Origin: Alphaproteobacteria bacterium | GTDB lineage: Bacteria > Pseudomonadota > Alphaproteobacteria > UBA9219 | Assembly: GCA_026225415.1 (NCBI GenBank) | Contig: JAMFSS010000009.1 | Span: forward strand, 256,062 to 320,061 | Length of the DNA stretch: 64,000 bases | Direction: 5' to 3' | In this document: one piece after another, positions 1-64,000 of the stretch | Position numbering within the stretch: the first letter of the stretch is position 1 | How the letters are laid out: each line of letters starts with the position of its first letter | Notes under the pieces: generated by a model | The model's input: the letters and a program-made list of their open reading frames with translations, nothing else | Database searches by the model: none | Told to the model about the DNA's origin: nothing | Translations under genes and position numbers: made by a program

Positions 1-758
1 TGACCCTTTTATACGAAATGCTGAACGCGTCTATCGACCGGCATTTGAGCCGGCGTGACGCCAACAAACAGCCGGTGGCGACGGCGCGGGCGCGGACTTT
101 GTTGCCGATGGTGCGCAATTCGGCGTTTATTCTTTTTTCGGGCATTGCCGTTCTGGTTGGGTTGTCTGTTATCGGCATCAATATCGGGCCGTTGCTGGCG
201 GGTGCCGGCGTTTTGGGCGTGGCGGTTGGTTTTGGTTCGCAAACTTTGGTCAAGGATTTCCTGACCGGTTTGTTTATCGTGGTCGAAAACACGATTGCGG
301 TTGGCGATATTGTGAAGATTGAAAATTTTCACGGCATGGTGGAGGCGTTGAGCATCCGCACCATTCGTTTGCGTGATGCCGACGGGTCGTTACATATCCT
401 GCCTTTCAGCGAAGTGTCGAAGATCACCAATATGAGCAAGGGTTTTGCCTATGCTTTGGTTGATGTCGGCGTTTCTTATGAAAGCGATTTGGAGAAGGTG
501 ATGAATGTATTGCGCGAGGTGGGCGCGCAGATTCAGGAAGACCCCGTTTTCAAACGGGTGATTATCGAACCGATCGAAGTGTTGGGCGTTGAAAATCTGG
601 GCGATAGCTCGGTTACCATCCGCGCCCGCCTGCGCACGCGCCCCGGCAAACAATTTGATGTCAAACGTTTGCTATTATTGCGCATTAAACAGCGTTTCGA
701 TAAGGAGGGGATTGAGATTCCTTATCCGACTGTTACGCATGTGGTGAAGCCGACCTAG
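1..758 (+). CDS. Mechanosensitive ion channel, MscS family (5' end outside window)
   Basis: The frame is open from base 3, so the N-terminal membrane helices lie outside the window; the ATG at base 18 is internal. The visible part begins near the last transmembrane helices. The Gly/Ala-rich pore helix ([20 protein letters not shown]) is followed by the beta domain ([12 protein letters not shown]) and the C-terminal alpha/beta vestibule ([17 protein letters not shown]). This order is diagnostic of MscS channels, which release solutes from the cytoplasm under hypo-osmotic stress. Its stop overlaps the convergent purH stop by 4 bases, leaving no room for a terminator between them. The family is clear; whether it is a short MscS or a large MscK/YbdG-type protein cannot be told without the missing end. 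Confidence 0.93.
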
Positions 759-2308
759 TGTTTAAAGTGCCGGATGCCGGTGAAGACCATTGCCAGATTG
801 GCTTTGTCTGCCGCTTCGATGACTTCGGCATCGCGCACCGAACCGCCGGGTTGAATGACCGCCGTGGCGCCCGCTTCGATCAGGGCTTCGAGCCCGTCGG
901 CGAACGGGAAGAATGCATCCGATGCCGCAACACAGCCGCGCATATCCAGTTTCATATCCTGTGCCTTACGCGCCGCGATGCGCGCGGAATCAACACGGCT
1001 CATTTGCCCTGCGCCGATACCAAGGGTAGCGTTATTTTTGGCATAGATAATCGTGTTGGATTTAACATGCTTGCCAACCGTAAAGGCGAACAACATGTCT
1101 GCCATTTCCTGTTCCGTTGCCGCCCGTTTGGTCACAGTTTTCAACGCGGCTTTATCCAGCGTGATGTTATCGCGCGTTTGCAGCAAATAACCACCGGCGA
1201 CATTACGCACCACGGATTCGGTCAATGTCGGGTCAGCCATTGTGCGGGTGAGCAACACGCGCAGATTTTTCTTGGCCGCCAGAATATGTTTGGCTTCGTC
1301 ATCCATATCGGGGGCGATGATGACTTCGGAGAAAATTTCCGTGATGGCTTTGGCGACAGCACCCGTCAACGGACGGTTACAGGCGATGATGCCGCCGAAC
1401 GCGCTGACGGTATCGCAGGCGAAGGCGCGTTGATAGGCCGACACGATATCATCACCCACCGCAACGCCACACGGGTTGGCATGCTTGATAATCGCAACCG
1501 CGGGCGCATCGGTAAATTCGCTGACCAACTCAAACGCGGCATCGGTATCGTTGATGTTGTTGTAGCTAAGCTCCTTGCCTTGCACCTGAATGGCATTGGC
1601 GACACCGGGGCGCGTCTTGTCATACACATAAAAAGCCGCGGTTTGATGCGGATTTTCGCCGTAGCGCAGTGATTGTTGTTTTTGCGCGGCGAGGGTCAGC
1701 GTGTCGGGATAATCATCACCCAGTTGCGCAGCGAACCAACTGCTGATCGCGCTGTCATAGCTTGCGGTATGCGCATAGGCGGATGCTGCCAGTTTTTTGC
1801 GGAAGGCGAGCGAGGTGCCGCCCGCATTTTTTTCCATTTCGGCCAGCACTTCGTCATATTGCGCGGCATCGGTCACAATCGCCACCGCATCATGGTTTTT
1901 GGCGGCAGAGCGCACCATCGCGGGCCCGCCGATATCAATATTTTCGATGCAGGTTTCAAAATCGGCACCCTTGGCCACCGTCTGGCGGAACGGATACAGA
2001 TTGACGACGATCAGATCGATAGGCGGGATGTTATGTTTGGCGGCTTCGTCCTGATGCGATTTCGCATCACGGCGTTGCAGGATACCGCCATGGATGCGCG
2101 GATGAAGTGTTTTGACGCGGCCATCCATCATTTCGGGAAAGCCGGTGTAATCACCCACTTCGATGACCGGTATGCCCGCCTGACGCAATTTTTCAGCCGA
2201 ACCGCCGGTTGAGAGGATTTCGATGCCCTGCGCGGCCAGTTTTTGGGCGAAAGCCACCAAACCGGTTTTATCGGAAACAGAGATAAGGGCGCGGGCGATT
2301 TTGGGCAT
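755..2308 (-). CDS. purH: Bifunctional AICAR formyltransferase / IMP cyclohydrolase
   Basis: PurH catalyses the last two steps of de novo purine synthesis, AICAR to FAICAR and FAICAR to IMP, in the cytosol. The 517 residues match the usual family length. The N-terminal MGS-like cyclohydrolase domain ([18 protein letters not shown], then [13 protein letters not shown]) is followed by the formyltransferase domain carrying the Lys-His motif [13 protein letters not shown], and the C-terminus holds [20 protein letters not shown]. The ATG at 2308 lacks a clear Shine-Dalgarno but is the only start giving a full cyclohydrolase domain. It is convergent with the MscS gene and divergent from the CtpA gene across about 200 bases that must carry both promoters. 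The long frame on the opposite strand is a codon-bias shadow. Confidence 0.97.
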
Positions 2309-2511
2309 GGGGATTCGGGGGGGCAGGGTTCTGGTTTCGTGTGTTTACACCCCAACCTATCGGTTTTCCAGCCGGAATCTTCCTGATCACGCGGAATTGC
2401 AACCGTCGACGCATTGCGTAAGCTGTGTTCCGCGCCTTTTCTATTGTACTCTCTGCCTGCAATCCCTAAACTGCGTCCCTGCCCTTTTTCCCGCCTTTTT
2501 CAGGACTTTCC

Positions 2512-3960
2512 ATGCCCAAAAATCTGTTCCGCCTGTTGGCCGTGTTTTCCATTCTGGCTGTCTTGGCGGCGTCGCCTTTGTTGAGCCATACGACACAGGC
2601 GAAAACGGCACCCGATGCAGCACCGGCGGCGGAAGCCAAGGCGGATGCCGGTTCTGCCGATACATTCAAACAGCTGACGCTTTTTTCGGATGTGTTGGAA
2701 CGCGTGCGCGCCGATTATGTTGACCCCGTCACCGATGACAAGCTGATTGAAAACGCGTTGAACGGCATGTTGTCATCGCTGGATCCCCATTCCAGCTATA
2801 TGAACAAGAAAAGCTTTGCCGATATGCAAACGCAAACGCGCGGCGAGTTTGGCGGGTTGGGTATCGAAGTGACGATGGAAAACGGCATTGTCAAAGTGGT
2901 GTCGCCCATCGACGATACACCCGCCGCCAAAGCGGGGATTCAACCCAATGATCTGATCACCCATATTGACAGTAAGCCCGTCACCGATTTTACGTTGAAT
3001 GAAGCGGTTGACCATATGCGCGGCGCGCCCGGCACCAAAATTACGCTTACCATTCGTCGCGGCGGTTTATCAGGCCAACCTTTTGATGTGACATTGACGC
3101 GCGCCGTTATCCGCGTGCAATCCGTCAAGTGGGAACCCAAGGGCGACGTTGCCTATATCCGCATCACCGCGTTTAATGAACAGACGCAAGTGGGTTTGAA
3201 CAAAGCTTTGGACGAAGCGGATGAAAAAATTGGCGACAAGCTGATCGGCTATGTGGTCGATTTGCGCAATAACCCCGGCGGTTTGCTGGATCAGGCGGTT
3301 TCCGTTTCCGCAAGTTTCCTTGAAACCGGTAAGGAAGTCGTATCGACCCGTGGCCGCCACAAGGAAGAAGACCAGGCATTCTATGCCAAGGGCGGCGACA
3401 AGGCGCATGGCAAACCGATTGCCGTGTTGATCAATGGCGGTTCGGCTTCGGCTTCGGAAATTGTTGCCGGCGCTTTGCAAGACCATAAGCGCGCCATTCT
3501 GGTTGGCACCAAATCTTTCGGCAAAGGCTCTGTGCAGACCATCATCCCCGTTGCGGGTGGCGGTGCGATGCGTTTGACCACCGCACGATATTACACGCCG
3601 TCTGGCCGTTCGATTCAGGCTTTGGGTATTGAACCGGATATCACCGTTCAACCCGCCAAGCTGGAAAAAGTCGCGATGGGTCCCGGCGTGCATGAAGCGG
3701 ATTTGAAGGGTGCGCTTGCCAACCCCAACGGCACCGCGACGGGTAATGTCGCCAAGGATAAAGACAGCAAGGATAAGGAAAAAGCCGTCGCACCCGAAGA
3801 AGATGAAGATGGTTTGCCGCCGATGGATAATGACAAAGCCAAAGGCAAGGACAAGGATGGCAAGGACGCGAAAGCCGAGCAGCCGTTTGATTACCAGCTA
3901 GCGCGTGCTTTGGATCTGATCCGCGGCATTCATTTGTTTGAAGCGAAAACAGGGAAGTAA
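2512..3960 (+). CDS. ctpA: C-terminal processing peptidase, S41 family (CtpA/Prc-type), exported
   Basis: This periplasmic serine protease belongs to the carboxyl-terminal processing group, which trims or degrades envelope proteins. Residues 1-30 form a signal peptide (RLLAVFSILAVLAASPLL). A PDZ domain covers about 95-180 (GGLGIEVTMENGIVKVVSPI). The S41 domain follows, with the catalytic Ser in NGGSASASEIVAGAL and the catalytic Lys in GTKSFGKGSVQT. The C-terminal 80 residues include a Lys/Asp-rich low-complexity stretch (KDKDSKDKEKAVAPEEDED) that is absent from short homologues and may be a flexible tether. An AGGA ribosome site lies about 7 bases before the ATG. A strong hairpin terminator follows the stop. 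Confidence 0.95.
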   Translation: MPKNLFRLLAVFSILAVLAASPLLSHTTQAKTAPDAAPAAEAKADAGSADTFKQLTLFSDVLERVRADYVDPVTDDKLIENALNGMLSSLDPHSSYMNKKSFADMQTQTRGEFGGLGIEVTMENGIVKVVSPIDDTPAAKAGIQPNDLITHIDSKPVTDFTLNEAVDHMRGAPGTKITLTIRRGGLSGQPFDVTLTRAVIRVQSVKWEPKGDVAYIRITAFNEQTQVGLNKALDEADEKIGDKLIGYVVDLRNNPGGLLDQAVSVSASFLETGKEVVSTRGRHKEEDQAFYAKGGDKAHGKPIAVLINGGSASASEIVAGALQDHKRAILVGTKSFGKGSVQTIIPVAGGGAMRLTTARYYTPSGRSIQALGIEPDITVQPAKLEKVAMGPGVHEADLKGALANPNGTATGNVAKDKDSKDKEKAVAPEEDEDGLPPMDNDKAKGKDKDGKDAKAEQPFDYQLARALDLIRGIHLFEAKTGK

Positions 3961-3977
3961 ACCGGACGTTGAAATAA

Positions 3978-4013
3978 AAAAGGGGCGGTGGTTTTTCAAC
4001 CACCGCCCCTTTT
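3978..4013. terminator. Bidirectional intrinsic terminator
   Basis: A perfect hairpin (AAAAGGGGCGGTGGTT, short loop, AACCACCGCCCCTTTT) has A-runs on the left and T-runs on the right. It therefore works as a rho-independent terminator for the ctpA-like gene on the plus strand and for the convergent lipoprotein gene on the minus strand. Confidence 0.87.
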
Positions 4014-4028
4014 GTTTTGTCTATCGGC

Positions 4029-4358
4029 TTATTTCGCCTGAACGGTCAGACGATATTGGAAGGTTTGGTTGTGGCCATCTTCATCGACAGCGCGGACGAT
4101 GATGTTGGTTTCGCCTTCGCCGTCTTTGGCCAGCAGGCTGACCACATTGCCGCTTTGGTCTGTGGAAACCATCGAAGGCTTGCCGACCATAACCGATTGG
4201 ACGCGGTCGCCTTCGGGCAATTCGATTTGCGTAGCAAGACCAGGTGCCAGGCGGATTTCGGTGGCATTGGACGATGTTTGAACAACACGCGGTTGCGGCG
4301 AAGCACAGGCGGCAAGCGCCATGCAGGCGAGAAGAACGGATGCGGTTTTTGTGGTCAT
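4029..4358 (-). CDS. Small lipoprotein with a VirB9/pilus-N-terminal-like beta domain
   Basis: The 109-residue protein has a lipoprotein signal with lipobox LAAC (Cys18), so it should be anchored at the outer membrane. The mature part (LATQIELPEGDRVQSVMVG, then GETNIIVRAVDEDG and FQYRLTV) follows the pattern of the N-terminal beta domain of VirB9/TrbG proteins and of the secretin-associated pilus N-domain, in which a 'TNxxV' strand follows a 'P-G-x-V' strand. A start at 4358 is supported by AAGGAG 7 bases upstream. It stands alone, with no secretion genes adjacent; the nearest related genes are the PilT/DotB-like ATPases about 6 kb away. The function is unassigned and the domain match is by eye. 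Confidence 0.75.
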   Translation of the reverse strand: MTTKTASVLLACMALAACASPQPRVVQTSSNATEIRLAPGLATQIELPEGDRVQSVMVGKPSMVSTDQSGNVVSLLAKDGEGETNIIVRAVDEDGHNQTFQYRLTVQAK

Positions 4359-4405
4359 AGGTGTCTCCTTAAAAGGGGCTTATAGTTTTGATTATAGCGG
4401 TAGTT

Positions 4406-5356
4406 TCAGGATGCGTCATTTATGGAATCTTGACGCGCAATTTGGTGGTCAAGGCGGTCTTCCACCAACCCCGTCGGGTCTTGATGCACCAAAACATCGG
4501 CGTTGGGAATTTCCGCGACAATGGCCGCGCAAATTGTTTCCGATATTTCGTGCGCGGTGCGCAGGGTCATGTCGGCATCCATTTCAACATGGATTTCGAT
4601 GAAAATACGATCGCTGTCGGAACGGGTGCGCATGTCATGAACGCCCTGCACGCCTTTTTGCCGCAAAACGATATCGCGGATTTTGGCGCGCTGGTCATCG
4701 GGCAATTCGGCATCCATCAAATTGAACAAGGCCTGTTTCAGGATATGAAATGCCGAGGCCAACAACCCCGCCGCAATGGCCAACGCGAAAAGCGGATCAA
4801 AAAAATCATAGCCCGTAAAGCGTTGTAACAAAAATGCCGCGACCACCGCCAGATTGCCCGCCAGATCGCCGATGTAATGGAGGCGGTCGGCGCCTATCGC
4901 GACCGAATGGGTTTCATGCACAACATGATGTTGAAAGGCGACCAGCATCATTGTCAAAACAATCGCCAGCGCCATGACACCGTAACCGACCGTTTCATGC
5001 GTGATGTTTTGTGGATGGGTGAAACGTGTGATGGCTTCATACCCCAGAAAGACAGATGAGCCGATGATAAAAACCGCCTGTGCCAGCACCGCGATGGGTT
5101 CGGCCTTGCCGTGGCCATAGCGATGATCGCTGTCGGGTGGGCGTAACGCGCTGTGGACGCCATACGCGGTGACGAGGGATGCCAGAAGATCAAAGCCGGA
5201 ATCCAGCAGCGACGAGAGTAGCGAAACGGAATCCGTCATCCAATAAGCGACGCATTTGGTGATGATGAGGATGGTCGCGACGGAAACGCTGGCAATGGTC
5301 GCGGAACGCCGCAGTTTTTCGTTGGAGATGGCGAGGAGGTCATGTTTATGGATCAT
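4406..5356 (-). CDS. Cation diffusion facilitator (FieF/CzcD-type metal efflux)
   Basis: This inner-membrane divalent metal/proton antiporter has 316 residues, within the usual CDF range. The first half holds transmembrane helices with the metal-site Asp in SLLSSLLDSGFDLLASLV and the signature DHRYGHGKAEPIAVLAQA. A second site is HYIGD in helix 5. The cytoplasmic C-terminal domain (VQGVHDMRTRSDSDRIFIEIH) is the ferredoxin-like dimerisation module with conserved His residues. The start overlaps the end of pdxH by 4 bases (ATGA), so the two genes are translationally coupled. The metal (Zn, Fe, Mn or Co) cannot be read from the sequence. Confidence 0.93.
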   Translation of the reverse strand: MIHKHDLLAISNEKLRRSATIASVSVATILIITKCVAYWMTDSVSLLSSLLDSGFDLLASLVTAYGVHSALRPPDSDHRYGHGKAEPIAVLAQAVFIIGSSVFLGYEAITRFTHPQNITHETVGYGVMALAIVLTMMLVAFQHHVVHETHSVAIGADRLHYIGDLAGNLAVVAAFLLQRFTGYDFFDPLFALAIAAGLLASAFHILKQALFNLMDAELPDDQRAKIRDIVLRQKGVQGVHDMRTRSDSDRIFIEIHVEMDADMTLRTAHEISETICAAIVAEIPNADVLVHQDPTGLVEDRLDHQIARQDSINDAS

Positions 5357-5949
5357 GGATAAAGCCTTTCATGCTGCCATGCAGCGCCGTTGTGCAGATA
5401 AACAACGCGGTCATGCAGGCGGAAGGTTTGTTCCTGCCAAAATTCAAAACGCACGGGCGCAAGGCGATAGCCGCCCCAATAGGGGGGGCGCGGAATTATT
5501 TGATCCTTATATTTTTCTTCAATTTGCTTTGCGCGTTGTTCCAATGTGGCGCGGTCGGCGACGACATGTGATTGGTGTGACGCCCATGCGCCAATCTGGC
5601 TGCCGCGCGGGCGGGTGGCGAAATAGGCATCGGATTCCGCATCACTTGTGTGCGCGACCAACCCTTCGATATGGATTTGGCGTTGTTGTGATTTCCAGTG
5701 GAAGGACAGCGCGGCTTTGGGATGCGCCGCTAGGTGCTGTCCTTTGCGGCTTTCGCGGTTGGTATAAAATACGATGCCATCCGCGTCATAGCCTTTCATC
5801 AAGACGATGCGCGATGATGGCATGCCGTCTTCGCCAACTGTCGCCAATGCCATCGCATCGGCATAGGTGCTTTCGGTTTTTTGCGCCTGAGCGAACCAAG
5901 CGGCGAACATATCCCAAGGGTTGGGCGTGGGGTCGAAAATTGGGGTCAT
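5353..5949 (-). CDS. pdxH: Pyridoxamine 5'-phosphate oxidase
   Basis: PdxH is an FMN enzyme that oxidises pyridoxine or pyridoxamine phosphate to pyridoxal phosphate. The 198-residue length is typical. The FMN-binding strand motif SSRIVLMKGYDADGIVFYTN is followed by ESRKGQHLAAHPKAALSFHW, and the C-terminal dimerisation and substrate signature is RPPYWGGYRLAP through FRLHDRV, ending in the characteristic RLYP. It is the first gene of a two-gene minus-strand unit with the CDF transporter, which overlaps it by 4 bases. Confidence 0.96.
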   Translation of the reverse strand: MTPIFDPTPNPWDMFAAWFAQAQKTESTYADAMALATVGEDGMPSSRIVLMKGYDADGIVFYTNRESRKGQHLAAHPKAALSFHWKSQQRQIHIEGLVAHTSDAESDAYFATRPRGSQIGAWASHQSHVVADRATLEQRAKQIEEKYKDQIIPRPPYWGGYRLAPVRFEFWQEQTFRLHDRVVYLHNGAAWQHERLYP

Positions 5950-6023
5950 TTATTTTCTGGTTGTTCTATTGTCTTATGGAGTTTAGCCTCTCGCTTTCTG
6001 TTCCGCAAAAGGTTTAGCTATTC

Positions 6024-6488
6024 ATGTTTCAGCGTTTTATATGTGTTTTTCTGGTGGTGGCGTTAGCCGCCTGTGGCAACGACAAAAGCGCGACGCAGGC
6101 CACAACCACGATTGGCGGTGCCGTTGCAGGCGGCGTTGTGGGCAGCCAGTTCGGTAAGGGCGGCGGGAATTTGGCCACAACCGCGCTGGGCGTTTTGCTG
6201 GGCGCATGGGCGGGCGACAGGATTGGCGCGTCTTTAAACGATTCCGACCGCAGCCATGACCGCATGGCCGAAAATCGTGCCTATACCGCGCCCATCGGCC
6301 AACAGGTAACATGGGCTAACCCCGACACATCCGCTTCGGGCACCATCACCCCCTATCATGACGGGTACAGTGCCAATGGTGCCTATTGCCGCGATTTTCA
6401 ACAAAGCGTGAGTGTTAACGGACAACAGCAACAGGGCCGCGTCAAAGCATGCCAGCAGCCGGATGGAAGTTGGCAAGCGGCGCGTTAG
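6024..6488 (+). CDS. Glycine-zipper lipoprotein, 17-kDa surface antigen type
   Basis: The protein has 154 residues and a lipobox LAAC at Cys17. A glycine-zipper hairpin (TTTIGGAVAGGVVGSQFGKG, then ALGVLLGAWAGDRIG) is followed by a polar C-terminal domain (YCRDFQQSVSVNGQQQQGRV, ending in ACQQPDGSWQ). This matches the rickettsial 17-kDa surface antigen/RT821-like family of outer-membrane lipoproteins, which is common in alphaproteobacteria and whose role in the envelope is not well defined. It is a single gene; a palindromic element starts immediately after its stop. Confidence 0.82.
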   Translation: MFQRFICVFLVVALAACGNDKSATQATTTIGGAVAGGVVGSQFGKGGGNLATTALGVLLGAWAGDRIGASLNDSDRSHDRMAENRAYTAPIGQQVTWANPDTSASGTITPYHDGYSANGAYCRDFQQSVSVNGQQQQGRVKACQQPDGSWQAAR

Positions 6489-6632
6489 GAACCTGTTCAG
6501 AATCTTTTCAGGCTGAGGCGAAAATCGGGGTTTTTTGCGTTTTTGTTGCGCAGCGTATTAAACATACGTAAGCCGCAAAAACGCAAAAAAGAGCGATTTG
6601 CAGCCCAGCATCAAAAGATTATGGACGGGTTC
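6489..6632. repeat. 144-bp nearly full-length palindromic element
   Basis: The two halves are imperfect reverse complements along the whole length. The outer ends are GAACCTGTTCAGAATCTTTT and AAAAGATTATGGACGGGTTC, and the inner arms hold TTTTTTGCGTTTTTG and CAAAAACGCAAAAAA around a centre near 6560. It begins on the base after the lipoprotein stop codon and ends before the DnaJ-like gene. This organisation suits a MITE or palindromic intergenic repeat that may also terminate transcription. No target-site duplication is evident. Confidence 0.75.
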
Positions 6633-6680
6633 TGTAATTGGGTATAATCGCTGCGTAGTTGAATTTATCATGTGAATGTA

Positions 6681-7661
6681 ATGGCCGATCCCTATCAAAT
6701 ACTTGGCGTTGCCAAAACCGTGACGGCTGCCGAGCTGAAAAGCGCGTATCGCAAGCTGGCGAAAAAATTGCACCCTGACGTTAATCCGGGTCGCAAGGAT
6801 ATTGAGCAGAAATTCAAGGAAGTCACAGCGGCGTATGATCTGTTATCGGATGTTGATAAACGCGCGCGTTATGACCGCGGCGATATCGATGCGCAAGGGC
6901 AAGAACGAGGATATAGCGGCGGTGGATATGGGGGTGGCGCGTATGGCGCTGGCGGTTATGGCGGCAATCCGTTCCGCAATGCCGGGCGCGGTAATGCGGG
7001 CGCGAGTGCTGGTGCCGATCCATTCGCCGGATTTGGCGGGATGGAAGATATCTTCGCCGAATTTATGGGCGGCGGCCGCGGCAAGCAACGCGGCGGCAAT
7101 GCCGGTGGTGCAGGCAATACCGGCAGCGCACGCGGCAGCGATGTGACTTATACCGCCAGCGTGCCCTTTGCATTGGCAGCGTTGGGCGGCAAGACGCGCG
7201 TGACATTGACCAATGACAAGACATTGGAAATTTCTGTTCCCGCCGGAAGCGAAGAAGGGCACAAGCTGCGTTTGAAAGGCCAGGGTTTGCCGGGTATGGG
7301 CGGTGGCACCGGCGATGCGATTATTGAAATTCATATCGAGCCCCATGCGTTATTCACCCGCGACGGGCGCAATGTTGTTTTGGAAGTGCCGGTGTCATTG
7401 CCCGAAGCCGTGTTGGGCGCGAGTGTGACGGTGCCGACATTGGATGGGCAGGTTGCCGTGAAAATTCCCAAAGGCGCCAACAGCGGAACAACCTTGCGAT
7501 TGAAGGGCAAGGGCATTGGCGGCGGATCCGCGGGCGATATGTTGGTGAAGTTGAAAGTGGCTTTGCCGGAACCGATGCCCGATGATTTGCATGATTTTAT
7601 CGAAAAATGGGCAAAGAAGAACGCCTATGACCCGCGTAAAAAGGCCGGTTTTACGGGGTAA
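6681..7661 (+). CDS. DnaJ-family co-chaperone without zinc finger (CbpA-like)
   Basis: An N-terminal J domain (YQILGVAKTVTAAELKSAYR, then LAKKLHPDVNPG with the HPD triad) is followed by a Gly-rich linker (residues about 75-140: GGGYGGGAYGAGGYGG). The two C-terminal beta-sandwich substrate-binding domains come last (PFALAALGGKTRVTLTND; VSLPEAVLGASVTVPTLDG). The CxxCxGxG zinc repeats of true DnaJ are absent, so it is type II, like CbpA, and stimulates DnaK. The ATG at 6681 gives the family N-terminus; an in-frame GTG at 6672 would add three residues and neither has a convincing ribosome site. Confidence 0.93.
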   Translation: MADPYQILGVAKTVTAAELKSAYRKLAKKLHPDVNPGRKDIEQKFKEVTAAYDLLSDVDKRARYDRGDIDAQGQERGYSGGGYGGGAYGAGGYGGNPFRNAGRGNAGASAGADPFAGFGGMEDIFAEFMGGGRGKQRGGNAGGAGNTGSARGSDVTYTASVPFALAALGGKTRVTLTNDKTLEISVPAGSEEGHKLRLKGQGLPGMGGGTGDAIIEIHIEPHALFTRDGRNVVLEVPVSLPEAVLGASVTVPTLDGQVAVKIPKGANSGTTLRLKGKGIGGGSAGDMLVKLKVALPEPMPDDLHDFIEKWAKKNAYDPRKKAGFTG

Positions 7662-7760
7662 ATTGATATAATTACGCGTGCAACTATTAAAATCGCCCCT
7701 TTTTGGCCATTTTTTTGTATATAAACGCGTATAGCAAAATTTATTTGATCGGCGAGAATT

Positions 7761-8432
7761 ATGACCCTTGTTTATTTACCTGAAACCGACCGCGAAGATT
7801 TCAACGATCTGGTCTGGGCTGCCACGCGCGGCAATATCGAAAAAACTATCGAGATAACCAGCGCCAAACCTGAATTGGCGGCGCACCGTGATGCGCAAAC
7901 CGGCATAGCGCCGATTATCTATTCCATCATTCACGGTCATACCGATTGCACACATCGCATGTTGCCGTTGATCGGTCATCCCGATTTATTATTGGATATG
8001 GAAGGCAACTCGCCTTTCATGTGGGCGGTTTCGATGGGCGATATACCGACAGCCCGAATATTGTTGGCGCTTGGTTCCGATATTCACAAAACCAATAAAT
8101 ATGGTCGCGATGCGATGATGGAAGCGGCGCGGCGCAATCGTGGCGAGATGATCGATTTTTTGGCCGGGATGGGCGCCGATGTTAACACGCAGGATAATAA
8201 GGGCCGCACGCCGTTGATGATCGCGGCGAAAAGATTTTCTGAAGTTGCGATCAAGCATCTTTATGTTTTAAAGGCCGATGCGACGATTACGGATGCAGAC
8301 GGCGAAACGGTGCATGATAAGGCGCACAGCCGTGGCTATACCATTACCAAAAACGGGTCGACTGTTTATAATATGCTGGGCCCCGTACGCCCCGAAAACG
8401 AAACGCGCGAAACAGCGCCAGCGCCCGGATAA
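7761..8432 (+). CDS. Ankyrin-repeat protein
   Basis: The 223-residue soluble protein has about four to five ankyrin repeats between residues 15 and 190, for example GNSPFMWAVSMGDIPTARIL, GADVNTQDNKGRTPLMIAAK and YGRDAMMEAARRN. There is no signal peptide, membrane segment or enzymatic domain. Such proteins act as protein-binding scaffolds, and the partner cannot be inferred here. It is a single gene with about 100 AT-rich bases upstream. Its stop is 13 bases from the convergent rlmN stop. Confidence 0.86.
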   Translation: MTLVYLPETDREDFNDLVWAATRGNIEKTIEITSAKPELAAHRDAQTGIAPIIYSIIHGHTDCTHRMLPLIGHPDLLLDMEGNSPFMWAVSMGDIPTARILLALGSDIHKTNKYGRDAMMEAARRNRGEMIDFLAGMGADVNTQDNKGRTPLMIAAKRFSEVAIKHLYVLKADATITDADGETVHDKAHSRGYTITKNGSTVYNMLGPVRPENETRETAPAPG

Positions 8433-8445
8433 TTATAATCTTTGA

Positions 8446-9657
8446 TTACAAACCCTGCGCGGCGTCTTTTTCGGCGATGAGCTTGTCGATTTCGGCGCGT
8501 TCTGCCGCAGACAATTTCAGGCTGGCGGATTTCAACTGGCCACAGGCGGCCATAATGTCGCGGCCACGCGGTTGGCGGATAGGGCTGGCATAGCCTTCCA
8601 TATTAACGATTTCGCCGAATTTCTGGATGACATCCCAATCCGAACATTCGAATGCCGAACCCGGCCACGCATTAAACGGAATAAGGTTGATTTTGGCGGG
8701 GATGCCGCGCAGCAGCCGCACCAGTTGACGCGCGTCTGATGCGCTGTCATTCACGCCTTTTAACATTACATATTCAAAGGTGATACGGCGCGAATTGCTA
8801 GCCCCCGGATAATCGCGGCAGGCTTGCAGCAATTCCTTGATGGGATATTTGCGGTTAAGCGGCACGATCTGGTCGCGCAATTCATCGGTCACCGCATGCA
8901 GGCTAATGGCCAGATTCACATCCAGTTCCGCGCCGCAACGCCCGATCAACGGCACAACGCCCGAAGTTGACAGCGTGATGCGGCGTTTGCCGATGGCGAC
9001 GCCGTCGCTGTTCATCACGATGCGCAACGCCTTGGACACGTTTTCGTAATTATAAAGCGGTTCGCCCATCCCCATCATGACGATGTTGGTCAATTGGCGC
9101 GTGGGTGGGTTGTTATCGCCCTGCCCCGGCTTTCCAGTCGGGTTTTTTGTTTTTTGCGCCTGCGGCCATTCATTAAGGGAATCGCGGGCGGCAAGAACTT
9201 GCGAAACAATTTCGGCGGCGTCCAGATTGCGCACCAGACGTTGCGTGCCGGTATGGCAGAAACGACAGGTGAGCGTGCAGCCAACCTGCGACGATACGCA
9301 CAGCGCGCCGCGGTCTTCTTCGGGGATATGGACGGTTTCGACTTCCTGCCCGTCGGCCATTTTGAACAGCCATTTCTGGGTACCGTCTGCGGATTTTTGA
9401 TGCGAGGTGACAGTGGGGCGATGGATGGTGAAATGTTCATCCATCATATCGCGGATCGGTTTGGCCAGCGTGGACATCGCGGCGAAATCGCGCGCGCCGT
9501 GATGATAGATCCATGACCAGACTTGCTTGGCGCGGAATTTTTCCATGCCGCGGTCTTCGAGAGCCGCCGTCAATTCGCCCAGCGTTAGCCCGATCAGGTT
9601 GCGCTTACCGTCTATTTGTGGCGCCGATTGCGCTATTGTATGTGTTTCAATTCCCAT
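8446..9657 (-). CDS. rlmN: 23S rRNA A2503 / tRNA A37 C2-methyltransferase, radical SAM
   Basis: RlmN methylates C2 of A2503 in 23S rRNA and of A37 in some tRNAs. The radical-SAM cluster motif CxxxCxxC is present in [14 protein letters not shown]. Also present are the GMGEPLYN motif, the SAM region [12 protein letters not shown], and the catalytic Cys in AACGQLK near the C-terminus. An insertion between the cluster and the GMGEP motif ([18 protein letters not shown]) is longer than in E. coli. I start at the ATG at 9657 (403 residues); a TTG at 9678 would add seven residues, and neither has a clear ribosome site. Confidence 0.95.
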
Positions 9658-9757
9658 GGGGGCGTTGTTTATCAGCAAATGAGCGAAAAAACCATAGAAA
9701 TGGAACAGGATAGGAAAAGCGCGGTTTGCGGCCGGCCTTGTTCACTTAACGCCTGTT

Positions 9758-10774
9758 TTAGAATTTTTTGCCGGTGGCGGGGTCGCTGCTCCGCATCAAA
9801 TCCATACGCGCGACCTGACGGTCGATATAGCTGTTAACCATGCCATGTTTATTTTCGCGGATCAGGGATCGAACCGGATCGCCGTTATTATTTTCTTCCG
9901 TGAAAACATAGCGTAAATAAGGGCCGGTCGCGCTGAGCGTTTGATGCCAGGCCGCCGTGAGGCCTTGCGCCAGCATGAAGTTCGCCGCTTCGCCGCCGAT
10001 ACATTGGCCAGCCAGATGCACCATGCCCATAAAGCTTTCTTCGACCGAGCCGGCATGGATGGTGGTGATAACCAAATGGCCCGTTGTCGCGGCGCGCAAA
10101 ATTTGTTCCGCCGCGCGGGGGCTACGCACTTCGCCCACCAAAAGAAAGCGCGGTGTCCAGCGCAGCGCGCGTTTGAGCGGCGTCGCCCAATCTTCTTCGT
10201 TATTAACCTGCACCTGATAGCAATAGCCATATTCGCCGACCGCGCCATCGAGCGCATATTCCACCGGATCTTCGACCGTGATGGCGACGCCGCCGAAACG
10301 TTCCAGATAATCCTTGAGCAGCGAGAAGCTGAGCGTTGTTTTGCCGTGACCCGTGGGGCCCGAGATAAGGATAAGCCCGTCACGCGCGCCAAGACGACGC
10401 AGTTGGTTAGCGACATGGGGGGCGACCGACAGCTCCTCCATCGTCGGGACCTTGGCATTAATGCGCCGCAAAATCGCCCATTCCTGACGGTTGGCGAGTT
10501 TTTGGTAGGATTGGCGGAAACGCATCCCGTCATATTCATAGGACGAGTCCGGGTTATCGATATTCTTGCGAAGTTCGTCGGCGACGATCAAAATTTCGGG
10601 TCGGTAATGGTCGGGCAGAACGCGGCTCCAGTTATTGCTGTAATCGCGTCCGGGGGTACGGAAACGCGCTGTGCCCTTGCCGCCATCATCGATGCGCACA
10701 TAAAGATCCATGAAAGGCAGTTCGCGCAAACGCGTGCCGGTGGCTTCAGTGCCTTGAAGATTCATCAATGTCAT
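9758..10774 (-). CDS. PilT/DotB-like secretion ATPase, second of a tandem pair
   Basis: A hexameric type II/IV secretion ATPase fold of 338 residues. It has Walker A ISGPTGHGKTTLSFSLL, an Asp box (AITVEDPVEY), Walker B (FLLVGEVRSPRAAEQIL) and the His box (GHLVITTIHAGSVEE). The N-terminal domain is short, as in DotB/TraJ and PilT. Its start overlaps the end of the upstream paralogue by 4 bases, and the two proteins are similar along their whole length. Known pairs such as PilT/PilU retract pili, while DotB/TraJ power type IVB secretion or conjugation. No pilin, secretin or Dot/Icm gene is nearby, so the machine served is unknown. Confidence 0.86.
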   Translation of the reverse strand: MTLMNLQGTEATGTRLRELPFMDLYVRIDDGGKGTARFRTPGRDYSNNWSRVLPDHYRPEILIVADELRKNIDNPDSSYEYDGMRFRQSYQKLANRQEWAILRRINAKVPTMEELSVAPHVANQLRRLGARDGLILISGPTGHGKTTLSFSLLKDYLERFGGVAITVEDPVEYALDGAVGEYGYCYQVQVNNEEDWATPLKRALRWTPRFLLVGEVRSPRAAEQILRAATTGHLVITTIHAGSVEESFMGMVHLAGQCIGGEAANFMLAQGLTAAWHQTLSATGPYLRYVFTEENNNGDPVRSLIRENKHGMVNSYIDRQVARMDLMRSSDPATGKKF

Positions 10775-11754
10775 TTTTTAATTTCCGTGGGGCGGCTGAA
10801 TTGCTGTACCGGTTTGACCTGTGCCAGACGCGCCCCGATACGATCGACATAGGTTGTGAGCATGCCCGGCTTGCCTTCGCGGATAAGCGTGCGGATGGGG
10901 TCGCCCGGTGAATTTTCTTCGGTATACAGATATTTCAGATCGACGCCGGTTTCTTTCAGATTTTGCGTGACCAGCGCCGTGAGGCTGGTGGCCAGCATGT
11001 TATACACGCCCGACCCCATCGATTGTTCGGCCAGAAAGATAATGCCCAGCAAAGCTTCTTCGATAGCGCCGGCATGCACCGTGGTGATAACCATGTGCCC
11101 CGTTGAGGCCGCGCGCAAAACCTGTTCCGCCGCTTTAGGCGTACGGATTTCGCCGACATAGATATATTTGGGCGCCCAACGCAAAGCGCGTTTCAGGTTC
11201 ATCGCCCAATCTTCTTCTTTTTCCACTTCGACCTGAAAACATTGGCCGCCCTCGCCGTGGCGACCGGCCATTTGAAATTCGCAGGGATCTTCGATGGTGA
11301 CCGCGGTACCGCCATAGGTGCGCAAATAATAAGCCAGCAAGCCGACCGCCGTGGTGGTTTTACCCTGCCCCGTCGCGCCCGAAACGATGATGAGCCCATC
11401 GCGGCGGCCAAGGCTAAGCATATGCGGCAGAATATGTGCCGGATGGCCGAGTTTTTCGATGTCAGGCAAAATAGTATTGATGCGGCGGGCGCAAACCCAC
11501 AAAGAATTGTCATTCAGTTTCTGGCGCGAAAGGCGCATGCGCACGCCGTCAAAATCTATTGCGCCATCATTGAGGTCCACAAGCTTGTGCGAAACAGCCG
11601 CCGCGAAACGGTCGATGGTCACCTGATAATCGGCGGGCACAAAATTGCTGGCGTTGTTTAACGAACGGTCTTTGGAACGGAAAAAAGCTTGTTCGGGCTG
11701 ATCCAGCCGCACATACAAATCGATGAAGGGCAAATCGCTTAGTGACTGAGACAT
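10771..11754 (-). CDS. PilT/DotB-like secretion ATPase, first of a tandem pair
   Basis: This paralogue of the next gene has 327 residues from the chosen start. Walker A is SGATGQGKTTTAVGLL, the Asp box AVTIEDPCEF, Walker B YIYVGEIRTPKAAEQVL and the His box GHMVITTVHAGAIEE. The ATG at 11754 is preceded by GAGGTAG about 8 bases upstream, so I prefer it to an in-frame ATG 45 bases earlier. Both proteins open with a similar 'LPFxDLYVR' sequence, which implies a duplication with retained N-terminal function. It sits 45 bases downstream of pyrC, probably in the same transcript. The family is certain, but the assignment to PilT or DotB is not. Confidence 0.88.
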   Translation of the reverse strand: MSQSLSDLPFIDLYVRLDQPEQAFFRSKDRSLNNASNFVPADYQVTIDRFAAAVSHKLVDLNDGAIDFDGVRMRLSRQKLNDNSLWVCARRINTILPDIEKLGHPAHILPHMLSLGRRDGLIIVSGATGQGKTTTAVGLLAYYLRTYGGTAVTIEDPCEFQMAGRHGEGGQCFQVEVEKEEDWAMNLKRALRWAPKYIYVGEIRTPKAAEQVLRAASTGHMVITTVHAGAIEEALLGIIFLAEQSMGSGVYNMLATSLTALVTQNLKETGVDLKYLYTEENSPGDPIRTLIREGKPGMLTTYVDRIGARLAQVKPVQQFSRPTEIKK

Positions 11755-11799
11755 CCGGCCTACCTCTTTCCCTGAGGATTGCGCGGATGGCACCGGCAA

Positions 11800-12846
11800 T
11801 CAGGTCTGTCGCCACAAAACGGGCGACGGTGGAATGAACAGGCTTATTCTTTGTCCATCGCCGGTTAAGATCGGCTTAATTTCTTCGGATTGAATGGTTT
11901 TTTGCAAAGTTATTTTGGTGTCATTGACCGGCAACCCATAAAAAACCGGGCCGTTATGGCTGGCAAAAAATTCAAGCTTATCAAGGCATCCGGCATCATC
12001 GAAAATCTGGGCATAAAGTTCGAGGGCTTGCGGCGCGCAAAAAATGCCGGCGCAGCCACAGGCGGATTCCTTGGCCGCGTCGCTGTGCGGTGCCGTGTCG
12101 GTACCAAGGAAAAACATTGTGTCGCCCGATGTCGCGGCCTTGATGAGGGCGAGGCGGTGCGTTTCGCGTTTGGCGACCGGCAGACAGTAATAATGGGGGC
12201 GCATGCCGCCTTTAAACATGGCGTTGCGGTTGATGTGCAGATGATGCGGCGTGATGGTCGCGGCCAGTTTGCCCGACGCGCCGTTTTCGGCGACATACTG
12301 CGCGGCATCTTGCGTGGTGATATGTTCGAAGACGATTTTCAATTCGGGGAAATCGCGCCGCAGGGGAATGAGCGTGCGGGTAATGAACACCGCTTCGCGG
12401 TCGAAGATATCAATGTTGGCATCGGTTGCTTCGCCATGCACCAGAAGCGGCATGCCGATTTTCTGCATGCGCTCCAACACAGGGTAGATTTTTTGTATCG
12501 CCGTTACACCCTGTTCGGAGTTGGTGGTGGCGTTGGCGGGGTAAAGTTTGGCAGCAGTGATGATCTTTTGTTGATGGCCTTTTTCTATGTCGTCGGCATT
12601 TGTGGTGTCAGCGAGAAAGACGGTCATGAGAGGTGTAAAAGCCATGCCCGCGGGAAGCGCCGCCAGAATTTCATCACGGTAAGCGGCGGCTTGCTTCGAG
12701 GTTATGACAGGCGGGCGCAGATTGGGCATGACGATTGCGCGGGCAAATGTTTTGGCCGTATAGGGCAAAACAGTTTGCAACATAGCACCGTCGCGCAGAT
12801 GCACATGCCAATCGTCCGGGCGCGGGAGGGTAAGCGTTTGGGTCAT
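11800..12846 (-). CDS. pyrC: Dihydroorotase, class II
   Basis: PyrC cyclises N-carbamoyl-aspartate to dihydroorotate in pyrimidine synthesis. The 348-residue length matches E. coli-type class II enzymes. The metal-binding HxH motif is in [11 protein letters not shown], the pocket strand [10 protein letters not shown] follows, and downstream His residues in LLVHGEAT and [13 protein letters not shown] and the Asp in FLGTDTAPH complete the site. It heads the minus-strand run that continues into the two PilT/DotB-like ATPases; there is no evident functional link between them. Confidence 0.96.
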
Positions 12847-12901
12847 AGCCGCAATTTAGCTGTCCGAACACGGGTTGGCAATCAGGCTTAAGCAAGCAGC
12901 C

Positions 12902-13087
12902 TTAAGCAGGTGTGCATTTACCCGTCACGCCCAAATTATGGCGCATAACCTTCAGCCGTTTTTCATCGATCATCCTGTAATCGGGAACGACGGTTGATCG
13001 ACCATTCAAATGGACTTTATCGCCTTTAACTTCAGCGCCCATGCTCTTGAACATCGACAGGACAGCTTGTTGCTTATAATTATTCAT
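12902..13087 (-). CDS. Small hypothetical protein
   Basis: A 61-residue basic, soluble protein (MNNYKQQAVLSMFKSMGAEV, later VPDYRMIDEKRLKVM). A GGAG ribosome site lies about 9 bases before the ATG, and it sits directly downstream of another small gene on the same strand. No domain, membrane segment or signal peptide is visible. Good codon usage and the ribosome site support it as real, but no function can be given. Confidence 0.55.
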   Translation of the reverse strand: MNNYKQQAVLSMFKSMGAEVKGDKVHLNGRSTVVPDYRMIDEKRLKVMRHNLGVTGKCTPA

Positions 13088-13114
13088 TTTTAATTTACTC
13101 CATAACTTAAAAAA

Positions 13115-13363
13115 TTATCTGTACGCACATTCCGAAGGCGTAAATCCAAGATCGATCAATTTATCGGGCCGCATGGCAAAAGATATTTTATGTGGCTCTG
13201 CCTGGCGCAAAGCTTCTTTGATGCCTTCTTCGCCGTGGGCGCGGCGCATTGTGGCCACTTCGGCGGGCGAGGTACTGTAATCGATAAAGCGGTTGGCGAA
13301 ATCGCGGGCGGCTTCGTGGAAATCTTCGGAAAAGGGCTTAATGGCAATGGCCTGGTCTTGCAT
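13115..13363 (-). CDS. Small hypothetical protein
   Basis: An 82-residue acidic soluble protein (MQDQAIAIKPFSEDFHEAAR, ending in LGFTPSECAYR). The ATG at 13363 has an excellent ribosome site, AGGAG 8 bases upstream, so the longer upstream extension of the frame is leader, not protein. The leader carries an intrinsic terminator and a two-helix RNA fold, suggesting conditional expression. The small gene at 12902-13087 lies 27 bases downstream, probably in the same transcript. The family is not recognised. Confidence 0.7.
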   Translation of the reverse strand: MQDQAIAIKPFSEDFHEAARDFANRFIDYSTSPAEVATMRRAHGEEGIKEALRQAEPHKISFAMRPDKLIDLGFTPSECAYR

Positions 13364-13401
13364 CTTGTAATCTCCTGGGTCTTGGTTGAATTTTGGGCAA
13401 T

Positions 13402-13424
13402 AAAAAAGCCCCGAATTTGGGGCT
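13402..13424 (-). terminator. Intrinsic terminator in the leader of the 13115-13363 gene
   Basis: On the minus strand AGCCCC, a 6-base loop and GGGGCT are followed by six T. It lies about 39 bases upstream of the start codon at 13363, that is, before the gene and not after one. This implies attenuation or a separate short RNA. Confidence 0.65.
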
Positions 13425-13429
13425 GGCAT

Positions 13430-13474
13430 GCGTTGATCGGTCGTGCGGTCTATAAGACCGCCCCGCATCAACGC
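13430..13474 (-). ncRNA. Candidate structured leader RNA or small RNA
   Basis: On the minus strand an 8-bp outer helix (GCGTTGAT with ATCAACGC) encloses an asymmetric internal loop and a 6-bp inner helix (GCGGTC with GACCGC) closed by five bases. The intrinsic terminator follows five bases later. The layout of promoter, fold, terminator and coding gene resembles a riboswitch or attenuator, or a short terminated sRNA. It matches no class that I recognise. Confidence 0.38.
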
Positions 13475-13512
13475 CAAGTAAGAAGAAGTGCTGTGTTTTT
13501 CATTGCGGAGCC

Positions 13513-13541
13513 AGAATACCGAAATGAGGCACAAGACGCAA
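13513..13541 (-). promoter_or_regulatory. Candidate sigma-70 promoter
   Basis: On the minus strand TTGCGT and TATTCT are separated by exactly 17 bases. The site is downstream of the ndk terminator and upstream of the folded leader of the 13115-13363 gene. The match to consensus is moderate. Confidence 0.4.
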
Positions 13542-13549
13542 GAAAATTC

Positions 13550-13597
13550 TGATAAAAAATGAAAACAGGGTGATTTATCACTAAATTACCCTGTTTC
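13550..13597 (-). terminator. Intrinsic terminator of ndk
   Basis: On the minus strand AAACAGGGT-type arms (plus strand 13563-13571 and 13588-13596) are extended by a weaker inner A/T stem and followed by a T-rich tail. It lies 36 bases after the ndk stop. Confidence 0.72.
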
Positions 13598-13632
13598 ACG
13601 AAATAAAATTACTGTATTTTCAACTTACGGTT

Positions 13633-14055
13633 TTAGGCGACGATTTCTTCTGGTTTAAAGAAGTAAGCGATTTCGATGCCCGCATTTTCAAGGCTGTCGG
13701 AACCATGAACCGAATTGGCTTCGATGCTTTCGGCAAATTCCTTGCGGATGGTGCCGGCGTCGGCATTGGCCGGATTGGTTGCGCCCATGATTTCGCGGTT
13801 TTTCAGGACGGCGTTTTCGCCTTCCAGAACCTGAATCACGACGGGACCCGAGATCATAAAACCACACAAATCATTGAAGAAAGGGCGTGCCGAATGGACG
13901 GCATAGAAACCTTCGGCCTGGGCCTTGGTCATTTGGATGCGTTTTTGCGCGATGATGCGCAGGCCAGCTTCTTCGAACTTGGCGTTAATTTTGCCGGTCA
14001 GGTTGCGACGTGTCGCGTCCGGCTTCAAAATGGAAAAGGTTCTTTCGATAGCCAT
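13633..14055 (-). CDS. ndk: Nucleoside diphosphate kinase
   Basis: Ndk transfers the gamma-phosphate between nucleoside di- and triphosphates through a phospho-histidine. The 140 residues are the standard length. The N-terminus [15 protein letters not shown], the [19 protein letters not shown] loop and the active-site His in NSVHGSDS are all present. AAGGAG lies 8 bases before the ATG. It is a single gene with its own terminator hairpin downstream. Confidence 0.97.
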
Positions 14056-14125
14056 TATATGTATCTCCTTGGAGTTTTGTTGGGCGGGTTATAGACCGCG
14101 CGCGTTTGGGATGCAAGTACGCGGC

Positions 14126-15745
14126 TTAATTGCCGAAAGTAAAGGCATAGGCTTGCAAACCCGGTGCTGTGGCCGTGATTTCCAGCGTGGAGTCTTGTGC
14201 GGCGGGTTGATCAACCAATTGATAGAGGGTGTGGCCGATAACGGTTAGGGTGTCTGTGGGTTGGCCATTTAAAGTAAGGGTCACCTGTTGGGGTTGACCA
14301 TCTTGTGTACCCAGAACCAGAAACACTTTCTTTGATTTGAAATGCAGGCGCAGGCTGGCGCCCGTTTTTTCCGCGGTGGCGAATTGTTTTTCAACTTTCC
14401 ATGCGCCGTTGAATGTCCAGTGATGCAAGGGCAAATCGGCGGCGGGGTAGGTTGTGGTTTTGTCGTGTTGTTGGGTGCCTTCAAACCGGTCGGCGCGGCC
14501 ATAGCCGATATAGGTTTCTTGTGTTTGGCCTTCTCCTGTTGGTAGAGAAGGATACATCTCGTTGATTTGAATCTTGTCTTTAAACCCTAGCAGATAGCGG
14601 ATGTTGTTTTCGGTCACATCATAATCGCCTTCGCCAAAATGGGTATAAACCACTTGCCCGTCGCGATTGATAAGATAATGCGCCGGCCAGAATTTATTGT
14701 TGAATGCAACCCAGGTCGCAAGGTTGTTATCGACGGCAACCGGATAATGGATGCCACGTTGGTCAAGCGCGGTTTTGATATTGTCGATATTTTTTTCAAA
14801 TTCAAATTCGGGTGAATGCACGCCGATAATCACCAGACCCTGATCACGGTATTTCGCATCCCACGCCGTGACATAAGGCAGGGTGCGCACGCAATTGATG
14901 CAGGAATACGTCCAGAAATCGATCAGCACGATTTTGCCGCGCAATTGCGCCATGGTCAGCGGGTTGGAGTTAAGCCATGCCTGAATGCCCGCAAATTCCG
15001 GCGCGGGATAAGGTTTGTCGAGCGGGTTTTGCAAGGCGGTTGCCGCGATGGGCGCGGGTGCGGTTGCATCTGTTGCGGGTGTAACTGCTGATTGTATCGC
15101 ACCACCGAAACCGAGATAGATTACGGAGACCAGCATCAAAACGCCGAAAATTTTGCGGATCGCATAGGCATGTTGCGTGAGGAAGCCGACCTTCTTCATG
15201 AATTTGCGGCCCAGCATCGCGATGATGAACATGGGGATGGAAGCACCAAGCGCAAAGCCCACCGTGACCAAAACGCTTTGAAGATCGGTATTCTGGCGGA
15301 TAACCTGCACCAAAACCGCCGCGAGAATAGGCCCCGCGCAAGGAGTCCACACAAGCCCGATGAGCGCGCCGATGATGAGGCCGCTGCCAAAACCACCTTC
15401 GCCCCCTGCCCCGAATTTGGTGCCAAAATTGGCCGCCCCTTGTGTCAGGCCGCTGAATTTATCCGATAATTTATCAATCAACAAAACCAATCCCATGATC
15501 GCGAGCAGCACCAACGACGCATTACGGATGATGTCTGTATCGATATGGAACGCTTCGACCAGTTTGCGTGACAGCAAAACAAACGCGCTGAACGACACAA
15601 TAAAACCGGCGATAATGCCGAAGGGTCGCGCCTTGCCGCCCTCAATCGATGTAGACAACACTAAGGGCAAGACCGGCAAGATGCAGGGCGACGCGATCAG
15701 CGCCAACCCTTCGAGGAAGGACAGCAGAATATCGAACGAGTTCAT
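14126..15745 (-). CDS. dipZ: DipZ-type thiol-disulfide protein (CcdA membrane domain + thioredoxin + C-terminal domain)
   Basis: The 539-residue protein has three parts. Residues about 1-225 are a CcdA/DsbD-like electron-carrying membrane domain with the paired-Cys helices ALIASPCILPVLPLV and LVWTPCAGPILAAVLV. Residues about 250-400 are a periplasmic thioredoxin fold with the redox motif WTYSCINCVRTLPYV. The last ~140 residues are a beta-rich domain (WTFNGAWKVEKQFATAEKTG). It overlaps msrA by 4 bases and sits in the order msrB-msrA-dipZ. The inferred role is to bring reducing power from cytoplasmic thioredoxin to the exported methionine sulfoxide reductases. Confidence 0.92.
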   Translation of the reverse strand: MNSFDILLSFLEGLALIASPCILPVLPLVLSTSIEGGKARPFGIIAGFIVSFSAFVLLSRKLVEAFHIDTDIIRNASLVLLAIMGLVLLIDKLSDKFSGLTQGAANFGTKFGAGGEGGFGSGLIIGALIGLVWTPCAGPILAAVLVQVIRQNTDLQSVLVTVGFALGASIPMFIIAMLGRKFMKKVGFLTQHAYAIRKIFGVLMLVSVIYLGFGGAIQSAVTPATDATAPAPIAATALQNPLDKPYPAPEFAGIQAWLNSNPLTMAQLRGKIVLIDFWTYSCINCVRTLPYVTAWDAKYRDQGLVIIGVHSPEFEFEKNIDNIKTALDQRGIHYPVAVDNNLATWVAFNNKFWPAHYLINRDGQVVYTHFGEGDYDVTENNIRYLLGFKDKIQINEMYPSLPTGEGQTQETYIGYGRADRFEGTQQHDKTTTYPAADLPLHHWTFNGAWKVEKQFATAEKTGASLRLHFKSKKVFLVLGTQDGQPQQVTLTLNGQPTDTLTVIGHTLYQLVDQPAAQDSTLEITATAPGLQAYAFTFGN

Positions 15746-16401
15746 TGGTTGGGTTTGGTGTAAAGTTGCGGGAAGGTTTTTTCCAACGCCGCGACTTTGG
15801 GCGCGTCATTGATCGCGATATACATATTGGTCGGGTGAAGCGTTGCGTAATTCTGGTGATAATCTTCGGCGGCATAAAACGCCTTGAGCGGCTCAAGCTT
15901 GGTCACGATCGGTTGGTTGAAGGCTTTGGCTGCATCCAGTTGCGCTATATAGGCCGCCGCGATTTTTTGTTGTTCGGGCGTGGTGAAGAAAATTTCCGAA
16001 CGATATTGCGTGCCGTGATCGGGGCCTTGGTAATTAAGTTCGGTCGGGTTATGCGCCACCGAGAAGAACACCTTTAACAGCTGTCCCACCGTGACTTGCG
16101 AAGGATCATAAGTGATTTGAACGGATTCCGCATGGCCGGTTGTGCCGGTGCTAACCGTTTCGTAATGCGCTGTCGATGCCTCGCCGCCCGCATAGCCGGA
16201 TATCGCCTGTGTCACGCCCTTCACATGTTGGAAGACCGCCTGAATACCCCAGAAGCAACCACCGGCCACAATGATTGTTTCGCTGCCCTTTGTTTGCGCG
16301 AGCGTCGCGTCAAGCGCGGGATCGGGCAACGTGACGGGCGCGGCTGTGGCAAGACCGCAGGCAAGTGTGGCGACGGCGGCTCCGCCGAGGATTTTTTCCA
16401 T
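15742..16401 (-). CDS. msrA: Peptide methionine-(S)-sulfoxide reductase, exported
   Basis: MsrA reduces the S-epimer of methionine sulfoxide. The catalytic motif GGCFWGIQ is present, followed by GYAGG, TGHAESVQITYDP and the DHGTQYRSEIFF substrate region. The start at 16401 is chosen because GGGAG lies about 8 bases upstream; an earlier in-frame ATG at 16428 lacks a site. The protein then starts with a signal peptide (MEKILGGAAVATLACGLATA), so it acts outside the cytoplasm. No C-terminal resolving Cys is evident, which fits dependence on a partner such as the coupled DipZ. Confidence 0.95.
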   Translation of the reverse strand: MEKILGGAAVATLACGLATAAPVTLPDPALDATLAQTKGSETIIVAGGCFWGIQAVFQHVKGVTQAISGYAGGEASTAHYETVSTGTTGHAESVQITYDPSQVTVGQLLKVFFSVAHNPTELNYQGPDHGTQYRSEIFFTTPEQQKIAAAYIAQLDAAKAFNQPIVTKLEPLKAFYAAEDYHQNYATLHPTNMYIAINDAPKVAALEKTFPQLYTKPNQ

Positions 16402-16430
16402 GATTTTTCTCCCGTTGATTTTCAACATGT

Positions 16431-16940
16431 TTAGCCTTGCTGTTCAGGAATGAATTTTAACGCGACGCCATTATTGCAATAACGCAATCCGGTTGGTTTG
16501 GGGCCATCATTAAACACATGCCCTTGGTGGCCGCCGCAACGCGCGCAATGATATTCGGTACGTTCCATCCACAGTTTGTTATCGCCCTTGGTATCGATAT
16601 GGCCTTCGATCGCCTGAAAGAAACTGGGCCAGCCGGTTCCGCTGTCAAATTTGGTTGCCGACTGGAACAATTCCAATCCGCATCCGGCGCAGGCAAAGGT
16701 GCCGTTACGATGCTCTTTGAGCAAGGGGCTGGTGAAAGGGGCTTCGGTGCCTTCTTCGCGTAACACGTTGAATTGTTCTTTGGTCAACATTTGCTTCCAT
16801 TCCTCTTCCGTATGGCTGGTTTTGGTAATCACTTCTGCCGCTTGGGCGAATGGCAGACGCATCAGGCTGAGCATGCAACCGCCAACAAACAGGCTTTTCA
16901 CAAAGGTGCGGCGGTTGTAGGGGATGGCTGCGTTGAACAT
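16431..16940 (-). CDS. msrB: Peptide methionine-(R)-sulfoxide reductase, exported
   Basis: MsrB reduces the R-epimer of methionine sulfoxide. Two CxxC zinc pairs (ACAGCGLEL and HCARCGGHQGH) and the catalytic Cys in GLRYCNNGVALKF are present, as is the DSGTGWPSF motif. From the ATG at 16940 the N-terminus reads NRRTFVKSLFVGG followed by a hydrophobic stretch, a Tat-like or Sec signal. An in-frame ATG at 17000 would place 20 polar residues before it. It is first in the msrB-msrA-dipZ operon and divergent from the methyltransferase gene, whose start is only about 50 bases away. Confidence 0.94.
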   Translation of the reverse strand: MFNAAIPYNRRTFVKSLFVGGCMLSLMRLPFAQAAEVITKTSHTEEEWKQMLTKEQFNVLREEGTEAPFTSPLLKEHRNGTFACAGCGLELFQSATKFDSGTGWPSFFQAIEGHIDTKGDNKLWMERTEYHCARCGGHQGHVFNDGPKPTGLRYCNNGVALKFIPEQQG

Positions 16941-16993
16941 CGATTCAAACCTGTTATAAGGGGTTATCTGTCGGCGGGCAGTATAAGGAACAA

Positions 16994-18133
16994 ATGGCAT
17001 GTTTACATAAAATTACAATGACCAAAAACAAAATTTTCGAGATTTTCCTGACAGTTGCGCCGGGGTTGGAGGATGTGCTGTGCGAGGAAGTGCGGCTGAA
17101 GGGCTTTAAGAAGCCCACCGCCGTTCCGGGGGGCGTTGTTTTCAAGGGTGGGTGGCCGGAAGTATGGCGGGCGAATTTGTGGGTTCGGGGCGCAGGGCGT
17201 GTTTTGGCGCGTTTGGATTCTTTCCGCGTACAACATTTGTCGCAACTGGATGGCCGTGCGCATCATGTGCCGTGGGGTGATGTTTTGCGCGCGGGCGTTT
17301 CTTTTAAGGTTGAGGTTTCTTGTACGAAATCCAAAATTTATCATTCGGGGGCGGCGGCCGAACGGATTGCCCGCGCCATTCGCAATACCGTGGGCGCGAC
17401 GCCATCGGATGATGCGGATATTTTGGTGATGGCGCGGATTGACCATGATGTTTGCACGATCAGCATCGATACATCCGGCGATTTGCTGCACAAGCGCGGA
17501 TACAAGGAAGCCGTGAACAAGGCTCCCATGCGCGAAACGATGGCCGCGTTGTTTTTGCGTCAATGCGGGTTTGAAGGTCATGAGCCGGTTTTTGACCCGA
17601 TGTGCGGGTCGGGAACCTTTGTGATTGAGGCAGCGGAAATTGCGGCGCGGTTAAACCCCGGGCGTAATCGTGTTTTTGCGTTTGAACAATTTGCCAATTT
17701 TGATGAAGGCGCGTGGGAGGCCATGCGCGGCGTGAAAAGCGCGCGTGCGCCGGTTGCGCGTTTTTATGGCAGCGACCGCGATGCGGGCGCGATTACCATG
17801 AGCCGCGATAATGCTGAACGCGCAGGCGTAGCGGATTATGTTACGTTTCAAAAAAGCGCGATTGGCGATATTGTGCCCCCTTGCGAGAAGCCGGGGCTTG
17901 TGATTATCAATCCGCCTTATGGCGCGCGGTTGGGGGATAAGAAAAAGCTGTTGCCGCTGTATCAAACATTTGGCCAGACAATGAAGGCGCGTTTTTCCGG
18001 TTGGCGGGTGGGCATTATTACGACAGAGGCGATGTTGGCGCATAGTACCGGATTGCCGTTTGTGCCGACAGCGGCGCCGGTGCAGCATGGTGGTTTGCGC
18101 GTGACGTTATTCCACACCAAGCCATTACCATGA
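16994..18133 (+). CDS. THUMP-domain RNA N2-guanine methyltransferase (RlmL/Trm14-like)
   Basis: The 379-residue protein has an N-terminal ferredoxin-like/THUMP domain (residues about 10-165, with VAPGLEDVLCEEVR and a HSGAAAERIARAIRNTVG helix). A Rossmann methyltransferase domain follows, with FDPMCGSGTFVIEAA (SAM motif I), YGSDRDAGAI and the catalytic NPPYGARLG. This matches the N-terminal methyltransferase half of RlmL, which makes m2G2445 in 23S rRNA, and related tRNA enzymes; the RlmK half is absent. AAGGA precedes the ATG at 16994; a later in-frame ATG at 17018 is possible. It overlaps ogt by 4 bases. Confidence 0.89.
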   Translation: MACLHKITMTKNKIFEIFLTVAPGLEDVLCEEVRLKGFKKPTAVPGGVVFKGGWPEVWRANLWVRGAGRVLARLDSFRVQHLSQLDGRAHHVPWGDVLRAGVSFKVEVSCTKSKIYHSGAAAERIARAIRNTVGATPSDDADILVMARIDHDVCTISIDTSGDLLHKRGYKEAVNKAPMRETMAALFLRQCGFEGHEPVFDPMCGSGTFVIEAAEIAARLNPGRNRVFAFEQFANFDEGAWEAMRGVKSARAPVARFYGSDRDAGAITMSRDNAERAGVADYVTFQKSAIGDIVPPCEKPGLVIINPPYGARLGDKKKLLPLYQTFGQTMKARFSGWRVGIITTEAMLAHSTGLPFVPTAAPVQHGGLRVTLFHTKPLP

Positions 18134-18660
18134 CACATGTTTATAAAAAAATGGCGTCGCCGGTTGGTGAATTGACTCTTGTGGCGGGCGCACAGGGGTT
18201 GGCGGCGATTTTATGGGAAAACGACGATCCAACCCGCGTGCCGTTGGGCGAGATGACGGAAGACGAGCATAATGCCGTTCTATCGGACACGGCAAAACAA
18301 TTACGCGATTATTTCGACGGTCGGTTGGAAAAATTTTCGGTTGCGTTGGATTTTACCGGAACGGATTTTCAAAAAGAAGTTTGGAACGCCTTGTTGACCA
18401 TTCCATTTGGCGAAACGCGAAGCTATGCGCAGATAGCGCGGCAAATCGGCAAGCCGCTGGCGGTGCGCGCCGTGGGCGCCGCCAATGGGCGCAATCCTAT
18501 TTCCATCATCGCGCCTTGCCATCGCGTGATTGGCGCGAATGGAAAATTGACCGGGTTTGCGGGCGGGATTGAGGCCAAGGCTTATTTGCTGGCGCTGGAA
18601 TCCCGGCAAAGCGCGTTGGATTTTACAGGCTTTTCCCGTGAAATGCGCACTGTAAATTAA
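18130..18660 (+). CDS. ogt: Methylated-DNA-[protein]-cysteine S-methyltransferase
   Basis: This suicide DNA-repair protein removes methyl groups from O6-methylguanine onto its own Cys. The active-site motif IIAPCHRVIGANG is present, preceded by the helix-turn-helix (PFGETRSYAQIARQIGKPLA, then RAVGAANGRNP). The C-terminal GFAGGIEAKAYLLALE helix is typical. There is no Ada-type N-terminal zinc domain. The ATG overlaps the stop of the RNA methyltransferase gene, so translation is coupled. Confidence 0.95.
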   Translation: MTHVYKKMASPVGELTLVAGAQGLAAILWENDDPTRVPLGEMTEDEHNAVLSDTAKQLRDYFDGRLEKFSVALDFTGTDFQKEVWNALLTIPFGETRSYAQIARQIGKPLAVRAVGAANGRNPISIIAPCHRVIGANGKLTGFAGGIEAKAYLLALESRQSALDFTGFSREMRTVN

Positions 18661-19258
18661 GCCGTTGGCCGGATATGAGGAAGGGGATCAAAACGACTCA
18701 CGTTTGATTAAAAACCTGTTTCCAGACAACGCCGCTTAACTAACAAAAACGAATTTGTGAAATTTGTCAGAGACATAGAAAAGCCTTATTTTGCTTTACT
18801 TTTTCAACCCGAGTGCTAAGGTTCTTCTTATCGACGGCAAATGATTTTAATCGCGGCCAACAGTGATTTTTTGGCCAAGATTTCAGGACAAGACCACCGA
18901 TAACTCGTCTTTAGGCGACACCGTGTCACAAAGTGATGCTATAGGCTTTAAGCCTTCTTCGGAACAGAACCCCTTCATACTGGCGCTCTTGGCAAAATTG
19001 TTTTTTGCTTCGCCCGCGCATGCCGGACCTCCGCCGAAAATATAACGGGGTCTGCCGCCGGTTAAGCCGGAACGGCTCCCCTCCCTTTCCACAAACGACC
19101 ACAGCCATTCATTGCGGCTCTCGATAAGCGAGCGCCGTAGCGGATAAGCTCGCTTAGATGACGCGTTAATCACCCCGAGGGAAATTTGTGTTTCCCCCAA
19201 AGGGGGAAGCGCGTCCGGAATCTGGCGGGCTTCAACCCACGAAGCAAAGGACCAGACC
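18661..19258. other. Long intergenic region with structured elements, no confident gene
   Basis: Nearly 600 bases hold no gene that I trust. A promoter-like pair (TTGCTT, 17 bases, TGCTAA) begins near 18794 on the plus strand. Hairpins include GGCC...GGCC near 18857-18880, a 9-bp stem TAAGCGAGC/GCTCGCTTA near 19125-19160, and TTCCCCC-AAA-GGGGGAA near 19192-19209. A 209-codon minus-strand frame crosses it but starts inside the DUF3775 gene and has no ribosome site. The pattern suggests a non-coding RNA or regulatory leader, but I found no tmRNA, RNase P or SRP RNA signature. Confidence 0.4.
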
Positions 19259-19348
19259 ATGTCTATACCAGAAAACACCGCAAATCGTATCGAAGCCGCC
19301 AAAGCGAAATTGTCTGCCTTATTCCGGGCGGGAATGTCCCACCATTGA
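19259..19348 (+). CDS. Possible 29-residue small protein
   Basis: ATG preceded by AAAGGA at 8-base spacing encodes a short helical, Ala/Lys-rich peptide (MSIPENTANRIEAAKAKLSA and nine more residues). It ends 30 bases inside the 3' end of the convergent DUF3775 gene. The good ribosome site is the main support; the short length and overlap keep confidence low. Confidence 0.3.
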   Translation: MSIPENTANRIEAAKAKLSALFRAGMSHH

Positions 19349-19771
19349 CATTCCTTCTTCCAGAAAATCGCACAGGGTTGGCATGCCCATAAGATAGGTA
19401 GCGGTGTGGTCGCGACGTTCTGCCGCCAATTGGCGGGCTTCGCCCCATTCTTTCGCTTCATAATCGCCGCGCCCCAACCAGCAGAGCGCGATAAGATCGG
19501 CCTTTTCATCATCGTTCAGGGTGTTGATCGCATCACGTAATTCTGTTTCTGTGGGGTCGTTGGCGTAATCTTCCAGAATTTCGCTTTGGCCGGAATCGGT
19601 GGCGTTGGAGCCCAGATCATCGGCGGAGTCGAAACGGCTGTCGGTTTCGACCGGTTCTACCTTCACATCAAATTCGCGGGCTTTGTCGATGATGAAATAG
19701 GCCTTGTCGGAATTGATGGAAAGCGTGACCCACGGATCCGTGTCTTCGGTTTTTTGCACTTTCATGGACAT
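19319..19771 (-). CDS. DUF3775 family protein
   Basis: A 150-residue acidic soluble protein of a family widespread in alphaproteobacteria. The recognisable core is ELRDAINTLNDDEKADLIAL followed by CWLGRGDY and a C-terminal helix (TATYLMGMPTLCDFLEEG). AAGGAG lies 7-8 bases before the ATG at 19771. The family has no assigned function; the composition and the lack of a signal indicate a cytosolic protein. It is a single gene. Confidence 0.86.
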   Translation of the reverse strand: MSMKVQKTEDTDPWVTLSINSDKAYFIIDKAREFDVKVEPVETDSRFDSADDLGSNATDSGQSEILEDYANDPTETELRDAINTLNDDEKADLIALCWLGRGDYEAKEWGEARQLAAERRDHTATYLMGMPTLCDFLEEGMSMVGHSRPE

Positions 19772-19922
19772 GGCGTTCTCCTTATTAAATGAAGGGGGAG
19801 CTTGCGGTGATGTTTCTAAAAAAGCGATGCGGTTTAGGAAGCGGGGATGGCGATTAATTTATATTTTTCGATGCTGAATGATGTTAGTTATAGGCAGTAA
19901 GCTAATCACCCCTGGATAAAAC

Positions 19923-20840
19923 ATGCAAAGCACAGCGATAGAAATTACCGGCCTTCACAAAACCTATGAAAATGGTTTTCAGGCTTTGGCGGGCATTGAT
20001 TTGGAAATTAAACGCGGCGAAATTTTTGCGTTGTTGGGGCCCAATGGCGCGGGCAAGACCACGCTGATCGGCGCGATATGCGGCATTGTGCAGCCCAGCG
20101 CCGGAAAAATTCTTGTCTGTGGTCATGATAATGTGACGGACTATCGCGCTGCGCGTATGTCGATTGGCCTTGTGCCACAGGAATTGGCGACCGACGCGTT
20201 TGAGTCTGTTTGGAACACCGTGAGTTTCAGCCGCGGGTTGTTCGGTAAGCCGCGCAATCCTGCCTATATTGAAGAGTTGCTTAAAAAACTTTCGCTGTGG
20301 GATAAAAAAGACGAACAAATTCGCCGCCTGTCGGGTGGCATGAAGCGGCGCGTGATGATTGCCAAGGCACTGTCGCATGAACCGGATATTTTGTTTCTGG
20401 ATGAGCCGACGGCGGGCGTGGATGTCGAATTACGCAAATCAATGTGGGCACAGGTGCGTGCGTTACAAGAAACGGGTGTAACCGTTATTTTGACGACGCA
20501 TTATATTGAAGAGGCCGAAGAGATGGCTAACCGCATCGGCGTGATCAACAAGGGCCGTCTGGTTATCACCGAAACCAAAGACGCGTTGATGAAGAAAATG
20601 GGCAAGCGGCAGATGGTTTTTGTGTTGCGTGAGCCGTTGGCGTCCCTGCCCTCTGTGCCCGATTACACTTTGGCTTTGGAAGAGGGCGGCAACAAACTGA
20701 TCTATACCTATAACGCGCATCAGGACGACCATGATATTTCCGATCTACTGGAAAAACTATCGGCCCAGAATATCCGCCCGCGCGAGATCGAGAGCCGCCA
20801 GAGCAGCCTTGAAGACATCTTTATCCAGCTGATAGGTTGA
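19923..20840 (+). CDS. ABC transporter ATP-binding protein (ABC-2/NodI-like exporter)
   Basis: The 305-residue nucleotide-binding subunit has Walker [16 protein letters not shown]-loop LVPQEL, signature [15 protein letters not shown], Walker [13 protein letters not shown] and the H-loop [10 protein letters not shown]. The C-terminal ~80 residues form the accessory domain typical of drug/polysaccharide-type exporters (DrrA/NodI group). The ABC-2 permease follows after three bases. Together they make an exporter of unknown substrate. AT-rich DNA with little evident structure lies upstream. Confidence 0.95.
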
Positions 20841-20843
20841 AAC

Positions 20844-21605
20844 ATGAATTATCGCGGCATCCAATCCATCTATGCTTTTGAAATGGGGCGCACCTTGCGC
20901 ACTATTGGCCAAAGCATCGCATCGCCTGTCATTTCGACCGTGTTGTATTTTATCGTGTTCGGAGCCGCCATGGGTTCGCGCATTCAGACAATGGACGGCG
21001 TGCCTTATGGCGCCTTTATCGTGCCCGGCCTTATTATGTTGACGGTGTTGGGGCAAAGCGTTTCCAACGCGTCTTTCGGTATTTATTTTCCGCGTTTTAC
21101 CGGCACGATTTATGAAATTTTGTCGGCGCCTTTGTCATTTATAGAAATTGTTTTAGGTTATGTGGGCGCGGCCGCCAGCAAGTCGGTCATCATTGGCACT
21201 ATTGTATTAATCACAGCAGCCTTCTTTGTACCGTTGCATATCGCACATCCGTTATGGATGATTTTCTTTTTGGTTATGACCAGCGTTACTTTCAGCTTAA
21301 TGGGTTTTATTATCGGCATCTGGGCCGATGGGTTTGAGAAGCTGCAGCTTATCCCGTTGCTGATTATCACGCCGCTTACCTTTTTGGGTGGCAGTTTTTA
21401 CTCGGTTAAGATGTTGCCACCTTTTTGGTACAAGGTGTCTTTGGTCAATCCCGTCGTTTATTTGATCAGCGGTTTCCGTTGGAGTTTCTATGAACAAGGC
21501 GATGTCAGCCTTGTGACGAGCGTCACGATGATTGGCGTTTTTACCGTTGCGGCCTTGGGTATTATTGCGTGGATATTCCGCACCGGATACCGGTTGAGGA
21601 AATAA
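20844..21605 (+). CDS. ABC-2 type transporter permease
   Basis: The 253-residue integral membrane subunit has six predicted helices and the ABC-2 signature region ([58 protein letters not shown]). It starts three bases after the ATPase stop, so the two form one exporter. NodJ/YadH-type permeases have the same architecture. The substrate cannot be inferred, and no biosynthetic genes adjoin it. Confidence 0.94.
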
Positions 21606-21718
21606 CCGCGATATTTACCTGATGCTTATGGGGTGGCTCCTTATTCGCATCTTAAAAGAACGCGCGATGTTTTAAATATTGTACGAGCGAATGATGCAAC
21701 CCCCAAAGGAGTCTGCCT

Positions 21719-22282
21719 ATGCCCACCGCAATCAAAACCGCCCTGTTATCGACCGGGTTCATCTGCGCGCTGGCTCTTTCCTCTGCTGCGATTGCGGCGG
21801 GCGCAGGCAGCGCGGCTGGCGGCGGCTCCGCATCGGGCAGCATGTCGGGAAGCGGCGGCGGATTGGGCAATTCGGGCGGCCCCGGCGTTTCGGCCACGGG
21901 CAATACTTCCACTGGCACAGGAACAACATCGACCGGAAGCTCCGTAGGAAGCAGCATCAATACGGGTCCCGCAACGAACGGGAACACTGTCCCCGGCACC
22001 GTGGGCAATGGCAGCATGGCGGGCAACCCCACCACGAACGGCGTTAATGGCACCGGCACGACAAATAACGGCACCACAAATACCGGCACGATGACCAAGC
22101 ATCATTCCGATGCACCGCATCGCAATGGTTGTACGAATGGCGCTTCGGGCGTTAATTGTCCCGCCACAAGCACAGGCACCGGCACAAATTCGACAGGTAG
22201 CAGCATTAATACGGGCCCTGCAACCAATGGCAATACCGTCTCCGGCAATCTGACAAGCGTTCCATCGGGATCAGGACAATAA
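21719..22282 (+). CDS. Secreted Gly/Ser/Thr/Asn-rich low-complexity protein
   Basis: The 187-residue protein has a Sec signal peptide (ALLSTGFICALALSSAAIAA). The remainder is almost entirely Gly, Ser, Thr and Asn in short motifs (STGTGTTSTGSSVG; NGVNGTGTTNNGTT). A longer unit, SSINTGPATNGNTV, occurs twice, near residues 78 and 162. A small central segment (MTKHHSDAPHRNGC...GVNC) carries His and two Cys residues. AAAGGAG lies 8 bases before the ATG and a terminator follows the stop, so the gene is real. Its role is unknown; an extracellular matrix or surface protein is plausible. Confidence 0.75.
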   Translation: MPTAIKTALLSTGFICALALSSAAIAAGAGSAAGGGSASGSMSGSGGGLGNSGGPGVSATGNTSTGTGTTSTGSSVGSSINTGPATNGNTVPGTVGNGSMAGNPTTNGVNGTGTTNNGTTNTGTMTKHHSDAPHRNGCTNGASGVNCPATSTGTGTNSTGSSINTGPATNGNTVSGNLTSVPSGSGQ

Positions 22283-22292
22283 TTTAAATTTG

Positions 22293-22333
22293 CTATTTAA
22301 AAAAGCTACCGGTCAAAACCTGTGGCTTTTCTT
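22293..22333 (+). terminator. Intrinsic terminator
   Basis: AGCTACCGGT, a four-base loop and ACCTGTGGCT form a stem with one mismatch, followed by TTTTCTTTT. It directly follows the low-complexity protein gene. Confidence 0.72.
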
Positions 22334-22428
22334 TTCTCCATTATTGTATCGAAGATTTCTATGGCGCAAAAAACTATCTTTATCCATGTCATGTTTCAAA
22401 ACCCCAAAAGCTGGGAAAAATGGATCGG

Positions 22429-23598
22429 CTAGCCATGCATGAGTTCAATTTGTGCGACATCCGTTCGACCCACGGCAAAGGCTGCCGCACAGAAATGAAG
22501 ATAGAAGCGCCAGTTGCGAATGAAGCTTTCATCATAGCCAAGCTGACGGATATCATCGAGGCGGGCTTCAAACCGTTCGCTCCATAACCGCAAGGTTTTC
22601 GCGTAATCCTGTCCGAATGTGAATACATCGCTGCATTTCAAACCGGCTTTGGCGGCTTCTTCCTTGAAACGGCCAAGCGAAGGCAGCATGCCGCCGGGGA
22701 AAACATAATGGCGGATAAAATCGCTGCGCTTGCGGTAGTCTTTGAATAGATCATCGCGCATGGCGATGGTTTGGACGACGGCTTTGCCGCCTTGTTTCAG
22801 GTTGCGCGACAAAATTTTGAAATATTCCGGCCAGTAACGTTCGCCGACCGCTTCGAACATTTCGATGGAAACGATGGCATCGAAGTTTGAGCGCATATCG
22901 CGGTAATCGCGCAAGATGATATCGGCGCGGTTATGTAGGCGTTTTTTGGCATATTCCAATTGCGCCGAAGATATTGTGAGGCATTTCAGATTGCCGACCG
23001 TCTGCGCCGCATGTTCGGCAAAACCGCCCCACCCGCAACCGATTTCCAGTAGCGATGTAACATCGCCGCCCAGACGTTGCAGGATGCGTTGATATTTGGC
23101 GCTTTGTGCCTGTTCCAGCGTATGGCCGTTATCCGCAAACAGAGCCGAGGAGTAGGTCATGCTGTCATCCAGCCATAATTTATAAAATTCATTGCCGACA
23201 TCGTAATGCATTTTGATGTTTTTCCGGCTGCCTGATTTGCTGTTCCGGTTGATGAACAGATTATAAATGCCGAACAACGCGCGGCTCACCTTGCTGCCAT
23301 GCGCGTATTTTTCGAAATGTTCCAGATTGATAAGGAAGAAGGTCATGAGGGTTTCGATATTTTCCGAATCCCATTTGCCATCGACATAATCTTCGCCCAG
23401 CGCGATATCGCCACGCGCCAATAACCGCCGCACCACTTTCCAATCATGCAATGTAATTTGGGCATCGGGGCCCTGTTGTTTACCGGTGAAAGTGACCGTG
23501 GTTCCTTTCGGCGTCGTGAGCGATAAGGTGCCATATTCGATACCGCGCACCGCCTTTAATGCCGACCGCACCAGCGTGCCAAGGGGGATTAGTCTCAT
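22429..23598 (-). CDS. cfa: Cyclopropane-fatty-acyl-phospholipid synthase-like methyltransferase
   Basis: The 389-residue enzyme transfers a methylene or methyl group from SAM to unsaturated acyl chains of membrane phospholipids. The SAM motif LLEIGCGWGGFAEHAA, the DYRDMRSNFDAIVSIEMFEA segment and the substrate region FIRHYVFPGGMLPSLGRF are family hallmarks. The ATG at 23598 has AGGAG 8 bases upstream and overlaps the DUF1365 stop by 4 bases, so the longer frame from 23658 is not used. It forms an operon with the DUF1365 and FAD genes, a grouping found in bacteria that modify lipids under oxidative or singlet-oxygen stress. Confidence 0.94.
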   Translation of the reverse strand: MRLIPLGTLVRSALKAVRGIEYGTLSLTTPKGTTVTFTGKQQGPDAQITLHDWKVVRRLLARGDIALGEDYVDGKWDSENIETLMTFFLINLEHFEKYAHGSKVSRALFGIYNLFINRNSKSGSRKNIKMHYDVGNEFYKLWLDDSMTYSSALFADNGHTLEQAQSAKYQRILQRLGGDVTSLLEIGCGWGGFAEHAAQTVGNLKCLTISSAQLEYAKKRLHNRADIILRDYRDMRSNFDAIVSIEMFEAVGERYWPEYFKILSRNLKQGGKAVVQTIAMRDDLFKDYRKRSDFIRHYVFPGGMLPSLGRFKEEAAKAGLKCSDVFTFGQDYAKTLRLWSERFEARLDDIRQLGYDESFIRNWRFYLHFCAAAFAVGRTDVAQIELMHG

Positions 23599-24359
23599 CG
23601 TGTGATCTCCTGTGAGGGGGGCAGAGGTTTGTTGTGGTAGCGCATGCCTTTTGCCCATAGGCGTAAGGCTTCGAAATGAATCAGCGCGACGATTTTTAGG
23701 GTCATGAAGGGGTAATTCAGGATCATCGCCAAGGTTTGCATCAGCGTGATTGGTTGCCGGTGCCCTGTGACCGATGTTGCGAGCAAAAGCCCGTTATCAT
23801 CAAACAGATTGATATGAATGGCGATTTTTTCGTCCGCGATTGCAAAACGGAAATGGTATGTACCCGCCACATCGAGGAAGGGCGAAACATGAAACAGTTT
23901 GCGCGAGTGGAGCCAGTCATCAGGTTGAAGGGATCGGTGATCATCGTGACAGGACAGATAGCAATGATGCTCGCCGAAGGTGTTGCTGACTTCGGATAAC
24001 ACGGCGCGCAATTGCCCGGCTTTATCCGCACAAAGCCAGAAGCTGACAGGATTAAACACATAGCCAAAAAGTCGCGGCATTGTCACCAATGTGATATCTC
24101 CGTCAGCTTCGGCCAAGCCGTTATCGGCCAAAATGCCGCGCATCCATGTTTCCAGAGATGATCCATTGCGCGCGCCATGGTCGCGGTTATAAAAGCTGAG
24201 CAAATTCCAGCGATCGACCGACAGAAAACGCTGGCGCAGTTCTGATATTTTGGAGAGCGGAAAACACAGATAAAACACGCCGTAAGTGAACAGATGGACA
24301 CGGGGGCGCATCCGTTTATGCATGACGCGTGAAACCAGAAAGGCGGGCGATGTTACCAT
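23595..24359 (-). CDS. DUF1365 family protein
   Basis: A 254-residue protein with the family features RMRPRVHLFTYGVFYLCFPL at the N-terminus, the central ITLVTMPRLFGYVFNPVSFW and AVLSEVSNTFGEHHCYL, and the C-terminal PFMTLKIVALIHFEALRLW. DUF1365 proteins are nearly always encoded between a FAD amine-oxidase-like gene and a CFA-type methyltransferase, as here, and are assumed to act in unusual fatty-acid synthesis; no biochemical role is established to my knowledge. It overlaps both neighbours, so the three are coupled. Confidence 0.93.
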   Translation of the reverse strand: MVTSPAFLVSRVMHKRMRPRVHLFTYGVFYLCFPLSKISELRQRFLSVDRWNLLSFYNRDHGARNGSSLETWMRGILADNGLAEADGDITLVTMPRLFGYVFNPVSFWLCADKAGQLRAVLSEVSNTFGEHHCYLSCHDDHRSLQPDDWLHSRKLFHVSPFLDVAGTYHFRFAIADEKIAIHINLFDDNGLLLATSVTGHRQPITLMQTLAMILNYPFMTLKIVALIHFEALRLWAKGMRYHNKPLPPSQEITR

Positions 24360-25627
24360 GGAACGGCAACCCCCATGCGTTGCGCGATATCATAGGCGCT
24401 GGCCGCGCCGTCTTCGTGGAAACCGAAACGCGTATAGGCGCCACAGAACCAGGTGTTATTTTGGCCTTGAAGGGTTTGCATTTTTTCTTGCGCCGCGACG
24501 GATGGCGGATCGTAAATTGGATGATAGAAAATATGTTTATCGAAGATGTCTTGTGGCGGGATGTCACGCGGCGGATTGAGCGTAACGAAAACCGGCAAAT
24601 GTTCGGGGATATGTTGCAGCTTGTTCATCCAATAGGTAATGCCTATCGGTTTGTTTTCCGTTTTCGCGGGCGCGTGATAAACCCAGCTGCTCCAACACGG
24701 TCGGCGGCGCGGCATCAGCGATACATCTTTGTGCAGATAGGCAGTGTTTTCTTGCTGACGGAAGGCGCCCAAAATTTCGCGTTCTTCTGATGTGACATCC
24801 GATAATAACGGCAAGGCTTCCTGTGCGTGGCAGGAAAAAATGACATCGTCATATTCTGCACTGTTGTTTTGCGCATCCGTTATATAGATTTTTCCATCAA
24901 CGCGGGTGATGGATGCCACGCCACAATTGGCGCGTATATGGTCGCGGAAGGGCGCGGTTAATTTATCCACATAAACGCAACTGCCCCCCACCACGGTGCG
25001 CCATTGCGGTTGTTGGGTGACGGTCAGCAATCCATGCGCGTCAAAAAAATCGACAAAGAATTTGGCGGGAAAATTGAGGATGGTATCAAGGGGGCAGCTC
25101 CATATCGCGCCGCCCATCGGTAGAATATAAAAATCCCTGAACCACTGCCCCAAACGCATTTTGTCGATCAATTGACCCAGCGTGAGATCGGGATGATCGG
25201 CAGACACGCGCAACGCGCTGCGGTTAAAAGACAGAATATCAAAAAGAAAGCGGTAAAAAGATGGTCGAAATAAATTACGCCGTTGCGCAAACAGGGCGTT
25301 TGGGTTTTGCGCGCCCCATTCCAATGAACCGTCTTCTGCTTTGACACCGAATGTCATGGAGGTTTCGGCGGTTGGCACATTTAATTTATGGAACAACGCC
25401 GAAAGCCGTGGATAATTCTTGTTGTTATAGACGATGAAGCCGGTATCGGCGGCGATTTCCGTACCGCCGTAATTGACAAGGCGCGTGCGCGCATGGCCGC
25501 CGATATAATCGTTTTTTTCATACAGCGTGATGGCGTGGTGCGGATGCAGTGCGAAAGCCGCGCAAAGCCCGGAAATGCCACCGCCGACAATGGCTATGTT
25601 CCGACGGGTCTGGCTTATGTCTTGCAC
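24353..25627 (-). CDS. FAD-dependent amine-oxidase-like oxidoreductase
   Basis: The 424-residue flavoprotein has an N-terminal dinucleotide fold (IAIVGGGISGLCAAFAL, then HHAITLYEKNDYIGGHART) and a C-terminal FAD-closing motif (NTWFCGAYTRFGFHEDG). It belongs to the desaturase/protoporphyrinogen-oxidase-like group found with DUF1365 and CFA methyltransferases. The start is a GTG at 25627 with AGGA 8 bases upstream. It is the first gene of the minus-strand lipid operon and is transcribed away from the tetR gene, sharing a 70-base control region. A role in oxidising or desaturating the methylated acyl chain is inferred from context. Confidence 0.93.
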   Translation of the reverse strand: MQDISQTRRNIAIVGGGISGLCAAFALHPHHAITLYEKNDYIGGHARTRLVNYGGTEIAADTGFIVYNNKNYPRLSALFHKLNVPTAETSMTFGVKAEDGSLEWGAQNPNALFAQRRNLFRPSFYRFLFDILSFNRSALRVSADHPDLTLGQLIDKMRLGQWFRDFYILPMGGAIWSCPLDTILNFPAKFFVDFFDAHGLLTVTQQPQWRTVVGGSCVYVDKLTAPFRDHIRANCGVASITRVDGKIYITDAQNNSAEYDDVIFSCHAQEALPLLSDVTSEEREILGAFRQQENTAYLHKDVSLMPRRRPCWSSWVYHAPAKTENKPIGITYWMNKLQHIPEHLPVFVTLNPPRDIPPQDIFDKHIFYHPIYDPPSVAAQEKMQTLQGQNNTWFCGAYTRFGFHEDGAASAYDIAQRMGVAVPW

Positions 25628-25650
25628 GTTTTTTCCTATTGTTAAATCAT

Positions 25651-25675
25651 ACTGTAGGGTCTAATAACATACCGT
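25651..25675. promoter_or_regulatory. Candidate TetR operator
   Basis: The dyad ACTGTA-N13-TACCGT (five of six positions symmetric) lies in the 70-base gap between the divergent FAD-oxidoreductase and tetR genes. This is the position expected for an autoregulatory TetR site controlling both units. Confidence 0.42.
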
Positions 25676-25697
25676 CAAGTCTATTTGCAAGGAAGCC

Positions 25698-26354
25698 ATG
25701 ACAAAAAAGATTCCCCGACAAGGCCGCGCGCCCGATGCGCGTAAGAGAGCCGCGATTTTGGGGTCTGCCATGAAGCTATTCCTGCAAAACGGGTTTGCCA
25801 AGACATCGATGGCCGCCATTGCCGACGAAGCGGACGTGACCAAACAAACGGTTTATGCGCATTTTAAAGACAAGGACAATCTGTTCCAAAATATTATCGC
25901 CGAACTGGCCAAGAAACACGCCCCGCCGCCCGGTTTGTTTGGGTCGGGCAAGGCTTCGGTCGAGGCTGCGCTTTATGATCTGGGGCTTGCTTTTTTGAAC
26001 ATGGTTTCCAGCAAGGAAGGCATTGCGGCGACCCAATTGGTGGTTGCCGAAGCGTATCGCCACCAAAGGCTGGCGCAACATTATTATGAAAGCGGGCCGC
26101 GGCGTATCCTTAATTTGCTGGCCGATTATCTTGCCTCACAAGTTAAGGCCGGGAAATTACGCATTCATTCACCCCTTAGCGCGGCTTCGTATTTTTTCGC
26201 GATGCTGAAGGGGAATTATTATTTGCGCGTTCTTTTAAATACCAAACCAAAGCCAACCGCGAATGAAAAAGAAGCGCATGTGCGCGAATGTGTTACCATT
26301 TTCATGCGGTTGTATGGCGGCAAGGACGCGTTGAAAACGCGTAATGAATTATGA
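25698..26354 (+). CDS. TetR/AcrR family transcriptional regulator
   Basis: The 218-residue protein has an N-terminal helix-turn-helix (ILGSAMKLFLQNGFAKTSMA, then AIADEADVTKQTVYAHFKDK) and an all-helical ligand domain. AAGGA lies 7 bases before the ATG. It starts an operon with the alpha/beta hydrolase (4-base overlap) and faces the lipid operon across a candidate operator. It probably represses both until a lipid-derived or stress ligand binds; the ligand is unknown. Confidence 0.93.
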   Translation: MTKKIPRQGRAPDARKRAAILGSAMKLFLQNGFAKTSMAAIADEADVTKQTVYAHFKDKDNLFQNIIAELAKKHAPPPGLFGSGKASVEAALYDLGLAFLNMVSSKEGIAATQLVVAEAYRHQRLAQHYYESGPRRILNLLADYLASQVKAGKLRIHSPLSAASYFFAMLKGNYYLRVLLNTKPKPTANEKEAHVRECVTIFMRLYGGKDALKTRNEL

Positions 26355-27208
26355 AAAAACTTCCCCTTCTCTTTACGCAATGTGTGTTCTGGCTGGCGGG
26401 TTGCAGTTCGGTTGATGTGCTGAACGCCACCATCCCGTCGGACGGTTATCATGTCATTCGCAATGTTCCGTATGCGGCGCATGATCGCGGCAGGCTGGAT
26501 ATTTATGTGCCCGATCATCCCCTGCCCGGCCATCCGGCCGTGGTGTTTTATTATGGCGGGTCATGGAAAACGGGCAGCAAGGATAATTATCTTTTCGCCG
26601 GGCAAGCCTTTGCCAGCCAGGGCATCATCACGATTATTCCCGATTACAGGCTGTATCCAGAAATTCGTTTTCCGGATTTTATGTTTGATGTTGCGGAAGC
26701 CTTTGCATGGACGCATCACCATATTACCGATTATGGCGGCAGCGCAGAAAATCTGTTCGTCGCCGGCCATTCGGCGGGTGCCTATAACGCCGTTATGTTG
26801 GCCACCAACCCAACCTATATCCACGCATCCGGTGGATCGACGCGATGGATGCGCGGCGTTATCGGTTTGGCGGGGCCTTATGATTTTCTGCCTTTGACAG
26901 ACAAAGACCTTATCGACATGTTCGGCGGCGACCGCATTTCCACAACGCAACCCATTCATTACGTAACAAGCGGTGCGCCGCCGATGGTTTTAATGGCAGG
27001 CGATGCGGATGATGAAGTTGATCCGGGCAACAGCACGCGCATGGCGACCGCATTGCGTGGATATGACGATCAGGTTGAAACTATCAGCTATCCGGGTATT
27101 GGGCATATCGGCATCGCGTTGTCCTTGGCCGATGGTTTCCGCAATCGCGCGCCGGTTTTGCAGGACAGTGTGAGCTTTATCCGCGCCCATACAGCAACAT
27201 CACCCTAA
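26351..27208 (+). CDS. Alpha/beta-hydrolase lipoprotein (esterase/lipase-like)
   Basis: A lipoprotein signal (lipobox LAGC at Cys18) precedes a BD-FAE-like alpha/beta hydrolase domain. The oxyanion strand FYYGGSWKTGS, the nucleophile elbow VAGHSAGAYN, the acid loop GDADDEVDP and the catalytic His in GIGHIGIAL complete the triad. It should act at the inner face of the outer membrane or in the periplasm on an ester substrate. It overlaps tetR by 4 bases and belongs to the same operon, so a link to lipid modification or turnover is plausible. Confidence 0.88.
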   Translation: MKKLPLLFTQCVFWLAGCSSVDVLNATIPSDGYHVIRNVPYAAHDRGRLDIYVPDHPLPGHPAVVFYYGGSWKTGSKDNYLFAGQAFASQGIITIIPDYRLYPEIRFPDFMFDVAEAFAWTHHHITDYGGSAENLFVAGHSAGAYNAVMLATNPTYIHASGGSTRWMRGVIGLAGPYDFLPLTDKDLIDMFGGDRISTTQPIHYVTSGAPPMVLMAGDADDEVDPGNSTRMATALRGYDDQVETISYPGIGHIGIALSLADGFRNRAPVLQDSVSFIRAHTATSP

Positions 27209-27215
27209 TAGCCGC

Positions 27216-27896
27216 ATGACAAAATATTCTCTTATAGCGATTGTTATGATGATGGGGTTGGCCGTCCCTTCTGTTGTGTTTGCCGATAACGCAGACAATC
27301 ACCGCGAATGGAATTTCGTCATCAGCTTGGACGGCGACCCGATAGGTATCCATAAATTTACGGTGGATGAAACGGCAGGCGCGAAAGGCGCGTGGCGTGT
27401 GCAAAGCCATGCCGATTTTACCGTGACATTGCTTGGCGTGCCGGTCTTTCGTTATCACCACACGGCGCATGAAGAATGGGATCATCAATGCCTCTCGCAA
27501 TTGACAGCCGACACCAACCATGACGGCGACAATAGCCATGTGACGGCACAGGGCACCGCCAGCGGCGGCGCGTTGCATATCACAACTGGCCAGAATGACG
27601 ATGCCGCCCTGTCTAAAAAATGGGACGGATGCCTGATGACTTATGCTTATTGGAACCCGGACATGCGCCACCAAACGCATTTGCTGAACCCCGAAAATGG
27701 CGAGGTTGAAGCGGTAACCCTTACGCCCCAACCGGACGCAAAAATCACATCGCGCGGGGAGCCACTCGCGGTTCATGTTTGGCGCTTGACAGGCAGCACC
27801 AATCCCATCGATATTTTATATGATTTTGACGGAAACTGGGTCGGTCTTGATGCCAAAGTAAGAGGGGGACGCGTGTTGTCCTATCGCCTGCCATGA
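27216..27896 (+). CDS. DUF6134-like exported protein
   Basis: The 226-residue protein has a signal peptide (IAIVMMMGLAVPSVVFADNA). The mature part is mainly beta (WNFVISLDGDPIGIHKFTVD; YHHTAHEEWDHQCLSQLTAD; DGCLMTYAYWNPDMRHQTHL). The pattern matches small periplasmic proteins of the DUF6134 type often encoded with DUF2177 and CFA-cluster genes. It overlaps DUF2177 by 4 bases. The function is unknown; the fold suggests a lipocalin-like or lipid-handling barrel. Confidence 0.78.
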   Translation: MTKYSLIAIVMMMGLAVPSVVFADNADNHREWNFVISLDGDPIGIHKFTVDETAGAKGAWRVQSHADFTVTLLGVPVFRYHHTAHEEWDHQCLSQLTADTNHDGDNSHVTAQGTASGGALHITTGQNDDAALSKKWDGCLMTYAYWNPDMRHQTHLLNPENGEVEAVTLTPQPDAKITSRGEPLAVHVWRLTGSTNPIDILYDFDGNWVGLDAKVRGGRVLSYRLP

Positions 27897-28306
27897 CGAA
27901 CATTAAACGTTTTATTCTTTCCTATATCAGCGGCGCGGTTGCATTCCTGGCGCTGGATTTTATCTGGCTCAGCCTTAGCGGTTCGCGCCTTTATCAACCT
28001 ATTTTGTCGGCGCATCTGGCTGCCACCTATGACTGGAAAGCGGTGACGTTGTTTTACCCGCTGTATTTCATCGGCATCATCTTTTTTGCCGTACGGCCAT
28101 CGCAAATTGACAAGCCGCTTTGCGCCGCGATGCGCGGGGTTTTGTTCGGCGTGATCGCCTATGGCACTTATGACCTAACCAATCAGGCGACATTCAGCGG
28201 TTGGCCATGGATGTTGACCGGCATTGATATGGTGTGGGGCGGGTTTGCGACGGGTTGCGCAGCGTGGGTTGCGCGTGCCGTCTTGGATAAAATGACGCGC
28301 GTCTAG
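27893..28306 (+). CDS. DUF2177 family membrane protein
   Basis: A 137-residue inner-membrane protein with four predicted helices. The family signature FLALDFIWLSLSGSRLYQPI at the start and VIAYGTYDLTNQATFSGWPW in the third helix are clear. DUF2177 is regularly found in operons with CFA-type methyltransferases and photolyases in proteobacteria. It is the last gene of the tetR operon; its stop overlaps that of the convergent minus-strand gene. Confidence 0.87.
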   Translation: MTNIKRFILSYISGAVAFLALDFIWLSLSGSRLYQPILSAHLAATYDWKAVTLFYPLYFIGIIFFAVRPSQIDKPLCAAMRGVLFGVIAYGTYDLTNQATFSGWPWMLTGIDMVWGGFATGCAAWVARAVLDKMTRV

Positions 28307-28824
28307 CTTTTCCGGTTTCCGAAAACCCAGCCGATAAAACCGGTCAGGATAAGCGCCGATCCGGCATTGATGCGGGCAACCGCGATGGCCGTGTCGGGCG
28401 CAAGCACATCACGCCCCGCTGGCAGAAACAGCAATACGGCGATAGCCACCGTACCAAGGGCGGCCAGAAAATACCGTTCGCGCCTGTCCAACAAAAATCC
28501 GGCCAAGGTCAAACTGGGCAGCAGAAAAATCCACACGCCGCTGTTGGAACCCAGCGCCAGTTGCGCCACAATCGTATCCACAATACCCATTAAAGGCAGC
28601 CAGAGGCGCGCGGCCAAAGAAGAATGGCGCGATATCCATAAAGTGGCGGCGAAGGCCGGCGCGGTTGCCGCGACCGGCCACCCATAATGCCCCTGTCCAC
28701 CGATCATCAATTCAAGGCTGGGCGCATAAAGCAACTGATTGCTGGCAAGCAACAGAGCGAAGACATTAACGCTCATCAGCCTTTCGTCCGGATTTTGCAT
28801 TGCTGTTTTGAAACGCGCCAACAT
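28303..28824 (-). CDS. Hypothetical integral membrane protein
   Basis: From the ATG at 28824 the protein has 173 residues and about five transmembrane segments (for example VNVFALLLASNQLLYAPSLE, GIVDTIVAQLALG, YFLAALGTVAIAVLLFLPAG). The start lies three bases after the stop of the upstream methyltransferase, indicating coupling; an ATG at 28776 would remove 16 polar residues. The family is not recognised, though the topology resembles small MFS-associated or YhhN-like proteins. It is the last gene of the second lipid operon. Confidence 0.72.
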   Translation of the reverse strand: MLARFKTAMQNPDERLMSVNVFALLLASNQLLYAPSLELMIGGQGHYGWPVAATAPAFAATLWISRHSSLAARLWLPLMGIVDTIVAQLALGSNSGVWIFLLPSLTLAGFLLDRRERYFLAALGTVAIAVLLFLPAGRDVLAPDTAIAVARINAGSALILTGFIGWVFGNRKS

Positions 28825-28826
28825 TA

Positions 28827-29852
28827 TCAGGCGCGTGACAATAAATAATGGCTGACGCCCCATTCATCGCCTTCATCAAAACCGAACAAACCCGCCGTCG
28901 CCAGAAAGAACAACCGCCAGCGTCGGCGCCACATATCGGCATCTTTGCCATAGGTGGCTTCAAGGATGGGCGTGATGGCGTCACGGTTGAGATCGTAATT
29001 TTCCAGCCATTTTAAGGCTGTCTTTTCGTAATGCGCGCCCGACCAGCGCCATTCCTGTTCCAGCTTCATCAGATCGGAAAACTGGCCGATCATCGTATGG
29101 CTGGGCATAATGCCGCCGGTGAAGAAATGTTGCGCGATCCAATCCGATTTATCGGCGACATCAAAATCATAAGCGTTGGTGTGATGCGAAAACACATGCA
29201 GAAACAGCTTGCCTTCGGGCGGCAGCCATTCACGCACGCGCGACAGCAAGGCACGCCAGTTCGACACATGTTCAAACATTTCAACGCTGACGATACGGTC
29301 GAATTCCTGTTCAGGGGTGAACAGATTGATATCGCAGGTGATGATTTTGAGATTAGTCAATCCGCGCCGCTTTGCTTCGGCGGTGATATAGGCGCGTTGC
29401 GAGTGTGAATTGGAAACGCCGGTGATGTTGGCGTTGGGGAATTTGGCGGCCATGTAAAGGCTGAGCGAGCCCCAGCCGCAACCAAGTTCGAGAATGGATT
29501 GACCGTCGGACAGACCGGCGCGGGCAATTGTTTCCGCCAGGGCGCTTTCTTCGGCTTCGGCCAATGTCATGCCTTCGCGGTCAAAGAGACAGCAGGAATA
29601 TTTGCGGTGCTGCCCCAGAACATAACCGAAAAACGCTTCGGGGACTTCGTAATGCTGGGCGTTGGCGGCATCGGTTGCCTCGGCGATTTTCCTGGCCGAC
29701 ATACGCGTGACAAAATGCGTATCGTTGTTGGCGGGGGCAAATTTCAAACCGCGGCTGGTGCGTGCGCACAGCGTTTGCACGCCGTAAGCCGCGACAGTAT
29801 CGGGCAAGGGAACACGATCGACATTGCGGATCATGAAAGAACGAAGCGACAT
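28827..29852 (-). CDS. Second CFA-synthase-like SAM methyltransferase
   Basis: The 341-residue protein has SAM motif ILELGCGWGSLSLYMA, the ITGVSNSHSQRAYI segment, FDRIVSVEMFEHVSNW and the acyl-binding loop FTGGIMPSHTMIG. It is shorter than classical Cfa at the N-terminus and diverges from the cfa gene 6 kb away, so it probably has a different acyl substrate or product, such as methylated rather than cyclopropane chains. AGGAG precedes the ATG. The DUF1295 gene lies 14 bases upstream on the same strand, consistent with one operon. Confidence 0.93.
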   Translation of the reverse strand: MSLRSFMIRNVDRVPLPDTVAAYGVQTLCARTSRGLKFAPANNDTHFVTRMSARKIAEATDAANAQHYEVPEAFFGYVLGQHRKYSCCLFDREGMTLAEAEESALAETIARAGLSDGQSILELGCGWGSLSLYMAAKFPNANITGVSNSHSQRAYITAEAKRRGLTNLKIITCDINLFTPEQEFDRIVSVEMFEHVSNWRALLSRVREWLPPEGKLFLHVFSHHTNAYDFDVADKSDWIAQHFFTGGIMPSHTMIGQFSDLMKLEQEWRWSGAHYEKTALKWLENYDLNRDAITPILEATYGKDADMWRRRWRLFFLATAGLFGFDEGDEWGVSHYLLSRA

Positions 29853-29866
29853 GGGCTGAACTCCTG

Positions 29867-30697
29867 TTATTTTTTAAATAAACGCGGGAAAAAAGGTGGT
29901 ACGCGACGGCTATATTCCTGGAACATATCACCATAGCGCCGCGCCATATGCTGTTCAACCAAGGGTTCGCCGGAAACATAGCGCAAGAGCCAATACATCA
30001 AAGCAGGCGCCGCAAATGCCAACACGCCCATCCACCAGCCGCCCGACAGCGCGAGCAAAGGCCAGCCCGCCCAAAACATGACTTCGAAGAAATAATTGGG
30101 GTGGCGCGACCGGCCCCACAGGCCGATATCGCAAATGGTGCCATGCCGCGTTTCATCTTTTTTGAACCGCGCCAATTGGTTATCGGCCAGATGGCCGCCC
30201 CACAAAGCAATCGCCATCACAAAAAGACCCGCCGCATCCAACGCGCCAAGCGGCGATGGATTGTGGGCGGCCACCATAATGGTTAGCGCCAGCACAAAAG
30301 CCATAACGGCCTGAACCATCAGCAGCCAAAACAAACGCGACCAGAATTTTTCTTGATATTGCGTGCGCAAAGCGGTGTAGCGCGCATCTTCCGCCCCACC
30401 CACATTACGCCGCCACAAGGGCAACCCAAGCCGAAACGTCCATAAGAGTGTCAGCGCACCAACCAGAAAAGTGCGGGCATGGATTTGTTCAGGCGGCAAG
30501 AAACAATAAAATAAAGCGGCGATGCCGAGCGCAAAAGTCCAGACTATATCCGCAAGCCCGCCATTATCCGTTTTGCGGATCACAAGCCATGCGCCTGCCA
30601 TAGCGGCCAACAAAAACACCAGACCGATAGCAATGACGACAACCAGATACATGGGGAGCCCGGGGGTTATTGGAAACGGCAGCACTATTTTTGACAT
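29867..30697 (-). CDS. DUF1295 family membrane protein (steroid-5-alpha-reductase-like)
   Basis: A 276-residue multi-pass membrane protein of the isoprenylcysteine methyltransferase/steroid reductase superfamily. The C-terminal signature (LWGRSRHPNYFFEVMFWAGW, later GEPLVEQHMARRYG) is diagnostic. The start is either the ATG at 30697 or an internal ATG at 30652; neither has a good ribosome site. It precedes the second CFA-like methyltransferase, as in many lipid-modification clusters, and may be a membrane reductase acting on the modified lipid. Confidence 0.91.
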   Translation of the reverse strand: MSKIVLPFPITPGLPMYLVVVIAIGLVFLLAAMAGAWLVIRKTDNGGLADIVWTFALGIAALFYCFLPPEQIHARTFLVGALTLLWTFRLGLPLWRRNVGGAEDARYTALRTQYQEKFWSRLFWLLMVQAVMAFVLALTIMVAAHNPSPLGALDAAGLFVMAIALWGGHLADNQLARFKKDETRHGTICDIGLWGRSRHPNYFFEVMFWAGWPLLALSGGWWMGVLAFAAPALMYWLLRYVSGEPLVEQHMARRYGDMFQEYSRRVPPFFPRLFKK

Positions 30698-30740
30698 GGC
30701 GAGGCGATGGATGCAACGGGGCGCATTTTGCGGTTATTTA

Positions 30741-30932
30741 TCAGCTATTGCCATCCCTGCCCCCGAAAATTTCTTCGAGGCCGATGATGCCCAAAATGAC
30801 CCATTTCAATTTCCAGATAATCCATAACCCGATCGTCACAACCGCCGCGACCACAATCGAAGGCTGGGTTGGGAAATTAAGCCCCACACGCAAACCTGCA
30901 AACCCGAGCAGCATTATTATCAACCAAGGCAT
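30741..30932 (-). CDS. Small membrane protein
   Basis: The 63-residue protein has two hydrophobic segments (MPWLIIMLLGFAGLRVGL and VVAAVVTIGLWIIWKLKWVI) and a short polar tail. A strong ribosome site (AAAGGAG, 6-base spacing) supports it despite its size. It lies between the AmpG-like and DUF1295 genes on the same strand and is probably co-transcribed. The function is unknown. Confidence 0.77.
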   Translation of the reverse strand: MPWLIIMLLGFAGLRVGLNFPTQPSIVVAAVVTIGLWIIWKLKWVILGIIGLEEIFGGRDGNS

Positions 30933-30989
30933 GTCTTACTCCTTTGACAATGATGCAAGCGATTATAGTGTTGTCGCGAATAGTCGTAA

Positions 30990-32261
30990 CTAGAGTTTTT
31001 GTCGATTCCATGGCGCGACCCAATAAAGCAACACCATACCCGGCAAGGCCGTTATCGCGCTTATGACAAAAAACCTTGTCCAGCCTAGCCCCATTTTTTC
31101 CACGATAAAACCGGCGACAAGCCCCGTGATGCTGCGTGGAAGGGCAAAGATGCTGGAGAAAAGCGCGAACTGTGTCGCGGAAAAATTTTTGTTTGTTTGT
31201 TCGGCGATAAAAGCGACGAAGGCCGTTGTGCCCAGCCCCACGCCAAGATATTCAAACCCGACCGCCAGCCCCAGATAAGAGATGTTCATTTCCGTCATGC
31301 TGAGCAACGCAAAACCGATGATGGACAAAAGTTGCAGGCTGCCAAACAGCCACAAAGCGCGGTTGATGCCGATCCGCAGCATAATAAGGCCGCCAAGAAA
31401 ACTGCCCACCACCATTGACCAGAAGCCGATGAGTTTGGCGACAGCACCAATTTGCGTGTTGCTGAACCCCATATCGATATAAAAAGGCGTTAATTGCGCC
31501 GTGGCCAAATTGTCGCCAAATTTATACAGCAACAAAAATGCCAATATCAAAAGCGCGAATTTAAGATCGCTGCGCGTGAAAAATTCGTGGAAAGGCCCGA
31601 TGATCGCTTCGCGCAGGGTGCGCGGCGGGTGGGCGGTGAGCGTCGGTTCTTTCATCAACAGAGAACAAAGAATGCCGGGGATCATGAAAAGGGTGGTGAT
31701 AAGAAACACCGACGGCCATGATACGGAATCGGCGATGATGAGACTTACCCCCCCGGGGATAAGCCCCGCCATGCGGTAGGCATTGACGAAAAATGAATTA
31801 CCCAAGCCGAGTTCGGCATCCGGCAACAATTCGCGGCGATAGGCATCGATGGCGATATCCTGGGTTGCCGAAAAGACCGCGATGATAAAAGTTGCCGCCG
31901 TAATCGCGCCCAAGGTGTCAGAAGGGCTTAGCAAGCCGATACAGGCCATGGAGAGGATAAGCAAAGTTTGTGAGCCGAGGATCCATGTTCGTCTGCGGCC
32001 AAGAAATTTAATGTTGAAACGATCGCACAAAGGCGCCCACAAAAATTTCCACGCATAGGGTATTTGCGCCAGACCGACGATGCCGATGGAGGTCAGGTCT
32101 ATATGGCTGCGCCGCAGCCAGGCGGGAACAAGTTGCAACAGAACATACAGCGGCAGACCCGATGAAAAACCCAACGCGATGCAGATTAGCATACGCGGGT
32201 TCCACACCGCCTTGGCAAAGGATGGGGCTTTGTCTTCCTTATTGTTTTGGCGTGCGTTCAT
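30990..32261 (-). CDS. AmpG-like major facilitator permease
   Basis: A 423-residue transporter with 12 predicted helices. The N-terminus (MLICIALGFSSGLPLYVLLQ, then AWLRRSHIDLTSIG and YAWKFLWAPLCDR) matches AmpG, the inner-membrane importer of anhydro-muropeptides for cell-wall recycling. Similar permeases also occur inside CFA/DUF1295 clusters. No ampC/ampD genes are adjacent and it heads the second lipid operon, so a substrate other than muropeptides remains open. Confidence 0.9.
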   Translation of the reverse strand: MNARQNNKEDKAPSFAKAVWNPRMLICIALGFSSGLPLYVLLQLVPAWLRRSHIDLTSIGIVGLAQIPYAWKFLWAPLCDRFNIKFLGRRRTWILGSQTLLILSMACIGLLSPSDTLGAITAATFIIAVFSATQDIAIDAYRRELLPDAELGLGNSFFVNAYRMAGLIPGGVSLIIADSVSWPSVFLITTLFMIPGILCSLLMKEPTLTAHPPRTLREAIIGPFHEFFTRSDLKFALLILAFLLLYKFGDNLATAQLTPFYIDMGFSNTQIGAVAKLIGFWSMVVGSFLGGLIMLRIGINRALWLFGSLQLLSIIGFALLSMTEMNISYLGLAVGFEYLGVGLGTTAFVAFIAEQTNKNFSATQFALFSSIFALPRSITGLVAGFIVEKMGLGWTRFFVISAITALPGMVLLYWVAPWNRQKL

Positions 32262-32278
32262 CTGAGGGAAGGCTTCAC

Positions 32279-32575
32279 TTACTCTTCGTCGGCAAAAAGA
32301 TATTCGGAAATGGCGCAGTATATTTCGTCAATAAATATTTCAGCTTTTTCCTCATTGCTGATGGAAAGGCCAAAGTATCTTTTGGCTTTTTCAGGGGCAG
32401 ACATTTCATCATCATCGATAACCTTGCCTAGAAACGCCCGCAACGAGGCGATTGCTTCGCGATCAATCGCATCAGCCAAGCCACGAAGCATTTCCTCTTC
32501 GGTGGGATACAGCTTGGGATCGCAATGGCGCTTAAGGATTTCAACAGCACTGCTGTCAGTCAAAATTTTAGTCAT
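32279..32575 (-). CDS. Hypothetical small acidic protein
   Basis: The 98-residue protein is soluble, helical and acidic (MTKILTDSSAVEILKRHCDP, then PTEEEMLRGLADAIDREAIA). There is no recognisable domain. It lies 17 bases upstream of the AmpG-like gene on the same strand, with weak ribosome-site signals. Codon use resembles its neighbours. Confidence 0.62.
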   Translation of the reverse strand: MTKILTDSSAVEILKRHCDPKLYPTEEEMLRGLADAIDREAIASLRAFLGKVIDDDEMSAPEKAKRYFGLSISNEEKAEIFIDEIYCAISEYLFADEE

Positions 32576-32629
32576 AGGGGTTGATTCTCTCTTTTAAACG
32601 GGGTAACGGGGCATACAATAAATATCCAC

Positions 32630-33265
32630 TTACAAATTATCGAGCACTTCTTGGATTTGTGCCCGGCGCCCTTCATCGGCGACTTCATTATTGGGTTCCA
32701 CGGGTGCATCAAGAGCATGTGTCAGCACCGCTTTTGCTTTGGCATCCTCCCCTATTTCATGCAGGTAACTGCCATAAAAGTAAGTGGCATCCAAACTGTT
32801 AGGATTCAGGGCGATGGCTTTTTCCAGATATTCTTTGGCCAAGCCCATATCGCCAAAACTAAGGGACGGTTTGGGGGCCCGGAAATAAAGCCAACCCAGT
32901 GTTGCTATGCCCAGGCCATGCAGGGCTTTAGGATTCATTTTATTAGCCTGTATAAGGAGGTCCCTCGCCTGTTGGATAAGAAGCAATGAACTGTAATTAT
33001 GATCGATCTCGGCTTTCGTCGTATCGATAATGGCTTCCCAGATGAGGGGATCTGCTCTGTTTGGATACTCTTTGCTGAGATCAATGGCTTGATGCTTGAG
33101 CGTAAAGATCGCCTCTTCCTGCTCTTCGTGATCTGTCGTTTGATATTCAATAGCAGCCCATTGTTTTTGCAGCTGATTGATGGCCTCGTCATAAGGCGCG
33201 GCGAAAGCCGGCGTGACGCCGGACAGTATGAAAACGCAAAGACAGAGAAAGGCGGAACGAAACAT
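32630..33265 (-). CDS. Exported TPR-like repeat protein
   Basis: From the ATG at 33265 the protein starts with a Sec signal peptide (FRSAFLCLCVFILSGVTPAF, cleavage near AFA-AP). Helical repeats follow, with tetratricopeptide-like spacing (NPKALHGLGIATLGWLYFRA; AKEYLEKAIALNPNSLDATY; HEIGEDAKAKAVLTHALDA). An upstream in-frame ATG at 33301 would add 12 polar residues and is less likely. A role as a periplasmic scaffold is inferred from the fold only. Confidence 0.74.
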   Translation of the reverse strand: MFRSAFLCLCVFILSGVTPAFAAPYDEAINQLQKQWAAIEYQTTDHEEQEEAIFTLKHQAIDLSKEYPNRADPLIWEAIIDTTKAEIDHNYSSLLLIQQARDLLIQANKMNPKALHGLGIATLGWLYFRAPKPSLSFGDMGLAKEYLEKAIALNPNSLDATYFYGSYLHEIGEDAKAKAVLTHALDAPVEPNNEVADEGRRAQIQEVLDNL

Positions 33266-33388
33266 TTTTTTATAAGGATGAGGGCTGACCTGATGCGTCA
33301 TTATGGCAAAATGCAAAAAAACTTCCTACTATTATTATAGAGGCGGAGCCTATGATGGCCCCTGTGATAAGAGGGGTTAGGCAACACT

Positions 33389-34543
33389 ATGTCGGACAAA
33401 AAATCAGGTTACGTTCTCCGGCAATACAGCCAGATTGCCGATATACCGGCCTTGGACTGGGATGCCTGCGCCGGTGGGGCAAACCCCTTTGTCAGCCATG
33501 CCTTTTTGTCGGCACTGGAAGCAAGCGGATCGGCAAGACCGGAGAATGGCTGGATCCCGCAGCATATTAGTTTCTCCGCCAATGGTTTGATCGAAGCCGT
33601 GATGCCAGCCTATGGCAAACTGCATAGCTATGGCGAATATGTGTTTGATCAAGGCTGGGCAGAGGCGTTTGAAAATGCCGGCGGCACCTATTATCCTAAA
33701 TTGCAAATTTGCGTCCCCTTCAGCCCCGTAACAGGCGCGCGTTTATTGCGCCGTTCCGGCAGCACTCTTTCCACGCTTGATATCGGCAATGCTCTTAAAG
33801 CGTTAGTGGCAGAAAAAAATATGTCTTCCGCCCATGTCACATTTTGTGAGGAAACAGAATGGCAAGGCCTGGCACATGCCGGGTGGTTGCAACGCATGGG
33901 GGTGCAATTTCATTGGCGCAATCAGGGCTATAAAAATTTCGACGATTTTCTGGGCGCCCTGTCTGCATCCCACCGCAAATCCATCCGGCGTGAACGACGC
34001 GATGCCAATGCCGCCGGTTTAACATTCGAAACCCTGCGTGGCGATGATATAAAAACCGAACATTGGGATGCGTTTTATCATTTTTATCAAAATACGGTCG
34101 ATCGCAAATGGGGTTCGGCCTATCTGACGCGTGATTTTTTCACGCAACTGTCACCACGGCTTGGCGATAAAGTTATTTTGATGATGGCTTTTTACGACAA
34201 CACGCCCGTTGCGGGCGCCATGAATTTGTTGGGCGACAATACGCTTTATGGACGCAATTGGGGTTGTATCGGACAATGGCCGTTTTTACATTTCGAACTT
34301 TGTTATTACCGCGCCATCGATTTTGCCATTGAAAATGGATTGGAACGGGTCGAAGCAGGCGCACAAGGCGAACATAAAGTACAGCGCGGCTATCTGCCGC
34401 AAGCTACATACTCGGCACATTTTTTCACACATCAAGGCTTGTCAGATGCCGTCAGAAATTTTCTGGCGGAAGAAAGAAAAGGGGTTGAAGCAAACAGGGA
34501 AATACTTGCCGATTATAGCCCCTTCCGGAAATCTGCAACATGA
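33389..34543 (+). CDS. COG3146 GNAT/FemAB-like acyltransferase
   Basis: The 384-residue protein belongs to the DUF482/COG3146 group, which has a FemAB-like double GNAT fold. Typical motifs are NPFVSHAFLSALEASGSA near the N-terminus, YTP-like KLQICVPFSPVTG, HWRNQGYKNFDDFLGALSA with KSIRRERRDA, and the C-terminal GLERVEAGAQGEHKVQRGYL. Members are common in alphaproteobacteria and are thought to transfer amino-acyl or acyl groups; no substrate is proven. It is a single gene, divergent from the TPR gene. Confidence 0.91.
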   Translation: MSDKKSGYVLRQYSQIADIPALDWDACAGGANPFVSHAFLSALEASGSARPENGWIPQHISFSANGLIEAVMPAYGKLHSYGEYVFDQGWAEAFENAGGTYYPKLQICVPFSPVTGARLLRRSGSTLSTLDIGNALKALVAEKNMSSAHVTFCEETEWQGLAHAGWLQRMGVQFHWRNQGYKNFDDFLGALSASHRKSIRRERRDANAAGLTFETLRGDDIKTEHWDAFYHFYQNTVDRKWGSAYLTRDFFTQLSPRLGDKVILMMAFYDNTPVAGAMNLLGDNTLYGRNWGCIGQWPFLHFELCYYRAIDFAIENGLERVEAGAQGEHKVQRGYLPQATYSAHFFTHQGLSDAVRNFLAEERKGVEANREILADYSPFRKSAT

Positions 34544-34760
34544 TGGTGATTCTGCCAGCCCCCGGGCTTCTGAAGAAGAAGTCATATTGCTGATCTGCAA
34601 TCGGTGCGTGACAACTTTTTTTAAGCTGCACAGAAACGCGTAGCAAGGCCATAATGGCCATCATCCCATTGCATTTGACAGAGCACCATTGTGCCGGTCA
34701 CGGCATCCGTCTTTCAGCAACGGCTTCTCATAAGCGCGTTTCAATTTAAACATGTTTTGC

Positions 34761-36578
34761 TTAATCTCCGATTTTTTCTCCGGCTGGTACTGTTTTCCGC
34801 CAGCCCCAGAAAAGCACGCGCGAGTAATCTTCTTCATCGGAACGCATCTTGCTCCGGGCGCGCCACAAGTCCTGTCTCCCTACAACTCCCACCAAGGCTC
34901 CCGTGGCGTCGATAACCAGTGCGCGACCACGATTGCGTTCGATCATACGATCAGCAACCGCTCCAACCATGTCTTCGGGGGAGCAGAACATCAATTCCTG
35001 TCCGACCGTCGCGCTGGCCAGTTTCATGGCATGGTCATATCCATTCCGTGTCCAGCGCAAGGCTTCGGCGTAAGAGACCACCCCGATCGCTTTTTGCCCT
35101 TTTTCGACGACCGGGTAAGTTTCATGCCTCGGCCCCGGAGCTGAAAAGAAGGCCACAGTCTCGCCCAGCGACATGGTTGCAGGCAATGTATCGACATCCT
35201 TGCTCATCACGTCTGCGATCCGTGTCATCTCAAAAGGATCGACGTGATATTCGCGTGACAGATGCAAACCTCGGCGTGCGATTTTTTCTGTTAGAATAGA
35301 ACGCCTCAGCAATAATACTGTAACGGCATGGCTGGCGACGCAAGCGGTCAGCAACGGCACCATGATATTGGTGGCTCCCGTAATCTCGACAGCAAAAAAA
35401 GTCGCCGTCAGCGGCGAACGCATCGTTCCACCCATCATTGCCGCCATGCCCAATAATGGCCAAAAGCCGGGAGAGGCTTGCGGCAAGAACGGCGATCCTA
35501 ACGCGCCGAGTGCGCCGCCCATGATAAGAAGCGGGGCGAGGATACCGCCCGAGGTGCCGGAACCGAGAGCAATGCCCCATATCAAAGTTTTTACGACCAG
35601 CAGAAGTAATGCTTCGTGGCCGACAAGGCTGCCGTTTAAAAGATGGCGGATACTTTCGTAGCCGATACCCAGGGCTTGAGGCTCGACCAGTCCGCCGAGA
35701 CCGATAGCGACACCACCTATGGCTGGCCACCACATCCAGTGAATGGGGAGTTTCTGAAAAATATCCTCCACAGCATAGAGGAATAGGGTCAAAAGGCCGG
35801 AACCAAGGCCGGAAGCAATGCCTACGGCAACCCATGCGAGGCAAGCAATGGCAGAACTATGCATATCGCCTGCGAAAGGAAACAAGGGCCCATCGCCAAA
35901 TAGAAGGGGCCGTTCGATCGCTGCAACGATTGCCGCAACAGCAACCGGGATGAAGCTGCGCGGTTTCCATTCAAAGAGCAGCAATTCAACAGCGAGCACG
36001 ACGGCCGCAATCGGTGTACCGAAAATGGCCGTCATGCCGGCGGCAGCGCCAGCGACGAGCAGAACTTTACGTTCAACGGAACTCATTTTAAAAGACTGCG
36101 CGAAGAGTGATCCCAATGCACCGCCCGTCATAATAATTGGGCCTTCAGCGCCAAATGGGCCGCCTGTGCCGATAGAAATTGCCGAAGAAATTGGTTTTAG
36201 AATGGCAACCTTGGGTTGGATCTGGCTTTTGCCGATAAGGATGGCTTCAATGGCCTCAGGGATGCCGTGCCCCCGGATTTTTTCAGAACCATAACGAGCC
36301 ATCAAACCGACGGCCAGGCATCCAATAACTGGAATTATAACTGAAATCGCAGGCAATGAGCCGTTGGGCGCTATCGGCATATTGGCCGTACTGAACTGAC
36401 CATGATAGGCGAGGTTCGTCATGAGATAGATCAGCTGCAGTAAAAGCCATGCCGTGCCGACGCTCAGTGTTGCAACTGCAGCTGCCATAGCGGCAACCAG
36501 CAGAGTTCGTGAATCCGTTGTGAAATCGCCGAGCTGATCTTTGTTTTTCAAGATCATGTCTTTATCCGGTGTGGCCAT
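34761..36578 (-). CDS. ClC-family chloride channel/antiporter with CBS domains
   Basis: The 605-residue protein has a ClC membrane domain with the selectivity motifs GHGIPEAIEAI, GAEGPIIMTGG (gating Glu) and GGILAPLLIMGG, followed by a C-terminal CBS pair (VMSKDVDTLPATMSLGETVA; ALVIDATGALVGVVGRQDL). A ClC-ec1-type proton Glu cannot be placed by eye, so channel versus H+/Cl- antiporter is undecided. The ATG at 36578 has GGGAAAGG upstream and is preferred to a TTG at 36623. The downstream-flanking 37-41 kb zone is accessory, so this gene is near the edge of the conserved chromosome. Confidence 0.93.
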   Translation of the reverse strand: MATPDKDMILKNKDQLGDFTTDSRTLLVAAMAAAVATLSVGTAWLLLQLIYLMTNLAYHGQFSTANMPIAPNGSLPAISVIIPVIGCLAVGLMARYGSEKIRGHGIPEAIEAILIGKSQIQPKVAILKPISSAISIGTGGPFGAEGPIIMTGGALGSLFAQSFKMSSVERKVLLVAGAAAGMTAIFGTPIAAVVLAVELLLFEWKPRSFIPVAVAAIVAAIERPLLFGDGPLFPFAGDMHSSAIACLAWVAVGIASGLGSGLLTLFLYAVEDIFQKLPIHWMWWPAIGGVAIGLGGLVEPQALGIGYESIRHLLNGSLVGHEALLLLVVKTLIWGIALGSGTSGGILAPLLIMGGALGALGSPFLPQASPGFWPLLGMAAMMGGTMRSPLTATFFAVEITGATNIMVPLLTACVASHAVTVLLLRRSILTEKIARRGLHLSREYHVDPFEMTRIADVMSKDVDTLPATMSLGETVAFFSAPGPRHETYPVVEKGQKAIGVVSYAEALRWTRNGYDHAMKLASATVGQELMFCSPEDMVGAVADRMIERNRGRALVIDATGALVGVVGRQDLWRARSKMRSDEEDYSRVLFWGWRKTVPAGEKIGD

Positions 36579-36952
36579 GGGGCCCGCCTTTCCCTGCTGC
36601 TTTTCTTTATCAAAAAGATACAAGCACCAGAATCGTTGAAAATACTACTACTGTCAAATACGACGGTTCGGGAAAATCAAGAAGCGTGGTGACTCAAGGT
36701 GGGTTTAACTACTGCTGCGATATGGAAAAAAGAATTGTTCGTCTGGTCCTCTATTGCCGCAGACCAAATCAGCAAGTTGCAATATGGTTCGCTCTTTAAA
36801 CTTCATAAGGGGGTCCAGTGAATTTTCTTAGGTTTGCAACAGCTTTGAGAGCCATAAGGCCTTTAGTTGGCGCCATTCATTATGAAGCCCTTCTAATAAG
36901 CGTATGAAGTAATATACTATTTTTCTTAAAAATGTTCCAGCGTAATATGTAG

Positions 36953-37293
<341 letters not shown>

Positions 37294-37466
37294 TGGGCGT
37301 TCATCCAACCTTTGGTCAGCAGCCATGTGGACTGGAGGCAGAGTTTATTGTTTAAAGCCTTCCCGTCTGCACGTCCGAGACAAATATATATTCGAGCTGA
37401 TAAGTGCGTAGGAAGCTTGAAGGCACTCATAACAGCGCAATTATTCAGTGCATGGTATAATTTCAG

Positions 37467-38676
37467 CTATTGTGTAAATATCGTGATGTATGGAAAACAC
37501 CATTCAATTTCTTTAGTGACAGCGTCATGCATTGTTTGTGAAGCAATAAGGCCGGAAAGGTCAATTCTGATACGAACAAGTGAATCATTTTCCGGGAATT
37601 CTACAGTTTCAAATTTCAAATCTAGTTCTTGGCCAACAATTTCTCCTAACCGGTCATTGATGACTTTGCGCGTATAAAGCGGGAGCATATCTTCTCCGGC
37701 CAATCCCAATTTCATACCCGGATCGCCATATTGCATGCCGGTCGGTGTGGTTGGCGGTTCCCAATCTCCTGGCGGCCTAACATTGTTAAACAAAGCCAAC
37801 GACAACATTACATTATAGCGGCATGACCATAAAGGCAAATTAGGTTCTGCGGAGGAAGAAAGAGCCAGCCCCCGACCTTCACGTATTGTGCTTCTGAAAA
37901 GCCATTCCCTGTCGAGTAGTTTTTTTTTACCACTTGAATTGGGATCAACTACTAGCGCGATAAAAGGGAATGTGTGCAAGGAAAAGGCCGCCGCCGCTCA
38001 TGCCTCCGTAACTTGCTGGCGGTGTATATGAAGTGTTAGTGGTTGGCTTACAAATCACATAATCACATTGTGAAGACCAATGTATTGGGCCTGGATCAAC
38101 AATTTCGAACAGTGCCTTGCCAGCAACTTCGAGGCGACCTGAAGGTTTGTTTGTCGAGGCTGTTTCTTCGCCTAGAGCTCCTGTGCAGCAATAAAATCCC
38201 CGTTTGTCGTATTGGTGTTCTAATATTTTTTCTCTACGACTCTCCAGATCGAGAAAGGCACATCCTTTAGCTTCTAATGTAGAAACTTTGTCAGGCGGCA
38301 GAATCATAAATGCAATATCAGGCCCACGCTCATTCCAAGGAGGTCGGCCAATTGAGATGTTCGTGACATGCGACATCATCAAATCCATTCCTTGCTTGTC
38401 CGTTGGTAAATAGTGCACCAGACCAATTCGAGATATTTTTCCTAAAGCCTCAACCACGTGTGCAGCCGTCACAATCCCATGGATCGTCCCAACACGCACA
38501 AGCGTTCCTGACCCTAGACTTGGAAGCTGGGGCGGTGGCGATGTGAAAGTGTCAAGAAAACCGACGATTGAAGAACACATACGAGTTCTTGCAGCTTCGT
38601 ATAGTGGTGAATTGTCTGTCACAGGTATGATTTGCATGATTGGTGCATTGAGAGAATTGGTGGTTAATGAATTCAC
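37467..38676 (-). pseudogene. Trypsin-like serine protease interrupted by one frameshift
   Basis: The first frame (from the ATG at 38676) holds a chymotrypsin-fold protease with all three catalytic residues: His73 in GIVTAAHVVEA, Asp120 in RGPDIAFMIL and Ser227 in YGGMSGGGLF. Just after the Ser loop the reading continues in another frame (LHTFPFIALVVDPNSSGKKK to the stop at 37467, about 170 residues); the shift is +1 near 37977-37985. It may be a mutation, a sequencing error or programmed slippage. The ATG overlaps the GIY-YIG gene stop by 4 bases, so it is the last gene of the RT operon. The protein has no signal peptide and would be cytosolic, unusual for trypsins but typical of defence effectors. 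Confidence 0.78.
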
Positions 38677-39131
38677 TTAACTTCGACTTGGAGGTGATTT
38701 GGAAAATCTCTGGCCTTGTGCAGTCCTATCGATGAAATGCCATGATGCTTGAGTTCGATACCTTGCAGATTAACAAGATCATGCTCCTTAGAAACAAAGT
38801 ATCGGATAAGGGCCTTTTCAGAGATTCCAAGGCAGACCTTAGGGTTGTGTTTTTGTTTTGCTTTAAGCTTTCCAATCATCAGGATGCGCTTGCCTGCTTT
38901 AGCGGCCCAAATGTGATTTAACAATTTGTGGTTATTGAGTTGAGTTTTAATGCGACTGCGCAGCTCAAGGGCTTGCCCAATGTACAGCGCCTCAAAACTT
39001 TTACCGTGCCTGCGCCCAAAAATATAAATTCCAGGTATTTCCGGGATCAGTTTCAACGGAACCTCATATACGTCACCTTTTGATTTGTATTTAAGTGACA
39101 ATTCTTTCTGCCATTCCAGTTCGATTTCCAT
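38673..39131 (-). CDS. GIY-YIG nuclease-superfamily protein
   Basis: The 152-residue protein carries PGIYIFG, about ten residues, then ALYIGQA, followed by ELRSRIKTQLNN (conserved Arg) and ISEKALIRYFV (candidate catalytic Glu). Together these make a full GIY-YIG signature. The ATG at 39131 is preceded by GAGAGGG; a TTG four codons earlier is less likely. It lies 75 bases after the RT-RNase H stop and overlaps the protease start by 4 bases. This coupling implies joint action with both. A homing-endonuclease role is less likely because it is not inside an intron. Confidence 0.82.
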   Translation of the reverse strand: MEIELEWQKELSLKYKSKGDVYEVPLKLIPEIPGIYIFGRRHGKSFEALYIGQALELRSRIKTQLNNHKLLNHIWAAKAGKRILMIGKLKAKQKHNPKVCLGISEKALIRYFVSKEHDLVNLQGIELKHHGISSIGLHKARDFPNHLQVEVK

Positions 39132-39206
39132 ATGCCCTCTCAATGTTCACGCGGCACTATATAGTTGACACAACGGTTGGCGCCAAGATTAGTAAAACCT
39201 CTCAAT

Positions 39207-40952
39207 TTAGGCGGCATTCATATTTGTTGAAGTGTCCGAACTAAGTGCGCTTTTAAGCGTGTTAGCGGCTTCATTTGCAAGCTGATCGGCTTTTTCATTT
39301 TGTGGATTTTTATTATGCCCTTTTACCCATGCCAGCTTGACTTTGCGCTGTTGTCGAAGCGCCGCAAACTCGTCCCAAAGAGCTTTATGCTTGTTGATAA
39401 TTGTCCCTTCTTCAGCAGTGCGTACTACATAGTTACTGTCAGTCCTTATAAGGATGGAAGCGCCAACAGGGGTAGCCTTTAAGGCCTCAATAACAGCCAT
39501 AAGTTCCATGCGATTATTGGTCGTCTCGGCTTCAGATCCTTTTATTTCGCGACCATCCGGGAATACGACCGCCCAACCACCGACGCCTTTTTTCTCGGTC
39601 GAGAAGCGATTGGCCCTCAACAAGGAGCCATCAGTATAAATCTCGATGGTTTTGTTTGTTTGACGGAATGGCTTTTTGTCCTGCAGCCGATACGGAAGCT
39701 CGTCCAAACTCTTAGTTTCAATGTCACTCAATAAACACACGCCCCCGGCTCGCCGTCTAGTGGCGCTGTCTGCATCTCTTATCTTGTCCGCAAACCAACG
39801 ACGAAATTTATTGAGCATGCCATCTATTTGATTATCAAGATCACTTATAGTGTTTTGAGCATTGCCGTATGCGAATGCATTCCCCCAACCGCGAACGACG
39901 TTATCGACTAACCGTAAGGTCTGGGCGTATCTCTGTGTATTCTCCGCCCCTTTTTTTCCTTCCATGGCGGCGGTTATGGCTGCGCATCCACGCTGCAAAT
40001 GCCAATCAATGTTTCTGATTAATTTGGTTCGCGCCGCCTTCGATGGCTGAAATAATCCTGGGTGAATGTCAAAACCGAGAAATGTAAATCCGCCGTCAAT
40101 GGAGCCGTATTGTGCTTTTTCCCGACTGGTGCCTTTTGCAAATGGGTCATGGCATTTGAGGCCTAATTTGCTCAGATGTTCTTTTGCGCTATTGAAGGCG
40201 TTGCGAACATGGTCTTCTTTTTCACCTAAAAATATAAAGTCATCAATAAAACGAATGCATACAATTCCGCGCTCATTAAACTGACGATCAAAATCATTGA
40301 GCAAAATGTTGCCGAATAGAGGAGACAATGGCGAGCCTTGAGCCACGCCATCTTCATCAGTGGGAAATACTTTTTTATCTTCACCCAGCTGCTTTTCATT
40401 TTGCAGGGTTACCGTTGTTGCTTTCTCCAATAGCGTCATAAAACTTTGATCATCGATATGCATCCGCAGTGTGCCCAGTACTTTTTGACGCGGAATTCCA
40501 TCAAAAAAACTCGAGATATCAGAACGAATGAAATATTTCTTCCCGCTTAAGAATGCATCTCGAATGAGAGCTAATCCATGCGGGACACTCCTATCAGGAA
40601 CGCCACCTATACATGTAGGAGTCTCTATGACCTCACGAACAAAGGCAATATCTTGTTGAAGCCGGTCTAGTAGGGCGCGTTCGATAATCCGGTTTTCGAC
40701 TGGTGCCATGACAATGCCTCTAAAGCGGCCACCAGACTTCGCCTTCAGAACACCTTTTTGTGGAAGAAATGTGAATTTGTTATCTCTTAGCGCGCGCTGA
40801 ATTCTTATGAGATCAGATTCGGCCCTGCGCTCGAACTCATGAATAGCATCACGCGTTTCTGGCAATGCCGAGTTTTGGCCATTCGACCGAATACGGTACC
40901 AGGCAAAGCGCAATGAATCGCGCTGGGTTGCCTTATCAAAAAGCTTGCCCAT
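39207..40952 (-). CDS. Reverse transcriptase fused to RNase HI
   Basis: The 581-residue fusion has a group II-intron-like RT at residues about 40-330. It contains RGIVMAPVENRIIERALLD, catalytic Asp145 in RSDISSFFDGI, QGSPLSPLFGNILLNDFD (205-222), the FIDD box with Asp237/238 and TFLGFDIHPG. A linker with helices follows. RNase HI occupies about 435-570 with the full active site: Asp441 in YTDGS, Glu483 in RMELM, Asp505 in RTDSN, His546 in VKGHNK and Asp556 in NEKADQLAN. No maturase X/HNH domain and no group II intron RNA are seen. AGAGGA precedes the ATG by 5 bases. The first motif is FIDD rather than YADD. It heads the GIY-YIG/protease operon; a defence role is inferred. Confidence 0.95.
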   Translation of the reverse strand: MGKLFDKATQRDSLRFAWYRIRSNGQNSALPETRDAIHEFERRAESDLIRIQRALRDNKFTFLPQKGVLKAKSGGRFRGIVMAPVENRIIERALLDRLQQDIAFVREVIETPTCIGGVPDRSVPHGLALIRDAFLSGKKYFIRSDISSFFDGIPRQKVLGTLRMHIDDQSFMTLLEKATTVTLQNEKQLGEDKKVFPTDEDGVAQGSPLSPLFGNILLNDFDRQFNERGIVCIRFIDDFIFLGEKEDHVRNAFNSAKEHLSKLGLKCHDPFAKGTSREKAQYGSIDGGFTFLGFDIHPGLFQPSKAARTKLIRNIDWHLQRGCAAITAAMEGKKGAENTQRYAQTLRLVDNVVRGWGNAFAYGNAQNTISDLDNQIDGMLNKFRRWFADKIRDADSATRRRAGGVCLLSDIETKSLDELPYRLQDKKPFRQTNKTIEIYTDGSLLRANRFSTEKKGVGGWAVVFPDGREIKGSEAETTNNRMELMAVIEALKATPVGASILIRTDSNYVVRTAEEGTIINKHKALWDEFAALRQQRKVKLAWVKGHNKNPQNEKADQLANEAANTLKSALSSDTSTNMNAA

Positions 40953-41006
40953 TATGTCCTCTTTTGGGCGACGTCGGATGTCCCGCCCTACTTCTGGAGT
41001 ACTGCA

Positions 41007-41222
41007 CTATGTCGCAGGACCTGATGATGCGCAGCCTGCACACCCGTTGGCACCCTGCACGGCGCAATCAGCGTGTCCGCCAATCGTCGCCGCTCCGCTT
41101 ACCGTCATTCCTGCGCCCGTTACGGACCAGAAAGATGCAAGCAAGTAACAAAGCGCTGCGAAAACCTTCATCTTCGCAGCCATGGTTCCGGCGCGAATGC
41201 CGAAATATACGGTAAAATCCAC
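41007..41222 (-). CDS. Small Gly/Cys-rich protein overlapping repeat copy 1
   Basis: A GTG start at 41222 has a strong ribosome site (GGAGGTG, 5-base spacing). The 71 residues contain a membrane or signal-like stretch (MKVFAALCYLLASFWSV) and a Gly/Ala-rich tail with three Cys (GGHADCAVQGANGCAGCASS). The tail is encoded by the 122-bp repeat. The stop lies 54 bases before the RT start on the same strand, so the two could be co-transcribed. No family is recognised. Confidence 0.52.
   Translation of the reverse strand: MDFTVYFGIRAGTMAAKMKVFAALCYLLASFWSVTGAGMTVSGAATIGGHADCAVQGANGCAGCASSGPAT
41010..41131. repeat. 122-bp perfect direct repeat, copy 1
   Basis: From TGTCGCAGGACCTGATGATG to CGTTACGGACCAGA the sequence is identical, base for base, to 41390-41511. 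The copies are 380 bp apart, start to start. Near its ends each copy carries complementary CGCAGGA and TCCTGCG, so the transcript could fold into a long closed hairpin. It lies 58 bases upstream of the RT start codon. Confidence 0.97.
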
Positions 41223-41245
41223 TGTTGCACCTCCGCTATGGTAGC

Positions 41246-41488
41246 TTAGCTTTTTGCGAAGAAAAGCAAGCGAAATTTCGCCGCCCCCGCCAAGTTTGCC
41301 CGAAAAGAAATCCTATCGACTGCCCGACGCTTCAATTTAACTTGTAAATCGAGGAGCACAGTCAACCCAGAAGTAAGGCTTGCTTGGCTTGTCGCAGGAC
41401 CTGATGATGCGCAGCCTGCACACCCGTTGGCACCCTGCACGGCGCAATCAGCGTGTCCGCCAATCGTCGCCGCTCCGCTTACCGTCAT
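41246..41488 (-). pseudogene. Truncated frame through repeat copy 2
   Basis: The same Gly/Cys-rich reading frame as the 41007-41222 gene is repeated here but lacks the N-terminal hydrophobic part, because a stop codon lies just upstream. It continues past the repeat into an unrelated 47-residue tail. No ribosome site is seen, so it is probably a partial duplicate. Confidence 0.3.
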
Positions 41489-41511
41489 TCCTGCGCCCGT
41501 TACGGACCAGA
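41390..41511. repeat. 122-bp perfect direct repeat, copy 2
   Basis: Identical to 41010-41131 over 122 bases, in the same orientation, with 258 bases between the copies. Flanking bases differ sharply on both sides, so the boundaries are exact. No A-to-N differences exist between copies, which separates this from the template/variable repeats of diversity-generating retroelements. Confidence 0.97.
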
Positions 41512-41757
41512 GACTTCAATAAACGAAAACAGCATAGCCTCGCCGATTCGACATTTATGCTCAAGGGAATTCGGATGCGGGCTATAACGCAGAAAGGGTT
41601 ACCCAAATACAAAAGGCCGGAAACACCTGCCGTATTTTTGCCGTACGTTTTCAGAAAAAAGACGGTGGCACCCGTTTTAAGGTGCAAAAATATTAGGTAA
41701 AAATTAGGTACAGAAGTCGTGCGGCGTCAAAAATACGACTAACCCATTGAAATAATT

Positions 41758-41801
41758 GGCGTCCCCTACGGGATTCGAACCCGTGTTACTACCGTGAAAG
41801 C
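41758..41801 (-). other. attachment-site remnant: 3' half of tRNA-Glu
   Basis: On the minus strand the 44 bases read as the anticodon loop with TTC (CTTTCAC), the 3' anticodon strand, the variable loop, a perfect T arm (ACGGG-TTCGAAT-CCCGT) and the acceptor 3' strand ending in CCA. The 5' half is absent, since the adjoining bases do not complete the anticodon stem. Such fragments are made when a tyrosine integrase inserts into the tRNA 3' end. The orientation places the element on the right (41.8 kb onward) with the intact tRNA-Glu at its far end. Confidence 0.82.
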
Positions 41802-41819
41802 CATCGGGGGTATCTAAGT

Positions 41820-41980
41820 CCCTGTTTAACAGGGAAAAAACAGGGAATATCCGTTGGTTACAAACGGTAGTAACGCCCGAAATGCATCAAAAGGTGTGAT
41901 GTATCATCATGATGCGCATCATGATGAACGCGATGATCTGCCCGAATAACAGGGAATAATTTTTGATTGAGTAGGGAATT
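41820..41980. repeat. Cluster of AACAGGGAA repeats beside the attachment site
   Basis: AACAGGGAA occurs at 41828, 41839 and 41948. A reverse copy at 41820-41827 makes the palindrome CCCTGTT-T-AACAGGG, and a partial copy lies at 41971. Their position next to the tRNA-Glu fragment suits integrase arm-type or AlpA/excisionase binding sites. Further palindromes (CATCATGATG, GATGCATC) follow up to 42057. Confidence 0.55.
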
Positions 41981-42077
41981 AAATAGCTGATCAGGTGTGA
42001 AGTAGTACGCCCTGAAGAGGGGGAGTTCGAATCCTTGATGCATCAAGCGATGCATCAGAATAACTGTCTTGGGTTAT

Positions 42078-43070
42078 TTAAGACTCCTTGACGCGTTCTT
42101 CGAAACTCCAAGTAAAGCTTTGCTTTTCGGGTATTGTGCGTTCTGTGGCACTGAGATCGAGTTGAACTTCGCTGATTTTCCCTTGTGCTAGCCAAGGCTG
42201 AAGTTGATATAGATGCGGATAAATATGGAATGAGACCTGCTTGCCTGACATGTGGTTATCTTTTGCTGGACAGGGCAAGAAAATCTCGTAACTGAAATTG
42301 CCGGTTGCGATGAAGAAGGTCATATAGGGGGCGTCGATTTGCTCTTTTCGCCGCAACAGCGCAACGATTGGTTTGGGAAATGGCTTGGGGGTGAAAACAA
42401 CGGTCTGATAGCAGTAATGCGCGCCATCGCTGTAAACCATCCCTGTTTGCAGATCATCCTCACAAAGCCAAAGACGCAGCTCTTCGAAGTGTGGCAATTC
42501 GTCCTCTGGCAGTAGGGCGTAGGCTGATTTGCATAGTGCTTTGTATGCGGCAAGTGGGCGATATGATTTGTTAACGAAAAAAACCGTTAGAGTTTGTTTT
42601 TCTTCATCGACCAGATGTGAGCCATCATTCCGGCCGACATGCAGTTTTAGGTTATTGTCAGTGAATGACATTGTTGATGGGACGCTTGGCAGCTCACCAG
42701 CCAGAGGCAAAATTGGCGTTCCACGTTTTGCCTGGACTCCGGAGATACTGCGCAGCGGAAGAGTCATTTTTCCGAGATCATCTTCAAAGCTACAGAAGCG
42801 CTTGTTACATTGGTCACATTCATAAAGTGACGTTAAGGCCTTGTTTCCTAATAGTTCGGATACTGCATGCGCACGTTTTTTAAATGTGCGTTCAGGTTTG
42901 CTTCCTTGGCAGTAACGGCAACGATAAGGCAATTTACCTAGAACCTTTTTTTCATTCCTATCAATCGCTAAAAACAAGATCTGATCATAGTTCTTGTTAT
43001 AAAATTGTAGTGCCTTTAGAGCATTTTCTTCACAGGCGATGTTCTGGCTTTCTGGGCGTGCTTCAATCAT
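42078..43070 (-). CDS. HNH-like zinc-binding protein, candidate defence nuclease
   Basis: The 330-residue protein has CRYCQG near residue 51, then FKKRAHAVSELLGNKAL and ECDQCNKRF. This is the spacing of an HNH-type motif in which paired CxxC zinc knuckles hold a catalytic His and an Asn. The remaining ~230 residues (VSFHIYPHLYQLQPWLAQGK and others) match nothing I know. It is the first gene inside the island and divergent from the STAND NTPase, sharing about 120 bases of control region. A DNA-cleaving role is inferred from the motif. Confidence 0.76.
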   Translation of the reverse strand: MIEARPESQNIACEENALKALQFYNKNYDQILFLAIDRNEKKVLGKLPYRCRYCQGSKPERTFKKRAHAVSELLGNKALTSLYECDQCNKRFCSFEDDLGKMTLPLRSISGVQAKRGTPILPLAGELPSVPSTMSFTDNNLKLHVGRNDGSHLVDEEKQTLTVFFVNKSYRPLAAYKALCKSAYALLPEDELPHFEELRLWLCEDDLQTGMVYSDGAHYCYQTVVFTPKPFPKPIVALLRRKEQIDAPYMTFFIATGNFSYEIFLPCPAKDNHMSGKQVSFHIYPHLYQLQPWLAQGKISEVQLDLSATERTIPEKQSFTWSFEERVKES

Positions 43071-43188
43071 GGTTTGCTATGCTGCTTGGTTGGGTGACAA
43101 CTATATTAGTTAAGCGGCTAAATTGTAAAAACAACCGATTCTAATATACACTCCAAATGATGTGGTCTTTTTTGATGAAAGTTAGCTT

Positions 43189-46100
43189 TTGCAAGGTTTT
43201 GATCCAACCCTTAATGGCCTGATTACGCCAGGTCCAAAAAATGAAACAGCCCCTCAAGGAAACGTAGAGCGGGAAGCTATCGATGCGTTGCGCGGGTATG
43301 CTTATCAAATTGCAGTGACAGCGCTGGCTTGGCTGGAACTGTCCCCTGCAGAGAGGCTTTATATTGAAGTTGCCGAAGATTATGCTATTTGCGCCGACGA
43401 TGCTGTCAAGGCTGTCCAAGTTAAAGATACAGAACAGAGCGGAAAGATTACGCTTAATAGCACCAATGTAAAAGAAACCCTCAAGAACTTTATTGATCTG
43501 GTTGAGAAAAACCCCGGACAAAAAGTTACACTTCATTTTCTCACAACGTCTGAAGTTGGTATTGAAAGGTCGAAAATCAATCGACCGGCTGGTGAAGCAG
43601 GACTTCTGCATTGGAGAAAAGTTGCGGCGAGTGGTGATGTTGTGCATCTCCGTCGGATTCTTACGGCTGACGAAATGCCAAAAGAAGTGAAGACGTTTGT
43701 TGATGCACGTGACGATGAGACCTTAAGGGGCGAGCTTTTAAAGCGAATTCACTGGGATTGCGGCAAACCCAATTTCTCGCAGATATTAGTTGAGCTTGAG
43801 CAAAGTATTGCTCAAGTTGGACGGCAACGTTTCGGTATGGCTGGTACAGCGTCAAAGTATGCTGCCTCCATGGTCATGTACCGCATCCTTCAGAAAGCTA
43901 CACTCAAAACGCGCGAAGAGCGCGTTCTTCTGCGAGCAGACCTAGACACGCTTCTGGATGCGGCAAGTCGAGTTTCCTTACGGCAACGAGATTTTGATGT
44001 GATTATGGGGCGTCTTGCTGCTGCACCCCTTGCTGCAATTGGCGGCGAAAATGGGACAGTAATCGATGTGGGTGGATATCCACCATGGATATATCTTGAT
44101 CAAGATATAAGGGGGCCGGTTCTTGCTTTAGAAAGACACCTGCAAGACGGGATATGTTCAGCGCTGTTAACATCGCCTTATGTCGTTTTATCTGGCGCAA
44201 CTGGTCTTGGAAAAACACTTCTTGCTCGAAAAGCCATTCAACACTTAAGAAAAACGTACGCACTTATCGATTTTCGAGACCTTGAACCGGCCAGCCTCCA
44301 GCAACGGCTGGACGTATTGGTTTCGTATCTGCATAACCTGCGAGTCGACGCAGTAATATTTGATGACTTGAATCATCTTGAGGATGGTTCTGTACGAAAA
44401 TCGTTTAACCGTGTGCTGTCGGCATTACAGCGTCGAGATCAGCTCGCAATTATAACGTGCTACAGAAAACCATCAGTATCGATTGCAACCGATCTTAATA
44501 TAGCTTCCTCGAACTTTTTTGATGTTCCTTATTTCGCAGAAAACGAAATAAGCGATTTAGTTAAACTTGCCGGCGGGGATCCGGCAAAGTGGGCTAAAAT
44601 TTCTATGTTCGCAAGTGGCAATGGGCATCCCCAACTTGCTGGTGCGTTTATACAGGGGGTTTCCTCTAGAAACTGGCCCCAAGATGAACTTAGAAAAATT
44701 ACACAAACAGGATTTACATCTGCTGACACCGTTGCGCTACGTGATGAGGCTAGGCAGCGTCTAATTGAGGGATTGGAAAAAGACAGCCAGCTTCTTTTGT
44801 GGCGCACAAGCTTAATCATCGGCTCCTTTGTTCGTGATCTTGCAATTGCTTTGGGGGATGTAACCCCCAGATTAGCGCAAGCTGGCGTAACGCTGGATAG
44901 GCTCACAGGCTCTTGGGTTGAGCCCCTTGCGAGTGATCGTTTTCGCGTTTCCCCTTTGCTAGCTAGAGCTGGAGACAAAATTCTTGGCGAGAATGAGAGG
45001 GGGGCCGTTCATTCAGCAATTGCACGCCACCTCGTTAAAGATAAGGGCGTTTCTGTTGTGGATGCCGATACGGTCTTAGTTCACGGGTTGGCGGGGAAAG
45101 ATAGTTCTGTTCTTATGGCGATCGCAACAGCAACCATCTCCGCGCCGCAGAGTATTCTAACGTCTATCGCAGATTATTCTTTTGCCTTTCCTAATCTGAA
45201 GCTGGACGCCGTTATTTTTCCTGAACATTTGGGGTTATCGGCCCTTTTGAGGCTAGCGCAATGCAAAGTAGTTCTTGCAAAAGGCGTAATCGAAGAAATT
45301 GAAAAGGTGACCAGCACGCTGTTGAGAGAAATAGACTCTCTCACAGGAAAAATGCGAAGTGGTGTTGAAAGCGTATCACTTATTAATCTGCTTTCTATTA
45401 CTGGTGGTGCTGGCCGAATTCCTAATTGGCTGGAGCTAATAAATAGATTTAGACGACTTCTAATATCCGATAAAGAATTAGCAAAAAGAATGGAGGGCGG
45501 TGAAAAGTTTCCTGGTTCAGAACATCTAAGTACGCTGGGATGCTTTCTGATCACGGGGCTTTCTCGTATGCCGTCGGTAAAGTCTCTTGAAGAATTTTTT
45601 CTTAAATTAGATCGGCTGAGCGCCAATGATCGTGGACAGCTGCTTTCTGAATTTCATCAAGACAACAGTGACTATGATTTAATAGTGAGCGGTGCCTGGC
45701 TCACGGAACACGAGGCAGGCGCCGTCGATTGGTTGAATAACGAAAAGTACTATCTCCGAATGGCGGAGATGGCTATGGCCTGGGGGCAGCCGATATTAGC
45801 CGCCTACTGTCATAAAGCTCGTGCAGTGATGATTGACGAATATGGGAACCAGCCAATCTTAGCTCTGACCGCACTGGATGAAGCTGCTCTTAAGCTTGAT
45901 GGCAGCGATATTATTATACGCGAACGTATTAAAGTATTTTGGCGGATGAAGAATTATTCACAAGTTGTAGAATTAATAACGCCTGTAGTAGATGTTGTAG
46001 TCTTGAGCAATTCGACCGATCGTATGTTTGTATTAAGAGAGGCGGCAATAAGTGCTGCAAATATTGGTAGAACAAAACTTGCTGCGAAATGGTTTCATGG

Positions 46101-47319
46101 CGCGGCTCAAGCGGTAAAAGATACTCCCGAGAACCAACCGCGTATCATAGGCTTCTCTGTCGACGAGGCCATGGCAGAATTTGATGCAGGAAATCGCAGC
46201 AGATGCATAGAGCTTCTTGCGCAAGCAATGACGAATCTTTCGAAGCTCGAGAGCGATCAGTCAACGGAAGCGATGTATTGCAAACATCTTGTGCGGCACG
46301 CTGTGCTATGCGTTCAATTGCGATCTGAGGCATCACTGCCTAGGAACTTATTTAACGAAATACTGTGGTTGCCGGGCTCCGGCAGCAACCCTCAGCCGCC
46401 AAAGGAACTTCGCGAGCGTCCGCTTGCACCTCTCGACATGGCTTGGTACCTGCTAGCCGAGGCGGAAATCATGTCAAGCGCGGACGTTGGTGTATTTCGT
46501 AATCTGAGAGCTCGATTACAATCCGGTCCTGTACAGCTTCAGGAAATGACAATTCGCAAAAAGCCAATTGACGCTGCAATTATCTATAAAGATGGAAATA
46601 GGTTTGCTGGAAGTTTTCATAGTTATCTGGAAAGCCTGTCATTATTTTTCTCTCTTTCAGAAGAATATAAACAAACGTTCGATGTTATGAATCCTACCAG
46701 AGGCGAGGTGCCGACAGTTCCCATCAAGCAGCTTATAGGCAACGAAAGGGTAAACCTTTCTGCTGTTGAAGCAATTTTGGCTTTCTCGATGAGTGTAGCA
46801 TTAACGGGAGAGTTTGATAAAATTGATGAATTAGAAAGAGGGCTCCAATCAAAGGTTGGACTTGATTTCCCAGGGAGTAAGATATTTCAGCGCTTCCGAG
46901 GTGAGGGCGCAGAACTTAATCGGCTTAGCGAAGAAATCACCACAATAATTAAAAAAATGAGGCCTGAGTCTCACCTTGTGCCATTCGACATTTGTGGAGT
47001 GGCGTTACGGTTTTCTGAATTCGCACATGGTTCAAATTTTAAACGAGATTTAATACCAATATTAGGCAGTTGGTTTATTGACCATTGGCGCAATATTCTG
47101 ATCAATGAAAGTTTCAGACTGAAATCACCAATGCTGCATAAGCCGCAGATAGAAGAAGTCATAAATAACCAAGATATGGATATTGAGCAGAAGCTAGCCC
47201 TCCTCCTTCTAGCCGGCTGCGATGCTACAGAGCTAAGGCTTGCAGATGAATACAGAAGAATACTGCAGCAACGAAGCTTAAGCTCTGCTCGTTCCGATGG
47301 GCGCAAAGTCGAGGCCTAA
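43189..47319 (+). CDS. Avs-like STAND NTPase with N-terminal Cap4/DUF4297-type nuclease
   Basis: The 1376-residue protein has three parts. Residues 25-120 match the Cap4/DUF4297 PD-(D/E)xK nuclease (LRGYAYQIAVTALAWLE, Glu63-Asp64, and the QVKD motif at 77-80, then FLTTSEVG). A P-loop NTPase follows, with Walker A SGATGLGKTLLARKA (335-349) and Walker B VDAVIFDDLNHL. The last ~700 residues are helical, TPR-like, and presumably the sensor. This is the layout of antiviral STAND (AVAST/Avs) proteins, in which phage proteins trigger DNA cleavage. The start is uncertain: a TTG at 43189 is the first codon after a stop, and no in-frame ATG exists until far downstream. Confidence 0.88.
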   Translation: MQGFDPTLNGLITPGPKNETAPQGNVEREAIDALRGYAYQIAVTALAWLELSPAERLYIEVAEDYAICADDAVKAVQVKDTEQSGKITLNSTNVKETLKNFIDLVEKNPGQKVTLHFLTTSEVGIERSKINRPAGEAGLLHWRKVAASGDVVHLRRILTADEMPKEVKTFVDARDDETLRGELLKRIHWDCGKPNFSQILVELEQSIAQVGRQRFGMAGTASKYAASMVMYRILQKATLKTREERVLLRADLDTLLDAASRVSLRQRDFDVIMGRLAAAPLAAIGGENGTVIDVGGYPPWIYLDQDIRGPVLALERHLQDGICSALLTSPYVVLSGATGLGKTLLARKAIQHLRKTYALIDFRDLEPASLQQRLDVLVSYLHNLRVDAVIFDDLNHLEDGSVRKSFNRVLSALQRRDQLAIITCYRKPSVSIATDLNIASSNFFDVPYFAENEISDLVKLAGGDPAKWAKISMFASGNGHPQLAGAFIQGVSSRNWPQDELRKITQTGFTSADTVALRDEARQRLIEGLEKDSQLLLWRTSLIIGSFVRDLAIALGDVTPRLAQAGVTLDRLTGSWVEPLASDRFRVSPLLARAGDKILGENERGAVHSAIARHLVKDKGVSVVDADTVLVHGLAGKDSSVLMAIATATISAPQSILTSIADYSFAFPNLKLDAVIFPEHLGLSALLRLAQCKVVLAKGVIEEIEKVTSTLLREIDSLTGKMRSGVESVSLINLLSITGGAGRIPNWLELINRFRRLLISDKELAKRMEGGEKFPGSEHLSTLGCFLITGLSRMPSVKSLEEFFLKLDRLSANDRGQLLSEFHQDNSDYDLIVSGAWLTEHEAGAVDWLNNEKYYLRMAEMAMAWGQPILAAYCHKARAVMIDEYGNQPILALTALDEAALKLDGSDIIIRERIKVFWRMKNYSQVVELITPVVDVVVLSNSTDRMFVLREAAISAANIGRTKLAAKWFHGAAQAVKDTPENQPRIIGFSVDEAMAEFDAGNRSRCIELLAQAMTNLSKLESDQSTEAMYCKHLVRHAVLCVQLRSEASLPRNLFNEILWLPGSGSNPQPPKELRERPLAPLDMAWYLLAEAEIMSSADVGVFRNLRARLQSGPVQLQEMTIRKKPIDAAIIYKDGNRFAGSFHSYLESLSLFFSLSEEYKQTFDVMNPTRGEVPTVPIKQLIGNERVNLSAVEAILAFSMSVALTGEFDKIDELERGLQSKVGLDFPGSKIFQRFRGEGAELNRLSEEITTIIKKMRPESHLVPFDICGVALRFSEFAHGSNFKRDLIPILGSWFIDHWRNILINESFRLKSPMLHKPQIEEVINNQDMDIEQKLALLLLAGCDATELRLADEYRRILQQRSLSSARSDGRKVEA

Positions 47320-47321
47320 GC

Positions 47322-47528
47322 CTAATTAGGAGATTTCCTTCCAGCGCGGCTTCGATTAATTCTACCAACAATCCAACTGGCAATATCTCCTTCGAGCCAC
47401 CCAACTGCCCGAGCGCTCAATTCTATTTGCCTTGGGAATTGGCCCGCGCCGATCAGCGCATATATTGTGCTGCGCGAGAGGCCTATGCGCTTAATGACTT
47501 CAGGAAGGCGAATGATATTTGTCTGCAT
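47322..47528 (-). CDS. AlpA-family regulator / excisionase-like protein
   Basis: From the ATG at 47528 (AGGGGA 8 bases upstream) the 68-residue protein is a MerR-like winged helix typical of AlpA: NIIRLPEVIKRIGLSRSTIY then GQFPRQIELSARAVGWLEGD. AlpA proteins activate integrase genes or act as recombination directionality factors. It is encoded next to, and divergently from, the DUF3489-integrase gene. The frame upstream to 47597 is not needed. Confidence 0.91.
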   Translation of the reverse strand: MQTNIIRLPEVIKRIGLSRSTIYALIGAGQFPRQIELSARAVGWLEGDIASWIVGRINRSRAGRKSPN

Positions 47529-47787
47529 AATTGCAATCCCCTGTTCTGTGGTTGTGAACAGGTATTTCGTGAAAAATATTTGGCAAAAATTGGGCACAAT
47601 AAGAATCCCAATCAGGGATTCGAACCGAAATCAAAAATAATTATGAGAAAATTTGTGAAATCGGCGGGATGTGTCTCCACGCGGCCCGTATTATCGCGAG
47701 AAAGCAATCTAATGATCCTCATTTCACTGGATGTACGGCTGCATCAACGCATTCATGGCGAAACCCCGCAATTCCAGGAGGCAGAGG

Positions 47788-49101
47788 ATGAATGGCAACG
47801 CTTTAATAGTACAAGGTTCACAAGAACTGATTGGAGATGCATGCGGCAAACAGGAGTATCTACTGCAAATGTTGCGGCATCCTGATGGTCTAACCATTGA
47901 ACGGGCAACATTGGCTACTGGTTGGCAACCACACAGCGTCCGCGGCGTTTTGAGCGTTCTTAGGCGAAAGTACGGTCTGACGATTGTAAGCGACAAGAAC
48001 GAAGCTGACGAGCGTGTTTATAGGGAAATACCGACAGCCAATCTGAATGGAGCCGGAACCCCTGCCGATGTGAGGCCAGTTATAGGCCGCTTCGGTGGCT
48101 TTCATGGGAGACAGCAAAGCTTTTCATTGCCGCAAGTTATAAGCGGTAATAGCCACACCAATCCCGGCTATATGGTCGTGGATGCGGTCAAAGATTACCT
48201 CGCTCATTATTCCAAAGAGGGAAGAGGCATTTCGGTTATGCACAATATCGTCAATGCCCATATTGTTCCTAAGCTGGGTAATATTCTGGTTCACGAATTG
48301 ACGACCAAGCAGATCTCTGACTGGCATCAAGAAATTTCGCGCACTCCGTTACGTCTCCGGACGAAAAAAGGGGCGGAGACTCAAAATATGCAGACCTGGA
48401 GTGATGATCCAGAATTCATTCGTCGGCGCCGAGTGACGGCTAACCGTAATCTCAATGTTTTGAAAGCTGCTCTCAACTATGTATGGCGCGAAGGAAATGT
48501 TGTTTCAGATCTCGCATGGAGGCGGGTAAGGGCATTCCGTAATGTTGAGGCTCCGGTTATCCGGTATTTAGATGAAAAAGAATGTGTCCGACTTATTAAA
48601 GAATGCGAGCCAGATTTACGGTTGATCGTTCAAGTCGCCATTTTCACCGGATGCCGATATGGTGAAATATGCAGGCTTGTAGTTGATGATTATAGACCGG
48701 ACACCGCAACTTTATATATTCGCCTCACCAAGAACGGCAAACCACGCCACGTTATATTGACGGACGAGGCCAAAAGGTTTCTTGAAACAGTTATAAAAGG
48801 TAAGAGTCGAATGGAGCATATCTTTCTAACGAAAGAAGGCCGCCCTTGGGGGAAGTCACTGCAAAGCCGTCGCATTCGCGATGTATGTGGCCGCGCAGAG
48901 ATCGATCCGCCAATTACATATCATGTGCTCAGACACACACATGCCACTCTACTGGCCATGAAAGGAGTGCCGTTGACGGTCATCGCAAAGCAATTGGGCC
49001 ACTCCAATACCCTCATCACGGAAAAGCATTATGCCCATATTAGTCCCGGATATGTGGCGCAGGCCATCCGAGAGAATTTTCCAGTCTTAGATGCTGGGTG
49101 A
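47788..49101 (+). CDS. Tyrosine integrase with N-terminal DUF3489 domain
   Basis: The 437-residue recombinase carries the full active site: Arg290 in TGCRYGEI, Lys315, His379/Arg382 in HVLRHTHA, His405 in QLGHSN and Tyr415 in KHYAH. An N-terminal domain (residues about 18-80: KQEYLLQMLRHPDGLTIERA, then LATGWQPHSVRGVLSVLRRK) is a DUF3489 winged helix, normally a separate small protein. The ATG at 47788 has a strong AGGAGG site and is preferred to one at 47731. It is the likely integrase of the island, targeting the tRNA-Glu site 6 kb to the left. Confidence 0.95.
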   Translation: MNGNALIVQGSQELIGDACGKQEYLLQMLRHPDGLTIERATLATGWQPHSVRGVLSVLRRKYGLTIVSDKNEADERVYREIPTANLNGAGTPADVRPVIGRFGGFHGRQQSFSLPQVISGNSHTNPGYMVVDAVKDYLAHYSKEGRGISVMHNIVNAHIVPKLGNILVHELTTKQISDWHQEISRTPLRLRTKKGAETQNMQTWSDDPEFIRRRRVTANRNLNVLKAALNYVWREGNVVSDLAWRRVRAFRNVEAPVIRYLDEKECVRLIKECEPDLRLIVQVAIFTGCRYGEICRLVVDDYRPDTATLYIRLTKNGKPRHVILTDEAKRFLETVIKGKSRMEHIFLTKEGRPWGKSLQSRRIRDVCGRAEIDPPITYHVLRHTHATLLAMKGVPLTVIAKQLGHSNTLITEKHYAHISPGYVAQAIRENFPVLDAG

Positions 49102-49139
49102 GGCTGCATCTCTAAGGAAAATTTTGTTAATTGCTATAT

Positions 49140-50342
49140 CTACCGCCAAAAATTGGGATCATAAAATACCGCATCGAGAAATGCAGCTCTACCTTCCCAT
49201 ATTTCAGCTTCAATTTCGTTCTCTGGACGACGTGCATTCCACCACGATGAGTCGAGAATTCGTTCTATGACATCGTCCCAGTAACGCTCGTATTCTTGAT
49301 GATAAAGACGGCGTATTCCGAAGGCTTCCTGTATATTCTTAGAATTCGCTTTATCGAAGCACACAAAATAATCAGGTCGCTTCATAGCCAAAAGACGCGT
49401 CGCCGTTGCGATGCCATGACCTTTGCTTTCTTTAAAGCTACTGCAAAATAGATCAATGTATCGCAGATAATCATCTTTCGACACGGGGCCCGATAAAGGA
49501 ATGTGACCTATGGCCTTTGAAAGTTTGGCATTGTTATCCGAGACAATTCCCATGAAGCGGCCGGCGCCTTGCATGGATCCAAACCACCGCCAAGGAATAG
49601 AGTTCCCGTTGATAAAGCCAGCAATGCCCTTGCGATCTTCATCGGGCATGTCTCTATATTTGGAGTATTTCTTGAATAAACTTCTAGCCGCTTCAAGAAC
49701 TTCGATCCTTATATCGGTTTGGTGCTGATCATCTTTCTTTATTTTAGCTATGTATTCATCCCAAGATAATTTCAATATCGCTACATCTTCGATAGGCTTT
49801 CGAACATGATCGTCTCCATAACGGCCCGAAGCTTTTTTCAAGAAAATTCGATGCCGCTTCCAGACTTCTCTGTATTTTTCTAGTTCATCTTCTTTAAAGG
49901 AGCGCCCCTTTTCCCAACATTCGTTCAATATATCTCGACAGCCCCTTCTCATATCATTTCCTGCATCTTCATTTGTCAGGGCGATGCAGACTTCTTGGTT
50001 CCGCTGAAAGCCACCTTTCGTAAAATTTGCGCTTCCAATAATGCAGGCCCATTTATCTTTTCCACTTTCAAAAAGAAATAATTTGGGGTGAAAAAGTTCA
50101 TCAGCTTCTAAAATGAACCTTATATTCATGTTGGAATTAAATGTTTCGATGAAATCGGGATGAGTCTGATGAAAATGTGTTCCGACCACGCTATTTCTAA
50201 TTTTAGATTGATGCTTCTTGAGCAACTCAAAACCATCAAATCCTGTCGATGCCCAAGCAACGGCAAAAGACACGCGTTCATGGTGAGTTAATAGCTTCGA
50301 GAATGTTTTTGATATTTCTTGCGGCGATGTGAGTAAACGCAT
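49140..50342 (-). CDS. PLD-fold nuclease with unknown C-terminal domain
   Basis: The 400-residue protein has one phospholipase-D/nuclease HKD motif near residues 85-106 (FHPKLFLFESGKDKWACI, then IGSANFTKGGF), as in single-motif restriction nucleases that work as dimers. The C-terminal ~190 residues hold conserved-looking patterns (GFINGNSIPWRWFGSMQGAG; RLLAMKRPDYFVCFDKANSK) that I cannot assign. The ATG at 50342 has AGAGG 6 bases upstream. It lies alone between the integrase and the membrane/soluble pair; a DNA-restriction role is likely. Confidence 0.86.
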   Translation of the reverse strand: MRLLTSPQEISKTFSKLLTHHERVSFAVAWASTGFDGFELLKKHQSKIRNSVVGTHFHQTHPDFIETFNSNMNIRFILEADELFHPKLFLFESGKDKWACIIGSANFTKGGFQRNQEVCIALTNEDAGNDMRRGCRDILNECWEKGRSFKEDELEKYREVWKRHRIFLKKASGRYGDDHVRKPIEDVAILKLSWDEYIAKIKKDDQHQTDIRIEVLEAARSLFKKYSKYRDMPDEDRKGIAGFINGNSIPWRWFGSMQGAGRFMGIVSDNNAKLSKAIGHIPLSGPVSKDDYLRYIDLFCSSFKESKGHGIATATRLLAMKRPDYFVCFDKANSKNIQEAFGIRRLYHQEYERYWDDVIERILDSSWWNARRPENEIEAEIWEGRAAFLDAVFYDPNFWR

Positions 50343-50473
50343 GGCTATCCTCTGGCTTCTGGGGGATCGTTTTGGCCTGTTGAGATAATGGCATGGTGTT
50401 GTTCTAGTGTCTTGATTCAAGGCAGAGTTTGTTTAACTGTGGTTGGATGGGCAATGCTTTAAAGAGGGGTTAC

Positions 50474-51235
50474 ATGTGTATTCAACGTGTGAACGAGAAG
50501 ATATACTACGCAATATTGTGCCTAATAGGGACGACAGTTTTGTGGAATGCTGTAGAATCTCTCGTTTCAACTAAGGAAAAAACAGAAATATTTGCAGCAG
50601 TTCTTGGCGGAATTGTCGGTGGCGCTATGACCATTTTTGCTGGCTGGTTGGCATTCAAGGAGGCAAAGAAAGCCAACGAGAACACTATGAAAGAGAAAGC
50701 GCATTTGCTGTATTTCGAACGGATTAAAGCTGCTGGAGCTATTCGCAATTACATTTATAGCCTGACATTAAAAATGGCGAGACTTGAGCAGCCTATCGCC
50801 GTGCTTGGCAATCATACCATTAGCAGTGTTGTGGGGCTTTCGCCCAATCCCCAGACACTCTGGGAAATTCATCAAATCCTGCGCAAAGAGTTATTCGCCG
50901 ATATGAAAACTTATGGTGAAGTATATGCGGATTTGGCCGTTCTTGGGGCGGAGGCAGATGAGAAATACAAGGATTGTGTACAGACTGTTGGACGCATCCG
51001 AATGAGATTTGATACTGCAGCTTACGGTTTCGATTTTTCTCAACCTCCTTCGGGACCAGCAGCATTAGCTTTGCACGCGGCACTCAAAGAAGTTTTCCTG
51101 ACTATAGGTAGACGTCCTGCAATTGACGAGGCAAGGCAGGCAACCAACGAAACATTTCGATATTTTACCGATTTAATAAACCACTATCGTACAAAATACG
51201 AAGAGCTCACCAACTATTTTACAAACGCCAGCTGA
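50474..51235 (+). CDS. Membrane-anchored protein, unknown family
   Basis: The 253-residue protein starts at the ATG at 50474 (AGAGGGG, 5-base spacing). Two hydrophobic helices near the N-terminus (IYYAILCLIGTTVLWNAV; FAAVLGGIVGGAMTIFAGWL) are followed by a long helical cytosolic domain (EAKKANENTMKEKAHLLYFE). Its stop overlaps the start of the next gene (TGATG), so they are coupled. Membrane-anchor plus coiled-coil architecture is common among abortive-infection effectors, but no family is recognised. Confidence 0.77.
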   Translation: MCIQRVNEKIYYAILCLIGTTVLWNAVESLVSTKEKTEIFAAVLGGIVGGAMTIFAGWLAFKEAKKANENTMKEKAHLLYFERIKAAGAIRNYIYSLTLKMARLEQPIAVLGNHTISSVVGLSPNPQTLWEIHQILRKELFADMKTYGEVYADLAVLGAEADEKYKDCVQTVGRIRMRFDTAAYGFDFSQPPSGPAALALHAALKEVFLTIGRRPAIDEARQATNETFRYFTDLINHYRTKYEELTNYFTNAS

Positions 51236-51840
51236 TGCAAACTAAAGAAGATCTCATTAAGGCCGCTTTTCAGCGATTGCCGTTACTACATGGAAGAGAT
51301 CCTCTGCTTCTCGGGGCAATTGCTACGTTGAGTGAGGTGGATCGTCATGGATCAGGGGCTTTGCCCCAGAAGTTTTCTATAGCTAATCGGCGATGTACCA
51401 AAAAAGAGTTGGAAAGCCTCATTTATCTTACCGGCAATTGTGCCGAGCAACTAGAAACTCTGCATCAACCAGCAATTCTTGCTTTGGCAAATAACGGATT
51501 TATTAGGGGCGAAAATATTTCGCCTGAGAAATTACGTACGATCGCAAAAAAAGCTGCCGAGTCCGATCTCAGTTGGGTGCCTGAGAAACTTCCTGGCGGC
51601 CGTCCACAAAACCGGCGGTCACATGCGGTAGCGACATTGCTGGCCTACTACTATGAAATGCTAACGGGCAAGAAGCCGACGCGCAGTGTCGATCCATACA
51701 AGGTTAGTGACGCTGCATATGGGCCGTTTACTGATTTTGTCAGGGAAATATTCAAAATTCTGGGGCTTCCCGTGAATGTAGAAGACATTGCGCGGACGGC
51801 TATAAAGAAGCGTAAGCTATTGAAGAAAAATACAAAATGA
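51235..51840 (+). CDS. Soluble partner of the membrane protein, unknown family
   Basis: The 201-residue soluble, basic protein (MQTKEDLIKAAFQRLPLLHG, later WVPEKLPGGRPQNRRSHAVA and the Lys-rich end KKRKLLKKNTK) starts inside the stop of the upstream gene. No domain is recognised. The mid-region VATLLAYYYEMLTGKKPTRS resembles short helical segments seen in phage-borne regulators, but this is not a family match. It precedes the ParB-methyltransferase gene by 72 bases. Confidence 0.76.
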   Translation: MQTKEDLIKAAFQRLPLLHGRDPLLLGAIATLSEVDRHGSGALPQKFSIANRRCTKKELESLIYLTGNCAEQLETLHQPAILALANNGFIRGENISPEKLRTIAKKAAESDLSWVPEKLPGGRPQNRRSHAVATLLAYYYEMLTGKKPTRSVDPYKVSDAAYGPFTDFVREIFKILGLPVNVEDIARTAIKKRKLLKKNTK

Positions 51841-51912
51841 TTAGTCGGGTTTCCTCCATTATACGGAAACGATCGGCATAGGCACACTAATCTCTGGAAA
51901 AGGAGATTAGAT

Positions 51913-53178
51913 ATGTCAATCAAAACGGCCTTACAGATTGTTTCAACGCCAATCGACGCCTTGAAGCTCGATCCCGACAATGCGCGTTATCACAGCGATC
52001 GGCAGATTGCGCAAATTGCGCAGAGTATCAAAAGCTTCGGGTTCAATGTACCGGTGCAGATCGATCGTGCTGGCAAAGTTCTGGCTGGGCACGGTCGCGT
52101 GCTTGCTGCCCGCAAGTTGGGTCTGCAGGAAGTACCAACGGTCCAGCTCGAACATTTGACCGCACCGCAGGCACGGGCTTTTGCCATTGCCGACAATCGC
52201 CTGACCGAAAATTCGGAATGGGACGATAAACTTTTGGCCGCGAGCCTGAAAGAATTGAAGTTAGCAGATCTCGATTTTGATATTGAGGCTACTGGCTTCA
52301 CATTGGATGAGATCGAGCTACGGATCGAGGACTTGGCGCCGTCGGCGGAACCCGACCCAGCCGATATGCTTCCGGAAATGCCCAAAGGACCGCCTGTCAG
52401 TCGATCCGGCGATCTTTTCTTGTTGAACGGCCATCGCCTGCTATGCGGCGACGCCACGAAACCGGCAGATATGGCACGGCTCATGAACGGTGGGCGGGCG
52501 GCTATGGCGTTTACGGACCCGCCATATTCCGTGAATTACGCCAATGGCCCTACAGATAGGATGCGCGGCACTCATCGTCCCATCCTGAATGACAATCTCG
52601 GGGAGGGTTTTGGCCCTTTTCTCTTTGCTGCCTGCGCCAACATCCTTTCAGTCACGGACTGCGCTGTTTACATCTGCATGTCGTCAAGCGAACTGCATAC
52701 CCTTTACAAAGCTTTTGTCGATGCCGGTGGACATTGGTCGACTTTTCTAATCTGGGCCAAAAATACCTTCACTCTCGGCAGGGCCGACTATCAAAGGCAG
52801 TATGAGCCAATTCTTTACGGTTGGCGCGAAGGAGCCGGGCACTTCTGGTGCGGTGCGCGCGATCAGGGCGACGTCTGGAACTTCGACAAGCCAGCCCGGA
52901 ATGACCTGCATCCCACCCAGAAGCCGGTCGAACTGGTCATGCGTGCCATTCGTAACAGCAGCGAGCGTGGCGCGGTGGTTTTGGACCCGTTCCTCGGTAG
53001 CGGCACAACCCTGATCGCCGCTGAACGCACCGGGCGCATCTGTTACGGCCTGGAGCTTGACCGTGCCTATGTCGATACCATCATTAGGCGCTGGCAAGAG
53101 CATACCGGCGATCATGCAATTCATGAAGGCACTGGCAAACGCTTTGACGCCCTCGTCGCGGAGGCGCGTCATGAGTGA
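51913..53178 (+). CDS. ParB-like domain fused to DNA methyltransferase
   Basis: The 421-residue protein has an N-terminal ParB/sulfiredoxin-like domain (residues 10-95, with LAGHGRVLAARKLG). A beta-class N6-adenine/N4-cytosine methyltransferase follows, with the catalytic DPPY (TDPPYSVNYANG, near 202) and SAM-binding DPFLGSGTTLIAAERTG near the C-terminus. Such fusions are typical of alphaproteobacterial prophages and mobile elements, where they are encoded just before DUF5681 and a terminase large subunit, exactly as here. They are thought to protect or mark element DNA. Confidence 0.94.
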   Translation: MSIKTALQIVSTPIDALKLDPDNARYHSDRQIAQIAQSIKSFGFNVPVQIDRAGKVLAGHGRVLAARKLGLQEVPTVQLEHLTAPQARAFAIADNRLTENSEWDDKLLAASLKELKLADLDFDIEATGFTLDEIELRIEDLAPSAEPDPADMLPEMPKGPPVSRSGDLFLLNGHRLLCGDATKPADMARLMNGGRAAMAFTDPPYSVNYANGPTDRMRGTHRPILNDNLGEGFGPFLFAACANILSVTDCAVYICMSSSELHTLYKAFVDAGGHWSTFLIWAKNTFTLGRADYQRQYEPILYGWREGAGHFWCGARDQGDVWNFDKPARNDLHPTQKPVELVMRAIRNSSERGAVVLDPFLGSGTTLIAAERTGRICYGLELDRAYVDTIIRRWQEHTGDHAIHEGTGKRFDALVAEARHE

Positions 53179-53581
53179 AGATAAGAAGCCTTACAGCATC
53201 GGATATCGCAAACCACCTGAAGACTCACGCTTCAAAGCCGGTCAGTCTGGCAATCCCAAGGGGCGGCCCAAAGGCTCGCGCAATCTTGCCACGGAAATTG
53301 AAGCCGAAATGAATGCGCGCGTGCCTATAACGGAAAACGGCAAGAAAAAGAAAGTGTCGCAACGAAAAATTATCGCCAAACAGTTGGTGAGGAAAGCTGC
53401 TCAAGGCGATCCGAAGGCAATTCCTATCATCATGAATCACGATCTCCGGATCCAGCACGCCAAGACAACAGCCGAAGCGACGGAACCGGAAAAGATAAGC
53501 GCTGAAGACCAGCTGGTTATGCAAAGCATCATAGATCGCATTAGGCGGCCATCTGAAGCGCCCGAAAAGAGGAAGGGATGA
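53171..53581 (+). CDS. DUF5681 protein, terminase-associated
   Basis: The 136-residue protein opens with the DUF5681 signature (SIGYRKPPEDSRFKAGQSGN, then PKGRPKGSRN), followed by a basic helical part (KKKKVSQRKIIAKQLVRKA). It overlaps the methyltransferase stop by 8 bases and the terminase start by 4, so all three are coupled. The position and DNA-binding character suggest a small terminase-subunit role. The longer frame from 53057 is upstream read-through. Confidence 0.9.
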   Translation: MSEDKKPYSIGYRKPPEDSRFKAGQSGNPKGRPKGSRNLATEIEAEMNARVPITENGKKKKVSQRKIIAKQLVRKAAQGDPKAIPIIMNHDLRIQHAKTTAEATEPEKISAEDQLVMQSIIDRIRRPSEAPEKRKG

Positions 53582-55029
53582 TTATCGGTGAAAAGAAAGA
53601 GCTGTTAACTCCGCGGGAATATAACCTCATTCTGCACGCCGATTTTATGGGGTTTATCGAACGGGCTTTTTATGAACTCAATCCCGAAGCCAGATTTGCC
53701 CCATCACCGCATATCGAGCTGATCGCGTCGAAGCTGGAGGCCTGCCGGCAGGGAAAAATCAAGCGCCTGATCATTAATCTGCCGCCGCGCTCGCTCAAAT
53801 CGCATTGCGCCAGCATCGCCTTTCCGGCCTGGCTGCTCGGCCACAATCCCGCCGAGCAGATCATTTGCGTGAGTTATGGGCAGGAACTGTCTGACAAGCT
53901 GGCGCGCGATTGCAGGACCCTTGTGGGGTCGGCTTTTTTCAAGCGGGTATTTCCTGGCTTGGCGCTTTCCGCCGCCAAGCAATCGGTCGGCGAGTTCGTG
54001 ACTACGGCGCAAGGTTCCCGCCTTTCGACCTCGGTAGGGGGCACTCTGACGGGGCGCGGGGGTAATTACCTGATTATTGACGACCCCTTGAAGCCGGGCG
54101 ATGCCCTTTCTGAAACTCAGCGCACCGCCTGCAATGAATGGTTTGCCAATACGCTGCTGAGCCGCCTCAACAGCAAGGTTGATGGTTGCATTATCGTTAT
54201 CATGCAGCGGCTGCACCAGGACGACCTTGTCGGCTACCTCACGGAACAAGGCGGATGGGAAGTTCTATCTTTCCCGGCTATTGCAGAAGAAGACGAAACC
54301 TTCGTCATCGAAAACCCGTTCGGTCGGTATTTATTCCGGCGCAAGGCTGGCGAAGTTCTGCATCCTGCGCGCGAGCCACTCGAAATGCTGACCAAGCTTC
54401 GCGCATCGGTCGGGGAATATAACTTTTCTAGCCAATATCAGCAGGCGCCGGTGCCGATAGGCGGGGCTATGGTCAAGACTGGCTGGCTGCAATATTATTC
54501 TTCATCTGAAGGCCTCCAGAAATTCGACAGAATTATCCAAAGCTGGGATACCGCCAATAAGGCGAATGAACTTTGCGATTTCAGTGTGTGTACGACCTGG
54601 GGCGTGAAGAATGGCCATTATTATCTGCTCGACGTTTTTCGCGCCCGCGTTGAATATCCCGAACTCAGGCGGAAGGTGAAAGAGCTGTCGACGCGCTTCA
54701 ATCCCACGGCCATCCTGATCGAAGATAAGGCCTCTGGGACGCAACTTATCCAGGATCTTGGGAAAGCCGATGGGGTTGGGTTTATCAGCCCGTTTCAGCC
54801 GCCTGCCGGCATGGACAAGGTCATGCGACTACACGCCCAAACGACGGCTTTTGAAGCGGGGCGCGTGCTGTTGCCGTCGCAGGCGCCCTGGCTTGCAGAT
54901 TACGTTAAGGAATTAACGGGTTTCCCAGGCTCCAAATATGACGATCAGGTCGATTCAACAACGCAGGCGCTCGCCTATCTGGAGTCGGCACAGGTTACTC
55001 TTGATCTATGGAGCCGCCTTGCCAGATAG
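53578..55029 (+). CDS. Phage-type terminase large subunit
   Basis: The 483-residue protein has an ATPase domain with a divergent Walker A (INLPPRSLKSHCASIAFP) and Walker B (YLIIDDPLKPGD), and a C-terminal RNase-H-fold nuclease with Asp/Glu in SWDTANKANELCDFS, ILIEDKASGTQ and KYDDQVDSTTQALAYL. It packages phage DNA when a portal and capsid are present. None follow in this window, so it is either a remnant or works in a satellite-like element that borrows helper capsids. Confidence 0.94.
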   Translation: MIIGEKKELLTPREYNLILHADFMGFIERAFYELNPEARFAPSPHIELIASKLEACRQGKIKRLIINLPPRSLKSHCASIAFPAWLLGHNPAEQIICVSYGQELSDKLARDCRTLVGSAFFKRVFPGLALSAAKQSVGEFVTTAQGSRLSTSVGGTLTGRGGNYLIIDDPLKPGDALSETQRTACNEWFANTLLSRLNSKVDGCIIVIMQRLHQDDLVGYLTEQGGWEVLSFPAIAEEDETFVIENPFGRYLFRRKAGEVLHPAREPLEMLTKLRASVGEYNFSSQYQQAPVPIGGAMVKTGWLQYYSSSEGLQKFDRIIQSWDTANKANELCDFSVCTTWGVKNGHYYLLDVFRARVEYPELRRKVKELSTRFNPTAILIEDKASGTQLIQDLGKADGVGFISPFQPPAGMDKVMRLHAQTTAFEAGRVLLPSQAPWLADYVKELTGFPGSKYDDQVDSTTQALAYLESAQVTLDLWSRLAR

Positions 55030-55046
55030 GATATGGGTAATCCGGA

Positions 55047-55457
55047 TTAAGTTTTGAAGAGGTACAGCCCTTTGCGTTCTTTCATCCCGTTTTCGACAGC
55101 TCTGGCCTCGTCGGCAGAAACGCAAGGGATCGTCCGGTATTCGATTAGGGCGAGGTGATCAAGAATATATTGGCGCTTGCCTTCATTGTTGCGCGTTCCG
55201 CAGCCATGGGGACGAGGTAGCAATGAAGTCAGCCGTTGTGCGACATGACCGCCCATCCCAAACAAAATAAGTTCACCGCTGTCCCTGCGGCGAAATTCAT
55301 AGCAGCCAGCGCCGAAGGGCGCGATCAGGATGCCGTTTTGTCGCGGATCGGGGAAAGAGCGCCATTCAGACCAATTTGTCAAAGCCGATTTCCCTCCAAG
55401 CTCTCTATCAGCGCCGCGTTTGGAGAATCGGAATGGTATTGTTTGCCCTCCATCCAT
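55047..55457 (-). CDS. Small GIY-YIG-like protein
   Basis: The 136-residue protein has GCYEFRRRDSGELILFGMGG followed by HVAQRLTSLL and a Glu in ADEARAVENGM, a divergent GIY-YIG-like arrangement (GCYEF for GIY, ILFGMGG for YIG). Its first 26 codons overlap the upstream nuclease-like gene in another frame, and no ribosome site is seen before the ATG at 55457. The gene looks real from the conserved motif order, but the family call is tentative. Confidence 0.6.
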   Translation of the reverse strand: MDGGQTIPFRFSKRGADRELGGKSALTNWSEWRSFPDPRQNGILIAPFGAGCYEFRRRDSGELILFGMGGHVAQRLTSLLPRPHGCGTRNNEGKRQYILDHLALIEYRTIPCVSADEARAVENGMKERKGLYLFKT

Positions 55458-55795
55458 GACGCAGTGTTAAGCCAATTAGTTGTTTGGCGAACCTTCTCGA
55501 CCAGGCCATCATGCTCGACCAGATACCATGCCCCTTTCAGCGGGAAGGCGATCCAGATACCTTTGCCGATATATTTCTGGTCGATAGTCAGTCTCCCCTT
55601 AAGCTGAACCTTGAGTGTGTTCGCCCCTCCACTGTCGACCATCCGATAGGCCAAAAAATCAGCTCCCTCCCAATCGTCGGTCAGTTTAAGGCAGTTGAAG
55701 CCGTAATCGGCCAAAGCGGCAGCAACCTTGTGAAAATTAAAGACCTCTTTTTGCCGGGAATTGAGGTTGTTGTATTCGACTTTGGTGAAATGCAT
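55379..55795 (-). CDS. PD-(D/E)xK-like small protein
   Basis: From the ATG at 55795 the 138-residue protein has a possible restriction-endonuclease core: LADYGFNCLKLTDDWEGADF, in which the Asp precedes a strand, and LKVQLKGRLTI with a Q-x-K motif. The C-terminal part is rich in aromatic residues. It overlaps the downstream GIY-YIG-like gene by 79 bases in a different frame and is divergent from the XRE gene. It could be part of a small toxin or restriction module; the fold call rests on two motifs. Confidence 0.66.
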   Translation of the reverse strand: MHFTKVEYNNLNSRQKEVFNFHKVAAALADYGFNCLKLTDDWEGADFLAYRMVDSGGANTLKVQLKGRLTIDQKYIGKGIWIAFPLKGAWYLVEHDGLVEKVRQTTNWLNTASWMEGKQYHSDSPNAALIESLEGNRL

Positions 55796-55828
55796 GGCGC
55801 TATCCGTTTTGACCCCGCTCACTCATAT

Positions 55829-55902
55829 TTGTGAGACTTATAGGCTACATACATCCACGGGGGTGACCAGAAGGCAAGTCAATTGTGACTCATAGGCTGT
55901 AG
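55829..55902. promoter_or_regulatory. Direct-repeat operator candidate between divergent genes
   Basis: TTGTGAGACTTATAGGCTAC (from 55829) and ATTGTGACTCATAGGCTGTA (to 55902) are near-identical repeats 54 bases apart in the gap between the nuclease-like gene and the XRE gene. The position suits binding sites for the adjacent helix-turn-helix protein controlling both units. Confidence 0.45.
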
Positions 55903-55934
55903 ACCAATAAGCAACAAAATTATCTGCTGCCGCC

Positions 55935-56150
55935 ATGGATATTCAGCGGCAATTAGGGCTAAATGTGCGCAGGCTCCGCGAGAAATGCGGTTGGTCACAG
56001 GAAGAGCTTGCCGCTCAATCCCATTTGCACCGGACCTATATCAGTGGCGTAGAACGGGGCATCCGAAACCCTACAGTTGCGGTTCTTCAAGAAATCGCCG
56101 CCGCTCTTGATGTGCCTCCCGCCAAATTGCTGGAATCGGCTAAAAACTGA
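55935..56150 (+). CDS. XRE-family helix-turn-helix regulator
   Basis: The 71-residue protein is a single Cro/C1-type helix-turn-helix (LGLNVRRLREKCGWSQEELA, then SHLHRTYISGVERGIRNPTV) with a short tail. Small stand-alone members of this type act as controllers (C proteins) of restriction-modification or toxin genes. It is divergent from the nuclease-like pair and 240 bases upstream of gajA, and two repeats in its promoter are candidate binding sites. Confidence 0.94.
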   Translation: MDIQRQLGLNVRRLREKCGWSQEELAAQSHLHRTYISGVERGIRNPTVAVLQEIAAALDVPPAKLLESAKN

Positions 56151-56391
56151 CGCAGCATTAGCCAATTGCAAGCTCATTTGAGATGCTCTTGCTAAGCATC
56201 AGCAAACAAACACTCTAAATCGAAATGCTAACTTCAGCATGCGTGGAGATGTCATTGGGGCAACGAGTAAGATTGCCATTTCGGCATAATATGCAATGAA
56301 TAGTCCCATGGTATCGCAGTGCTACGCCATTTAAACATTAAAATCGTCCCCAAATTTTTGAGGTCGACCTAAGAACAAGGAACAATGGTCT

Positions 56392-58197
56392 ATGCAAATC
56401 TCCCGGGTCGTTATAAAGAATTTCCGTTCATTTGATCTGGTAGATGTTCCTGTTACGAAACTTGTGACATGTATTATCGGTGAAAATAATACTGGTAAGT
56501 CCAATTTCTTCCATGCCCTGCGCCTCTGTATTGATAACAATTTTCCGTCGAGCTACCGCGCGCTTATACGCGACGACTTTCATTCCGGAATCGACATTTC
56601 GCATCCATCCCAGGTACTTGTTGGTCTCGAGCTTAAGGGCTTCAAAGGCAAGCTTAATGAGGAGGCGCTTGTCCATGGATGGCAGGTCGCAGACGACCGC
56701 GCGCGCCTGTTCTATCGCTTTCGTCCAAAACAAAAAGTGCGCGAAGCACTAGGTTCCACCCGCGCCGCTGGCACTTTGAGTTTGGAAGACTATGCATGGG
56801 AAATCCTTGCAGGAGGTGACCCTTCCGTCGATCTCACCCAGATTGAATGGGATACAGAAGTCGGCTCGTCGATCCGATTTTCTGATTTACAAGCCTTTCT
56901 TGTCGTTCCGCTGCCAGCTCTGCGTGACGTAGAAAATGAGCTAAGGCAGCCACGGTTGTCGCCACTTGCAAAGCTAATCGAAGCGAGCGATATCGCGATT
57001 CCTGAACAGAAGCTGTTGGTCGATATCCTAACTGAAGCCAACGATAAGATCGCCGCCTCACCAACTGTAGGAGCAATCGCGACCGCAACGGACACTGCAT
57101 TCAAGAAGATCAGCGGTCCAGCCTTCAGCATGGACGTGTCACTTGGATTAGCTGATGCGTCTTTTCAGTCAATCGTTCGCTCTCTCCGTATTCTTATGAG
57201 TAATGCCGGGATGAAGCGTTTTGAGCCCGCGCGCAACGGCCTTGGCCTTAATAACATACTTTATATTTCGATCTTGATTGAGTATTTCCATAAGCGACTT
57301 GCCCAGCAGAAGTCTGCTGGGCAGCTCATATTGGTCGAGGAACCGGAGGCGCATCTTCATCCACAGCTCCAGTTGTCTTTGATCTCTGCGCTGAACGAGC
57401 TTCCATTCCAGACTTTACTAACAACCCATAGCACACACGTTACTTCTCAGGCGAGCTTGGCTTCCGTCATCGCACTGACGAATACAGGACGCGCGGCATC
57501 CGCTGCAGCTGCAATCAGCAGCAATGAGGAACTCACGGACGAAGAGATTAAGGATCTTGAACGCTATCTTGATGCCACCAAATCCAACCTCCTGTTTGCC
57601 CGGAAGGTTATGCTGGTAGAGGGACCAACAGAACTCTTCCTGATCCCGGCCATGGTCAAGGCTGCCCTTGGCATTGACTTAGAGAGGGAGGGGATTTCCA
57701 TCGTGGCAATTTATGGTGTCCACTTCAGATCCTACAGTAAGCTTTTCCGCGCGGGCTGCCTGCCTAAGAAGTGTGCAATTGTTGCCGATGCCGATCTAAC
57801 GCCCAGCGATGCCATCGACGATAGTGGAGAGCTGCCAGAAAAGCCCGAATTGAGTGAACTCGAAGGCCCTTTTGTTAAAGTCTTTCTGGGAGCGACAACC
57901 TTCGAGAGGGAGATTACCTCATCGGCGAATTTTGATTTCCTGGCTACGACTGCGACGGATCTGGGGGCGGTGCGCATAGCCGCAGCCCTCAGCGAGGCAT
58001 CGATCGCTGATATTCTGGGGGATCAAACTGAAGAACAGAAAGCGGCTGTTCTTACTGGTTTGAAAGATTCTGTTCTCTCTACCGCAAAGCGCTTCGGCAA
58101 AGCTCGGTTCGCTCAGGTAGCTGCACGTAACGTTACAGAAGGCTGTGAATTGCCCTCTTATATCGTTGATGCACTTGATTGGTTAAGAGCGCCATGA
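56392..58197 (+). CDS. gajA: Gabija GajA, OLD-family ATPase-nuclease
   Basis: The 601-residue protein has an ABC-type ATPase with Walker A GENNTGKS (30-37), signature-like NGLGLNN (282-288) and Walker B LILVEEPEAHLHP. A C-terminal TOPRIM nuclease follows, with Glu410 in LVEGPTELF and the DxD pair Asp466/Asp468 in IVADADLT. In Gabija, GajA cleaves DNA when nucleotides fall during infection. The length fits known GajA (about 580). The gene is coupled to the UvrD-like helicase by a 4-base overlap, the defining arrangement. Confidence 0.92.
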   Translation: MQISRVVIKNFRSFDLVDVPVTKLVTCIIGENNTGKSNFFHALRLCIDNNFPSSYRALIRDDFHSGIDISHPSQVLVGLELKGFKGKLNEEALVHGWQVADDRARLFYRFRPKQKVREALGSTRAAGTLSLEDYAWEILAGGDPSVDLTQIEWDTEVGSSIRFSDLQAFLVVPLPALRDVENELRQPRLSPLAKLIEASDIAIPEQKLLVDILTEANDKIAASPTVGAIATATDTAFKKISGPAFSMDVSLGLADASFQSIVRSLRILMSNAGMKRFEPARNGLGLNNILYISILIEYFHKRLAQQKSAGQLILVEEPEAHLHPQLQLSLISALNELPFQTLLTTHSTHVTSQASLASVIALTNTGRAASAAAAISSNEELTDEEIKDLERYLDATKSNLLFARKVMLVEGPTELFLIPAMVKAALGIDLEREGISIVAIYGVHFRSYSKLFRAGCLPKKCAIVADADLTPSDAIDDSGELPEKPELSELEGPFVKVFLGATTFEREITSSANFDFLATTATDLGAVRIAAALSEASIADILGDQTEEQKAAVLTGLKDSVLSTAKRFGKARFAQVAARNVTEGCELPSYIVDALDWLRAP

Positions 58198-59963
58198 GCC
58201 TCACGGCAGAGCAGAAAATTGCAGCGGACTGTCTTGATAATGTTCTTCTACACGCTTGCCCAGGAAGTGGAAAAACGCGCGTCATAACACATAAGCTTAT
58301 GGCATCTATTGACGATGTGCGTGGGACACCGCGGAAGATCGCCTGCATTACCTATACGAATGGCGCAGTTCATGAGATTGAAGATCGGGTCGCTAAATCT
58401 CTAATGCCCGATGACGACCAATATTTTGATGTGTCGACTATCCATTCTTTCTGTCTGAGCAATATTTTTCGCCCATTTGTATGGCGCATTCCCGGTTACG
58501 CGACCGGGTTTAAAATGCTCACGCGCGAAATGGATGAATTTGAGAATCTAGTCAAGGCTGCGTGCGCTACCATTGGTTATCTTGCTCCGAAACATCAGGA
58601 TTATGAGGATTTCTCGAGCATCAACCTTGATGTAAACGGAAATCTCATTGGCTCTGCACTCAGGAGTAATATCGTAGCTCGTGCCGCGAAGGCATTTTGG
58701 CGTTTGTGCCGTGATCAAGGTTATGTCGATTTTTGTATGCTGCTTTATTACTCTTACTGGCTCACAAAAAAGTACCCTGACATAGCTGATGGCATCGCTT
58801 CTCGCTATGCCTTAGTTTTGGTGGATGAATTTCAAGACACTACCGATTTGCAGGTTGAAATATTGTCTGAAATTGCTTCACGAAATCGTTCAAAATTCTT
58901 TTTGGTTGGCGATCCGCATCAATCAATTTATGGCTTTGCAGGTGCGCGCCCGGAACTCGCCGATGTATTTGCGGACCGTGTTAACGCTCGGCGTGATCTG
59001 TCGCTTTCTGGGAACTTTCGTTCAAGTATGTCTGTGATCGCAGATGCTGAACGCCTGTTCCGGCGTTCGCCGTCAATGTCTGCAGTCGGTGAAGCACGTA
59101 AATATATCGAACCCACCCAACATATCCATGTCAGCAATCCATTGGATGCACTCACGGATTATTTCCTTCCTGCCATTTCTAGTCTGGGCATACCTTTAGG
59201 AGAATGCGCAGTATTATCACCGACCTGGAATCCGCTCTTCCCGCTTTCCCGAGCGCTTCGCGATATGGGCATTAGTGTAGTTGGCCCAGGTGCAAGACCT
59301 TATAGGCGAGTGCGACTATTTGCTGGTCTTGCAGAGCAACTCTGTGGCTATCTAGTGGATCCCAGGCCCGACAGTCCCATATCGATCGAGCGTAGCTTAT
59401 TCCACCTTATTCACGAGCTGACGGGGCACCGTCGTTTTGGCATTTTCTCATATGCGGGTAGACTCGTAGTTATGCGGATGATTGAGATAGCTCGGCGTTT
59501 GGCAGAACCGGATCACGGCGCGTTGCGATGGCTTGATGAATGTTCGACCGCTATCGGTACTCTATTGGTGGAGGCCGATTATATTGCACCATCACATGCT
59601 TTATTGCTCTACACGTCCGTTCAGGAAATGAAGGGTGATATGCGACGAAACCGCTTCGATCCTACCAATTATACTCTTGAAGACATGGGCTTGTTTGCAA
59701 GTCCGCAGCAAGCTTTAAAGCTTGCTACATTGCATAATTCAAAAGGCAGAGAATTCGACGCTGTGGCGATGATTAAACTGCATGAGGGCACAATCCCATT
59801 TTATCTGTCCAGTACCAAGGAAGAATTTAATGCAGCTAGAAGATTGTTTTATGTGGGAACAACAAGAGCCAGGCGTTTGCTGATGTATATCACGGACTCA
59901 GCCGACAGTCGGAACAGGCCAACAAGATTTCTGGGAGCAGACGGTTTAGGGCTGGTAGCCTGA
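58194..59963 (+). CDS. gajB: Gabija GajB, UvrD/Rep-like helicase
   Basis: The 589-residue superfamily 1A helicase has a Q motif (LTAEQKIAADC), Walker A ACPGSGKTRVI, DEFQD box LVLVDEFQDTTDLQ, motif III LVGDPHQSIYGFAGA, motif V ATLHNSKGREFDAVAMI and motif VI YVGTTRARRLL. It starts at the ATG at 58194, overlapping the gajA stop. GajB is thought to sense or process DNA ends and activate GajA. It is longer than the first described GajB (about 494 residues), the extra length lying in the 2B-like region. Confidence 0.93.
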   Translation: MSLTAEQKIAADCLDNVLLHACPGSGKTRVITHKLMASIDDVRGTPRKIACITYTNGAVHEIEDRVAKSLMPDDDQYFDVSTIHSFCLSNIFRPFVWRIPGYATGFKMLTREMDEFENLVKAACATIGYLAPKHQDYEDFSSINLDVNGNLIGSALRSNIVARAAKAFWRLCRDQGYVDFCMLLYYSYWLTKKYPDIADGIASRYALVLVDEFQDTTDLQVEILSEIASRNRSKFFLVGDPHQSIYGFAGARPELADVFADRVNARRDLSLSGNFRSSMSVIADAERLFRRSPSMSAVGEARKYIEPTQHIHVSNPLDALTDYFLPAISSLGIPLGECAVLSPTWNPLFPLSRALRDMGISVVGPGARPYRRVRLFAGLAEQLCGYLVDPRPDSPISIERSLFHLIHELTGHRRFGIFSYAGRLVVMRMIEIARRLAEPDHGALRWLDECSTAIGTLLVEADYIAPSHALLLYTSVQEMKGDMRRNRFDPTNYTLEDMGLFASPQQALKLATLHNSKGREFDAVAMIKLHEGTIPFYLSSTKEEFNAARRLFYVGTTRARRLLMYITDSADSRNRPTRFLGADGLGLVA

Positions 59964-60041
59964 ATTGAGCAATTTGCTGAGACCCTGAAGGGTGAAAGCT
60001 TTCGGTTTATGATCTGACGTGATTGCCTGTAACTATTCCAT

Positions 60042-62639
60042 TTATTCATAATCGCTGGCTAAGCTGCCGTTGAACAAGCTTGTTGCGTCCTTTGTGCTTA
60101 CTATAGCCTTGCGAACGTCTTCGCGCGTCAAGTCTAAGACGCGCAACTTGGCTTTAACTTCGGCAATGGATTCAATTCGCCGATAGGCCTTTGCGTGCGT
60201 TTCTGCATATAGCGCTAGCCCCTGTAGCTTCGGCAATGCATCTGCAAGATGGAGTCCGTGAGGGTCAATAATATCAGCAACTATTTTCCCATCGCTCCTC
60301 TTCGCGAAAAAGATAAAATCTGGGCGGATAATTTTGTATTCGTCGCCATCAAGGTAAGCGATACCAAGCGAAGATTGGCCAGGTTGTTGCGGATTGCGAT
60401 ACCAGAAGCTGAAACCCTTACGTTTGGCTTCTATTTCAACAACACTCCTCTCCCAGTTGTTTAGTTCTGCTGGGTAGTCTCCATTCTCGTCGCACAAGAG
60501 GTGGTTCTTATAGGTTGGTAATTTTACTTCTTGGCCATTCTCACGAGCTTCGGTTGGCTCAAACTTGGCTTCTGGCTTGACTAAATCTACATCTTGCGGG
60601 TCAGTGCTCATCTCCACAATCTGTCGGTACGTTTCCCTTCGATCATCGGTCAATTTCTTGATTTTATCGCCATATTTAGTAAGCCAAGCCTTGGCGAGTT
60701 TATCGGCTTCGGCATCAAAATAGGCTTGTACCTCAGTGACTAAGCCCAGCGCAGCGATGGCCACCCGTGCTTCAACAATAGCTTCTTCAAATTCATCTGG
60801 CTGATCCGGTGCAGCCACCTTGTAAGCAAGATAGTCAGCATATGTGCGTGAAATATCTGGGCTGAATATACGCGACGCGCGACGATAGGCATCGTCGATG
60901 ACAGCCATATCAGCGGACTCCCAGAAATCGTCAAAGCTCTTGTTCTTACCTTTCAAGTCGGCAACTACAGTTTTGCCATCTACAGTCAATACCGCTTTGC
61001 GTTTGGCTTCTATTTTTGCCTTTTCGTTCCCTCTGAACTTATCCAATGCTTTGTGCATTTCTGCGTGAGCCAATTTCCCAGCACCCGAGAGGATGCTATC
61101 GGAGGCGAGTTCATGTGCAAGAGCCGTCAAACGCTTCGCAGGCTTAGCTCCATGCTGCGGTCGAGTTTGTGAAGGCAACGCCTCGAAGGTTTCCCAAACA
61201 GCCGCCGAAGCAGCAGGATTGGGTTTCATCTCGATGGGATTAACAAGGATGCGCCCACCGGAAGGAGGGAGCATGTCATCACCCGTCATCAAGGCTTTAA
61301 CAACGTCATCGACTGTCTTTTTATTGAACTTCGGCAATAAGCAATCTACTGCGTTTAATCGTTCATTGCCGGGAATACGGCGAGCCAACGGTGAACGCAC
61401 CATGCGACCTAACAATTGCGTGATATGAGTGCGGTCGGTAGCGGCGCGGAAAGACACCATGACCTCCGCACGCGGACAATCCCAACCCGTGCTTATGGCA
61501 TCTTTTGCAATAAGAACTCGAACCCAAACCGAATCTTCCACTCGTTCTGGGGAGATGTACTGTACATTATGGTTGCCGAATTTCTGCGTGGAATGGTCTC
61601 CCAGCACATGTGCTACGCTTCCGCTCGCCAGTTCTGGCCATTGCTGGTAGATGGTGTCAAGCGCACGACCGATATCGTCAGGGTCGGGTGTGTTGGGAAC
61701 TTGTAATACCATCAGCGGAATGACTGTATGTGAATCCTCCTGCTGCTTTGCATATTCAGCCCAAGCTTTAGTAGAGGCTTGCAGTTTGTCGGTTGCCCTG
61801 CGCACAAGCACAGTATCGAAGTTGCCCACGTCATCCGGTATGTCGAGTAGGATGGTGTCTTTGATAAGCCCAGACTCCTGAACCTTGGCAGAATCTACCA
61901 GAACATTTGGTAGGGATGTACGCTTAACAGCGACTTTCATTGCCTCGTTGAAACGCTCTACTGTGGCCGAGATGCCCCAGACCACCGGAATGCTCGGCAC
62001 ACCGCTTGCTCCGTTAATAAGTCTCTGGACAATAGTACCCTTGGCATTTTTTTCGGCAGTTGTCGGATTGCCCATCCCGCGATGAGCTTCATCCAAAACT
62101 AAGTACAGGGTTAAATCAGGGTCTTCGATGGTATTTTGAATGGTATCCCAAATCGTATATGCGCGGAGATCGGGGCGCATCTCAGGGAACGTCGCGATAG
62201 CTTTCGCTTCTATTTCTTCTTGATCGAACCCACGTACTAGCAAGCTGTTTTTGCCAAGCTTCTGTGTGTTAAGAAAATAGATCTTCTTTGCCTCAAATTT
62301 GGCGCGATTGAAGGTGTTTTCCACTGGAACCAAATCGGTGTGATTGATGCGATCGCTGGCTTCCATCAGACGGAACCTGGTTTGCTCATTCAGCGCCGGA
62401 TCATCGCTAAACCAAATCACTATCGCGCCGGGATCAGCGTCGAAATCAAACGCATCATCTCCATGAAAGAGCGCCTCGAAAACAGCAGCGGCCATAACCG
62501 TTTTACCTGCGCCGGTAACAGCGGTCAGCGAGAAGGAGCTTCTGTCTGTATCTGCGTGCCAATACCTCCGTGCCTTCTTGAGGTTAGCTAGGGCTTCACG
62601 TACGGCACCCGTCTGATAGTCTTTTAATGTAAATTTCAT
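60042..62639 (-). CDS. res: Type III restriction enzyme, Res subunit
   Basis: The 865-residue protein has a superfamily 2 helicase core: Walker A TAVTGAGKTVMAAAVFEAL, DEAH box YLVLDEAHRGMG, motif III VWGISATVERF and motif VI QLLGRMVRSP. A C-terminal PD-(D/E)xK nuclease segment (RPDFIFFAKRSDGKIVADII) follows. It translocates along DNA and cleaves when two inversely oriented unmethylated sites are met, in complex with Mod. It lies 3 bases downstream of mod on the same strand and is convergent with gajB. Confidence 0.94.
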   Translation of the reverse strand: MKFTLKDYQTGAVREALANLKKARRYWHADTDRSSFSLTAVTGAGKTVMAAAVFEALFHGDDAFDFDADPGAIVIWFSDDPALNEQTRFRLMEASDRINHTDLVPVENTFNRAKFEAKKIYFLNTQKLGKNSLLVRGFDQEEIEAKAIATFPEMRPDLRAYTIWDTIQNTIEDPDLTLYLVLDEAHRGMGNPTTAEKNAKGTIVQRLINGASGVPSIPVVWGISATVERFNEAMKVAVKRTSLPNVLVDSAKVQESGLIKDTILLDIPDDVGNFDTVLVRRATDKLQASTKAWAEYAKQQEDSHTVIPLMVLQVPNTPDPDDIGRALDTIYQQWPELASGSVAHVLGDHSTQKFGNHNVQYISPERVEDSVWVRVLIAKDAISTGWDCPRAEVMVSFRAATDRTHITQLLGRMVRSPLARRIPGNERLNAVDCLLPKFNKKTVDDVVKALMTGDDMLPPSGGRILVNPIEMKPNPAASAAVWETFEALPSQTRPQHGAKPAKRLTALAHELASDSILSGAGKLAHAEMHKALDKFRGNEKAKIEAKRKAVLTVDGKTVVADLKGKNKSFDDFWESADMAVIDDAYRRASRIFSPDISRTYADYLAYKVAAPDQPDEFEEAIVEARVAIAALGLVTEVQAYFDAEADKLAKAWLTKYGDKIKKLTDDRRETYRQIVEMSTDPQDVDLVKPEAKFEPTEARENGQEVKLPTYKNHLLCDENGDYPAELNNWERSVVEIEAKRKGFSFWYRNPQQPGQSSLGIAYLDGDEYKIIRPDFIFFAKRSDGKIVADIIDPHGLHLADALPKLQGLALYAETHAKAYRRIESIAEVKAKLRVLDLTREDVRKAIVSTKDATSLFNGSLASDYE

Positions 62640-62642
62640 CCG

Positions 62643-64000
62643 TTATTCCTCGTTCGCAAAGCTGAAATTCGTCAGATAAGACTCGTACAAACGTACAGCT
62701 TCAACACCTTCAGGTAGTCGCCGGGCTATTGCCTGAAAGCGGCGGTCGTCATCGGTAACAATATAGGCCACGCGCAAATTCTTCGTTTTGTTTACGGCCT
62801 TGATGAAAGGCGTAGCCGCATCTACATCAGCTAACAAACCATAGGCATCCACTACGGCCCAGCCTTCGGGAGGAAGTTTGTCAATGCGGTTACCTCGACT
62901 GCCAGCACGCATCCACAGTAGTGGCGCGATCCGGGCAAAGGCCATGTTGTGATTAACCGAGACCGGCGTTTCATAGGTCAAAGTGAAGAATTCAGCATTC
63001 TCCTCAAAGCCGCTGGCCCTAGGGAAAGCGTCGGTGAACTTGTAGTCGCCCTTGATCGGGTTACCATCTGGGGTTTTGCCGGTAATCGCCGCCTGCACGC
63101 GCGGCTTGGTGATATAGTCGCAGATCCCCCACCGCTCCCATTCCGCATCACCGGGACGTAAGCCTTTGGCGTGCAGTGATGTTTGCTCTTTTGCCGCAAC
63201 TTCGTTGTTGGTTACGCTGATACATTGACGACTTCCAGCGTCCTGCTTGTTTAACCGCATTACGGCGTGGGCCGTTGTACCAGAACCGGAGAAGAAATCG
63301 AGAATGACCGCGTTGGGCTTGTTAGAGACGAAGAATCGAAGGGTATCTTCAACTGCGTAGAGAGATTTTGGAAAGGGGAACTTGCGGCCAGGAATAATTG
63401 ATCGCAATAGGGTGGAGCCGTATACGCTCGCATTGTGGGATCGCTTGTTCCAGAGCGTTCGAGGCCATGCCGCTGATGCTGTCTTGGTTGTATAAATGGG
63501 ATACCCGAATTTGTCGTTTCCTTCGCGAACAATTTCTCCATTGGCTATCTGTTTTCGCGCCCCGCCCTTTAGATAGGTAATAGCATATGATTTTCCGACG
63601 CGAGCCATCCCAGCCGAAAGCACGGTGGCAAAGGTATCTCGCCCGAGTTGCCAGCGACCTTCAGTGCCATCGGACCTGATTGGCCACTTAACTAATAGAT
63701 CTTCGGAATAATTGGAAGTCTCCGGGAGAGGGTTTCCCTTTCCCGGAGGATGCCCAATCTCGACAACACGCCGAGTCTCTCGGTCGACGATGATCGGATA
63801 GAACATGTCCTCTCTGGAAGCTCGAGTTGCGTCAGTACCTCGACGAAGCAGGCTGTCCCACGTCACCTTCGTTGCAACAATAGATTCCTCAGAATCGTCA
63901 TCAATTGGGCTCTCATCGAGTTCGCCGTCATCCATCTGAGCATCGTCCGTCGTTGCAATCATCGTATCACCAGTTGGCACTGCCTGAGCTTTTCCAAAAA
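62643..64000 (-). CDS. mod: Type III DNA methyltransferase, Mod subunit (5' end outside window)
   Basis: The frame is open to the right edge, so only the C-terminal ~450 residues are seen. They include the SAM-binding motif LDFFSGSGTTAHAVMRLN, the ALIGNED late region ICDYITKPRVQAAITGKTPD and the Mod-type C-terminus. The catalytic DPPY motif, which precedes this part in beta-class enzymes, must lie beyond base 64,000. Mod sets the recognition sequence and methylates adenine on one strand. Res follows after 3 bases, giving the usual mod-res order. Confidence 0.93.
   Translation of the reverse strand, partial: FGKAQAVPTGDTMIATTDDAQMDDGELDESPIDDDSEESIVATKVTWDSLLRRGTDATRASREDMFYPIIVDRETRRVVEIGHPPGKGNPLPETSNYSEDLLVKWPIRSDGTEGRWQLGRDTFATVLSAGMARVGKSYAITYLKGGARKQIANGEIVREGNDKFGYPIYTTKTASAAWPRTLWNKRSHNASVYGSTLLRSIIPGRKFPFPKSLYAVEDTLRFFVSNKPNAVILDFFSGSGTTAHAVMRLNKQDAGSRQCISVTNNEVAAKEQTSLHAKGLRPGDAEWERWGICDYITKPRVQAAITGKTPDGNPIKGDYKFTDAFPRASGFEENAEFFTLTYETPVSVNHNMAFARIAPLLWMRAGSRGNRIDKLPPEGWAVVDAYGLLADVDAATPFIKAVNKTKNLRVAYIVTDDDRRFQAIARRLPEGVEAVRLYESYLTNFSFANEE

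Follow-up and report, generated by a model that had tools for sequence, protein, structure and literature searches.

The window, the entire stretch of 64,000 nucleotides analysed in this study, contains a compact locus where two identical direct repeats, a pair of complementary elements and what appear to be the two parts of a small gene in permuted order precede the gene of a reverse transcriptase (RT). This architecture, comprising the repeats, the complementarity of the elements a and a′, the order of the parts and the permuted frame, is well supported. We propose, as a reading that we give an even chance, that the locus constitutes a self-primed mini-retroelement, in which strand transfer by the RT between the repeats would generate a cDNA, circular or concatenated, in which the permuted gene is restored. 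Read in the direction of the RT gene, a promoter-like site is followed by the distal repeat (rep1), element a, a C-terminal coding part (C), a second promoter-like site, a ribosome binding site (RBS) and start codon, a signal-peptide-like N part (N), the proximal repeat (rep2), element a′ and finally the RT:

41559..41564, minus strand: possible -35-like hexamer TTGAGC (P1), 53 nt before rep1, of low confidence, its position being outside the 31-41 nt of 12 other loci
41390..41511, minus strand: rep1, the distal repeat, identical to rep2 (repeat comparison)
41366..41379, minus strand: element a, 11-24 nt after rep1, primer-binding-site-like (ungapped helix test)
41246..41389, minus strand: C-terminal coding part following rep1, with 47 codons and a stop in the frame of N-rep2 (frame tables, codon test; coding evidence moderate)
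41243..41269, minus strand: promoter-like site P2, TTGCTT, 15 nt, TAAGCT, with TAAGCT overlapping the stop codon of C (flank scan)
41007..41222, minus strand: small open reading frame N-rep2, 71 aa, GTG start, Shine-Dalgarno (SD)-like GGAGG at 41230-41234, its N part a hydrophobic signal-like segment (ORF list, frame table; SD from the sequence)
41010..41131, minus strand: rep2, the proximal repeat, 3′ part of the small open reading frame (repeat comparison, frame table)
40985..40998, minus strand: element a′, complementary to a and located 12-25 nt after rep2 (complementarity kept in 15 G2L4-like loci)
39207..40952, minus strand: G2L4-family RT with C-terminal RNase H, 581 aa, active site FIDD (ORF; RVT_1 and RNase_H; PDB 9d5x, E 9.6e-85)

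The reverse transcriptase

Judged by homology, the RT of the window belongs to the G2L4 (group II intron-like 4) family and carries a fused RNase H. Among solved structures, the G2L4 RT from Pseudomonas aeruginosa (PDB 9D5X/9D4S; E 9.6e-85, residues 4-412) is closest to it, belongs to the same family and the same HMM group and equally contains an I in the YxDD motif; the best RT outside the G2L4 family is found at E 3.9e-14. G2L4 RTs, in which A is replaced by I in YxDD (PMC4244168, PMC12337344), are reported to repair breaks by microhomology end joining and to perform snapback DNA synthesis, with the I in YIDD favouring strand annealing, and they are further characterized by the RT3a plug arginines R190/R191 and the serines S28-S30 (PMC12337344). 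The P. aeruginosa enzyme is described as a free-standing repair enzyme, a term applied to domesticated group II-like RTs, and the parts of that account drawn on here contain no mention of genomic repeats or of a partner gene beside the RT (PMC12337344). Upstream or noncoding sequence, repeats or an operon are not mentioned in PMC13015716 either, and a survey of literature other than the founding G2L4 paper (Cell 2022), in part of abridged scope, turned up no comparable case of a bacterial RT associated with direct repeats, strand transfer or a permuted gene.

In contrast to its P. aeruginosa counterpart, the window RT contains the C-terminal RNase H and the sequence FIDD, it lacks the plug arginine pair, in whose vicinity a KK is aligned in a stretch that is two residues shorter, and it keeps S28 as the sole serine of S28-S30. 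Since, in alignments judged by eye, R190/R191 are thus absent and S28-S30 incomplete, the protein would at most be a divergent member of the family. Among 18 G2L4-like loci, the motif reads YIDD in 15, FIDD, as in the window, in two and YVDD in one. A Pfam RNase H was detected in two of nine G2L4-like RTs scanned, that of the window and its 57% relative from genome G204, and the RT stretches of the seven other loci gave no such match.

Several assignments to known systems were rejected. The generic RT model of PADLOC scores the protein higher (144 bits) than RT_UG17 (125 bits) and UG4 (101 bits), and no SLATT protein was found among the eight window proteins scanned, which speaks against a DRT10/UG17 system, and the NCBIfam Drt2 model reaches 32 bits compared to a cut-off of 390. 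Retron RTs carry the motifs NAxxH and VTG, neither of which was seen upon inspection of the sequence by eye.

The repeat pair and its conservation

The two repeats, whose starts are separated by 380 nt, are identical at 122 of 122 positions and located upstream of the RT gene. The sequence diverges directly beyond both of their ends, and a search of the whole 2.02-Mb genome revealed no other match. The original prediction had described these perfect 122-bp direct repeats and the complementary CGCAGGA/TCCTGCG near the ends of each copy, and both are found in the sequence. It had also proposed that each copy folds on itself, which holds for the minus strand, the sense strand of the RT (z -2.1; 6 of 200 shuffles as good), but not for the plus strand, which folds no better than its shuffles (z +0.36; 121 of 200 as good). 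Folding is pronounced in the upstream RNA as a whole (40953-41520; z -4.8; 0 of 100 shuffles as good), and a role of this RNA as non-coding template of the RT, as had been suggested, is plausible. An Rfam search of the window gave no match.

Relatives of the RT were collected from 385 genomes of the class of the window, 398 of its phylum, 292 of one order, 369 of another class, smaller sets, plasmids and viral contigs, and their loci were split by a profile built from eight RTs. We classified as G2L4-like the 18 loci with a score above 390 and YIDD, FIDD or YVDD; the next score is 279, from a partial YLDD sequence lacking its upstream region (L034), followed by scores of at most 187, mostly with YADD. 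Two direct repeats of 59-144 nt, spaced by 321-382 nt, are located just upstream of the RT in 15 of the 18 loci, which were found in genomes belonging to two classes, in a plasmid record of P. aeruginosa and on viral contigs. Two further contigs end 82 and 152 nt upstream of the RT (L139, L140), so that 15 of 16 assessable loci contain the pair and the sixteenth (L035/L067) a single repeat. Homologous RT operons devoid of the repeat, which the original prediction had named as evidence against it, were thus not encountered among the assessable loci, and its suggestion of a recent duplication does not account for a pair that the RT family has conserved while the repeat sequence itself varies from lineage to lineage. 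Chance or an assembly artefact can be ruled out as origin of the repeats, because many separate assemblies share the same design. As control served 73 RT loci outside the G2L4 group, 61 of them with at least 700 nt of upstream sequence, not all independent since some places were fetched twice, where a comparable pair is found in one case (L036; 119 or 126 nt in two comparisons, spacing 375 nt); a 42-nt pair with a spacing of 205 is found in L045. One locus at the end of a range, where a 357-nt tandem duplication is located (L060), was excluded from classification and repeat counts.

Within the 15 paired loci, 9 of 1901 positions differ between copies inside the detected boundaries, which were set by ungapped extension so that differences past the repeat ends are not counted; owing to a 13-nt indel, the repeat of G1049 is counted as 59 nt and its a/a′ windows were placed by hand. 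The L036 locus, from genome G321, was excluded from the 15-locus counts of repeat differences, P1 and P2. Between loci, the divergence of the repeats ranges from 1.5% (G888 and V142) to 49%, in keeping with a concerted evolution of the two copies. In the comparison of the P. aeruginosa plasmid with the viral contig L098, the RT DNA is 79% identical (958/1220), the middle part matches at 235 of 244 positions and both repeat copies at 132 of 132 nt.

With two near-identical repeats beside an RT, one of them inside the 3′ part of a gene, the locus resembles a diversity-generating retroelement (DGR). The statement in the original prediction that it is not a typical DGR is borne out: adenine-specific differences are absent in the window, because its copies do not differ, and of the nine differences in the family one is located at an A of rep1 and three at an A of rep2, without adenine bias.

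In L143 (G888, 588-1444), a 361-nt unit is found twice in exact tandem in the order rep-mid-rep-mid-rep, and an N-rep-C frame is contiguous there. In L035/L067 (G165, about 3515-3680), a lone repeat directly precedes the RT and is followed by a′-like sequence, resembling a solo LTR. Finally, L036 (918-1411) encodes a YADD RT outside the G2L4 group with a repeat pair of its own, and since the frame stays open through both repeats, a concatemer of this element would be a never-ending open reading frame.

Further scans of phages, plasmids, E. coli genomes and viral contigs uncovered no new G2L4 locus, and neither did a scan of genome contigs, whose matches were drawn by RNase H. Scans of the plasmid and viral-contig collections did not uncover the locus that encodes the G2L4 RT studied in P. 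aeruginosa. A DNA-motif scan of viral contigs returned 38 loci, three of them with repeats of at least 60 nt at a spacing of 250-700 nt, of which L137 is a contig already in the set and L109 and L110 contain no RT-like motif within the available stretch.

Complementary elements and promoter-like sites

Complementary stretches of 8-17 nt, corresponding to a and a′, are present in 15 of 15 loci with clade-specific sequences. The mean score of a with its own a′ is 26.6 (16 loci including G321), compared to 16.9 (sd 3.4) for cross-clade pairings, and in each of two sets of seven clade representatives, all of 1854 derangements stayed below the observed sum. In 11 of 15 loci the own score exceeds every cross-clade pairing; in the remainder it is reached by 2 of 28 (G204), 3 of 30 (G252), 1 of 18 (G701) and 5 of 30 (G1049) such pairings. 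These values refer to ungapped helices, a test chosen after the outcome of an energy-based duplex test of the flanks of 10 loci, which did not separate own (-26.2) from foreign pairings (-23.0, sd 5.2) and was replaced because it allows large bulges. In the ungapped helix test, no a:a′ pairing was found at the YADD locus of G321. The helix is contained in the single-sequence minimum free energy fold of three of 16 loci, namely the window, G763 and V138. Two candidate hairpins, one after rep2 (p 0.025-0.8 singly) and one after AAAAAC near the start of N (p 0.02-0.73 singly), are both weak.

In 14 of 15 loci, rep2 is preceded at a distance of 80-160 nt by a site of the form TTGnnn, 15-17 nt, TAnnnT, compared to 0.54 loci on average and at most three of 15 after shuffling. 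The site is present in six of seven clade representatives, a number reached by 0 of 1000 shuffles. Before rep1, the start of a TTG with A, G or T as next base is located at a distance of 31-41 nt in 12 of 15 loci, compared to 1-4 loci in windows further upstream and 1-8 in windows before rep2; this distance is not found in the window, G204 and V099. The parameters of the P2 test and the distance range of P1 were set after inspection of the flanks.

A putative permuted small gene

In 16 of 16 paired loci (the 15 and L036), one frame, picked for each locus from frame tables, enters rep2 from the start of N and leaves rep1 into C, where it stays open for at least 41 codons. N-rep2 by itself provides the N-terminus and a merely variable tail, and the remainder is found in rep1-C. 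Since the frame of N-rep2 continues as rep1-C, a complete small protein would only result if rep2 were joined to the sequence following rep1. In the translations, N and the start of the repeat form the hydrophobic, signal-like segment.

The codon changes point to the repeat as a coding sequence in the frame of N-rep2. In eight pairs of loci, which partly overlap and are not independent, they are conservative in this frame (z 2.7, 2.1, 2.7, 1.4, 3.0, 1.7, 0.2 and 1.8) and mostly near zero in other frames, with values up to 2.1 for the pair of P. aeruginosa and G1049. For C, whose coding nature appears moderately supported, the values are 2.6, 0.4, 2.3, 1.0, 2.6, 1.0, 1.4 and -0.4, with other frames reaching 2.5, and the length over which its frame stays open is, taken by itself, somewhat unusual (Fisher p 0.015 and 0.035 in two sets of seven clade representatives). 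The signal is weaker in N (2.3, 0.9, 1.1, -0.4, 1.5, -0.5, 0.6 and 1.7). Searches of the small protein against Pfam, PHROG and NCBIfam revealed no family above noise. Near the start of N, the DNA motif GCAAAAACGTGCCA is identical in the very divergent loci L064, L065, L070, L146, L063 and L098, a conservation that appears to be more than coding alone would require.

Genomic surroundings

The RT gene is followed on the same strand by genes for a 156-aa protein with weak UvrC/Cho-type matches and a protein with a weak trypsin-like match. On the other side of the locus (42078-47319), an HNH-like gene is found together with a gene for a 1376-aa ATPase whose N-terminus is of the LmuA/DUF4297 type, possibly a defence locus. 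A copy of the 3′ end of tRNA-Glu (41746-41800) is located 235 nt from rep1, with the intact tRNA-Glu (G000:C1:321169-321222) about 23 kb away in the same orientation, which suggests an integrated island between them. The tRNA-Glu repeat is a different sequence from rep1 and rep2, which rules out the latter as attachment-site repeat. In the P. aeruginosa record, the RT is found near an integrase, a TIR-domain protein and an inovirus-type gene. The annotations thus suggest mobile and defence-related surroundings, with the role in defence itself being putative.

Discussion

The described architecture invites comparison with known elements. Self-priming is found in Tf1, and LTR retrotransposons and retroviruses display an R-PBS-R layout, which the locus resembles in architecture only, by its terminal direct repeats, a complementary, primer-like element next to the 5′ repeat and the RNase H of two members. 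In contrast to LTR retrotransposons, the RT is of the group II type, the element has a length of about 0.5 kb, no integrase or gag was detected among the eight window proteins scanned and no dispersed copies were found in the genome, where the repeat is confined to this locus. A second likeness concerns DRT2 (Neo), where rolling-circle reverse transcription, with the RT jumping on the RNA, produces a concatenated cDNA and thereby a new open reading frame, as described in the parts of PMC11100668 considered here. The creation of an open reading frame by an RT-made concatenated cDNA, which is a proposal in our case, is shared with this system, whereas the RT belongs to another family, long direct repeats take the place of a 3-nt motif, the a:a′ pair is self-complementary, the frame has the same orientation as the RT transcript and is closed by a stop where C ends, and the unit of 380 nt is not a multiple of three.

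In our proposed mechanism, a transcript would start at or near rep1 and run through rep1-a-C-N-rep2-a′, equivalent to R-PBS ... R-primer. Element a′, whose free RNA 3′ end would demand processing, would pair with a just downstream of rep1 and be extended by the G2L4 RT, which would copy rep1 up to the 5′ end of the RNA in the manner of a ‘strong stop’. Such self-priming at a would account for the extent of the repeat, which begins roughly where transcription presumably starts and reaches the border of a. The strand annealing and snapback synthesis reported for the G2L4 RT speak in favour of the mechanism. The RNase H, which in the window and G204 is fused to the RT, would free the cDNA for annealing to rep2, and after this transfer the RT would copy N, C, a and, once more, rep1. 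Repeated transfer or the joining of terminal repeats would then lead to a concatenated or circular cDNA where N-rep is followed by C, and P2-RBS-N-rep-C would be united in a complete gene. Its product would be a small protein with a signal peptide that perhaps acts against phages, like the effector of DRT2. From the transcript to the role of the product, with priming and transfer in between, each of these steps is a proposal. The tandem units of L143 and the lone repeat of L067 are forms expected from transfer or recombination between the repeats, and they could also stem from ordinary recombination.

The latter possibility leads to a rather unlikely alternative, where rep1 and rep2 would undergo homologous recombination or single-strand annealing, which would excise a circle or alter the number of units and thereby join N-rep-C, with the RT repairing the locus. 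Long identical repeats recombine readily, one locus carries a single repeat and another two tandem units, and the excerpted account of the G2L4 RT describes an end-joining repair enzyme (PMC12337344), yet such a switch would leave unexplained the conserved complementarity of a and a′ at the repeat edges, the defined distance between rep1 and the -35-like site preceding it and the restriction of the pair to the G2L4 RT family. We consider it similarly improbable that rep1-a ... rep2-a′ acts as a structured non-coding RNA, bound by the RT or copied to short DNA in a retron- or DRT-like manner, with the open frames as by-products and the repeats kept alike by gene conversion. The folding of the upstream RNA of the window (z -4.8 compared to shuffles, with a:a′ paired), the conserved complementarity and the moderate coding signal of C would all fit such a system, but in one frame of the repeat, seven of eight pairs show conservative codon changes (z 1.4-3.0), and a start codon, SD and P2 precede N. 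It is very unlikely that the RT overwrites one repeat from the other as template and target, in a DGR-like retrohoming without adenine mutagenesis that keeps or swaps the C-terminal part of the small protein: although the copies are near-identical within loci, vary in sequence between lineages and begin near the likely transcription start, the copying of an identical sequence has no evident purpose, adenine bias is absent, and C and the permuted frame would be unused. That a repair RT, for whose family such activity is reported in the sections of PMC12337344 used here, merely neighbours a duplicated small open reading frame without joint function is highly improbable in light of the pair in 15 of 16 assessable G2L4-like loci compared to 1 of 61 others and its fixed order and spacing.

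Returning to the self-primed mini-retroelement, we put forward the broader view, to which we assign somewhat less than an even chance, that G2L4 RTs might not be free-standing repair enzymes but the engine of a retrovirus-like retroelement with repeat, self-primer, primer-binding site, strand transfer and sometimes RNase H, which from circularly permuted pieces would build a gene that is intact in cDNA only, probably as conditional defence response. Should the mechanism prove wrong, an explanation would still be needed for the permuted frame, for the complementary a:a′ elements and for the conservation of the repeat pair. If it is right, an RT family studied as repair enzyme would have a dedicated partner in cis and probably another natural job, and the locus would provide a second route besides DRT2 by which reverse transcription makes genes that are unreadable in genomic order. 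It would also show that a domesticated group II-type RT can carry out a retrovirus-like transfer between repeats in bacteria.
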